From an uncultured Opitutia bacterium (lineage in GTDB: Bacteria; Verrucomicrobiota; Verrucomicrobiia; Opitutales; UBA953): a stretch of DNA of 36,210 bases. Each line of letters starts with the position of its first letter. Position 1 is the stretch's first letter. The position numbers and the translations under genes were made by a program. Positions 1 to 36,210 of this stretch are shown here, piece after piece. Where the stretch lies: positions 1-36,210 of the forward strand of contig CAIRWP010000165.1 in the NCBI GenBank assembly GCA_903882335.1, written 5' to 3'. The notes beneath the pieces are model-generated. The model did not search any database, had not been told where the DNA came from, and saw only the letters and a program-made list of their open reading frames with translations.

Positions 1-467
1 ACGTCAACTCGCCCTTGCCCGAGCTCTTCGCCACGGGCGCCTACCGCCCGCGCCGCGCCCAGCCTACCGCCTCCAACGCGATGGACATCGGTGCGCCGAA
101 CAACCTCGACCGCCTGCTGGCCTGGCGCGAGGGCGGCCCGGTCGTCGAGGCCGTCACGGTCGACGACGCCACGACGCTCGACACCATGCGCCGCGTCCGC
201 GCCGCCACCGGCTACGTCCTGTGCCCGCACAGCGCGGTCGGCTGGAAGGCTGCCGAGGACCTGCGCGCGCGCCGCCCGGACCTCGACCAAGTCGTCGTCT
301 TCGGTACGGCCCACCCGGCCAAGTTCCCGGATGTCCTGGAGCAGGCCTTCGGCGACGCCCACGCGTCGATCTTCCCGTTCGCCCTGCCGCCGCCCGCGCC
401 CCTCCGGATCGGGAACGATTTCGAGGCCGTGCGTGCCGTGCTGACGTCCGAGGCGGGCTTCCGCTGA
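1..467 (+). CDS. thrC: threonine synthase, C-terminal part (5' end outside window)
   Basis: The frame is open from the left edge, so this is the last ~154 residues of a longer protein. The visible sequence has the pattern of the C-terminal region of PLP-dependent threonine synthase: a VNSPLPELFATG-like stretch, then SNAMDIGAPNNLDRL (compare SNAMDVxxPNN in bacterial ThrC), then a (V/L)CPHSAVGWKAAEDL segment and VVFGTAHPAKFP. The enzyme converts O-phospho-L-homoserine to threonine in the cytoplasm. The catalytic lysine region lies outside the window. The track start at 15 is a TTG inside the coding frame, not a true start. The gene ends 6 bp before the stop of the opposing small lipoprotein gene, with no room for a separate terminator. 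Confidence 0.93.
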   Translation, partial: VNSPLPELFATGAYRPRRAQPTASNAMDIGAPNNLDRLLAWREGGPVVEAVTVDDATTLDTMRRVRAATGYVLCPHSAVGWKAAEDLRARRPDLDQVVVFGTAHPAKFPDVLEQAFGDAHASIFPFALPPPAPLRIGNDFEAVRAVLTSEAGFR

Positions 468-473
468 GCCAGC

Positions 474-587
474 TTATTTCTTCTCCGTCGCGGCCGGGGC
501 CGGCTTGGCGTCGCGCGGCTGTTCGACGACGATGATGCAGCCCGAGAGCAGCAGGCACGCGAGGGTCAGGAGCAGGACGGTCTTCAT
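474..587 (-). CDS. small lipoprotein, 37 aa
   Basis: This short ORF is absent from the supplied track. It encodes 37 residues: a Lys near the N-terminus, a hydrophobic stretch, and a lipobox LLSGC with the modified Cys at residue 17, then a short tail rich in Pro, Ala and Lys. It is preceded by AAGGTG about 6 bases before the ATG, one of the few convincing Shine-Dalgarno sequences in the window, which supports it as a real gene. It lies downstream of the exbD terminator on the same strand and faces thrC. Its function is unknown. The tail after the acylated Cys is only about 20 residues, so an enzymatic role is unlikely. Confidence 0.62.
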   Translation of the reverse strand: MKTVLLLTLACLLLSGCIIVVEQPRDAKPAPAATEKK

Positions 588-627
588 GGTGTCACCTTGG
601 AGGGAGGCGGCCCGTTTGGCAAATCCG

Positions 628-657
628 CAAAAAGAAAGGCCGCCTGACGGCGGCCTT
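628..657 (-). terminator. intrinsic terminator after the TPR-exbBDD operon
   Basis: A perfect 9-bp stem (AAGGCCGCC / GGCGGCCTT) with a 4-base loop is followed, on the minus strand, by a T-rich run (TTTCTTTTTG). It lies 20 bp past the stop codon of the last exbD gene. Confidence 0.85.
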
Positions 658-677
658 GGGCAGGGCGGCGGGGCCGC

Positions 678-1121
678 TTATTCCGGCTCCGCGACCGCGA
701 AGGTCACGTTGTTGATGTCCGCGCGGGCGAGGACGTCGAGGACGTTGATCACGCGCTCGTAGCGGGCGGCCTCCTCGGCCTGCACGGTGATGAGCACCTT
801 GGTCTTCGACTGGACGGCCGCCTGCTTCAGTTTGGTCATCTCGTTGAAGAGGCCGTCCAGGGTCTTGTCCTGCGGGGTTCCGACCGGGTCTTCGTTGATG
901 GTGATTTGCCCGTTCTCCGAGACGCCGATGGTGATCTCGTCGGGGATCTCGGTCTCCTTCGCGGTCTCGGCATTGCCGGGCAGGGTGGTCTTGAGCTCGT
1001 GCTCGACCTTCACGGCGCCAGCCATGACCATGAAGAACAGCATAATCACGAAGACCACGTCGATCATCGGGGCGATCTGGAAACCGGCGTCGGCCGGCAT
1101 CTCCTGGGGGGCGCGTTTCAT
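678..1121 (-). CDS. exbD: ExbD/TolR-family biopolymer transport protein (second copy)
   Basis: 147 aa, the usual length for ExbD/TolR. A short cytoplasmic N-terminus leads into one transmembrane helix of the form APMIDVVFVIMLFFMVM. Asp21 sits in the helix start at the position of the proton-responsive Asp of ExbD (E. coli Asp25). The rest is a periplasmic alpha/beta domain. With ExbB it would form a proton-driven channel that energises a periplasmic partner. It is the last gene of the five-gene minus-strand operon and starts 3 bp after the stop of the preceding exbD. GAGGAA upstream of the ATG lies inside the end of that gene and could serve as ribosome binding site. The family call is firm. 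The identity of the energised partner is not known. Confidence 0.93.
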   Translation of the reverse strand: MKRAPQEMPADAGFQIAPMIDVVFVIMLFFMVMAGAVKVEHELKTTLPGNAETAKETEIPDEITIGVSENGQITINEDPVGTPQDKTLDGLFNEMTKLKQAAVQSKTKVLITVQAEEAARYERVINVLDVLARADINNVTFAVAEPE

Positions 1122-1124
1122 GGC

Positions 1125-1565
1125 TTATTCCTCGCGGTTGAGGCCCGAAAAGGCGATGTTGTCGATACCGGCCTCGCCACCCCACTCGAGGGCCTTGGAG
1201 ATGTACTTAGCGTGGCAGTCCTTGTCGGCGCGGATGAGCAGGCGGTACTTCTCGTTGTTGCCCTTGCGAGCCTGGAGTTCCTTGGCGATGCCGTCCTTGT
1301 CGTTCGGATCGAGCTCGCGGTCGTCCAGCTTGTACTTGGCCTGGCCGGTGGTCTTGTCCCAGGAGATGTTGATCAGGCCGGCGGCGGCCTTGTCGTCGCG
1401 CTTCACGCCGTGGGCGGCCACGGGCAGGGAGATATTCTTGTCGACCTTGAGCACCTGGGAGGAGGTGATCGACATGAAGAAGATCAGCAGCACCAGGAGC
1501 ACGTCGATCATCGGCGCGACCTGGAATTCCGGTTCGCCTTCTCCGCCTCCGCCTCCGCCTGCCAT
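1125..1565 (-). CDS. exbD: ExbD/TolR-family biopolymer transport protein (first copy)
   Basis: 146 aa. It begins with a run of six glycines and an acidic patch, then the family helix APMIDVLLVLLIFFMSI with the conserved Asp at residue 21. A periplasmic domain of about 100 residues follows, ending in IDNIAFSGLN, which matches the usual ExbD C-terminal strand. It differs clearly from the neighbouring exbD in both the periplasmic domain and the N-terminus, so the two are paralogues rather than a recent tandem duplication. It lies 29 bp downstream of exbB. The bases before the start are C-rich (CTAACCCCACCCC-like) with no Shine-Dalgarno sequence. Confidence 0.93.
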   Translation of the reverse strand: MAGGGGGGEGEPEFQVAPMIDVLLVLLIFFMSITSSQVLKVDKNISLPVAAHGVKRDDKAAAGLINISWDKTTGQAKYKLDDRELDPNDKDGIAKELQARKGNNEKYRLLIRADKDCHAKYISKALEWGGEAGIDNIAFSGLNREE

Positions 1566-1594
1566 GGTTGTGCTGGGGTGGGGTTAGGGGTGAA

Positions 1595-2392
1595 TCAGGC
1601 CTTCACCTCGGCAGCGACTGGCTCGGTGTTCCACACGGGCTTGGCCGCGTAGAGCTCGTCGCCACCGACGTTCTTGCCTTCGATCTCCGCGTAGGGGAAG
1701 CCGCGGAAGAGGCCACCGACGATCTCGGTGACGTCATGAATGCCCTTCTGGATGCGGTTGCGGAGGAGGTAGTAGGAGATGAAGGCCGGGATCGCGATGA
1801 AGAGGCCGGACGCGGTCGCCACGAGCACCTCGCCGATCGCTTCGGCGAGCTTGGAGGGGTCGCCCACGCCGGAGGAGCCGAGCTTTTCGAACGCCTTCAT
1901 CATACCCGTCACGGTGCCGGTGAGGCCGATCATCGGCGTGCACACCCCGATCACGGAGAGGTAGGAAGCGCGGCCCATGAGGTCGGCCTGGATGCGGGAG
2001 ATCTCGGAGATGATGGCCTCCTCGGTCATGGTCTTGCCGTCGGGGCTGAGCGCGACGCCCGCGCGGACGACGTCGCAGAGGGGAGAGCCGGCGTTCTTGG
2101 CGAACTCATGGGCGGCGACGTAGTCACCGGCACGGAAGTGGTCGCGGAGCTGCACGACATGGGCGGTCGGGTAGAGCTTCTTGGCGCCGGTGCGGAGGAA
2201 GCCGTCGACGATGAACCAGATCATCGCCACGGAGCAGATGGTGATCGGGTACATGACCCAGCCACCTTCGTGGAAGAGGTCCATCATGGTCTTTTCCTTG
2301 ACGCCGGGGGCGGCTTCCTGGGCGACGGCGGCCAAGGTGGACAGCCCGAGGAACAGGGTGGCCAGGAGGGAGGTGCGGGAATTCATCTTCAT
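1595..2392 (-). CDS. exbB: ExbB/TolQ/MotA-family proton channel protein with signal peptide
   Basis: 265 aa. An N-terminal hydrophobic segment ending in AVAQ looks like a cleavable signal peptide. A first membrane helix follows at about residues 45-65 (GGWVMYPITICSVAMIWFIV), then a cytoplasmic loop, then two helices. These carry TPMIGLTGTVTGMMKAF (about 151-167) and VATASGLFIAIPAF (about 188-202), the MotA/TolQ/ExbB signature with its two conserved threonines. The protein would form the pentameric inner-membrane core around which ExbD helices sit. It is gene three of the operon, 54 bp after the 340-aa TPR gene. The leader before the ATG is C-rich with no Shine-Dalgarno sequence. Confidence is high for family and moderate for function in this setting, because no TonB or TolA is present. 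Confidence 0.95.
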   Translation of the reverse strand: MKMNSRTSLLATLFLGLSTLAAVAQEAAPGVKEKTMMDLFHEGGWVMYPITICSVAMIWFIVDGFLRTGAKKLYPTAHVVQLRDHFRAGDYVAAHEFAKNAGSPLCDVVRAGVALSPDGKTMTEEAIISEISRIQADLMGRASYLSVIGVCTPMIGLTGTVTGMMKAFEKLGSSGVGDPSKLAEAIGEVLVATASGLFIAIPAFISYYLLRNRIQKGIHDVTEIVGGLFRGFPYAEIEGKNVGGDELYAAKPVWNTEPVAAEVKA

Positions 2393-2446
2393 AGGGATGA
2401 TAGGGTAGGGTGGTTGTTAGTTAGGAAAGCGGGGCGGGGCAAGGAC

Positions 2447-3469
2447 TCACTTATTGCCTTCGTCGGAAGGCGTGTTGTTGGCGGCGGGCTTGGCGGTCCC
2501 TTCGGGGATGACCGCCGCGTCCTGGATCTTGCGCTGGGCCTCCTCGGCCTGCAGGCGGTCCTCCTTGGGGAGGAGCTTTTTGGCCTGCTCGGCCTCCTTG
2601 GAGGTCGGGTAGGTGGCGACGATGTCGCGCAGGTAGCGGTTAGAGACCTCCTCGAGCTTCTGCTCGCGGGTCGCCGGGGTGTCCATGCCGCGGAAGGAGC
2701 GGGCGGCGCCGAGGAGGGCCTTCGGCACGTGCTCCTGCTGGGAGCCGTAGAAGACGGGGACGCGGAGGTAGGTGTTCATCGCGGCCTCGTATTTCTTGGT
2801 GGCGAGCAGGGAGGAGCCCTTGACTAGGTGCAGGCGGGCCTGGAGGTCCGGGTCATCCAACTGCGGCATGAGGCTGGTGGATTCGGTGATCACGGCCTCG
2901 TGCTCGCCGCGGCGGGCGCGCTGCATCAGGCGGGCCAGCTTGATCTTGGTGGCCAGTTCGGCGATGGAGCCGTCGTCGGCGCGTTCCAGCGTGTCCAGGA
3001 AGGAGGAGAGGGCGGCGTCGTTCTCGAGGCGGTCGAGGGCGTCCAGCTTCACGATGGAGGCCTTGAGCCACCAGCTCCCCTTCACCTTCTTGATCGGGTC
3101 GAAGAACTTGATGACGGGCTCGATGTTGTCGAGGGCCTTGCCCGGCTCGCCGCGCGCGACGTTGTTCTGGGCCTCGGTCAGGCGCTCCGGGAGCGGCCAG
3201 ATGATGGTTTCGACCTCGGCGAGCTTGCGGGTCATGATCATCTCGGTGCCGTCCTGGATGGTCGTGCGCTCGACGGTACCCTTGAGGCTGCTGATCTGGC
3301 CCTTCTTCTTGTCGATGATGGGCTTCGGGGGAATGACGGTGTTGTCGACCTTGAAGGGGTCGTTGACCTCCCAGCGTTCGCCGCCCTTGAAGATCAGGGT
3401 CTGGCCGAAGGCGGGCAGGGCGGCGCCGAGCGCGGCGGCGGCGAGGAGGAGGCGGGGGAACGGGCGCAT
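2447..3469 (-). CDS. exported TPR-like protein, 340 aa, of the ExbBD operon
   Basis: A signal peptide (MRPFPRLLLAAAALGAALPAFGQ, cleavage after AFG or AFGQ) is followed by a small beta-rich segment at about 24-95 (TLIFKGGERWEV, then KGQISSLKGTVERT). From about residue 95 to 300 it is helical, with TPR-like pairs such as ALLGAARSF and KYEAAMNTYLRVPVFYGSQ. The C-terminus is a charged, disordered tail. It should be periplasmic. There is no lipobox. It starts 3 bp after the stop of the 1109-aa TPR gene and precedes exbB. I do not recognise a named family. The context suggests a partner of the ExbBD channel, analogous in position only to the TPR protein CpoB/YbgF of Tol-Pal systems. Confidence 0.85.
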   Translation of the reverse strand: MRPFPRLLLAAAALGAALPAFGQTLIFKGGERWEVNDPFKVDNTVIPPKPIIDKKKGQISSLKGTVERTTIQDGTEMIMTRKLAEVETIIWPLPERLTEAQNNVARGEPGKALDNIEPVIKFFDPIKKVKGSWWLKASIVKLDALDRLENDAALSSFLDTLERADDGSIAELATKIKLARLMQRARRGEHEAVITESTSLMPQLDDPDLQARLHLVKGSSLLATKKYEAAMNTYLRVPVFYGSQQEHVPKALLGAARSFRGMDTPATREQKLEEVSNRYLRDIVATYPTSKEAEQAKKLLPKEDRLQAEEAQRKIQDAAVIPEGTAKPAANNTPSDEGNK

Positions 3470-3472
3470 GGC

Positions 3473-6400
3473 TTAGAGGCGGGTGTTGAGGGACTTGGCC
3501 TCGGAGGCCTCCGGGGTGTCCTTGATGCGGTCCTTGGACAGCATCTCGGCCAGCAACAGCTTGGCCTCGGGCTTCTGTCCGAGCTTGTCGGCGAGGACGC
3601 GGGCGGTGGCGAGGTAGGCCTTGGCGGACCAGAATTCGTACTTCTTCCAGGTCTGGTAGCAGCGGCGGTAGTAGGCGACGGCCTCGGCGTTCCGGCCTTG
3701 GCGTTCCTCCATGACCCCGAGCCAGTAGAGGCTGCCGGCGGTGGCCTCGCCGCGCCATTCCTTGGTCTGCAGAATCTCCTCGAAGGCCTTCTTGGCGTCG
3801 GGGTAGGCCTGGGTCTCGGCGAGCGCGCGGGCGCGGGCGAACTTAATCTCCTTCTCCTTCGACATCGTGATCTGGTTGTCGACGGCCTCGTTGCAGAGCT
3901 CGAGGGCCTCCTTGAACTTCTTCTGCTGGAGGAGGATCTCCGCCAGGCCGGCGAAGCCGAAGTCGGCGTACTCGGAGGAGCGGTTATGCTCCTTGATGTA
4001 CTCGAAGTAGGCGGCGGCCTTGGCGGTCTCGCCCTTCGCGAGCAGGTGGTCGCCGACCACGGCGAGGATCGTCGGGCTGAGTTCCTCCGCCTTGTAGTTG
4101 GCGGAGACCTTCTTGAAGAAGGTGTCGGCCCGGTCGGGGTTGCGGAGGAAGACGTTCAGCTGGCCCATGGCGAAGAAGCCGCGGGCCTGGGCGATGAGGG
4201 AGCCCTTGTTCTGCTCCAAGCGGAGGAGTTGGGTCAGTTCGGCCTCGGCGTTGGCGGGGGAATAGGCGGCGGGGTCAACCGGGGTGCCGGGCTTCACGCG
4301 CTTCACCTTGCGGGCGAGCTTCTCGCAGAGGAAGATGACGAGTTTCTCGTTACCCTCCTGCTTGCGGTCGTTGATGGTTTCGGCGACCGAGGCGGAGAGG
4401 ATGCCAAGGGCCTCGGTCTTGGCGACGATGATGCTGGCCTGGCGGTCCTTCTCGACGACCGCGAGCTCGTCGGCGAGCTTGGCGGACAGCTTGGCGACCT
4501 CGGCCTTGGCGGCGGCGATGGCCTCCTTGGTGGCGCCGTCCTGGCGCTCGAGGGCGTCGACCTTCTTGCGTTCGGCGGCGAGCTGGCCGCTGAAGCGCTT
4601 CTGGACCTCCTCGCTGCGTTGGGCGAACTCCGGCTTGTCGCCAAGGCGCTCGGTGGCCTTGATCACCTCGTAGAGGTAGGTCAGGGACTTCGGATCGTTA
4701 TGATCCCAATCGTAGACCTCCTTGTAGAGGTCGCGCATGCGGGCGTGCTCGCCGCGGCCGGGCAGCAGCTTGCCGAGCTCGCGCAGGACGAACTCCAGCG
4801 CGTTGGTGTTGGTGCGGCCGCTGCGGGCGGCGGCGACATAGGCGTCGATGGCCTTGGCGGTGTGGCCGTCCTTCTCCTTCTCGAGGCGGGCCTTCTCGGC
4901 GAGGAACTTCTTCTTGGTCTCCGGGGCGGCGTTGGTGCGGGCGGACTCGTCGGCCTTGCGGATGGGCTTGTCGAGCTCGGTGGCCAGACGCATCTCGGCG
5001 TCGCCGATAAGCGTGTGGACCTCGGGGACCTGGTTGACGACGGCCTCGTCCTTGCTGACGGCGTAGTCCTTCAGCCACTCGTTGCAGAGGCGCAGGGTCT
5101 CGGTGGTCTCCGGCGGGGTGAGGCCGAACTTCACGATCGCCTGGCGGTAGCGGACGTCGGGCAGGAACTTGCCGCGGCCCGCGTAGTCGGCCTGGTACTG
5201 GTCGAAGCCGGTCTTCGTGTCCTTGTACTTGCCTTGGTAGAACCAGCAGAGGGCGCGCATGTAGACAGCCTGCTCGCGGGCGAGGGAGCGCGGGTACTTC
5301 TGGTTGAACGCGTCGAGGGCGGCGCCGGCCTGCTCCCAGTCGACGTTGGCGAAGAGGCAGGTGATGATGCGGAAGTCGATCTCCTCGACGGTGGCCGCGT
5401 CGATCTTCTTCACGTTGGTCTTGGCCCAGTTGTAATGCTCGATGGCCTCCTTGAAATCCTCGCGGTCCTGCGAGATCTCGCCGAGGATGACCGCGACCGC
5501 CGGGACTTCCTCGCTGTCGGGATATTTCTGCAGGAACTCCTTGCACTTCGCCTGGGCCTCGGTGTTGCGGCCGATCTGGCGCAGGGCGACGATGTAGTAG
5601 TAGTAGGCGCCCGAAACCTTGGAGAAGCCGGGGTTGTTGTCGAAGATATCGCGGAACGCCACGAAGGCCTCCCAGTGCTTGTTCAACTCCAGCAGGCACA
5701 GGCCGATGCGGTAGGAGATGAAGGCGTCGTAGTCCTTGTTGGCGGCGAACTCGCCCTCGATCTTCTTGAACTGCTCGACGCCCGCGATGGCCTCCTCGAT
5801 CTTGATCTTCGCGTTGTCGTCCGGCTTGGGGTAGAGTTTCTTGAGGTTATCGACCTCGGCCTGCTTGGCCTCGACCGCGCGCGAGACGGAGCGAGCCACG
5901 GTCGCCCGGCGGAGGGTGCCCTGGTAGCTCGCGAGCGCCTGGCGGTAGAGCTCGACCTTCTCCTTCTCGTCGGCGGCGTTCTCGGCGGCCTCGAAGCGGG
6001 AGTCGCCGATCTCGATGCGCTGGAAATTGGAGCGCACGATCTCGGCGGGCGAGCCGGTCCCGCGGGCGTCGACCTCGGCCTTGAGCTGCTCGGCTTCCTT
6101 GGTCAGGCCGAGCTTGGTGTAGACCTCGACGAGCTTGGCGGCGGCTTCGCGGCGCTCCGGCGTGGCGAGGCCCTCGGCGATGGCCGACTTGAGGAGCTGC
6201 ATGGCCTGACCGAGGGCCTTCTTCTTTTCGACCTCGTCGGCGGATTTGGCCTTTTCCTCGAGGATGCGGGCGGAGAGGGTGTAAGCGCTGATGCGGTCTT
6301 CGGCGCGGATGGCGATATTGGGGGCGCGGAGTTTCTCGAGGAGGGCCAGGGCGGGGTCCCACTTGGACTGGCTGGCGAGGGCTTCGACGAGGCTCAGCTG

Positions 6401-6802
6401 GGCGATGCCGCGTTTGTTGTCCAAGCCGTAGAAGTCCTCGGTGCCCTTGGGGTACTTGGCAAGGAAGGCGGTCAGTTCCTCCTCGGTCTTGGCCCAGTCC
6501 TTGAGGGTGTAGACGGCGACGGCCTTGTTGAACGCCAGGACCGCCTTGAGCATGTCGCCCGCCTCGGTCGGCAGCTGCTTCTCCATCTCGCTCAAGGTGT
6601 CGTAGGCGGCCTTGTACTTCTTGGCCTCCATCTCCTTGCCGGCCCGCTTGAAGAGGGCTTCCAGTTTGTTCTCGGGCGCGGGCGCGGTGGCCGCGGGCTT
6701 GGTCTGGGCTCGGGCGGGAGTGGCGACCGGGGTCACCGCCAGGAGGACGGCGAGGATGGCGGCTTTGGCCAGTTGGTAGGTGCGGGACTCGTGGGTGGCC
6801 AT
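3473..6802 (-). CDS. large exported TPR-repeat protein, 1109 aa, first gene of the ExbBD operon
   Basis: The N-terminal signal peptide ends in ATPARAQ (about residue 33). Most of the rest is degenerate TPR/Sel1-like helical repeats, for example GKEMEAKKYKAAYDTLSEM, YYYIVALRQIGRNTEAQAKC and LYWLGVMEERQGRNAEAVAYY. A coiled-coil stretch at about 715-765 (QLAAERKKVDALERQ, then KAEVAKLSAKLADELAVVEK) interrupts the repeats. There is no membrane anchor after the signal peptide and no lipobox, so it is probably soluble in the periplasm. TPR solenoids usually bind proteins, and the operon partners suggest that it connects the ExbBD motor to something in the periplasm or outer membrane. That role is inference. 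The ATG at 6802 is chosen because the signal peptide follows directly. Confidence 0.88.
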   Translation of the reverse strand: MATHESRTYQLAKAAILAVLLAVTPVATPARAQTKPAATAPAPENKLEALFKRAGKEMEAKKYKAAYDTLSEMEKQLPTEAGDMLKAVLAFNKAVAVYTLKDWAKTEEELTAFLAKYPKGTEDFYGLDNKRGIAQLSLVEALASQSKWDPALALLEKLRAPNIAIRAEDRISAYTLSARILEEKAKSADEVEKKKALGQAMQLLKSAIAEGLATPERREAAAKLVEVYTKLGLTKEAEQLKAEVDARGTGSPAEIVRSNFQRIEIGDSRFEAAENAADEKEKVELYRQALASYQGTLRRATVARSVSRAVEAKQAEVDNLKKLYPKPDDNAKIKIEEAIAGVEQFKKIEGEFAANKDYDAFISYRIGLCLLELNKHWEAFVAFRDIFDNNPGFSKVSGAYYYYIVALRQIGRNTEAQAKCKEFLQKYPDSEEVPAVAVILGEISQDREDFKEAIEHYNWAKTNVKKIDAATVEEIDFRIITCLFANVDWEQAGAALDAFNQKYPRSLAREQAVYMRALCWFYQGKYKDTKTGFDQYQADYAGRGKFLPDVRYRQAIVKFGLTPPETTETLRLCNEWLKDYAVSKDEAVVNQVPEVHTLIGDAEMRLATELDKPIRKADESARTNAAPETKKKFLAEKARLEKEKDGHTAKAIDAYVAAARSGRTNTNALEFVLRELGKLLPGRGEHARMRDLYKEVYDWDHNDPKSLTYLYEVIKATERLGDKPEFAQRSEEVQKRFSGQLAAERKKVDALERQDGATKEAIAAAKAEVAKLSAKLADELAVVEKDRQASIIVAKTEALGILSASVAETINDRKQEGNEKLVIFLCEKLARKVKRVKPGTPVDPAAYSPANAEAELTQLLRLEQNKGSLIAQARGFFAMGQLNVFLRNPDRADTFFKKVSANYKAEELSPTILAVVGDHLLAKGETAKAAAYFEYIKEHNRSSEYADFGFAGLAEILLQQKKFKEALELCNEAVDNQITMSKEKEIKFARARALAETQAYPDAKKAFEEILQTKEWRGEATAGSLYWLGVMEERQGRNAEAVAYYRRCYQTWKKYEFWSAKAYLATARVLADKLGQKPEAKLLLAEMLSKDRIKDTPEASEAKSLNTRL

Positions 6803-6844
6803 CGGGTAGGGGGAGCGCGGTGACGCCTCTTGGGGTGAGGGAAG

Positions 6845-6874
6845 AAATTAGCCCTTCGGAGGCCTCTCTGCCAA
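6845..6874 (-). promoter_or_regulatory. candidate sigma70-type promoter of the TPR-ExbBD operon
   Basis: On the minus strand, TTGGCA (-35) and TAATTT (-10) are separated by 18 bp. Transcription would start near 6838, about 35 bases before the ATG at 6802. It is the only AT-rich patch in this intergenic region. Confidence 0.4.
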
Positions 6875-6945
6875 GCAATAACCCTTCACACTCGCCCTGC
6901 CCGCGGGGGAGGATGGCCCCCCAAGGGGAATGCCCCCGGTCGGGG

Positions 6946-7884
6946 TCAGCGCGCCGCCTTCCGCCCGGAGGCCAGCAGGGTCTCGAAGCCCGGCTCGCGG
7001 TCCTCCTTGGCGACGACCCGGACCTCGGATTCGCGGAAGCCGGCTTCCTCGAGCCAATCGTGGAGGTCGTTCTCCTTGAAGCCGAGCCAGCGATCGGCGT
7101 AAAGCTCGCGGGCCTTCTCGAAGCGGTGGGCACGGAGGTCGAGGATGAGCACCCGTCCGCCCGGCTTGAGGATGCGGTGGGCCTCGGTCAGGGCTTTTCG
7201 CGGGTTTTCGGCGTGGTGCAGGGCCTGGCTGAGCAGGACGAGGTCGACCGAACGGTCGGGCAGGGGGGCGTCCTCGATGTCACCCAGGACGTAGTCCAGG
7301 TTGTTCAACTGTTCCTTTTTGGCCAAGGCCCGGCCCAGCTTGACCATCCGCGGGGAGTTGTCGACGCAGTGCACGAACTCGGCCTGCCGGGCCAGCAGGC
7401 GGGACAAGGTACCGTCGCCCGCCCCGAGGTCGGCGATGCGCACTTTCGGAGCCAGCAGCAGGAGCATCTGGCCGATGGCTTCCCAGGAGCGTCCGGGGCA
7501 GTAGTTCTTGCCGAGCCGGTCGGCGACCAGGTTGAAGTGCTGCTCGGCCTTGCGGCGGCGCCGCTCGACGATCCGTTGCAGGGCCCGTTGGTCGGCCCGG
7601 GTGGCCGGCTCGGCCTCCGTGGCCCGGATGGCCGCCTCCAGGATGCTCTGCACGCCGGCCCCGAGGCCCCGGGCCAGGGAGTAATAAGAATGCTTTCCGT
7701 CGCGGCGGTCTTCGGCCAGGCCCGCCTTACGGAGCAGGGCTAGGTGGGTCGAAATGCGCGATTGGCCCATGCCGAGGATCTCCTGCAGCTCGCCGACCGC
7801 CAGCTCGCCCTTGGCCAGCAGGAACAGCAGGCGGGCCCGGGTCGGATCGGACAGGAGGCGGAGGGATTCCCAAGGGTCGGGCAT
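6946..7884 (-). CDS. ArsR-type winged-helix regulator fused to SAM-dependent methyltransferase
   Basis: 312 aa in two parts. Residues 1-85 are an ArsR/SmtB winged helix (LSDPTRARLLFLLAKGELAVGELQEILGMGQSRISTHLALLRKAGL). I see no metal-binding CxC or CVC pair in the recognition helix, so it is not an obvious metal sensor. Residues 100-300 are a class I methyltransferase with motif I VRIADLGAGDGTLSRLLA, an acidic VDNSPRM loop and post-motif HHAENPRKALTEAHRILKPGGRVLILDL. Proteins of this architecture are known and, from memory, often sit with methionine/SAM cycle genes. Here the neighbours are greA and the TPR operon. It starts 84 bp beyond the greA stop codon, across the greA terminator. The methyl acceptor is unknown. 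Confidence 0.9.
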   Translation of the reverse strand: MPDPWESLRLLSDPTRARLLFLLAKGELAVGELQEILGMGQSRISTHLALLRKAGLAEDRRDGKHSYYSLARGLGAGVQSILEAAIRATEAEPATRADQRALQRIVERRRRKAEQHFNLVADRLGKNYCPGRSWEAIGQMLLLLAPKVRIADLGAGDGTLSRLLARQAEFVHCVDNSPRMVKLGRALAKKEQLNNLDYVLGDIEDAPLPDRSVDLVLLSQALHHAENPRKALTEAHRILKPGGRVLILDLRAHRFEKARELYADRWLGFKENDLHDWLEEAGFRESEVRVVAKEDREPGFETLLASGRKAAR

Positions 7885-7917
7885 GGTGGTCAGGATGGGG
7901 TCGTTCGGGCCGCTGTC

Positions 7918-7947
7918 AAAAGAGGAAGCCCCGCGGGGCGGGGCTTC
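7918..7947 (-). terminator. intrinsic terminator after greA
   Basis: A 10-bp GC stem (GAAGCCCCGC / GCGGGGCTTC) is followed on the minus strand by CTCTTTTG. It lies 22 bp past the greA stop codon and separates it from the ArsR-methyltransferase gene. Confidence 0.8.
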
Positions 7948-7968
7948 GTCAGGGGCCGGGCGGGCGGC

Positions 7969-9939
7969 TTACTTCCGCTTGTCGATCCAGCGGCTGAGCG
8001 CCTTGACCTTCCAGGTCTCGGTCTTGCCGTTGATGTTGGTCGTGAAGGTCTCGCCCAGCTTCTGGTTGAGGAACTGCTTCGCGAGGGGCGAGATGTAGGA
8101 GAGGACGTTCTCCTCCGGCTTGCCGTCCCAGACGCCCAGGATGTCGTAGGTGATCTCGACCTGGTCGGCCCCGCGGAGCAGGGTCACGGTCGAGCCGATG
8201 CTGATCGCGTCGGCGCGGGCCTCGGTGAAGTCGGTCACGCGGGCCTTCTTGAGGAGGCCTTCGAGCTCGGCGCGTCGGGCCGAGAGCGTGTCGTGGTCCT
8301 GGCGGGCCATCTTGTACTCGGAGTTCTCGCGCAAGTCGCCGTGCTCCTTGGCCACCTGGATGGCTTCCTTCACGGCGGGCAGCTTGTTCTGGATGATGTC
8401 GATGAGCTCGCGGTCCTTCTCTTCCTTGCTGTGCTTGGAGACGAAGAGTTCCTTCTCCTCGGCCTCGTTATCCGTCGGCTTGGACTGGGCGAGGCGCTGG
8501 ACGTTCGGGTCGATCTTGGCGAGGCGGGCGATCAGCGACTTCTTGGTCATCTGGTCGAAGCCCTGGCTGCTGAGCATCGTGCGGGTGAGGTCGTAGATCG
8601 TCTCGCTGTCGACCTTCGGGCCGTTGGCCGGCGCGAGGATGTCGGCGATCAGCTCCTTGTCCTTGACTAGCTCGTTGGCGAGGGGGATGCGGGCGGTGGA
8701 GTTGGACTCGAGGGCCTCCGTGTCGACGGAGCCGAGGATGGCGGCCAGCAGCGTCGGGTTGATGAGGCGACCGACGATGTCGGCGTACTTCTTGGATTCG
8801 CGGTTCTTGATGATCCAGATGATGACCGGGGCGCGCAGTTCGCGGCTCTCGAGCCACTGGGCGAAGCGCTGGCCGACCTCGGCCGCGAGTTCCTGGTCGC
8901 AGAGGTAGGAGATGGACTCGGAGACGAGCTTGGCGGAGCCGCTCTTGGTCGCGCCGATATCGCGGTTGCGCAGTAGGTCGAAGGCGCGGTCCGCCCACTT
9001 TTCGCCGTGGTGCGCGCGCACGAGGTCGAGGAGGGTGCGGATTTTCTCCGTCGTGTGCGGGATGTTCAGGGCGACGAAGGCCAGGTCGCCCTCGTTGCAG
9101 AGTGCGATCACCTCGGAGGCGGTGGGGCTGACGGTGTCGACGGTCTCGACGGCGGAGCGGAAGAACTTATCGCGGTTCCAGATGGCGCCGAGCATGACCG
9201 GGATGAGGTCGCGGCGGCGGTTCGGGCTGACGGCGGCGAGGGCCTTGGCAAGGTCGGCGGAGACCTTGGCGAGGTTGGCTTCCGTGGCGGCGGAGCGGGT
9301 CTCCGCGGTGGAGCTGTCGGCCAGCGCCTCCAGGAGGGCCAGCTTGCGCTCGAAGTTCGGGGCCGACTCGTACTGGGCGAAGAGGTCCTCGCCGAGGTCG
9401 ACCGGGGCCTCGAGCAGGATGTAGAGGCCGCCCTTCTTCTCGGGGACCTGGATGGCACGGTCCTTGCGGATGGCGGCGCGGGCCTTGGTCCACCAGGACT
9501 TGAAGGCGGCGGCGCGGTCCTTGCCGGCGCCGAGGGAGGCGAAGTGGATGCGGTCGAGGTTGGCCTCAAGGGCGTAGGAGGTGCACTCGCCCTCGGGATA
9601 CTCGGCCAGCAGGGCCTTGACGATGGCGGCGGGGTCGTTGGCGACCTGGTGGGCCACCTTCTCCTTGGATTCGTCGGCGTAGGCCGAGGCGACGAGGCTG
9701 TTCGGGTTCAGGATCTCGATCTTACCGAGGAAGAAAGCGGCGTCCATGACGTGGCCCTTCTTGCCCTGCTCGGGGAAGTCGACGGTGAAGCGCTTGGCGG
9801 CCTCGGCGTAGCCCCGGATGACACCGATTCCCCAGGCTTGGTGGAGGCAGAAGGCGGGCTGACCCGAGCCGACCCGGTTGATAGCGTCCTGCAGAGAGTT
9901 GTTTTTAACGCCTTGTGGGTTGGGGGCCTTGTTGCTCAT
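7969..9939 (-). CDS. greA: transcript cleavage factor GreA with ~490-residue N-terminal extension
   Basis: The last ~160 residues match GreA. A coiled coil carries AKEHGDLRENSEYKMARQ (acidic tip residues Asp and Glu, about residues 531-548), then SIGSTVTLLRG, then the FKBP-like C-terminal domain ending NGKTETWKVKALSRWIDKRK. GreA enters the RNA polymerase secondary channel and stimulates cleavage of backtracked RNA. The other ~490 residues are mostly helical with no motif I recognise, whereas ordinary GreA is about 158 aa. From memory, chlamydial GreA is similarly long. The track start at 10140 overlaps rlmN and reads as non-protein. I prefer the ATG at 9939 (MSNKAPNPQGV), giving 656 aa. There is no Shine-Dalgarno sequence. 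Confidence 0.9.
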   Translation of the reverse strand: MSNKAPNPQGVKNNSLQDAINRVGSGQPAFCLHQAWGIGVIRGYAEAAKRFTVDFPEQGKKGHVMDAAFFLGKIEILNPNSLVASAYADESKEKVAHQVANDPAAIVKALLAEYPEGECTSYALEANLDRIHFASLGAGKDRAAAFKSWWTKARAAIRKDRAIQVPEKKGGLYILLEAPVDLGEDLFAQYESAPNFERKLALLEALADSSTAETRSAATEANLAKVSADLAKALAAVSPNRRRDLIPVMLGAIWNRDKFFRSAVETVDTVSPTASEVIALCNEGDLAFVALNIPHTTEKIRTLLDLVRAHHGEKWADRAFDLLRNRDIGATKSGSAKLVSESISYLCDQELAAEVGQRFAQWLESRELRAPVIIWIIKNRESKKYADIVGRLINPTLLAAILGSVDTEALESNSTARIPLANELVKDKELIADILAPANGPKVDSETIYDLTRTMLSSQGFDQMTKKSLIARLAKIDPNVQRLAQSKPTDNEAEEKELFVSKHSKEEKDRELIDIIQNKLPAVKEAIQVAKEHGDLRENSEYKMARQDHDTLSARRAELEGLLKKARVTDFTEARADAISIGSTVTLLRGADQVEITYDILGVWDGKPEENVLSYISPLAKQFLNQKLGETFTTNINGKTETWKVKALSRWIDKRK

Positions 9940-10038
9940 TGCAAAAAGGGGTTTTGGGCATAACAAAACGCACTTGCAAGCAGGAAGGCGGGGGCTTTGC
10001 GGTCTTCGGTCCCGATTGCCTTGCTTCGAACCAACCCG

Positions 10039-11169
10039 ATGGCCTTTAAGCCCGAAAAACCCTCCATCCACGGCGAAACGCCGGACTCCCTCGGCGCTCG
10101 CTTGGTCGAGGCCGGGCACCCCCGTTACCGGGTCGCCCAAATTTTCGAGTGGCTCTACCCCCGCCGGGCGGGCGGTCCGGACGCGATGACCAACCTGCCG
10201 GCGAATCTTCGGGCCTGGCTGGCGGAGCAGTACGACTTCGCAGCCACCGACGTCACGGGCAAGAAAACCGCCTCAGACGTCACCCAGAAGGTCCTCCAGC
10301 GCCTCCGGGACGGCTCCCTGATCGAGACGGTCATCATCCGGGCCCCCATGGAGGGGGTGGGGCAGGAGCAGTCCCGCCGGACCATCTGTATCTCGACCCA
10401 GGTGGGGTGTGCCTACGGCTGCAAATTCTGCGCTTCTGGCCTCGAAGGCTGGAAAAGGGACCTTTCGGTGGGGGAAATCGTCTCCCAGCTCGTTCAGGTC
10501 TGCCGGATCGAGGACCAGGCGGATCCCATCCGGGCAGCCCAGGGGCTGGCCTCCTTCGATAACATCGTGGTCATGGGCATGGGGGAGCCTTTGGCGAACT
10601 ACGACAACCTCCTGGCCGCCCTACGCATCGTGAATGCCGCCTGGGGTTTCGGCTTCGGAGCCCGCCGCATCACCATCTCCACCTCCGGGGTCGTCCCCAA
10701 GATCCTGAAGCTCGCCGACGAGGAGCTCGGCTTCCGCCTAGCCATCAGCCTGCACGGGGCCACCAACGAGGTCCGCAACCAGATCATGCCCGTCAACCGC
10801 AAGTTCCCCCTGGAGGAACTCGTGCCCGCGGCCAAGGCCTTCGCCCGCAAGCACGGGCGCATGCTCACCCTCGAGTTCATCCTCATCGAGGACATCAATG
10901 ATTCCCTGGAGCAGGCGAGGAAGCTCGCGGTCATCGCCCGGGAGCTGCACGCGCACGTCAACCTGATCCCGTACAATAAGGTCGAGGGCCTCCCCTGGGT
11001 GCGGCCCTCGCTCACGCGCCAGGACCGGTTCGTCAAGGAGCTACGCGCGCTGGGCGTGACCGCGACCCTCCGGCGCGAGAAGGGACACGACATCGACGCG
11101 GCCTGCGGCCAGTTGCGCCTCCAGAAGGAGAAGGAGCTTCGCTCCGACCCGCCGCCCGCGGCGGCCTAG
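10039..11169 (+). CDS. rlmN: dual-specificity rRNA/tRNA adenine-C2 methyltransferase RlmN
   Basis: 376 aa from the ATG at 10039 (MAFKPEKPS). The track start at 9997 adds an unlikely leader. It carries the radical SAM cluster motif CAYGCKFC (residues about 124-131), the GMGEPL motif (VMGMGEPLANYDN), SLHGATNEVRNQIMPVN, and the C-terminal HDIDAACGQL with the catalytic Cys near 356 that carries the methyl group in the ping-pong mechanism. It methylates A2503 of 23S rRNA, and in E. coli also A37 of some tRNAs. It is divergent from greA across about 100 bp, and its last 4 bases overlap the end of convergent rpe. Confidence 0.97.
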   Translation: MAFKPEKPSIHGETPDSLGARLVEAGHPRYRVAQIFEWLYPRRAGGPDAMTNLPANLRAWLAEQYDFAATDVTGKKTASDVTQKVLQRLRDGSLIETVIIRAPMEGVGQEQSRRTICISTQVGCAYGCKFCASGLEGWKRDLSVGEIVSQLVQVCRIEDQADPIRAAQGLASFDNIVVMGMGEPLANYDNLLAALRIVNAAWGFGFGARRITISTSGVVPKILKLADEELGFRLAISLHGATNEVRNQIMPVNRKFPLEELVPAAKAFARKHGRMLTLEFILIEDINDSLEQARKLAVIARELHAHVNLIPYNKVEGLPWVRPSLTRQDRFVKELRALGVTATLRREKGHDIDAACGQLRLQKEKELRSDPPPAAA

Positions 11170-11816
11170 GCCGTCAGCCCGGCCACGAAGGCCCGGCGGT
11201 CCGGGGCCTTGTAGAAGGCCGTCCCGGCCACCAGCGTGTCGGCGCCGGCGGCCCGGCAGAGCAGGCCCGTCTCGGCGTTGATCCCGCCGTCGACCTCCAG
11301 ACGGAAGTCCAGCCCGCGGCGCTGTCGTTCGGTATCGAGGAAGCGGATACTCTCGAGCACGGCGGGGATGAAGGCTTGGCCGCCGAAGCCCGGGAATACC
11401 GTCATGCACAGGGCCAGGTCGACGCTCTCCAGGTAAGGCAGGAGCCGTCGGGGGTCGGCGTCGGGGTTCATCGCGATGCCGGCCTTGAGCCCGGCCGCCT
11501 TGATCGCGGCGAGCGTCTTCGTCATGTCATGGTCGGCCTCGATGTGCACGGTCAGGCGTTCCGCGCCGGCTTGGGCGAAGGCGGCGACGAAGCGATCCGG
11601 GTGCGCGAGCATCAGGTGCACGTCGAAGTGCAGCCGCGTGCGCGGGCGCAAGGCCGCCACGACCTGGGGCCCGAAACTGATGTTGGGCACGAAGTGCCCG
11701 TCCATGATGTCCAGGTGGACCCAGCCGAGGCCGGCTTCCTCGACCGCCCGGATGCCGCCGGCGAAGTCGCCGTGGTCGGCGGCGAGCAGGGAAGGGGCGA
11801 CGACGGGAGCGGGCAT
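11166..11816 (-). CDS. rpe: ribulose-phosphate 3-epimerase
   Basis: 216 aa, typical length. It begins with PVVAPSLLAADHGDF, then WVHLDIMDGHFVPNISFGP, HFDVHLMLAHP, LCMTVFPGFGGQAFIP and VDGGINAET, covering the TIM-barrel metal and phosphate sites of Rpe. It interconverts ribulose 5-phosphate and xylulose 5-phosphate in the cytoplasm. It is the last gene of the rpmF-plsX-fabH-bamD-lptE run, 4 bp after lptE, and overlaps the rlmN stop by 4 bp. Carbohydrate metabolism genes are unusual partners for an envelope run, so the link may be only transcriptional. Confidence 0.97.
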   Translation of the reverse strand: MPAPVVAPSLLAADHGDFAGGIRAVEEAGLGWVHLDIMDGHFVPNISFGPQVVAALRPRTRLHFDVHLMLAHPDRFVAAFAQAGAERLTVHIEADHDMTKTLAAIKAAGLKAGIAMNPDADPRRLLPYLESVDLALCMTVFPGFGGQAFIPAVLESIRFLDTERQRRGLDFRLEVDGGINAETGLLCRAAGADTLVAGTAFYKAPDRRAFVAGLTA

Positions 11817-11820
11817 GGCG

Positions 11821-12303
11821 TTACCAGGCGGTCGTCGCGGCCTCGCGGACCTGCGCGGCGATGTCGGCGAAGATCGGCCCGTCGAGGCTGCGTTCCTCGC
11901 CGGCGGCGTTGCCGAGCGGTCGCAGGGTCGCGTTAGCCGTGAACTCGCGGTTGCGGAAGAGCACCTTGCCGTCCCCGTTGGTCAGCGTGCAGCGCACGAC
12001 GTAGGTGAGTTGGAACGAGGTGTAGAAGAACGCATCGGTCGGCTTGGTCGTGAGGCCGTCGCGCCGGAACGAGCTGATTTCGGCGTCGAGTTTGGCCCCG
12101 CCGGTTCCGAGCCGGACGCGCGGGTCCCCGCCGAAACTTTCGGCCAGTTTCTGCTGCAGCAGGCCGTTGGCGACGGGCCGGTTCGTGGTGTTCCGGACCG
12201 GGGCGATGTCCAGCGTCGTGAAGGCCGGCTTGGGGCCGCCGAGCCGATAGGCGGAGCAGCCTGTCAGTAGGCAGAGGGCCAGCACTGACAGGGCTTTGGT
12301 CAT
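11821..12303 (-). CDS. lptE: LptE-like LPS-assembly lipoprotein
   Basis: 160 aa. The signal ends in the lipobox LLTGC, immediately followed by SAYRLGG, a start pattern shared by LptE-family lipoproteins (CGYxLGG-like). Then come LDIAPVRNTTNRP and a series of beta strands (DAEISSFRRDG, SFQLTYVVRCTLTN), also family-like. LptE plugs the LptD outer-membrane channel that inserts LPS. Its start overlaps the bamD stop by 4 bp (ATGA), which implies translational coupling. The lptD gene is not in the window. The family is divergent, so the call is good but not certain. Confidence 0.8.
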   Translation of the reverse strand: MTKALSVLALCLLTGCSAYRLGGPKPAFTTLDIAPVRNTTNRPVANGLLQQKLAESFGGDPRVRLGTGGAKLDAEISSFRRDGLTTKPTDAFFYTSFQLTYVVRCTLTNGDGKVLFRNREFTANATLRPLGNAAGEERSLDGPIFADIAAQVREAATTAW

Positions 12304-13394
12304 CGCCGTTCGGTCTCCGTGGCGGGCTTCGGGACGTCCTTACGGAAGCCGAGGGCATCGAGGTCCTCGCCGACGGCCGTGGGCTTGCCGCCGCCGTCGA
12401 CGCGGGGGCGCGGGTAGCGACCGAGGAGCCGGTCCGCCAGGGTGGCGGGCGGGGTGGGGTTCTTCTGAATCAAGGCCAGCAGCGCCTCCGCTTCCTTGGC
12501 GGCGGCCGATTCGGGCGCGATGGTGCGGCAGGCGTTGGCCATCAGCTTCGCGGCCTCCGGGTTATTGCGGTGTTCCCAGTAGAAGACAGCGAGGTGGAGG
12601 CGGGCTCGGGCGGCGCGGTCGCGCAAGGCGGCGACCTCCTTGGCGGCGCGGGCGGCCCGGGGATCGCGCGGGAACTGGTCCGCCAAGGTGCGCCAGTGGT
12701 CGGCGGCCTCGAGGGCCGCGGCTTGGTCCCAATCGGGACCGAGCGACTCCTTGGCACGGAGTTCCGCCAGTCGTTCGAGCGCCTCGGGCAGATGCTTGCT
12801 GGCGGGGTAATCGCTGAGAAGGCGTTCCAGTATCTCGGCGGCGCGAGACTCCATGTCCATCGCCAAGGCCACGCGTCCGGCCCGGACCAGGCTCTCGTCC
12901 GCGAGGGGCCCGTTCGGGGCTAGCTTCAGGGCTTTCTCATAGAGTCCGATGGCGTGGGCCCGGTCCTGGAACCAGGGGAACCAACCGCCGAGGAGTCGCC
13001 GCTTGCCGTCGGCGAGTTCATTGGCGATGCGGAACTGCAGCTCGACGACCTCCTGGAAGGAGCCGAAGGCCGAGTGGCGGGCGTAAAGGTCATCCAGGAT
13101 CTCGGCCGCGGGGTCGTATTGCTGGCGATCAGCGAGCAAGCGGGCCTTGCGCAGCAGGGCCCAGGCCTCGCCTTCGGTGCCGGCCTCCCCGGTGATCAGG
13201 AGCTCCAAGGACGCCAACGCGGCCCGCTGTTCGCCGGCCGCCGTCTGCCGGTCGGCCTGCCGGAGCACGGCCTCGACCACCGGGCGGCGGCTTGGGTCCG
13301 TCTCGTAGCGGGCGGCGGGGCGATGCGCGTCATCCTGCGAGGCGCAGGCGACCAGCAGACCAGAGAGCAGGAGGAGTTCAGGGCGAAGGTTCAT
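12300..13394 (-). CDS. bamD: BamD-like outer-membrane lipoprotein with TPR repeats
   Basis: I start at the ATG at 13394 (MNLRPELLLLSGLLVACASQ), because a lipobox LLVAC follows. The longer track start would place 23 residues before the signal. The mature protein, about 345 residues, is made of TPR units (AILDDLYARHSAFGSFQEV, AIGLYEKALKLAPNGPLADE, ERLLSDYPASKHLPEALERL), as in BamD/YfiO. It is longer than E. coli BamD (245 aa). The tail after about 320 is charged and likely disordered. BamD belongs to the beta-barrel assembly complex. The gene overlaps fabH by 17 bp and lptE by 4 bp. It could instead be a generic TPR lipoprotein, but the lptE neighbour favours an outer-membrane assembly role. 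Confidence 0.68.
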   Translation of the reverse strand: MNLRPELLLLSGLLVACASQDDAHRPAARYETDPSRRPVVEAVLRQADRQTAAGEQRAALASLELLITGEAGTEGEAWALLRKARLLADRQQYDPAAEILDDLYARHSAFGSFQEVVELQFRIANELADGKRRLLGGWFPWFQDRAHAIGLYEKALKLAPNGPLADESLVRAGRVALAMDMESRAAEILERLLSDYPASKHLPEALERLAELRAKESLGPDWDQAAALEAADHWRTLADQFPRDPRAARAAKEVAALRDRAARARLHLAVFYWEHRNNPEAAKLMANACRTIAPESAAAKEAEALLALIQKNPTPPATLADRLLGRYPRPRVDGGGKPTAVGEDLDALGFRKDVPKPATETERR

Positions 13395-14391
13395 GCCAGC
13401 GAAGGAGGGTTGCGCCCCAGGTGAGGCCGGCGCCGAACGCGACAAGCAGGACGAGGTCGCCATGCTTGATGCGGCCCGCGGCCCAGGCCTCCTCGAGCGC
13501 TAGCGGGATGGAGGCCGCCGAGGTATTGCCGTAGCGGTCAAGGTTGATGGGGAAGCGGTCGAGCCCGACCTGGAGCTGGTCGGCGACGGCCTCGACGATG
13601 CGGATATTCGCCTGGTGCGGGATGAACCAGGCCACGTCGTCCGAACGCTTGCCGCAGCCCTTCAGGACGCGTTCGCACGAGTCCGCCATGACGCGCACGG
13701 CGAGCTTGAAGACCTCCTTGCCGTTCATCCGGAGGAAGTGCTGGCGGTCGCGGAGGGTCTGCTCGCTCGCGGGCTGGGCCGAACCGCCCGCCACGCAGTG
13801 CAGGAGCTCGGCGTTGACGCCGTCGGCCCCGAGCAGGTTGCCGAGCACGCCGACCTCGGGCGTGGCGGTCGTCTCGAGGATGGCGGCCCCGGCGCCGTCG
13901 CCGAAGAGCACGCAGGTGGCCCGGTCCTGCCAATCGACGACGCTGGAGAGCTTCTCCGCCCCGATGACGAGCGCGCGGCGGTAGTTGCCGGAGCGGAGCA
14001 TGTCGGTGCCGACCTGGAGCGCGTAGACGAAGCCGGAGCAGGCCGCCGAGATGTCGAAACAGGGGATGTCCCGGCGCAGGCCCAGCTTGGCCTGGAGCAG
14101 GCAGGCCGTGGAGGGGAAGGGGACGTCGGGCGTCATCGTGGCGACGATGAGGAGGTCGATATCCGCGGGGGTCAGGCCGGCGCGGGCGAGCGCCTTGGCC
14201 GCGGCCTTGGCGCCCATGTCGGAGGGGTTCTCGCCGGCCCCGGCGATCCGGCGTTCGGAGATGCCGGAGCGGGTCTTGATCCACTCATCCGAGGTCTCGA
14301 CCATCGCGGAGAGCTCCGTGTTGGTGAGCTTGCGGTCCGGCGCATGCACGCCGAGGGACCGGATGAAGACTGAAAGCTCGGCACGGCTCAT
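13378..14391 (-). CDS. fabH: beta-ketoacyl-ACP synthase III
   Basis: 337 aa. The catalytic triad is visible: Cys in DISAACSGFVYAL (about 118), His in WFIPHQANIRI (about 258) and Asn in DRYGNTSAASIPLA (about 288). The N-terminal TSDEWIKTRSGISERR and the C-terminal FGAGLTWGATLLRW are standard. It condenses acetyl-CoA with malonyl-ACP to start fatty-acid synthesis. It follows plsX in the common rpmF-plsX-fabH order, with a 48-bp gap. Its 3' end overlaps bamD. Confidence 0.97.
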   Translation of the reverse strand: MSRAELSVFIRSLGVHAPDRKLTNTELSAMVETSDEWIKTRSGISERRIAGAGENPSDMGAKAAAKALARAGLTPADIDLLIVATMTPDVPFPSTACLLQAKLGLRRDIPCFDISAACSGFVYALQVGTDMLRSGNYRRALVIGAEKLSSVVDWQDRATCVLFGDGAGAAILETTATPEVGVLGNLLGADGVNAELLHCVAGGSAQPASEQTLRDRQHFLRMNGKEVFKLAVRVMADSCERVLKGCGKRSDDVAWFIPHQANIRIVEAVADQLQVGLDRFPINLDRYGNTSAASIPLALEEAWAAGRIKHGDLVLLVAFGAGLTWGATLLRWHEPSP

Positions 14392-14439
14392 CGATGCGTT
14401 GAGGTAAGACCCGCCGGGCGGAAAGGGAACACTAAAACC

Positions 14440-15513
14440 TCAGGCTTCCTCGGGGGTCGCCGCCACCACCTGGTTGGCCTCGGCCAAGGCCGCCTGCATC
14501 CGCCGGCCCGCATCGTGCCCCAAGGCCTCGAGGCCGAGGCGGATGGCGCTGCAGATACCCTGCCGGTTGCTGGAGCCGTGGGCCTTCATGACGAGGCCCG
14601 TGAGACCGAGCAAAGGAGCGCCGCCGTAACGTTCCGGCTTCAATTTGCCTTTGAGGTCGCGCAGCAGCGGGAACATCGCCACGCCGCTCGCGATGTAGAC
14701 GGGGTTGCGCTTCACCTTGCTGCCGACGAGGTCGCGGACCATGTAGACCAGGCCTTCGATGGTCTTCACGAGCACATTGCCGGTGAAGCCGTCGGTCACG
14801 ACCACGTCACAGGCGTCGCCGAAGACGTCGTAACCTTCGACGGGGCCGACGTAGTTGATGCGGTCACCCATGGCTTTGAGCAGCTGGTGGGTGCGGTTGA
14901 TCCGGGCGCCGCCCTTGCCCTCCTCGGTGCCGACCGTGAGCAGGCCGACGCGCGGGTTGGCGATGCCCAGCGAGCATTGCGCGTAGATGGAGCCGAGGAC
15001 GGCGTTGTGCAGCAGGTGCTCGGGCTTGGCCTCGGGATTGGCCCCGACGTCGAGCATGATGAAGTGGCCTTCGCGCCGCGGCATGATGGCGGCGAGGGCG
15101 GGGCGTTCGGCGCCTTCCATCGGGCGCACCTTGATCGTGCCCGCGGCCACGAGGGCCTTGGTGTTGCCGGTCGAGACCACCACGTCGGCCTCGCCGGCCT
15201 TGAGCATCTCGAGGGCCTTGACCATCGAGGAGTCGCGCTTGGACTTGAGCACGGCCATCGCCGCGTCGTCCATCGCGACGGCGGTGGGGGCGTGGCGGTA
15301 GAAGACCCGCTCCGGCTTATTCAGGATACGATGCTCCCGGGCCAGGAGGCGGAGGTTGTCCTCGTGGCCCACGAGGATCAAGGTGTCCGCGGGACCGATG
15401 ACACCCTCCTTGAAGGCGAGGGCGGCGGCGGCGACGGCTTCGGAGGGACCGAGGTCACCGCCCATACAATCGAGGGCGATCCGGTAACCCTTCGTGGCCG
15501 TGGCTTCGCTCAT
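14440..15513 (-). CDS. plsX: phosphate acyltransferase PlsX
   Basis: 357 aa. IALDCMGGDLGPSEAVAAAALA at the start is the PlsX N-terminal signature. Later segments SKRDSSMVKALEMLKAGEADVVVSTGNTKAL, MLDVGAN, VGLLTVGTEEGKG and VVTDGFTGNVLVKTIEG also match. It makes acyl-phosphate from acyl-ACP at the membrane, for glycerol-3-phosphate acylation by PlsY. It starts 27 bp after the rpmF stop. The start is fixed by MSEATATKGYRIALDCMGG. Confidence 0.97.
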   Translation of the reverse strand: MSEATATKGYRIALDCMGGDLGPSEAVAAAALAFKEGVIGPADTLILVGHEDNLRLLAREHRILNKPERVFYRHAPTAVAMDDAAMAVLKSKRDSSMVKALEMLKAGEADVVVSTGNTKALVAAGTIKVRPMEGAERPALAAIMPRREGHFIMLDVGANPEAKPEHLLHNAVLGSIYAQCSLGIANPRVGLLTVGTEEGKGGARINRTHQLLKAMGDRINYVGPVEGYDVFGDACDVVVTDGFTGNVLVKTIEGLVYMVRDLVGSKVKRNPVYIASGVAMFPLLRDLKGKLKPERYGGAPLLGLTGLVMKAHGSSNRQGICSAIRLGLEALGHDAGRRMQAALAEANQVVAATPEEA

Positions 15514-15540
15514 GAGTTCGGGCGGTGCCCGGGGCGGAGC

Positions 15541-15720
15541 TTAGGCTCCGGTGTCGAGGACTTGACGACCGCGGTACTTCCCCGTGGTGGGGTCGACGCG
15601 GTGGGAGCGGCGGAGGGCGCCGGATTCGGCGTCCTTGACGAGCTTCGGGGCGCGGAACTGGTTGGCGCCGCGACGGAGACGGCTGCGACGCTTGGACTGT
15701 TTACGTTTCGGATTGGCCAT
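15541..15720 (-). CDS. rpmF: 50S ribosomal protein L32
   Basis: 59 aa, missing from the supplied track. It reads MANPKRKQSKRRSRLRRGAN, followed by a basic body ending TGKYRGRQVLDTGA, the normal length and composition of bL32. The zinc-binding Cys pairs found in some L32 proteins are absent (C- form). It is the first gene of the run and has a good promoter 25-50 bp upstream. The YceD/DUF177 gene often found just upstream of rpmF is absent. No Shine-Dalgarno sequence precedes the ATG. Confidence 0.95.
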   Translation of the reverse strand: MANPKRKQSKRRSRLRRGANQFRAPKLVKDAESGALRRSHRVDPTTGKYRGRQVLDTGA

Positions 15721-15744
15721 GGTTCTGCGCTAGGTTGAGGGTTG

Positions 15745-15772
15745 GTTCTACCCCCTCGGAGTCCTCGGTCAA
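15745..15772 (-). promoter_or_regulatory. promoter of the rpmF-plsX-fabH-bamD-lptE-rpe run
   Basis: On the minus strand, TTGACC (-35), a 16-bp spacer and TAGAAC (-10). Initiation near 15738 would give a leader of about 18 bases before the rpmF ATG. Confidence 0.5.
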
Positions 15773-15824
15773 GCCCCCTTTCCGACGGCTTGCGCCCCGT
15801 GCCGAGGGCTGATTGGGTGCCCGG

Positions 15825-16370
15825 ATGCCCGGCTTTCCCGCCCTTTTCCTCGACCGCGACGGCAACCTGATCGAGGACCACCATCATACCTGCCGTCCGG
15901 AGCAGATCCAGCCGATCGCTGGGGTGAGGGAGGCTTTGGTCGCCTGCCTGGCCGCGGGTTATCGCCTCTTCATCCTGACTAACCAGAGCGGCATCGGTCG
16001 GGGGATCTTCACCTGGGACCAGTACCGCGCCTGTAATGCCCGGATGCTCGAGCTGCTGGCTTTGCCGGCTCCGGGTATCCTCGAGATCAAGGCCGCGCCG
16101 GAGCGCCCGGATGAGCCCAGCGAGTACCGCAAGCCCAGCCCGAAGTTTATCCTCGAGATGGTCGCGAGACATGACCTCGACCAGGCGCGTTGTTGGATGA
16201 TTGGAGACCGAGTCACCGATTGGGACGCCGGACTCAACGCGGGCATTCGCTCCTGCGCGGTGCGTAGCGGGGCTCCGTTCACCCCCGAAGCCGAGGCCCA
16301 GGCCGTGGCCCGCGGCGTGCGCTTCCATCGGGATTTCCCGACGTTCGTCCGCGTCGAACTGGGACTTTAG
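15825..16370 (+). CDS. HAD-family phosphatase, GmhB/HisB-N-like, lacking the zinc loop
   Basis: 181 aa from the ATG at 15825 (MPGFPALFLDRDGNLIED). HAD motif I is FLDRDGNLIED with the nucleophile and acid Asp. Motif II is LTNQSGIGRG. The motif III lysine lies in YRKPSPKFI, and motif IV is MIGDRVTDWDAG. The length and order fit D-glycero-D-manno-heptose-1,7-bisphosphate 7-phosphatase (GmhB). In E. coli GmhB the segment before RKP carries the CPHHP and CDC zinc ligands. Here it reads AAPERP and SEY, so no zinc site is possible. Substrate is therefore uncertain: a heptose bisphosphate is likely, another sugar phosphate possible. It is a single gene, divergent from rpmF, ending at a bidirectional terminator. 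Confidence 0.85.
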   Translation: MPGFPALFLDRDGNLIEDHHHTCRPEQIQPIAGVREALVACLAAGYRLFILTNQSGIGRGIFTWDQYRACNARMLELLALPAPGILEIKAAPERPDEPSEYRKPSPKFILEMVARHDLDQARCWMIGDRVTDWDAGLNAGIRSCAVRSGAPFTPEAEAQAVARGVRFHRDFPTFVRVELGL

Positions 16371-16374
16371 CCAA

Positions 16375-16407
16375 TAAAAAGGGACGAACCTGGAGGTTCG
16401 TCCCTTT
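16375..16407. terminator. bidirectional terminator between HAD and Cys-rich genes
   Basis: A 13-bp perfect stem (AAAGGGACGAACC / GGTTCGTCCCTTT) with a TGGA loop. It has A-rich sequence on the left and T-rich sequence on the right, so it can serve both convergent genes. It sits 4 bp past one stop and 21 bp past the other. Confidence 0.88.
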
Positions 16408-16428
16408 GTGCAGATCAGCGTGGACTGA

Positions 16429-16833
16429 TTAGGCCTTCGGCTTTTCGTCGGGGCAGCTGGGGCACTTCTTTTCGCCGTCCTTCTTGGCGGGAGCGGCCGG
16501 AGCTTCCTCCGCGGTGGCCGGGGCAGCCGGAGCGGCCGGGGCGTCCTTCTTGTCCTTGTCGCACTTCTTGGGGCAATCATCCGAGGTCAGGTCGACCAAG
16601 GCCTTGGGCTTCTCGGAAGGGCAGGGGCACTTTTCGCCGTCCTTCTTGGCCGGGGCTTCTTCCTGCTTCGCAGGCTCAGCCTTCTTGGCCGGGTCAACGA
16701 CCGGGGCGGTAGCGGGGGCAGTCGGGGTGGCCGGGTGGTCCTTCTTTTCGCACTTGCCGCAGTGAGCGGAAGCGACGGCCGTGGAGACGGCGAGGGCGCA
16801 GGTGAGGGAGAGGAGCTTGATGAGCTTGGTCAT
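16429..16833 (-). CDS. exported Cys/Lys/Pro/Ala-rich repeat protein, putative metal binder
   Basis: 134 aa. The signal peptide ends AVASA, leaving a mature protein that starts HCGKC. The mature part has eight Cys in four clusters (HCGKC, CPC, CPKKC, CPSC), spaced by low-complexity Ala/Pro/Lys/Glu linkers. Two related units, APAKKDGEKCPCPSEKPKA (60-78) and a near copy at 114-134, show an internal duplication. No folded domain is apparent. Paired Cys with many Lys and Glu suggests periplasmic metal binding or redox buffering, but no family is recognised. The gene stands alone between a terminator and a strong -35 element. The real ATG is fixed by the signal peptide. Confidence 0.75.
   Translation of the reverse strand: MTKLIKLLSLTCALAVSTAVASAHCGKCEKKDHPATPTAPATAPVVDPAKKAEPAKQEEAPAKKDGEKCPCPSEKPKALVDLTSDDCPKKCDKDKKDAPAAPAAPATAEEAPAAPAKKDGEKKCPSCPDEKPKA
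16469..16650. repeat. internal direct repeat in the Cys-rich gene
   Basis: The 20-base string TTTTCGCCGTCCTTCTTGGC occurs at 16469-16488 and again at 16631-16650, corresponding to the duplicated AKKDGEK unit of the protein. Confidence 0.85.
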
Positions 16834-16843
16834 AGGAGAGACC

Positions 16844-16874
16844 TTTAAAGTGACCGAAGGCGGTCGATTGTCAA
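16844..16874 (-). promoter_or_regulatory. promoter with long 19-bp spacer containing a dyad, before the Cys-rich gene
   Basis: On the minus strand a perfect TTGACA is followed by 19 bp and TTTAAA. The spacer contains the inverted repeat GACCG-CCTT-CGGTC. A 19-20 bp spacer with a central dyad is the layout used by MerR-family activators. Initiation would be only about 4 bases before the ATG, a nearly leaderless mRNA. Confidence 0.42.
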
Positions 16875-16903
16875 CGGGCTTGGAGGTTTCGCGCTTCAGG
16901 CGT

Positions 16904-17707
16904 TTACCTCACTTTCTCCCTTAACTCCGCGAGTTTCGGAACGAGTTGGGCTAAGCCGGACCCAGGCAGCCACTGGCTCCCGCTCGTGGTTTCAAAGATC
17001 AGGGCGGCATTAAAACATTTAAGTTCTTTAACGAGAGATACTTGAGACATTTCATCCTTCCTCTTGGCTGAAAAGACAATGGGCCCGTCGAGAGGGGCCG
17101 ATTCCACCCACAAGATGACGTCGGGTTCGACGTGGGCTAGGGTCTCCCAGTCGAATTTAACCCAACTGCCTTTTTTCAAGGCCGACTTAAAGCCTGCCCC
17201 ACGCATCGGCAGGCCGAGGTAACTGTCCGGCCCGGCCATCATGCCGTCCCAGACGATGAGCAGCTTGCGTGGGAGGAGGGCGGGGATGCGTTCGAGGGGT
17301 TGGTTCAACCGCTGGATTTCCTCCGGTGATCGGCCGAGGGCCTCACCGATGAGCCGGATGTCCTCGAGCACGCACGTCGCGCTTTCCGGGGCCAGCACCA
17401 AGACCTTGAGGTCCGCGCCGCGACAACGTTCGGCCCAGAGCGGATTCGAGGTGCGGGGGAGGATGACCAAGTCGGGCTTCGCCCGTAGCAGCCGTTCGAG
17501 GTCCGGGTTGAAGACATCGCAATCGCGCGCGGCCGGGTGCGTCGCCGGGAGCGGGCACCAGCGCGTGGCGGTGACGATCTTATCCGCGGCGCCGAAGTCG
17601 ACCAAGGTACGGGTCGCGCCGGGGCTGTAGGTCGCGATGCGCTCGGGTGCGGCGACCGCGAGCACGGCGGCGCTGAGCAGCGCGAGCGTGGCCAACCAGC
17701 GACGCAT
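16904..17707 (-). CDS. BtuF-like periplasmic substrate-binding protein (helical-backbone type)
   Basis: 267 aa with a signal peptide (MRRWLATLALLSAAVLAVAA). The body follows the BtuF/FhuD/TroA-like pattern: ERIATYSPGATRTLVDFGAADKIVTAT at the start, NPDLERLLRAKPDLVILP, then LNQPLERIPALLPRKLLIVWDG and PDVILWVES. Such proteins bind cobalamin, ferric siderophores or heme and feed ABC importers. No permease or ATPase gene is adjacent, so the ligand is unknown. It overlaps the pdxA stop by one base (TGATG). The 3' third of the gene is clearly AT-richer than the surroundings (runs such as AAAACATTTAAG). The protein remains full length. Confidence 0.82.
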   Translation of the reverse strand: MRRWLATLALLSAAVLAVAAPERIATYSPGATRTLVDFGAADKIVTATRWCPLPATHPAARDCDVFNPDLERLLRAKPDLVILPRTSNPLWAERCRGADLKVLVLAPESATCVLEDIRLIGEALGRSPEEIQRLNQPLERIPALLPRKLLIVWDGMMAGPDSYLGLPMRGAGFKSALKKGSWVKFDWETLAHVEPDVILWVESAPLDGPIVFSAKRKDEMSQVSLVKELKCFNAALIFETTSGSQWLPGSGLAQLVPKLAELREKVR

Positions 17708-18609
17708 CAGGCCGAGAGCAGGCGGGCGAGGCGCACCGCCGAATCGAAGCTGCCCCGGTCCGCCCGGCCGGTGCCGGCGAGCTCGTAGGCTGTGCCGTGG
17801 TCGGGACTGGTCCGCACATACTTCAGGCCAAGGCTGAGGTTGGCCGAGGTCGTGAAGTCCACCGTCTTCAAGGGCGCGAGGCCTTGGTCGTGGTAGATCG
17901 CAGCGACCGCGTCGAACTCGCCCTGCAGGTGGCGGTGGAAGACCGTGTCGCCCGGCAGCGGGCCGCTCACGTCGTGGCCCTCGGCGCGCAAGGCCTCGAT
18001 CGCCGGGCGAAGGACGGCGTCATCCTCCTGGCCGAGCAGGCCGCCTTCGCCGGCATGCGGGTTGAGCCCGCAGACGGCGATGCGCGGGCGGACGTCGCCG
18101 AGCTTCGTGCGCAACGCGATCAGCGCCCGCACGGTGCGACGGACCGCGGCGGCGTCGAGCGTGCGCGGAACGTCCGCGAGCGGCAGATGCCAGGTCACCA
18201 GCCCGACCGTCATCCGGCCGCCAGCGAACGCCATCACCGGTTCGCCGCCCCAGCGCGCGGCGAAGAATTCGGTCTGTCCTGGGAACGGGTAGCCGACCTC
18301 GGCAAGGCGCTTTTTGTTCACCGGGCCGGTCACCACGCCGGCGAAACGTCCGCCGGTGGTGCCGCGAGCGGCGAGCTCCATCGCTTCGAGGGCGATCAAC
18401 TGGCCGGCCTCATCAGGCTGCCCGGGGCGCGTGATAGGGTCGGCGGGCCCGACGGCGAGGCCGCGGCCGAGCCGCGCGATCCAGTCGGCGGGTCCGATCG
18501 GCACGACGGAGTCGGCCAGCAGCGGGTGAGCCTGCAACCAGGAGGCGATCAGGTCCGGGCCGACGCCGGCGGGGTCGCCGCAGGGGATCGCGAGCGGGAG
18601 CCGGCTCAT
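17707..18609 (-). CDS. pdxA: 4-hydroxythreonine-4-phosphate dehydrogenase PdxA
   Basis: 300 aa from the ATG at 18609 (MSRLPLAIPCGDPAGVGPDL). The track start adds residues from inside lpxA. Metal-ligand histidines are present in VTWHLPL, CGLNPHAGEGG and RTSPDHGTAYELAGTG, and YHDQGLAPLK also matches. PdxA oxidises 4-phosphohydroxy-L-threonine in the DXP-dependent vitamin B6 pathway. The substrate segment that reads GHTEF in E. coli PdxA (His136) reads PGQTEFFA here, a Gln replacement. Length is slightly below the usual ~330. The start overlaps the lpxA stop by 4 bp (ATGA), so coupled translation is likely. Confidence 0.93.
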   Translation of the reverse strand: MSRLPLAIPCGDPAGVGPDLIASWLQAHPLLADSVVPIGPADWIARLGRGLAVGPADPITRPGQPDEAGQLIALEAMELAARGTTGGRFAGVVTGPVNKKRLAEVGYPFPGQTEFFAARWGGEPVMAFAGGRMTVGLVTWHLPLADVPRTLDAAAVRRTVRALIALRTKLGDVRPRIAVCGLNPHAGEGGLLGQEDDAVLRPAIEALRAEGHDVSGPLPGDTVFHRHLQGEFDAVAAIYHDQGLAPLKTVDFTTSANLSLGLKYVRTSPDHGTAYELAGTGRADRGSFDSAVRLARLLSA

Positions 18610-19385
18610 GCAGGTTGGACGAAGCGCCCGCGTTGGCCGCCGAGGAAGAACTCCAGGAAGTCCCGACCTTCGGCCGTGTGGTAGGAACCGGTGGCGAGCT
18701 CCGCCTGCGCGCGCGCGGCGCACGCCTGGCCGGGTGCGTAGACCGCATGGTAGGCGCGCTTCAGCTCGGCGATGGCCTCGGCGGGCACGCCGCGGCGCCG
18801 CAGTCCGACGAGGTTCAGGCCGGCCAGTTCATTGCGTCCGTGGGCCAGCCCATTGGGCGGCAAGTCCTCGGTGATGACGGCGTTGCCCGATGTCAGGGAG
18901 CCCCCGCCGATGCGGCAGAACTGGTGCACGGCCACGCCCCCGCTGATGAAGGCCCGGTCGCCCGCGTGCACGTGCCCGCCGAGCATGCAGCCGTTCGCGA
19001 GGATCACGCCGTCGCCGAGGACGCAATCGTGTGCGACGTGGCTACCCGCCATGAGCAGGCAATCCGCCCCGATGACCGTCGCGGTGTCCGGTTTCGTCGC
19101 GCGGTGCAACGTCACGTGCTCGCGGATCACCGTGCGCGCACCGACCGTCACGCGCGAAGCGGTCGCGGGGTCGAACGACAGGTCCTGCGGGTCTCCGCCG
19201 ATCACCGCGAAGTGGTCGACCACCACGCCCGCGCCGAGGACTGAGCGGGCTTTCAGGATCGCGTGCGCCGCGAGGCGGCAACCGGTGCCGATGACCGCGC
19301 CGGCTTCCACGATCGCGAACGCGCCGATCTCGGCGGAGGGGTCGACCTGCGCGGTAGGGTGGACGAGGGCGGAAGGGTGGATCAC
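18606..19385 (-). CDS. lpxA: acyl-ACP--UDP-N-acetylglucosamine O-acyltransferase LpxA
   Basis: 259 aa from a GTG at 19385 (MIHPSALVHPTAQV), close to E. coli LpxA (262 aa). The N-terminal two thirds are hexapeptide repeats of a left-handed beta helix. The catalytic His lies in GSHVAHDCVLG (about residue 118). The segment GGDPQDLSF and the end of the helix SGNAVITEDLPPNGLAHGRN match the family. It starts lipid A synthesis by acylating UDP-GlcNAc, so the cell makes LPS. The usual lpxD/fabZ/lpxB neighbours are missing. The GTG start overlaps the upstream stop by 4 bp (GTGA), which decides the start. Confidence 0.95.
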   Translation of the reverse strand: MIHPSALVHPTAQVDPSAEIGAFAIVEAGAVIGTGCRLAAHAILKARSVLGAGVVVDHFAVIGGDPQDLSFDPATASRVTVGARTVIREHVTLHRATKPDTATVIGADCLLMAGSHVAHDCVLGDGVILANGCMLGGHVHAGDRAFISGGVAVHQFCRIGGGSLTSGNAVITEDLPPNGLAHGRNELAGLNLVGLRRRGVPAEAIAELKRAYHAVYAPGQACAARAQAELATGSYHTAEGRDFLEFFLGGQRGRFVQPA

Positions 19386-19984
19386 TTGGGGGGAGGCTGG
19401 CCGAATAGCTCGAGCTGGGCGGCGTTGACCATATCGTAGGCGCGGAGCAGGCGAAGCAACTGCAAGGTGTCGGAGGGCCCGGCGGCGCCGGCCGTCTCGG
19501 CGGTCTGGAGGAGGTTCTCCAGGATCGTCCGGAAGGTCAGGACATGGTCGACCCCTTGGGCCCGCAGCAGGGCGATGCTCTCGGAGCGTGGCGGTTCCTG
19601 CGCGGGTAGCCCGGGCAGTACCAGCACCCGGGCCGGGCGGGCGGCGGCCGGTGGCGTCTCGCCGAAAGCCTCCTTTGCGGTGGGCGCGGCCTCCTTGCGG
19701 ATGAAGTCGAGGATGTCCCCGCGGCGCAGCATCGCCGGCGTCAGACCTTTGGCGGGCAGTCCCTTGATTGCGACCACCGCGCCAGCCAGCCCCGGTAGGT
19801 CGGAGCCGAATAGTTGGAAGCCGGGCTCCGCCCCGGCCCGTGGGGAGGGGTTCAGCACCTCGAGCAGCCCCGGTTCTTCGGCCCGCTTGGCGCGCGCCGT
19901 CGCACCGGGCTTCGGCGGCGTCCGGGTGAAGAAGCCGTTTAGCTCGAAATACTCGCGGACGAGGCTGTCGTCGAAGCCGGCCAT
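19382..19984 (-). CDS. conserved-looking protein of unknown function, 200 aa
   Basis: I start at the ATG at 19984 (MAGFDDSLVREYFELNGFFTR), since the longer track start reads as Arg/Ser-rich noise. The order of elements is: a VREYFELNGFFTR helix, a basic linker (RAKRAEEPGLLEVLNPSP), a strand GAVVAIKG, a helix LRRGDILDFIRKEA, and RVLVLPGLPAQEPPRSESIALLRAQGVDHVLTFRTILENLL. The tail is DTLQLLRLLRAYDMV. The strand-loop-strand with xVxIKG vaguely recalls a PD-(D/E)XK nuclease core, but the expected acidic residues are not clear. I do not recognise a named family. It is coupled to lpxA and lies 46 bp after rsmI. Confidence 0.75.
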   Translation of the reverse strand: MAGFDDSLVREYFELNGFFTRTPPKPGATARAKRAEEPGLLEVLNPSPRAGAEPGFQLFGSDLPGLAGAVVAIKGLPAKGLTPAMLRRGDILDFIRKEAAPTAKEAFGETPPAAARPARVLVLPGLPAQEPPRSESIALLRAQGVDHVLTFRTILENLLQTAETAGAAGPSDTLQLLRLLRAYDMVNAAQLELFGQPPPK

Positions 19985-20030
19985 GCCGCAAGGATGCGGG
20001 TAACGCCCCCCGAGGGTCAACCGCGATGCG

Positions 20031-20750
20031 TCAGAGCGCGAAGTCGGCGGGCGCGAGCGCCACCGTGAACTCACCCTTCAGCGAGCCCGCCTTGAGCGCG
20101 GGTACCAGGTCCTTGAGCGCTGCGGTCCGGATCGTCTCGTGCAGCTTGGTCAGCTCACGGCCGACGCAGACGACGCGCTCCGGGCCGAGGATCTCCAGCA
20201 TCTCGTCCAGGAAGTCCCCGATGCGGTGGCAGGACTCGTGCAGGACCACGGTCTCGGTCGCGGTCCGCATCTCCTCGAGGAAGCGGCGGCGGGCGGCAGA
20301 CTTCGGCGGCAGGAAGCCGACGAACCGGAAGGCGTTCGTCGGCAGGCCCGAGGCGGAGAGCAGGGCCACGATCGCGCACGGGCCGGGGAGCGGCGAGACC
20401 GTCAGCCCGCGCTTCCGGCATTCGCGTGTCACGCGGAAGCCCGGGTCGCTGATACCCGGCGTCCCCGCGTCGGTGATGAGCGCGATGACCGCGCCCGCAG
20501 CCACGCGGTCGGCGATGGTCACGGCGACCTCCTTCTCGTTGTGCTCGTGGTACGCGAGCATCGGCTTGGATATGTCCAGGTGGCGCAGCAACCCGCCGGT
20601 GACGCGGGTGTCCTCGCAGGCGACTGCGTCGCAGCCGGCGATCGCCTCGCGCGCGCGTGCCGTGAGGTCTCCGAGATTGCCCAAAGGAGTCGCCACCACG
20701 AGGAGCCTTCCGGCCGTCCCGCGGGGCGTACCTGCTGGCCCGGCGGGCAT
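20031..20750 (-). CDS. rsmI: 16S rRNA 2'-O-ribose C1402 methyltransferase RsmI
   Basis: 239 aa from the ATG at 20750. Motifs are LLVVATPLGNLGDLTARA, ACEDTRVTGGLL, YHEHNEKE, ALITDAGTPGISDPGFR, VSPLPGPCAIVALLSASGL and FVGFLPPK, the SAM-dependent tetrapyrrole-methylase fold of RsmI (YraL). It methylates the ribose of C1402 in the ribosomal P site. The usual length is about 280, so the C-terminal domain is shortened. The start overlaps the small lipoprotein stop by one base (TGATG), supporting ATG 20750 over the longer track start. Confidence 0.95.
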   Translation of the reverse strand: MPAGPAGTPRGTAGRLLVVATPLGNLGDLTARAREAIAGCDAVACEDTRVTGGLLRHLDISKPMLAYHEHNEKEVAVTIADRVAAGAVIALITDAGTPGISDPGFRVTRECRKRGLTVSPLPGPCAIVALLSASGLPTNAFRFVGFLPPKSAARRRFLEEMRTATETVVLHESCHRIGDFLDEMLEILGPERVVCVGRELTKLHETIRTAALKDLVPALKAGSLKGEFTVALAPADFAL

Positions 20751-20911
20751 CAGCGGAAGCCGGCGGCCGGCGTCTGCATGCCGGGGAGACCGCCCTGCCA
20801 ACTCGCGGGCTGGGACTGCGGCAGCAAGGAGTCGGCCGGCTTCTCCACCGTTTCGCAACCGGACAGCCCGAGGAGGGCGCCGAGCAGCACGAGCACGGTC
20901 AGGAGACGCAT
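20750..20911 (-). CDS. small lipoprotein, 53 aa
   Basis: This is the true part of a longer track ORF. MRLLTVLVLLGALLGLSGC is a compact lipoprotein signal with the lipobox LSGC (Cys19), followed by a 34-residue tail rich in Pro, Gln and Gly. Residue +2 after Cys is Glu, so by the usual rule it should go to the outer membrane. It lies 8 bp after the coiled-coil gene and overlaps rsmI by one base, so it is translated as part of the run. Function is unknown. Confidence 0.68.
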   Translation of the reverse strand: MRLLTVLVLLGALLGLSGCETVEKPADSLLPQSQPASWQGGLPGMQTPAAGFR

Positions 20912-20918
20912 GGCAGGC

Positions 20919-21869
20919 TTAGCGGGTAGCGAGCTTGCCGCTGAAGGGGGAGAGGGTGACCTCGCCGCCGCGGGTGAAGCCGGCGGTGGCGGACTTGCCT
21001 TCCTTCTCATCCTTCTCGGAGACCGGGTGGATTTCGGCGACGGAGGAGCTCGCCTTCGTGGCGGCGATGGAGACCGCGCCAATCTTGACGCCGTTCTGCA
21101 GGACTTCGAACTTTTCGCCCTTCTTCAGGCCGTCGTTCTCGCCGGCGGTGAAGCAGACGATGCCCTTGGACGGGTCGATGACGAGGATGCGGGTCTTGAT
21201 GGTGTCAGCGCCGAAGGAGCTGGCGACGCCTTCCGTGGTGGCCTCGACGGTCGGGTCTTCGGGGAACTTGAAGGGGTCGGGCTGGGCGCCGATGGTTCCG
21301 CGGTATTCGTTGCGGAGGGCGGCGTACTTGTTCTTCACCTTGTCCAGGTTTTCCTGGGCCTTGTTGGCCTTGGCGACCTCGGCCTCGAGCTGTTCCTTGG
21401 TGAAGAGCACGGCGACCTTCTCCTTCTCCTTCACGAGGTCTTCCTGGGAGGTCTTGAGCTCGGCGGCGAGGGCGTCCTTCTTGCCGTTCGCCTCGGCCAG
21501 CTGGCCGGTCAGTTCGTCGCGCTTGCGGGTGAGGTCGGCGCGTTCGCCTTCGAGGGTGGCCACGTTGGCGGTGAGGCCTTCGATCTTGGTCTTCTTGTCG
21601 GCGACATCGGCTTCGAGGTCCTTCTTATTGCCTTCGAGCTCGGTGATGCGCTCGCGCTTCTTGGTCAGGAGGGCGGTGGTCTTGGCGGTAATCTCGGCCA
21701 TGCGCGGGGCGAACTCCTTGGCGGCGGCGATCTCGGTGTCGGTCACGGCGAAGTTGGTCGCGATCATCGCAGTCTCGATCTTGCCCTTGAGCAGGTAGGC
21801 GAAGACGCCGGCGGCGATGGCGGCCAGCACGCCGAGGGTGCGAATGACGATGTTCAGCTTCTTATTCAT
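20919..21869 (-). CDS. membrane-anchored coiled-coil protein, 316 aa
   Basis: One N-terminal membrane segment (IVIRTLGVLAAIAAGVFAYLL, about 7-27) is followed by a long coiled coil from about 60 to 190 (heptads such as ITELEGNKKDLEADVADKKTKIEGL). A compact C-terminal domain at about 225-310 contains RILVIDPSKGIVCFTAGENDGLKKGEKFEVLQNGVKIGAVSI. That last stretch resembles the beta-barrel region seen in MreC-like or other periplasmic scaffold proteins. No catalytic residues are seen. It starts 15 bp after pgi. A structural envelope role is plausible; nothing firmer can be said. Confidence 0.83.
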   Translation of the reverse strand: MNKKLNIVIRTLGVLAAIAAGVFAYLLKGKIETAMIATNFAVTDTEIAAAKEFAPRMAEITAKTTALLTKKRERITELEGNKKDLEADVADKKTKIEGLTANVATLEGERADLTRKRDELTGQLAEANGKKDALAAELKTSQEDLVKEKEKVAVLFTKEQLEAEVAKANKAQENLDKVKNKYAALRNEYRGTIGAQPDPFKFPEDPTVEATTEGVASSFGADTIKTRILVIDPSKGIVCFTAGENDGLKKGEKFEVLQNGVKIGAVSIAATKASSSVAEIHPVSEKDEKEGKSATAGFTRGGEVTLSPFSGKLATR

Positions 21870-21884
21870 GGGGTGGGGAAGGGG

Positions 21885-23462
21885 TTAGTTATGACGGAAA
21901 AAGGTGTGTCCCGGGTCCGGATGGTCCTGTCTTTCGACGGGTCCGGGGTTGGACGAGACGTGGAGGAGAACTTTGAACACCAGTTCCTCCGACCCGACAA
22001 GCCCATTTTCCTCACAAATCTGCCCAACAGACAGCCATTTGCCGGGGGTCTTGGCCAGCGCGGCGATTGTCCGGGCCCGCAGTCGGAGGGTCTCCGAGGC
22101 GGCCTTTTTGCCGGCCTCGACCCCGGGCTGGTGGTAGGCGTTGATGCCGAGGAGGCTGGCGTAGAGTCCAACGGCTCGCTCGAACAGGGCGATCAGCATG
22201 CCGACGGCCGCCGCGTCGACCTGCTTGATGGTCAAGGTGATGCTGGCCCGGTCGTTGCCGGCCAGGGCTTCCCGGGTGCCGAGGAAGAAGGCCTGGAGGT
22301 AGGCGCCGGAAGTCACGCCAGGCTCGACTTCGGGGGAGGGGCCTTGTCGGTCGGAGAGCACCTCGATGAAGACCGCGAAGAAGTTGTTCAGGCCGTCCCG
22401 CAGCTGCTGGACGTAGGCGTGCTGGTCGGTCGAACCTTTATTGCCGTAGACCGTGAGGCCTTGGTTGACCTTGCGGCCTTGCAGGTCGAGTTCCTTGCCC
22501 AGTGATTCCATCACGAGTTGCTGGAGGTAGCGGGAGAAGAGCAGCAGCCGATCCTTGTAGGGCAGGACGACCATGGCCTTGGCGCCCGCGCCGTCCGTCA
22601 GGTGGTGCCAGGCGGCCGCCAGCGCGGCCGCGGGGTTACGGGTGGCGTCAGGCACGCGGGTCAGGGCGTCCATGGCCTTCGCCCCGGCCAGCAAGCCCCG
22701 GATGTCGAGGCCCTGGAGGGCGGCGGGCAGGAGACCGACCGGGCCCAATTCGCTGGTGCGGCCGCCGACCCAATCCCACATAGGGAAGCGAGCCAGCCAG
22801 CGTTCCTTGACCGCGACTTGGTCAAGCTGGCTACCTTCGCCGGTCACCGCCACGGCATGCGCGGCGAAACTCAGTCCGGCGGCCTGCCAGCGGTGGGCGG
22901 CTTCGATCTGGCCGTTGCGCGGCTCGGGGGTGCTGCCCGACTTCGAGGTGACGATCGCCAGCGTCGTGCCGAGCCGCCCGGAGAGCGTATCGAAGACGCG
23001 GTCGATGCCGTCGGGGTCGGTGTTGTCGATGAAATGGACGCGGAGCTTGTCGGCTTTGCCGCCGAGGGCGTCGGTCACGAACTGCGGGCCGAGGGCCGAG
23101 CCGCCGATGCCGATGCAGAGCAGGTCCGTGAAGGTACCCGCCGCCCCCCGCACCTGGCCGGCGTGGACGCGGGCCGCGAAGGCCTCGATGGCATCGACGG
23201 ACGCGCGGACGGCGGCGCCGATGGCCGGGTCGGGCGCCAGCTCGGGCGTGCGCAGCCAGTAGTGGCCGACCATCCGCTTCTCGTCGGGGTTCGCCACCGC
23301 GCCCTGTTCCAAGGCCGCCATGTCGGCGAAAGCCCGGGCCATGGCCGGAGCCAGCCGCGCCGCGGTGGCCGCGGGAAGCTCCGCCCGGCTGAGGTCCAGG
23401 GCGAAGCCCAGGGTCGGGAAAGCCAGGAGGTTGCGACGGTAAGCTTCGAAAGAGGAGGCCAT
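21885..23462 (-). CDS. pgi: glucose-6-phosphate isomerase
   Basis: 525 aa from the ATG at 23462 ([15 protein letters not shown]). The track start includes residues read from the neighbouring gene. Recognisable parts are [76 protein letters not shown] (about 343-357), and [16 protein letters not shown]. It is a two-SIS-domain isomerase interconverting glucose 6-phosphate and fructose 6-phosphate. The C-terminal ~70 residues ([17 protein letters not shown] to HTFFRHN) look like a small added helical domain. The gene follows the FG-GAP gene by 49 bp and precedes the coiled-coil gene by 15 bp. Confidence 0.95.
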
Positions 23463-23511
23463 CGTTTGGGTTATGCCCCCGCCCGGCCCGGGAGGCAATC
23501 CCGTTCCCCGT

Positions 23512-24720
23512 TCAACGGGCCGGCGAAAGCACGTGGACCCCCTTTTTGTTGGCGAGGACGATCTCCGCCCGTCCGTCGCCGTCGAGATCCGCGACCTCGA
23601 ACTGCGTGCCGATACCGGCCTCCGCGTCCGCGACCCGCGGGGTGAAGACGACCTTGCCCTCGGCATCCTTGGCCCACGTGAGCCAGAGCACGAGCGGCGT
23701 CGCCTGCGGGTTGACGTCGCCTTTCGGGCCATGGGCCCAGAAGCGCTTGCCGGTCACCAGCACCGGTTGCCCCGCGACGATCTGGCGGCTGAGTACGAGC
23801 GCGTGCATCTGCCCCAAGGCGAAACCGCCGGCGGAGTTCTCGGGTTTATCGTCCAAGATGCGGTGCTCCACGAAGGTGATTCCTTCCGGGGTGCGCTTCT
23901 GCTGGAACCACGACAAGCCGAAGCGGTGGGCGTCGAGCGAGGTCAGGACATCCGGCAAGCCGTCGCCATCCACGTCGGTCACGATCATCTGCGCCCCACC
24001 GTTGCGGCCGGCGGAAAACGCCATCGGGTGGAACTTCCACTGCACGTCGAGTGGCGCGGAGGCGGCGGGGTGTTCCCACCAGCCGGAGCGCTCGAGGATG
24101 TCGGGGATGCCGTCGCCATTGAGGTCGCCGACGCCGAGGCCGTGCGTGAAGCGTTGATACTTCTTGGGGTCGGCTGGCGAGATGGGGATGAATTTTGCTG
24201 GTTGGGTCGGGTCAAGTGGGTCGAGTTTCGCATACCCGACGGCCCCGCCAGACATGCAGACCAAGTACGGTCGCCCGTCCCCGTCGAGGTCGACCAGGTG
24301 CGGCGATTCGTTGTCGGTGCTCGCGAGGAAGAGGTGCCGTTTCCACGGCGCCGTCCCCGGCGCACCGGGGTTCTCGTACCAGTAGGTTTCTTTGCCCGGG
24401 AAGCCCACGGTGATCACGTCCGGCTTCCCGTCGCCGTTGAGGTCGGCGACGAGCTGCACGAAGGATTCGGAGTAGCCGAGCGCGTCGTAAGGCCGGCCCG
24501 GGTGGGCGGCGAACGTGTGGCGCACGCGGAAGTCGGGCCCGGCATACCAATGCGGGCCCGCGACCAGGTCGGGCCGGCCGTCGCCGTTCAGGTCGCCGAC
24601 GGCGCAGCCCTCGCTGAAGAAATCGGTCGTGATTGTCCGCCGTTCGAAACGCGGCTCCGGGGCGGCCGCGAGGGCGAGGGCGCCGAGGCACGCCAAGGCG
24701 AGCAGGGTGGGGCGGGGCAT
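23512..24720 (-). CDS. exported FG-GAP/VCBS-repeat protein
   Basis: 402 aa from the ATG at 24720 ([23 protein letters not shown], signal peptide). At least six calcium-loop repeats of DxDGDGxxD type are visible: [66 protein letters not shown]. These make a seven-bladed integrin-like propeller likely. Such secreted proteins are abundant in Verrucomicrobiota and Planctomycetota. No catalytic domain is joined, and the ligand is unknown. The ilvD terminator separates it from upstream ilvD, so it probably has its own promoter. Confidence 0.9.
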
Positions 24721-24751
24721 GGACCGACCTTGGCGCGGCTCGGCCCCGCAG

Positions 24752-24785
24752 GCAAAAACAAAGCAGGCGAGACCGGAGCCTCGCC
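24752..24785 (-). terminator. intrinsic terminator after ilvD
   Basis: Minus-strand hairpin GGCGAG-N8-CTCGCC, extended to 7 bp by one G-T pair, followed by TGCTTTGTTTTTG. It lies 24 bp past the ilvD stop. Confidence 0.75.
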
Positions 24786-24809
24786 GGCGTGAGATCTTGG
24801 CCGGCCGGC

Positions 24810-26498
24810 TCAGTCGCCGTCCGTGATCGCGCCTTCGGAGGCGGACTTCACCTGCTTGGCGTATTTGGCCAGGACGCCCCGCTTCTCCTTGCAAGGCGCC
24901 GCCTGCCAGCCTTGGAGCCGGCGGGCGATCTCCGCGTCCGGCAGGTCGAGGACCAGTTCGTTCTTCACCGCGTCGATCCTGATTTGGTCGCCGTTTTGCA
25001 CGATGGCGAGCGGACCGCCGACCGCGGCTTCGGGCGAGACGTGGCCAACGACAAAGCCATGGCTGCCGCCGGAGAAGCGCCCGTCGGTGATGAGCGCGAC
25101 GGTCTTGCCCATGCCTTTGCCCATGACGGCGCTGGTGGGGCCGAGCATCTCGCGCATGCCGGGGCCGCCCTTGGGGCCTTCGTTCCGGATGACGATCACG
25201 TGGCCGTCCTTGACCTCGCCGTCGAGGATGCCGCGGAGCGAGGCCTCCTCGGACTCGTAAACGATGGCTTGGCCCGTGAAGGCGCTGCCTTCCTTGCCCG
25301 TGATCTTGGCGAGCGCGCCGTGCGGGGCGAGGTTGCCGCGGAGGACGCGGAGGTGGCTGTCGGCTTTGATGGGATTGCTCAGCGGGCGCACCACGTCCTG
25401 GTCGGCCGAGTAGGGACCGACGTTCGCGAGGTTCTCCGCGACGGTCTTGCCGGTGACGGTGAGGCAGTCCCCATGCAGCAGGCCCGCGTCCAGCAGCATC
25501 TTGAGCAGCGGCTGGAGGCCGCCGATGCGCACGAAGTGCGCCATGTTATATTTGCCGCTCGGCTTCAGGTCCGCCAGCACGGGGACTTTCCGGCCGACGC
25601 GCTCGAAGTCCTCGAGGGTGATCTTGATCCCCGCGGAATGGCCGATCGCGATGAGGTGCAGGACGGCGTTCGTCGAACCACCGAGGGCGATCACCGTGAC
25701 GATCGCGTTCTCGATCGCCTGCTTGGTGATGATGTCCGACGGCCGGATGTTCTGCTTGAGCAGCGCGAGCACGGCCTGGCCGGCGCGTTCGCAGTCCACC
25801 AGCTTGTCCTTGGAGTTCGCCAGCTGCGCGGAGCTGTCGGGCAGGCTCAGGCCCATCGCCTCGATGGCCGAGGCCATGGTGTTGGCCGTGTACATCCCGC
25901 CGCAGGAGCCTTCGCCCGGGATGGAGCACTTTTCGATCTCCTGCAGTTCGGCGTCATCGATCTGCTTGGCGGCATGCTGACCGACGGCCTCGAAGACCGT
26001 GACGATGTCGGCGGCCTTGCCTTTGTGCAGGCCGGGCACGATGGTGCCGCCGTAGACGAAGACGGAGGGACGGTTGAGGCGGGCCATCGCCATCACGCAG
26101 CCGGGCATGTTCTTGTCGCAGCCCCCGATCGTGACCAGGCCGTCGAAGCCCTCGGCCCCGGTCACCGCTTCGATGGAATCGGCGATGATCTCGCGCGAGA
26201 CCAGCGAGTAGCGCATCCCCGGGGTGCCCATCGAGATGCCGTCGGAAACCGTGATCGTGCCGAAAATGACCGCTTTCCCGCCGGCGGCGTCGGCGCCCTT
26301 GGCGGCTTCGATGGCTAGGCGGTCGATGTGCATGTTGCACGGGGTGACCATCGACCAGGTCGAGGCCACGCCCACCACGGGTTTCCGGAAGTCGGCATCG
26401 GAGAAACCGACCGCGCGGAGCATGGCCCGGCTGGGGGCGCGGTCGGGTCCGTCGACGACGGTGGACGAATGTTGGCGGGTGTGGTCAGGGGTGCTCAT
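24810..26498 (-). CDS. ilvD: dihydroxy-acid dehydratase
   Basis: 562 aa, normal length. The three iron-sulfur Cys regions are visible: TPCNMHIDRL, GGCDKNMPGCVMAMARL and GSCGGMYTANTMASAIEAMG. Other IlvD segments are SDGISMGTPGMRYSLVSRE, GGSTNAVLHLIAI and GPKGGPGMREMLGPTSAVMG. It makes 2-oxoisovalerate and 2-oxo-3-methylvalerate for valine, leucine and isoleucine synthesis. It is divergent from scpB. The leader holds one arm of a 9-bp inverted repeat (see below). No other ilv gene is in the window. Confidence 0.97.
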   Translation of the reverse strand: MSTPDHTRQHSSTVVDGPDRAPSRAMLRAVGFSDADFRKPVVGVASTWSMVTPCNMHIDRLAIEAAKGADAAGGKAVIFGTITVSDGISMGTPGMRYSLVSREIIADSIEAVTGAEGFDGLVTIGGCDKNMPGCVMAMARLNRPSVFVYGGTIVPGLHKGKAADIVTVFEAVGQHAAKQIDDAELQEIEKCSIPGEGSCGGMYTANTMASAIEAMGLSLPDSSAQLANSKDKLVDCERAGQAVLALLKQNIRPSDIITKQAIENAIVTVIALGGSTNAVLHLIAIGHSAGIKITLEDFERVGRKVPVLADLKPSGKYNMAHFVRIGGLQPLLKMLLDAGLLHGDCLTVTGKTVAENLANVGPYSADQDVVRPLSNPIKADSHLRVLRGNLAPHGALAKITGKEGSAFTGQAIVYESEEASLRGILDGEVKDGHVIVIRNEGPKGGPGMREMLGPTSAVMGKGMGKTVALITDGRFSGGSHGFVVGHVSPEAAVGGPLAIVQNGDQIRIDAVKNELVLDLPDAEIARRLQGWQAAPCKEKRGVLAKYAKQVKSASEGAITDGD

Positions 26499-26519
26499 GC
26501 GGGTGTGAAAAGTCTGCGG

Positions 26520-26547
26520 TTGTCAGGGAGGAAGCCCCCCCTAATAA
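26520..26547 (+). promoter_or_regulatory. promoter of scpB-pheA-mlaD-like operon
   Basis: TTGTCA (-35), 16-bp spacer, TAATAA (-10) on the plus strand. Transcription would begin near 26554, giving a leader of about 60 bases to the GTG start of scpB. Confidence 0.52.
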
Positions 26548-26615
26548 GAGGGCAGGGTGCGGACACTGAGCCGCCCCCCTCCGGCCGACAATCCCCTTTT
26601 AAGTCCCTTCCTCCC
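26526..26615. other. 9-bp inverted repeat in the ilvD/scpB divergent region
   Basis: GGGAGGAAG at 26526-26534 and CTTCCTCCC at 26607-26615 are perfect reverse complements, 72 bases apart. One arm lies in the scpB promoter spacer, the other abuts the scpB start codon. It might be an operator pair, an ilvD leader structure or chance. Confidence 0.35.
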
Positions 26616-27407
26616 GTGGAATTCAACCTTAAGAAAATCATCAAGGCGCTCCTCTTCTCGACCTCCGAAGCGGTGTCCATCAAGGACATCCAGAAGGTGG
26701 TCCAGCGCTACCATGCCCAAGCCGCCACCGTGCAGCAGGAGGAGCGACCCGAAGGCGCCCCCCCCGACGTCGCCGCGGCCCTCGCCGCCCCGGTGCAGGA
26801 GGTAATCCAGGATATCATCGACCAGGTCCCCACCTTGCTCACCGCCACGCAGATTCGCGAGGCCGTCGACGCGCTCGAAGGCGAGATGCGCGAGGCCAAC
26901 GATGCCTGCCGTATCCTGCAGGGGCCGGAAGGATTCCGGCTCGTCATCTCGCCGGCCTACGCCGATTGGGTGCGTCTGCTCCGCGGCGAGCCTCGTCCGC
27001 AGCGCCTCAGTCCGGCGGCGCTCGAGACCCTTTCAATCATCGCCTATCGCCAGCCCGTCACGCGTTCCGAGATGGAGGCCATCCGCGGCGTCTCAGTCGA
27101 CAGCGCCCTGACCCGTCTGCTCGAGCTCGAGCTCGTCGCCGTCACCGGCCGCGCCGACCTGCCCGGTCGCCCGATCCAATACGGCACCACCGACAAGTTC
27201 CTCGACTTCACGGGCCTGCGTTCGCTGGGCGAGCTCCCCGCTTCCGACGTCCTTTCGCCCGCCCAGATCTCCGAGTGGATCGCCCGTGCCACGACCCCGG
27301 TCAGCGTCGGCGACGCCGAGGTCGGCCTGCCGCTCGAGGACCAGTCCGCCGCCGCGGTCGCCACCGAGGAGCCGCCGCCCGCCCCCGACCAGCCCGCCGC
27401 CGAATGA
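26616..27407 (+). CDS. scpB: segregation and condensation protein B, with insert
   Basis: 263 aa from a GTG at 26616 (MEFNLKKIIKALLFSTSEAVS). The track start lies far upstream, inside ilvD. Winged-helix elements match ScpB: KALLFSTSEAVSIKDI, GFRLVISPAYADWVRLL, and LSPAALETLSIIAYRQPVTRSEMEAIRGVSVDSALTRLLELELV, the signature region. Between about residues 28 and 70 an insert (YHAQAATVQQEERPEGAPPDV and more) splits the first winged helix, which is unusual for ScpB. ScpB with ScpA regulates the SMC complex for chromosome segregation. No scpA lies nearby. Its stop overlaps the pheA start by 4 bp (ATGA). Confidence 0.9.
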   Translation: MEFNLKKIIKALLFSTSEAVSIKDIQKVVQRYHAQAATVQQEERPEGAPPDVAAALAAPVQEVIQDIIDQVPTLLTATQIREAVDALEGEMREANDACRILQGPEGFRLVISPAYADWVRLLRGEPRPQRLSPAALETLSIIAYRQPVTRSEMEAIRGVSVDSALTRLLELELVAVTGRADLPGRPIQYGTTDKFLDFTGLRSLGELPASDVLSPAQISEWIARATTPVSVGDAEVGLPLEDQSAAAVATEEPPPAPDQPAAE

Positions 27408-28471
27408 GCCTCGACCAGCATCGCCGGGAGGTCGACCGCATCGACCGAGAGATCCTCAGGCTGCTCGCCGAGCGCCTGCAGGTCGCCCGCGCCATCGGGG
27501 AGGCCAAGCTGAAGGCCGGCGCCCCGGTCTACGCCCCGCAACGCGAGGAGCAGGTGCTGTGCGCTTTGACCGACGCCGCGCCTGGTCTGCCCGCCTCCGG
27601 CGTGCGCGCGATCTTCCGCGAGGTCATCTCCCTGTCGATCGGCGCGCAGATGGCCAAGCCGGTCGCCTACCTCGGGCCCGAGGGTTCTTTCACGCAGCAG
27701 GCGCAGCTCCGCGCCTTTGGCCTCAGCGTCCCCGCCTTGCCGCTGCGCTCCATCGGCGACGTGTTCGCCGCCGTCGAATCCGGGGAGGCGTCCTACGGCG
27801 TCGTGCCGGTCGAGAACTCCACCGAAGGCGTCGTCAGCCATTCGCTCGACCTCCTCGCCGAGTCCGACCTCAAGGTCGTCGCCCAGGTGACCCTCTCCGT
27901 CGAGCAGTGCCTCGTCGGCGCCGGCCCGCTCGACCAGGTGCGGAAGGTCCTGTCCAAGGACATCGCCCTCGCGCAATGCCGCGGCTGGCTCTCTCGCCAC
28001 CTCCCGCAAGCCGCGCTCGTCGAGACCGACAGCACCGCGGCCGCCGTCGAGATCGTCGCCAAGGAGCCGGCGGGTCAGGCCGCCATCGCTTCCGCGGCCG
28101 CCGCCGAGTCCCGCGGGGTCGCGATTCTTGCCCGCGGCATTCAGGATCGGCGCGACAACGCCACGCGATTCTTCGTCATCGGCGCCGGCGCGAACGCGCC
28201 GGGCACCAAGGAGGAGGTCACCAGCGTGGTACTCGCCCTCAAGCACGAGCCTGGCGCACTGCAAGGGGCGCTGAGCGCGTTTTCCACCCGCGGTATCAAC
28301 CTGATCCGGATTGAGTCCCGCCCGAGCCGCCGCCGGGCCTGGGAATATCAGTTCTTCATCGACTTCCCGGGCCATTGGGAGACGCCGGAGGTCCAGGCGG
28401 CCGTGGCCGAACTGAAGCAACGCTGCGAGGTCGTCAAATGGCTGGGCAGCTACCCGCAGACCGTCGGATGA
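27404..28471 (+). CDS. pheA: bifunctional chorismate mutase/prephenate dehydratase (P-protein)
   Basis: 355 aa from the ATG at 27404, overlapping the scpB stop. It has an AroQ-type chorismate mutase (RREVDRIDREILRLLAERL, about 1-85), then prephenate dehydratase (VAYLGPEGSFTQQAQLRAFG, VPVENSTEGVVSHSLDLL, and the TRFFVIG signature near 253). It ends with an ACT domain carrying ALKHEPGALQGALSAFSTRGINLIRIESRPS, the GAL and ESRP motifs for Phe feedback binding. It converts chorismate to phenylpyruvate. The linker between catalytic domains is normal. It is coupled to scpB and to the next gene. Confidence 0.97.
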   Translation: MSLDQHRREVDRIDREILRLLAERLQVARAIGEAKLKAGAPVYAPQREEQVLCALTDAAPGLPASGVRAIFREVISLSIGAQMAKPVAYLGPEGSFTQQAQLRAFGLSVPALPLRSIGDVFAAVESGEASYGVVPVENSTEGVVSHSLDLLAESDLKVVAQVTLSVEQCLVGAGPLDQVRKVLSKDIALAQCRGWLSRHLPQAALVETDSTAAAVEIVAKEPAGQAAIASAAAAESRGVAILARGIQDRRDNATRFFVIGAGANAPGTKEEVTSVVLALKHEPGALQGALSAFSTRGINLIRIESRPSRRRAWEYQFFIDFPGHWETPEVQAAVAELKQRCEVVKWLGSYPQTVG

Positions 28472-29409
28472 GTCACCGCGCCCTCGGCGCCCTGTTGCTC
28501 GCGACGTTGGTCGTCGCGACGGCCGGCGGTGCGTGGGCTTGGTGGCGGGCTTGGTCCGCGCCACGGGTGGCCGTCGTCCTCCGCCCGACTTATTCCGTCG
28601 AAGGCATCTCGACCGGCACGCCGGTGCGCGTCAACGGCGTGGTCGTCGGTCAGGTCGAGTCCCTCGGCCTGCGTCCCGACGCCGAAGGCCGGCTGCGTCC
28701 CGAGGTCCGCCTGACCATCGACCCGTCCGATCTCGAGGACCGCGGCTTCGCCGACCGGTTGCGTCGCGACCAGCTCAGCGAGGAGGTCGCGCGCGGTTTG
28801 CGTGCGCGCCTCATCACCGTCAGCCCGGCCTCCGGCCTCCTGCAGGTCGAGTTGCTTTGGGAGGAGCCGGGTCCGCCGCCCGCCGGCCTCGCGTCCGACG
28901 AGATCCCGGCCGCCGGCGGCTCCAAGCAACGCGCGCTGGAACGCGTCGCCCGCGAACTGGGCCGGCTCGCCGGACGCGACCTCGCCCAGGTGGCGGCCGA
29001 ACTCGAGGCCGACCTCGACGCTTACCTGCCGAAGTCCGACCCGGCCCGGGCGGCCCGGCTCTCTGCCGATTGGGTCGCTGGCAGCGCGGCCTTCGCGGAG
29101 GCGACCGACGACGCCCACCTCGGCGCGCAGGCTGCCCGGTTGATCGCCGCGGTCGCGCGGCTCCGCGAAGGCGCGGCGCAGGCGGAGACCGCCGTCGACG
29201 CGGAGACGCTGGCCCGCCTGCAGGTGCGGCTGGCCGACGCCCGCGAGGCGATGCGCGCTTTCGGCGCGTCCTTGGAGGGCTCGGGCCGTTCCCTGGAATC
29301 GGCGCAGGCGGAGGCCGCGACCGTGCTGCGGGATCTTTCCGAGGGGGCCCGCACCTGGACGCGCAAGGCCCGGGGCCTGACGACCGAGCCCCTGCCGCCG
29401 GCGCGGTAA
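28468..29409 (+). CDS. MCE/MlaD-domain protein, single-copy orphan
   Basis: 313 aa. One membrane segment at about 5-25 (LGALLLATLVVATAGGAWAWW) leads to an MCE domain at about 30-110 (YSVEGISTGTPVRVNGVVVGQVESLGL, PSDLEDRGFADRL, GLRARLITVSPASGLLQVELLW). After that a long helical, Ala/Arg/Glu-rich C-terminus resembles the alpha-helical needle or tail of MCE proteins. In Mla-type systems MlaD joins the MlaE permease and MlaF ATPase for lipid transport, and none of these is adjacent. The ATG overlaps the pheA stop by 4 bp. The family call is sound, the cargo unknown. Confidence 0.85.
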   Translation: MSHRALGALLLATLVVATAGGAWAWWRAWSAPRVAVVLRPTYSVEGISTGTPVRVNGVVVGQVESLGLRPDAEGRLRPEVRLTIDPSDLEDRGFADRLRRDQLSEEVARGLRARLITVSPASGLLQVELLWEEPGPPPAGLASDEIPAAGGSKQRALERVARELGRLAGRDLAQVAAELEADLDAYLPKSDPARAARLSADWVAGSAAFAEATDDAHLGAQAARLIAAVARLREGAAQAETAVDAETLARLQVRLADAREAMRAFGASLEGSGRSLESAQAEAATVLRDLSEGARTWTRKARGLTTEPLPPAR

Positions 29410-29462
29410 AGAGGCTTGCGGGGGTCCCTGCGAACGGGGATAGGTGAGGTCCTTTACCCGCC

Positions 29463-30968
29463 ATGGCCGACCCGACCGACAAGATGGAATCCATCATCAA
29501 CCTGTGCAAACGGCGCGGGTTCGTCTTCCCGTCCTCCGACATCTACGGCGGCTTCAACGGCTTCTTCGACTACGGCCCCCTCGGCGTCGAGCTGAAGAAC
29601 AACATCAAGCAGGCCTGGTGGCAGGACTTCGTCCACCGCCGGGACGACATCGTCGGCCTGGATTCCTCCATCATCCACCACCCGACCACCTGGAAGGCCT
29701 CGGGTCACATCGACAATTTCACGGATCCCCTCGTCGACTGCAAGGAGTCCAAGATGCGCTACCGGGCCGACCAGCTCTTCTTCGCCCCCGTCCGCGTGGC
29801 CGGCGAGACGATCGGCTACGTGTCCGTGCTCGAGGACGAGTCCATGCAGGCCAAGGCCGAGGAACTCGCCAACGAGCTCAAGCGCAAGCTCGCCAAGCAG
29901 GGCGCCCTCGAGCCGCTCGCGCTCAAGGACTACACCGAGGCCCAGCCCGAGGAGCACGCCCTCATCCCGTCGCCCGCCACCGGCAAGCCCGGCTCGCTCA
30001 CGCCGCCCCGCTCGTTCAACATGATGTTCCAGACGTACGTCGGGGCCATGCAGGACGCCTCGGCGACCGCCTACCTCCGCCCCGAGACCGCGCAGGGCAT
30101 CTTCATCAACTTCAAGAACGTCGTGGACACCGGCCGCGTGAAGCTGCCCTTCGGCATCGCCCAGGTCGGCAAGGCCTTCCGCAATGAGATCAACCCGCGC
30201 AACTTCATCTTCCGCTCCCGCGAGTTCGAGCAGATGGAGATCGAGTATTTCATCGCCCCGTCGGCCGACTGGGCCGTCGCGCACAAGGACTGGATCGAGG
30301 GCTGCCTCGCCTGGTTCGAGTCGATCGGCATCCCGCGCGCCAAGCTCTCCCTCTACCCGCACCCGACCGAGAAGCTGGCCCACTACTCGAAGGGCACGAC
30401 GGACATCATGTTCGAGTTCCCCTTCGGCGTGCAGGAACTGCAGGGTGTCGCCGCCCGCGGCGACTTCGATCTCACCCAGCACAGCGAGGTCTCCGGCACG
30501 CAACTCGACTGGTTCGACGAGGCCGCCAAGGCCCGCTTCATCCCGCACGTCATCGAGCCGTCCGTCGGCGTCGACCGCGTTTTCCTGGCCCTGCTCACGA
30601 CCGCGTACCATGAGGACGAGGTCGAGGGCGAGAAGCGCGTCGTCCTCCGGCTGCCGGCCCGCGTCGCCCCCTTCAAGGCCGCGGTCTTCCCGCTGCTGAA
30701 GAACAAGCCGGCCCTCGTCGAGCGTGCCGAGGCCCTCTACCGTCGCCTGAAGAAGCGCTTCAACGTCTTCTACGATGAGTCCGGCAACATCGGCCGCCGC
30801 TACCGCCGTCAGGACGAGATCGGCACGCCGTTTGGCATCACCATCGACTTCGATACGATCGAGAAGGATGCCGGCGTCACGGTCCGCAACCGCGATACGC
30901 TGGAGCAGATCCGGATGACCGAGGACGAGGTGGTCCGCTTCCTCGACGAGCAGGTCAACGGGCGCTGA
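29463..30968 (+). CDS. glyQS: glycyl-tRNA synthetase (dimeric, eukaryote/archaea-like type)
   Basis: 501 aa. The N-terminal motif is [33 protein letters not shown], then [33 protein letters not shown] (motif 2 region), [25 protein letters not shown], and [13 protein letters not shown] (motif 3). The C-terminal anticodon-binding domain is [16 protein letters not shown] to the end. It charges tRNA-Gly with one polypeptide, not the alpha2beta2 type. It follows the MCE gene by 53 bp. Its end overlaps the end of the convergent MurU-AmgK gene by 14 bp. Confidence 0.97.
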
Positions 30969-32637
30969 CCGGCGCCGCCGCGAGCTCCTTGGCCAGCGCC
31001 GCCAGCTTCCGCCGGCCCGTGAGGGAGGCGGCGATGGCGAGGTTGGCCAGGCCTTGCGGCAGGTGCGCCAGGAAGTCCGGGCGACCCTGCTTGCGGCCGA
31101 GGAAGCCGTAGGCGCCGCAGGCCTGCAGCAGCCGCTGCGTCGCGGCGACGTGGAAGAGGTGCGTGAACTCGTCGGCCGAGCCCTTCCACTCGGAGACCTC
31201 GCGCGCGTGGTCCTCAATCTCGATGCGCCACAGGTCCATGTCGGGGCGTTTCAGGTAGGGGTCGAACGCCAGCGAGGCGAAGTCGTAGAAGGCGCAGCCT
31301 TGGCGCAGGCCCTGGAAGTCGATCAGCCAGGCCTCGTCGTCGCGCACGAGGATGTTCTGGCTCTGGAAATCGCGGTGGATGGTCACGACCGGGCGGCCGG
31401 CCAGCTCCTTCGCGAGCGTCTCCATCTCGTTGATCGCGCCGCGGTCGAAGCGGCGTCCTTCGACCACATTCTCGCGGAAGTAGTCGCGTTCCCACTGGTA
31501 GAGCTTGGGGCCGAAGGCCTCCATCAGCGGCAGGCCTTCCGTCGCGGCCGGGCCTTCGCGGTGCAGGCGCGCGACCTGCTCGAGGGCGGAGGCGAAGGCG
31601 GGCCAGGGGAAGGCGGGTTGCTGGGCCAGCGACCAGAGGTCGGTGGAGCCGAGGTCCTCGAGCAGCAGGACGCCCTGCGGGTCGTCCTCGCCGAGGACGA
31701 GCGGCACGTTCAGCTCGGCCTTGTCGCGCAAGGCGCGGGCCAGCGGGCCGTACAGGCGATTCTCGGGGCGGCTGTCGTCGTAGACGCAGAGCACGGCCGT
31801 GTGTCCGGAGAGGTTGGCCACGCGCTGGAAGCGCCGACCCGAGCCGCCCTTGAGCACCGCCTCGTTTACGACGGGCAGGTAGCCGACCAGCCCGGCGGCC
31901 TCCTCGACGGAGAGCCGGCCGCGGATCGGCCGTGCGAGCTCGGCGCGCAGCTTCTCAAATTCCTCGAGCGTACCGAGGTCAAGCCAGAGTTTGGAGCTGT
32001 CCAGGTAACCTTGGACGCTGCCTAGGCGTTCGCCGACCCGGCGCAGGAAATGCTCGACCAAGGATTCGATCTCCTTCGGGACGCCGAGCGCGAAGGCGCG
32101 GGTGACGACGCAGATGCCGGCGTACTGGTAGGTCGGGTCGGTCGCGCCCCGGCGGTCTCGCAGGTCGGTGACTTCGCCCTCGTCGGTGATGCGGACGTTC
32201 TTCAACGGGCCTTGCTCGCGGACGACCAAGGTGGCCTCGGCGCCGTTCGCCCGGTGGTGTTCGACCGCGGCGGCGAGGTCGACGCCGGAGAGGATGTCGC
32301 CGTTCCAGACGATGAGGTCGCGGTCCTCGTCGGTGAGCAGCTCGGCCACGTTCGCCAGACCGCCGCCGGTGTCCAGGAGGACGGGCTCGTGCACGAGGCG
32401 CACCTCGGCGTCGAGGAACTTGCCCGCGGGGAAGGCCTGGGTCCAGACCTCGGGGCAATGGTGCGTGTTGATCAGGAACCGGCGGGTGCCGGCCTGGTGC
32501 AGGGCGCGCATCGCGCGGAACACGAGCGGCTCGTCGCCCAGGCGCAGCAGCGGCTTCGGGCAGTGCTCGGTGAGCGGTCGCAGGCGGGTGCCGAGGCCGG
32601 CTCCGAGGATGAAGGCGGTGCGGGGAAAGTCAGTCAT
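30955..32637 (-). CDS. fused sugar-1-phosphate nucleotidyltransferase / sugar kinase (MurU-AmgK-like)
   Basis: 560 aa with two enzyme domains. Residues 1-245 form a nucleotidyltransferase: [23 protein letters not shown], then [31 protein letters not shown] and [14 protein letters not shown], as in MurNAc-1-phosphate uridylyltransferase MurU. Residues ~255-560 form an aminoglycoside-phosphotransferase-like kinase: [46 protein letters not shown] (catalytic HxD near 418) and [10 protein letters not shown]. This resembles AmgK, which phosphorylates the anomeric OH of MurNAc or GlcNAc. The pair forms UDP-MurNAc by a cell-wall recycling shortcut in Pseudomonas as two proteins. Substrate here is inferred. 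The gene is coupled to fur by an 8-bp overlap. Confidence 0.88.
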
Positions 32638-33106
32638 GGGAAGGGGAGGCGCAGGCGGGGCAGACCCCGTAGACTTCGAGCACGTGCGTGAGGTCGCCGT
32701 AGCCCTTGGCGCGGGCCGCGGCCTCGACCGCGCCGGTATCGCAACCGGGGAGGCGGTCGATCCGGCCGCAGCGGCGGCAGATCACGTGGTGGTGGTGATG
32801 CCCGGCGGCGGGCAGGGCGTAGAGGGAACGACCGCGTTCGAGGGGGTGGCGCTGGACGATGCCCGCCTCCTCGAGGGCCCCGAGGCTGCGGTAGACGGTC
32901 ACGAGGTCGAGCGTGCCATCGCCGGCGAGGGTGTGGATCTCCTCGGCGCTCAGGGGGCGGCGGGCTTCGTCCAGCACGCGCAGCAGGGCCTGGCGGGGGG
33001 CGGTGACGCGCAGGGCCTTGTCCTTCATGCGGCGCAGGGCGACGTCCACGCGGCCGGGGGCGCCTTGTCCGCAGCAGCCCTCGTCGTGGCGGTGTCCATG
33101 AGGCAT
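32630..33106 (-). CDS. Fur-family metalloregulator (Zur- or Fur-like)
   Basis: 158 aa from the ATG at 33106. A His/Cys-rich N-terminal tail (MPHGHRHDEGCCGQ) comes before the winged helix (RVTAPRQALLRVLDEARRPLSAEEIHTL and TVYRSLGALEEAGIVQR). The dimerisation domain has AGHHHHHVICRRCGRIDRL and VLEVYGVCPAC, which supply His regulatory ligands and two CxxC structural-zinc pairs. The extra histidines could favour zinc over iron, but the metal cannot be read from sequence. The gene lies before the MurU-AmgK gene, overlaps it by 8 bp, and shares its upstream region with divergent metX. Confidence 0.93.
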   Translation of the reverse strand: MPHGHRHDEGCCGQGAPGRVDVALRRMKDKALRVTAPRQALLRVLDEARRPLSAEEIHTLAGDGTLDLVTVYRSLGALEEAGIVQRHPLERGRSLYALPAAGHHHHHVICRRCGRIDRLPGCDTGAVEAAARAKGYGDLTHVLEVYGVCPACASPSHD

Positions 33107-33133
33107 GGGCCTAGGTTTGGCCGCCTTTATGAC

Positions 33134-33161
33134 GTGGCAACACCGAATGGCCACTTGCCAC
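33134..33161. promoter_or_regulatory. inverted repeat between fur-family gene and metX
   Basis: Arms GTGGCAA (33134-33140) and TTGCCAC (33155-33161) with a 14-base centre, in the 74-bp divergent region. It could be an operator for the Fur-family protein or a metX leader hairpin. It does not resemble the AT-rich Fur or Zur box. Confidence 0.35.
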
Positions 33162-33180
33162 CGTCTCGGCTCTCCTTTCG

Positions 33181-34320
33181 ATGGTCGGGTCCATGTCCGC
33201 CGTCCCGGTCCAGCCCGCCGCCGCCCCGACCGAGCTCTGCCCGGTCGCGTTCCAGGATTTCCACTCGCCCGAGCCCTTCCCTTTGGAACTGGGCGGGGTG
33301 CTGCCTGAGCTGACCCTGCGCTACGAGACGTACGGCACCTTGCTGCCGGACAAGTCCAACGCGATCCTCGTGCCCCACGCGCTGAGCGGCGACCACCACG
33401 TGGCGGGCCGCTACCGGCCGGACGACGTCAAGCCGGGCTGGTGGGATGTGTTCGTCGGGCCCGGCAAGGCCATCGACACGGATCGCTTCTTCGTCATCGG
33501 CGTGAACTGCATCGGCGGTTGCAAGGGTTCCACCGGCCCCCTGTCCGTCGACCCGCGGACCGGCTGCCGCTTCGGGGGGTTTTTCCCTGAGATCACGCTG
33601 GGGGATATCGTTCGCGCCCAGCGCATGGTCGTCCGCCACCTCGGCATCGCCAAGCTCCACGCGGTCGTCGGCGGTTCCATGGGCGGGATGCAGGCTTTGC
33701 TGTGGTGCGCGGACTACCCGCGGGAGGTCGGCCGCATCGCCGTCCTGGCCGCCGGTCTCAGCCAGTCGCCCATGGCCATCGCGCTCAACGCCGTCTCCCG
33801 CGCGTGCGTCGAGAAGGACCCGTATTTCCGCGGTGGCCACTACGAGCCCGGCGAAGGCCCCGCCACGGGCCTCGCGGTCGGCCGTATGCTCGCGCACATT
33901 AGCTACCTTTCCTCGGCGGCCTTCGACCAGAAGTTCGGGCGCGCGAAGGTCCCCGGCGCCCAGCCCGGCGATCCCGTCCACTGGCAGGTCGAGAGCTACC
34001 TGGACCACCAGGGCGAGGCCTTCGTCAAACGCTTCGACGCCAACAGCTGGCTCCGGATCACGCGCGCCGTCGACCGTTTCGACATGACGGCCCGCGCCGC
34101 CGCCGGCTCGCTCTTCCAAGGGGACGGCCCGGATGTCCTCGCTATCGGTTTCTCCAGCGACTGGCTCTACCCGACCAGCGAGCTGCGCATGCTCCTCGCC
34201 GCGGCCACCGCGGTGGGCGTCAACGCGGCCTACCACGAGGTCATCACCGACGCCGGGCACGACGGCTTCCTGCTGCCGGACACGGGCCTGAGCGTGCGCC
34301 TGCACGCCTTTCTGGGCTGA
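33181..34320 (+). CDS. metX: homoserine O-acetyltransferase MetX
   Basis: 379 aa. It has an alpha/beta hydrolase fold with the nucleophile in VVGGSMGGMQALLW, the catalytic Asp region AIGFSSDWLYP, and the catalytic His in AGHDGFLLPD. Family segments LTLRYETYGTL, VPHALSGDHHVAG, GWWDVFVGPGKAIDTDRFFVIGVN and GSTGPLSVDP are all present. It acetylates (or in some members succinylates) homoserine for methionine synthesis. ATG at 33181 or at 33193 (MSAVPVQP) are both possible; neither has a Shine-Dalgarno sequence. It abuts the convergent cardiolipin synthase gene without a gap. Confidence 0.96.
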   Translation: MVGSMSAVPVQPAAAPTELCPVAFQDFHSPEPFPLELGGVLPELTLRYETYGTLLPDKSNAILVPHALSGDHHVAGRYRPDDVKPGWWDVFVGPGKAIDTDRFFVIGVNCIGGCKGSTGPLSVDPRTGCRFGGFFPEITLGDIVRAQRMVVRHLGIAKLHAVVGGSMGGMQALLWCADYPREVGRIAVLAAGLSQSPMAIALNAVSRACVEKDPYFRGGHYEPGEGPATGLAVGRMLAHISYLSSAAFDQKFGRAKVPGAQPGDPVHWQVESYLDHQGEAFVKRFDANSWLRITRAVDRFDMTARAAAGSLFQGDGPDVLAIGFSSDWLYPTSELRMLLAAATAVGVNAAYHEVITDAGHDGFLLPDTGLSVRLHAFLG

Positions 34321-35766
34321 TCAGAGCAGCGGCTCGACGATCCGGGACAGGCGTTCGCCGAGCCGGCCCTGCCAGGTCCGACTGCGCCGGTAGAGGTCCT
34401 CGGAGTAGCGGGCGCACTCGGGCTCGAGCCCGGCGACATAGTCCTCGATCGCGCGCACGGTCGCGGGTTCCCGCAGGACCGCGCCGACCTCGTAGTTGAG
34501 GAAGAGCGAGCGCATGTCGAGGTTGGCCGAGCCGATGACGGCGGTGGCGCCGTCCACCACGACGAGCTTGGCGTGCAGCACGTCGGGCTTGAAGAAGAGG
34601 ATCTCGGCGCCGGCCTCGTGCAGCGTGCGCAGGTACCAGCGGCGCGCGAAGTCCAGCAGCCGGTGGTCGGAGCGGCGCGGGATCACGAGCCGGACCCGGC
34701 GGCCGCGCCGGGCGGCCGCGCCGAGCAGCGCGAATAGGTGGCGGTCGGGGACGAAGTAGGGCGTCACGATGGTGATCGAGGTCGCCGCGGTCTCGAAGAG
34801 GCGGGCGTAGGCTTCCCAGAGGGGGTCGCCCTCCGCGTCCGGCCCGGTCGCGATGACCTCGATGCTCGCCGGCCCGGCGGCCACCTGCCGTTCCCGCAGC
34901 TGGTCGGCGTAGCGCCGCGGGGGTTCGTCGGTGGCCTGACACCAGTCGGCGATGAAGATCCGCTCGAGCGCTCCGGCGACCGGTCCTTCCAGTCGGAACG
35001 AGCAGTCGCGGAAGCGTCGGTTCGAGGGGCGTCGGCCCATGTAGCCTAGCCCGAGGTTCTGCCCGCCGATGATCGCCACCCGGCCGTCGAACACGGCGAG
35101 TTTGCGGTGGTTGCGCCAGTTCGCGGAGCCCTTGCCCTGCAGGGGTAGGGCGGGGTTGAAGCGCGCGACGCGCCCGCCGGCGCGGAGCAGCGGGCGGCAG
35201 AGCACGAGCGGGGTGCCCCAACTGCCGACCGCGTCGACCAGCAGGCGCACTTCCACGCCTTCGCGCGCCCGGCGCGCGAGTAGGGTGACGATCTCGCGGC
35301 CGACCTCGTCCGGACTCAGGATGTACGTCGCGATGTGAATCCGGCGGCGCGCGGCTAAGATCTCATCGCGCAGCGACTCGAGCGTGTCGCGCCCATGCCG
35401 GTCGCCCAGCAGGCGCACGGCGTTGCCGCGGCTTTCGGCCGGCTCGGCCAGACTCCACGCCACCCGGTTGACCTCCCGCTTGGCCTCGGCCAGGGCGGTG
35501 TGCTTGCGGCCGCCGAAGAGCAGCAGGGCCAGCGCCGAGCCCTTGGGCGCGAACCACGCCAGCGGGCCCCACAGTAGGAGGTAGAGCGGGGAGATGCGGG
35601 CCGAGCCGACGCGGAAGAGCACGTAGAGGCCGCAGACCACGTCGACCGCCAGGACCGCCTTGGCCGAGAGCCAGCCGGCCGACTCGCCGACGAGCACGGC
35701 GGCGGTGGCGCCGAGCGCGAGGCCCGTGCGCAGCGCCAGGCGACCGTATCCGCGGAAGGCTGACAT
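34321..35766 (-). CDS. cls: cardiolipin synthase (phospholipase D family)
   Basis: 481 aa. Two N-terminal hydrophobic stretches (about 12-30 and 35-55) anchor it in the membrane. Two HKD motifs follow: HRKLAVFDGRVAIIGGQN (about 219) and HAKLVVVDGATAVIGSANLDMRS (about 397). SFRLEGPVAGALERIFIADW and the IVTPYFVPD segment match bacterial Cls. It joins two phosphatidylglycerols, or PG and PE, to give cardiolipin. It starts 36 bp past the rpsA terminator. Its end touches the metX stop codon. Confidence 0.93.
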   Translation of the reverse strand: MSAFRGYGRLALRTGLALGATAAVLVGESAGWLSAKAVLAVDVVCGLYVLFRVGSARISPLYLLLWGPLAWFAPKGSALALLLFGGRKHTALAEAKREVNRVAWSLAEPAESRGNAVRLLGDRHGRDTLESLRDEILAARRRIHIATYILSPDEVGREIVTLLARRAREGVEVRLLVDAVGSWGTPLVLCRPLLRAGGRVARFNPALPLQGKGSANWRNHRKLAVFDGRVAIIGGQNLGLGYMGRRPSNRRFRDCSFRLEGPVAGALERIFIADWCQATDEPPRRYADQLRERQVAAGPASIEVIATGPDAEGDPLWEAYARLFETAATSITIVTPYFVPDRHLFALLGAAARRGRRVRLVIPRRSDHRLLDFARRWYLRTLHEAGAEILFFKPDVLHAKLVVVDGATAVIGSANLDMRSLFLNYEVGAVLREPATVRAIEDYVAGLEPECARYSEDLYRRSRTWQGRLGERLSRIVEPLL

Positions 35767-35801
35767 CCTTGCACGCTAGCCGCTCCCCGGCCCATGGGCA
35801 C

Positions 35802-35830
35802 AAAAAAAGACCCCGGTCGCCCGGGGTCTT
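35802..35830 (-). terminator. intrinsic terminator after rpsA
   Basis: 10-bp stem AAGACCCCGG / CCGGGGTCTT with a four-base loop, followed on the minus strand by seven T. It lies 20 bp beyond the rpsA stop. Confidence 0.92.
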
Positions 35831-35850
35831 CGGTCCGCTGGAGGGAGGGC

Positions 35851-36210
35851 TTAGTTGCCCGCCTTGTCCAGGAGGTCGCCGAGGCTGTTGAAGTCGCCGC
35901 TGCCCGAGGAGGACGAGGACGAACCGCCGGCCGAGGGCGCCGGGGCGCCGCCGGTGGACGGGCCCTTGATGCGCTCGTAGCTGGAGATTTCGGCCGCCAG
36001 GCGTTCGGCGTCGTAGCTCGCGGCCTTGATCGAGAGGCCGATGCGACGGTCCTCCTTGTCGATCTTGATGACGCGGGCGGTGACGTCCTGACCGACCTTG
36101 ACGACGTCCTTGACGTTCTCGACGCGCTGTTCGGCGAGCTGGGAGACGTGCACGAGGCCGTCGATCTCGTCGGAGAGCTCGATGAAGGCGCCGAAGTTCG
36201 CGATCTTGGA
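35851..36210 (-). CDS. rpsA: 30S ribosomal protein S1, C-terminal part (5' end outside window)
   Basis: The frame runs off the right edge, giving 119 visible residues. They contain the end of an S1 (OB-fold) repeat: SKIANFGAFIELSDEIDGLVHVSQLAEQ, then VKVGQDVTARVIKIDKEDRRIGLSIKAAS. This is followed by a Gly/Ser-rich tail (GGSSSSSSGSGDF) and a terminal acidic helix NSLGDLLDKAGN. The track ORF starting at 36153 is an internal GTG. S1 binds mRNA and may carry more weight here, given the lack of Shine-Dalgarno sequences. Another multi-S1 protein is possible, but the terminal helix favours rpsA. Confidence 0.88.
   Translation of the reverse strand, partial: SKIANFGAFIELSDEIDGLVHVSQLAEQRVENVKDVVKVGQDVTARVIKIDKEDRRIGLSIKAASYDAERLAAEISSYERIKGPSTGGAPAPSAGGSSSSSSGSGDFNSLGDLLDKAGN

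Follow-up and report, generated by a model that had tools for sequence, protein, structure and literature searches.

The window, the whole 36,210-nucleotide stretch analysed here, derives from a freshwater Verrucomicrobiota bacterium and carries an old, strictly conserved set of five genes encoding two exported TPR proteins, one ExbB and two different ExbDs. We favour the reading, to which we assign a probability of roughly 60%, that these genes specify a proton-driven ExbB/ExbD1-ExbD2 motor which is built on a periplasmic TPR scaffold and drives TonB-like transducers of a plug-in kind, with the capture of glycans as its probable purpose. The first-pass annotation had described the exported TPR proteins of 1109 and 340 residues, the single ExbB and the two distinct ExbDs, and all of these are confirmed by the open reading frames, Pfam, the signal segments and structural models.

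Table 1 Features of the operon and its borders in the window
Feature	Position	Strand	Length	Description
Upstream gene	6946..7884	-		ArsR/methyltransferase type; same strand as the operon, 143 bp distant
TPRA	3473..6802	-	1109 aa	Exported TPR solenoid; distant homologue of Mul1A-type proteins
TPRB	2447..3469	-	340 aa	Exported; small N-terminal beta domain and TPR helices; distant Mul1B relative
ExbB/TolQ-type motor subunit	1595..2392	-	265 aa	N-terminal signal-like extension
ExbD1, ExbD/TolR type	1125..1565	-	146 aa	N-terminus MAGGGGG-GEPEFQIAPMIDV
ExbD2, second distinct ExbD/TolR	678..1121	-	147 aa	Signature GFQIAPMIDVVFVIMLFFMVMAG
Intrinsic terminator of operon	636..657	-		9-bp stem with 7 G-C pairs, T-rich tail
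Convergent gene end	15..467	+		ORF, threonine-synthase-like by eye; downstream limit of operon

ORF calling places the five closely packed genes on the reverse strand, from 6802 to 678, in the order TPRA-TPRB-ExbB-ExbD1-ExbD2. Both borders of the operon had been predicted. The terminator, whose stem and T-run lie 20 bp past the ExbD2 stop codon, is genuine as a sequence pattern, while the candidate promoter was not recovered, a pattern search returning 0 sigma-70-like sites. Downstream of ExbD2 there is no sixth gene in the window, only the terminator and then the convergent gene, a neighbour that tblastn also finds in 52 related loci. The operons of close relatives likewise end at the terminator with no adjoining transducer, and ORFs and Pfam place no TolA, TolB, Pal or TonB within the window operon. 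The genes around it are housekeeping genes, with no CAZymes among them.

The five-gene set recurs across Verrucomicrobiota. Of 20 class neighbourhoods, 19 show exactly this order, each time with the TPRA orthologue first, and so do 69 of 80 named loci, where contig ends cut most of the exceptions. With the set conserved at about 100 loci, an arrangement by chance is excluded, and since the gene order extends far outside close relatives, the suggestion that the operon encodes a distinct envelope machine stands. In presumed Akkermansia genomes the set is rearranged as ExbB-ExbD-ExbD-Mul1A-Mul1B, which corresponds to MUL1, reportedly described by Davey and co-workers in 2023 as the mucin utilisation locus of Akkermansia muciniphila.

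Judged by their sequences, ExbB, ExbD1 and ExbD2 are a predicted ion-driven motor of the ExbB/TolQ-ExbD/TolR type, with a Thr-bearing channel domain and ExbDs that combine a single membrane helix with an Asp. ExbB contains the MotA/TolQ/ExbB channel domain (Pfam PF01618, 4e-25), and its alignment to solved TolQ retains the two conserved Thr positions, in GTVTG and ATASG. ExbD1 and ExbD2 both match PF02472 (8e-17 and 1e-20, respectively); the membrane Asp21 of ExbD1 is invariant among 17 orthologues and the corresponding residue of ExbD2 is retained within APMIDV. ExbD2 is the second member of the ExbD pair at every locus compared. In the ExbB tree, ExbB forms its own clade (support 99/97), and the window-type, MUL1-type and other-class operons cluster apart from most paralogues with 83-88% support.

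The two TPR proteins differ in how readily they are recognised. TPRA has many Pfam TPR matches, among them TPR_12, TPR_6 and YfiO, along with YbgF/BamD/PorW-like matches in NCBIfam, of which that to PorW/SprE is weak; its AlphaFold2 model is all-helical (pLDDT 86), a predicted fold resembled by long scaffold TPR proteins, one of which is a periplasmic scaffold of the flagellar motor. TPRB has zero Pfam TPR matches. Its AlphaFold2 model (pLDDT 82) comprises strands at residues 24-90 followed by helices at 95-319, and further similarity is YbgF-like in NCBIfam and BamD-like in Foldseek, where all matches are weak. A PDB sequence search with either protein returned zero matches. TPRA, TPRB and ExbB each begin with a Sec signal-like segment, that of TPRA ending in ARA directly before Q. 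The signal peptides of TPRA and TPRB appear cleavable, and neither protein possesses a membrane helix for docking to the motor or a TonB-like domain. Both thus look secreted and soluble, and a scaffold is the role that we prefer for them.

What the motor would act on is suggested by the genes beyond the operon. Thirteen of the 20 class neighbourhoods have a sixth gene, directly after the ExbDs, that encodes a TonB-like transducer composed of a membrane helix with an invariant His in the N-terminal alignment, a disordered linker and a variable C-terminal domain. A TonB domain is absent from these transducers. Pfam scans, by which the C-terminal ends were classed, identify vWA, PA14 and squalene-cyclase-like toroid domains. 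They were preferred to iterated profiles, which strayed into the Gly-rich linker, and to a regular expression for the motifs, which overlooked many ends; one vWA protein had come out as PA14. A DUF4159 form follows an operon-like cluster of another class (L105). The window's genome encodes non-canonical TonB-like transducers in trans, vWA-like and PA14-like, on contigs C20/C279 and C223; their divergent ends have no Pfam match and were assigned via a motif and similarity to confirmed ends. A separate TonB, a TonB_C protein, lies on contig C375 with its own receptor and ExbB. The earlier description of a system without TonB or TolA is therefore accurate for the operon but not for the genome. 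Transducer homologues are present in the window's genus and family, and in the near-complete relative G098 none of them adjoins another ExbB. In two further genomes (G118 and G128), a TPRB gene adjoins a transducer on one contig, and ExbD1 lies on a different contig. A transducer is present in 26/26 operon-bearing genomes as against 30/162 operon-less ones (p about 1e-16), and the co-occurrence persists when the genomes used for the profile are left out (15/15, p 1.6e-10).

These observations bear directly on the first-pass proposal that a TPR solenoid replaces TonB or TolA as the energised component, making a dedicated transducer unnecessary. Such an arrangement would fit the invariant five-gene core, the terminator-ended, transducer-less operons of the window and its close relatives, and the presumed Akkermansia genomes, in which motor and TPR genes are present yet no TonB-like transducer of this kind could be recognised. 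We nevertheless consider it distinctly unlikely, given the secreted, soluble appearance of the TPR proteins. The adjoining transducers of many class relatives, those encoded in trans in the window's genome and the complete co-occurrence together argue for a motor that acts on transducers instead. For the window's lineage, replacement of TonB by a TPR protein is set aside as the leading idea, both because the TPR proteins have no membrane helix and because transducers are encoded in trans. It survives best for the presumed Akkermansia MUL1, where no transducer was found; the TonB-like transducer is hence not universal to the wider operon family.

MUL1 unites the same five protein families at one locus, namely ExbB, two ExbDs, a TPR protein of ~1100 residues and a Mul1B protein, but differs from the window operon in gene order and shares low sequence similarity with it. 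TPRB matches the Mul1B family model NF052542 of NCBIfam with an E-value of 1.6e-8 and 34 bits, under the cut-off of 75. When the TPRA profile was compared with the presumed Akkermansia family, to see whether the resemblance to Mul1A goes beyond generic TPR similarity, the matches were weak; the Mul1A locus scored best in 3/7 genomes and second in 1/7, and 3/7 genomes yielded no match. Membership of one family is therefore argued chiefly from the five genes occurring together and from the ExbB tree. By these sequence comparisons, the window set is probably related to MUL1, with moderate tree support and a Mul1B score below the cut-off. In Akkermansia, mucin accumulation requires MUL genes (PMC12418764) and mucin enzymes have been marked as Mul1A-associated (PMC11790493). 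A comparable cluster, likened by locus tag and from another phylum, is FSU_2396-2403 of Fibrobacter succinogenes, which reads OmpA, TPR, TPR, ExbB, ExbD, ExbD, TonB (PMC6851124). There, cellulose raises the TPR proteins FSU_2397/2398, ExbB 2400, ExbD 2401/2402 and TonB 2403, whose tags are adjacent, and FSU_2397 was found in complex with cellulases (PMC6851124).

Known ion-driven envelope motors of the ExbB/ExbD family pull TonB or TolA. The window set shares with TonB-ExbB-ExbD the motor family and transducers with a TonB/TolA-like membrane helix, but it has two different ExbDs, two TPR proteins and transducers that carry no TonB domain. With Tol-Pal (TolQRA-TolB-Pal-CpoB) it shares a TolQ/TolR-like motor and a periplasmic TPR partner, there CpoB, and departs from it in the giant TPR solenoid and two TolR types. 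Neither TonB nor TolA, nor TolB and Pal, is encoded with the motor as in these two systems proper. An envelope-integrity machine of the Tol-Pal kind, serving division or outer-membrane upkeep with CpoB-like TPR proteins, would agree with the NCBIfam searches, in which TolQ/TolR models are the best match for ExbB and the ExbDs and YbgF/BamD models for TPRA, and with a YbgC-like thioesterase that comes after one pair of transducers in the window's genome. The lack of TolA, TolB and Pal in the operon makes this explanation unlikely, as do the PA14 and toroid transducer domains, which are foreign to Tol-Pal, and the ties of MUL1 and the similar Fibrobacter locus to glycan use.

The window operon and the PVC-group operons reported by Williams-Jones et al. 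2025 (PMC12204202), with the order TPR - tolQ - tolR - tolR - vWA transducer, are most likely the same system. Both combine TPR, one TolQ and two heterologous TolRs in one operon, and in the PVC operons the adjoining force transducer is often, but not always, present (PMC12204202); in the window and its close relatives it does not adjoin, being encoded elsewhere in the window's genome. The published operons have one TPR gene and vWA C-termini only, whereas the window type has two TPR proteins, and our analysis adds PA14, squalene-cyclase-like and DUF4159 C-termini, transducers encoded in trans and a connection with MUL1. The text of PMC12204202 makes no mention of PA14, squalene, Akkermansia or mucin. 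PVC vWA transducers and MUL1 are each a partial precedent for the favoured reading; the connection between the two and the interchangeable C-terminal domains are new. For the vWA transducers, Williams-Jones et al. propose a role resembling gliding (PMC12204202), and a surface-motility or secretion motor, AglRQS-like or T9SS-like, whose vWA/PA14 transducers move adhesins could also draw on the weak PorW/SprE match of TPRA and on one pair of vWA transducers in the window's genome that, by eye, sits behind PilB/PilC-looking genes. T9SS or gliding markers were not found in the operon and the MUL1 and Fibrobacter evidence indicates glycan use, which renders this reading highly improbable.

Returning to the motor-transducer reading, the operon would, from its sequence, represent the invariable part of a proton-driven motor in the envelope. 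ExbB would form a pentameric channel with an ExbD1-ExbD2 heterodimer inside, and TPRA and TPRB would lie in the periplasm as a scaffold for the motor as well as for its clients. Force would be applied to the TonB-like transducers, which are encoded by the sixth operon gene in many class relatives and elsewhere in the genome in the window's family, and not directly to the TPR proteins. As with the probably homologous MUL1 set of Akkermansia, the most likely job is to capture polysaccharides or take them up at the outer membrane with energy from the motor. This glycan role is extrapolated from distantly related systems, and the housekeeping surroundings of the window operon speak against it. More tentatively, and at somewhat less than even odds, one ExbB/ExbD1-ExbD2 motor on a common TPR scaffold may drive many transducers, set apart chiefly by the tool at the C-terminus (vWA, PA14, cyclase-like toroid or DUF4159). 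This would constitute a general Verrucomicrobiota force platform underlying glycan capture, of which MUL1 would be a derived branch.

With a conserved motor, two putative TPR scaffolds and transducers with swapped ends, force could reach several different targets, and the transducers provide testable partners for the motor system. A published view regards MUL1 as an adaptation specific to the gut (PMC13174399); against this, the link to MUL1 suggests that the mucin machinery of Akkermansia branched off from a far older device found throughout the phylum.

The first-pass annotation had described a five-gene operon, TPRA-TPRB-ExbB-ExbD1-ExbD2, bounded by a candidate promoter and a strong terminator. 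Our analysis confirms the terminator and all five genes, which are closely packed on the minus strand, but no sigma-70-like promoter was found for the operon. The window spans the whole of contig C165 in a draft assembly of 2.4 Mb, and the closest named relatives of the organism are freshwater Opitutae/Opitutales MAGs of the Verrucomicrobiota. Downstream of the operon lies the end of a convergent gene, threonine synthase-like in appearance, and upstream an ArsR/methyltransferase-type gene on the same strand; both neighbours recur in about 46-52 related loci, a pattern suggestive of an operon that has stayed in place through vertical descent. Between the operon terminator and the convergent gene, a 37-codon ORF (MKTVLLLTLACLLLSGCIIVVEQPRDAKPAPAATEKK, 473-586, minus strand) likely encodes a small lipoprotein.

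Coordinates of the operon and its terminator in the window
Feature	Position	Strand	Remark
TPRA	6802-3473	minus	1109 aa; first of five close-packed genes
TPRB	3469-2447	minus	340 aa
ExbB	2392-1595	minus	
ExbD1	1565-1125	minus	
ExbD2	1121-678	minus	
Terminator, strong	657-636	minus	3' of ExbD2

Read by eye, the N-termini of TPRA and TPRB are Sec-type signal peptides that lack a lipobox. AlphaFold2 models TPRA as a single long helical TPR solenoid (pLDDT 86), which Foldseek pairs with long scaffold TPRs and, in 26th place, with a chain of the periplasmic scaffold of the Campylobacter flagellar motor. This match is an informative analogy, since MotAB, the flagellar stator, is in the same motor superfamily as ExbB/ExbD. 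In its model, TPRB has TPR helices after a small N-terminal beta domain, and its fold matches are weak and BamD-like. ExbB retains the two conserved Thr positions of TolQ, and the membrane Asp is kept in ExbD1 and in ExbD2.

The gene order is conserved well beyond close relatives. With TPRB as bait, matches were obtained in 31 of 188 class genomes, and of the 20 neighbourhoods fetched from the class, 19 have exactly this order (L039 and L054, among these 19, run to a contig end), with TPRB identity as low as about 26%. An ExbD1 search of named genomes yielded 80 loci. In 69 of these, exactly the five genes stand in the same order; four of the remaining 11 keep the ordered five but have a split or additional ORF, and the other seven are incomplete, lacking at least one member and mostly lying at contig ends. 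In two of these seven, L215 and L225, a recognised upstream member is absent, without an obvious contig edge. ExbD1 and ExbD2 are distinct orthologous groups in all loci, their order never swapped, and other classes of the phylum have loci of the same five families at lower similarity. The operon in two MAG records, titled Akkermansia muciniphila (L202) and Polynucleobacter meluiroseus (L179), is of the freshwater Opitutae form, with ExbD1 identity >90%, and the names of these records look wrong.

Thirteen of the 20 neighbourhoods fetched from the class (L040-L047, L049, L051-L053 and L055) have a sixth gene 3' of the ExbD genes, positioned about -55 to +115 bp from the ExbD2 stop in 12 of them and about 300 bp past an additional ExbD2 in L047. 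L054 meets its contig end at this position, with a partial match there, and in L050 the gene is placed after TPRB. The product is a TonB-like transducer with a single membrane helix bearing a conserved His, invariant in our N-terminal alignment (A1), a Pro/Ala/Gly-rich linker in which certain motifs recur and, at the C-terminus, a domain that varies by species. Among these C-termini Pfam recognises VWA_3, PA14 and SQHop_cyclase_C, and in another class a similar protein with DUF4159 lies beside an operon-like cluster (L105). A squalene-cyclase-like toroid as a periplasmic transducer C-terminus is seen at L052:12423-14309, L154:8389-10047 and L103:1722-3170; L154 carries two consecutive transducers, the first cyclase-like and the second PA14-like. 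Williams-Jones et al. described PVC force transducers of the vWA kind that adjoin a TPR gene, one tolQ and two tolR (PMC12204202), whereas the loci here also have PA14 and cyclase-like C-termini; the text of that paper makes no mention of PA14, squalene, Akkermansia or mucin.

The window's operon is indeed without TonB or TolA, as first annotated, but TonB-like transducers are encoded elsewhere in its genome, and a separate TonB, accompanied by an ExbB of its own and a TonB-dependent receptor, lies on C375. Searching this genome with the A1 profile located transducers on contigs C20, C223 and C279 (E 7e-14, 1e-3 and 2e-3, the two weaker values coming from one truncated and one divergent N-terminus). 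The end of C20 and the start of C279 lie within apparently one vWA-type protein, C279 continues with a second vWA-type protein and then a YbgC-like thioesterase, and C223 holds a PA14-like transducer end, these ends being assigned by motifs and similarity, with no match from Pfam. The tandem vWA-type transducers (L137:3071-4243 and L139:3-1613), the first apparently split across contigs, lie downstream of PilB/PilC-like genes. Pairs of PA14-like and vWA-like transducers occur in G098, a genome of the same genus in 8 contigs, where none adjoins another ExbB. A transducer is present in 26 of 26 class genomes with strong ExbD1 (E below 1e-50) compared with 30 of 162 others (p 1e-16), and in 15 of 15 ExbD1 genomes once those used to build A1 are excluded (p 1.6e-10), p-values that overstate independence because the genomes are related. 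Two genomes (G118 and G128), in which the TPRB gene adjoins a transducer and ExbD1 lies on a different contig, provide a direct tie between the TPR proteins and the transducers. No A1-type transducer was found in presumed Akkermansia genomes, save one marginal match. Ten transducer N-termini occur in the 8.6-Mb genome G152, a number that points to a large expansion.

TPRB matches, at scores under the cut-off, the NCBIfam family of Mul1B, a protein of the mucin utilisation locus MUL1 of Akkermansia muciniphila. Matches above the cut-off fall in genomes of one family (f8), mostly of genus g26, and these genomes carry the same five families in a rearranged order, ExbB-ExbD-ExbD-TPRA-TPRB. We infer that g26 is Akkermansia from the Mul1B model name and from a GH20 matching nearly end-to-end the solved beta-N-acetylhexosaminidase 8pxu, presumably from A. 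muciniphila. In an ExbB tree, window-type sequences form one clade (support 99/97) and MUL1-type sequences another (100/100), and these, together with the operons of other classes, fall into a group separate from most paralogues (support 83-88%); one paralogue, L239, is placed inside this group, of which it may be a further member. In G147, the six-gene operon is followed immediately 3' by another set, ExbB-ExbD-TPR (816 aa; L155:9476-13155), its ExbB in a separate, well-supported clade also present in presumed Akkermansia. In published work, MUL1 is regarded as gut-specific on the ground that aquatic Akkermansiaceae show no synteny for it (PMC13174399). The window-type and other-class loci suggest an older origin.

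The earlier idea of a distinct envelope machine, in which a TPR solenoid may replace TonB or TolA as the energised or scaffold component, is borne out in part: the five genes keep their order well beyond close relatives, but replacement as the energised part is not supported in this lineage, where a TonB-like arm is encoded, adjacent in many class relatives and in trans here. In the most likely model, proton flow through an ExbB pentamer would turn or shift an ExbD1-ExbD2 heterodimer, a transducer would dock at the motor rim via its His-bearing helix and span the periplasm, and TPRA and TPRB would hold together motor, transducers and client proteins. The operon belongs to a system that has surfaced twice before in publications, each time by another name; the unification of the two, the variable transducer ends and the placement of transducers in trans appear new in the literature searched. 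Mucin accumulation requires MUL genes (PMC12418764), and mucin-degrading enzymes are marked as associated with Mul1A, itself a TPR protein (PMC11790493). In Fibrobacter, the tags FSU_2396-2403 (OmpA, TPR, TPR, ..., ExbB, ExbD, ExbD, TonB) are up on cellulose, and the TPR protein is in a cellulase complex (PMC6851124). Carried over from MUL1 and Fibrobacter, the most likely use of the operon would be in glycan capture.
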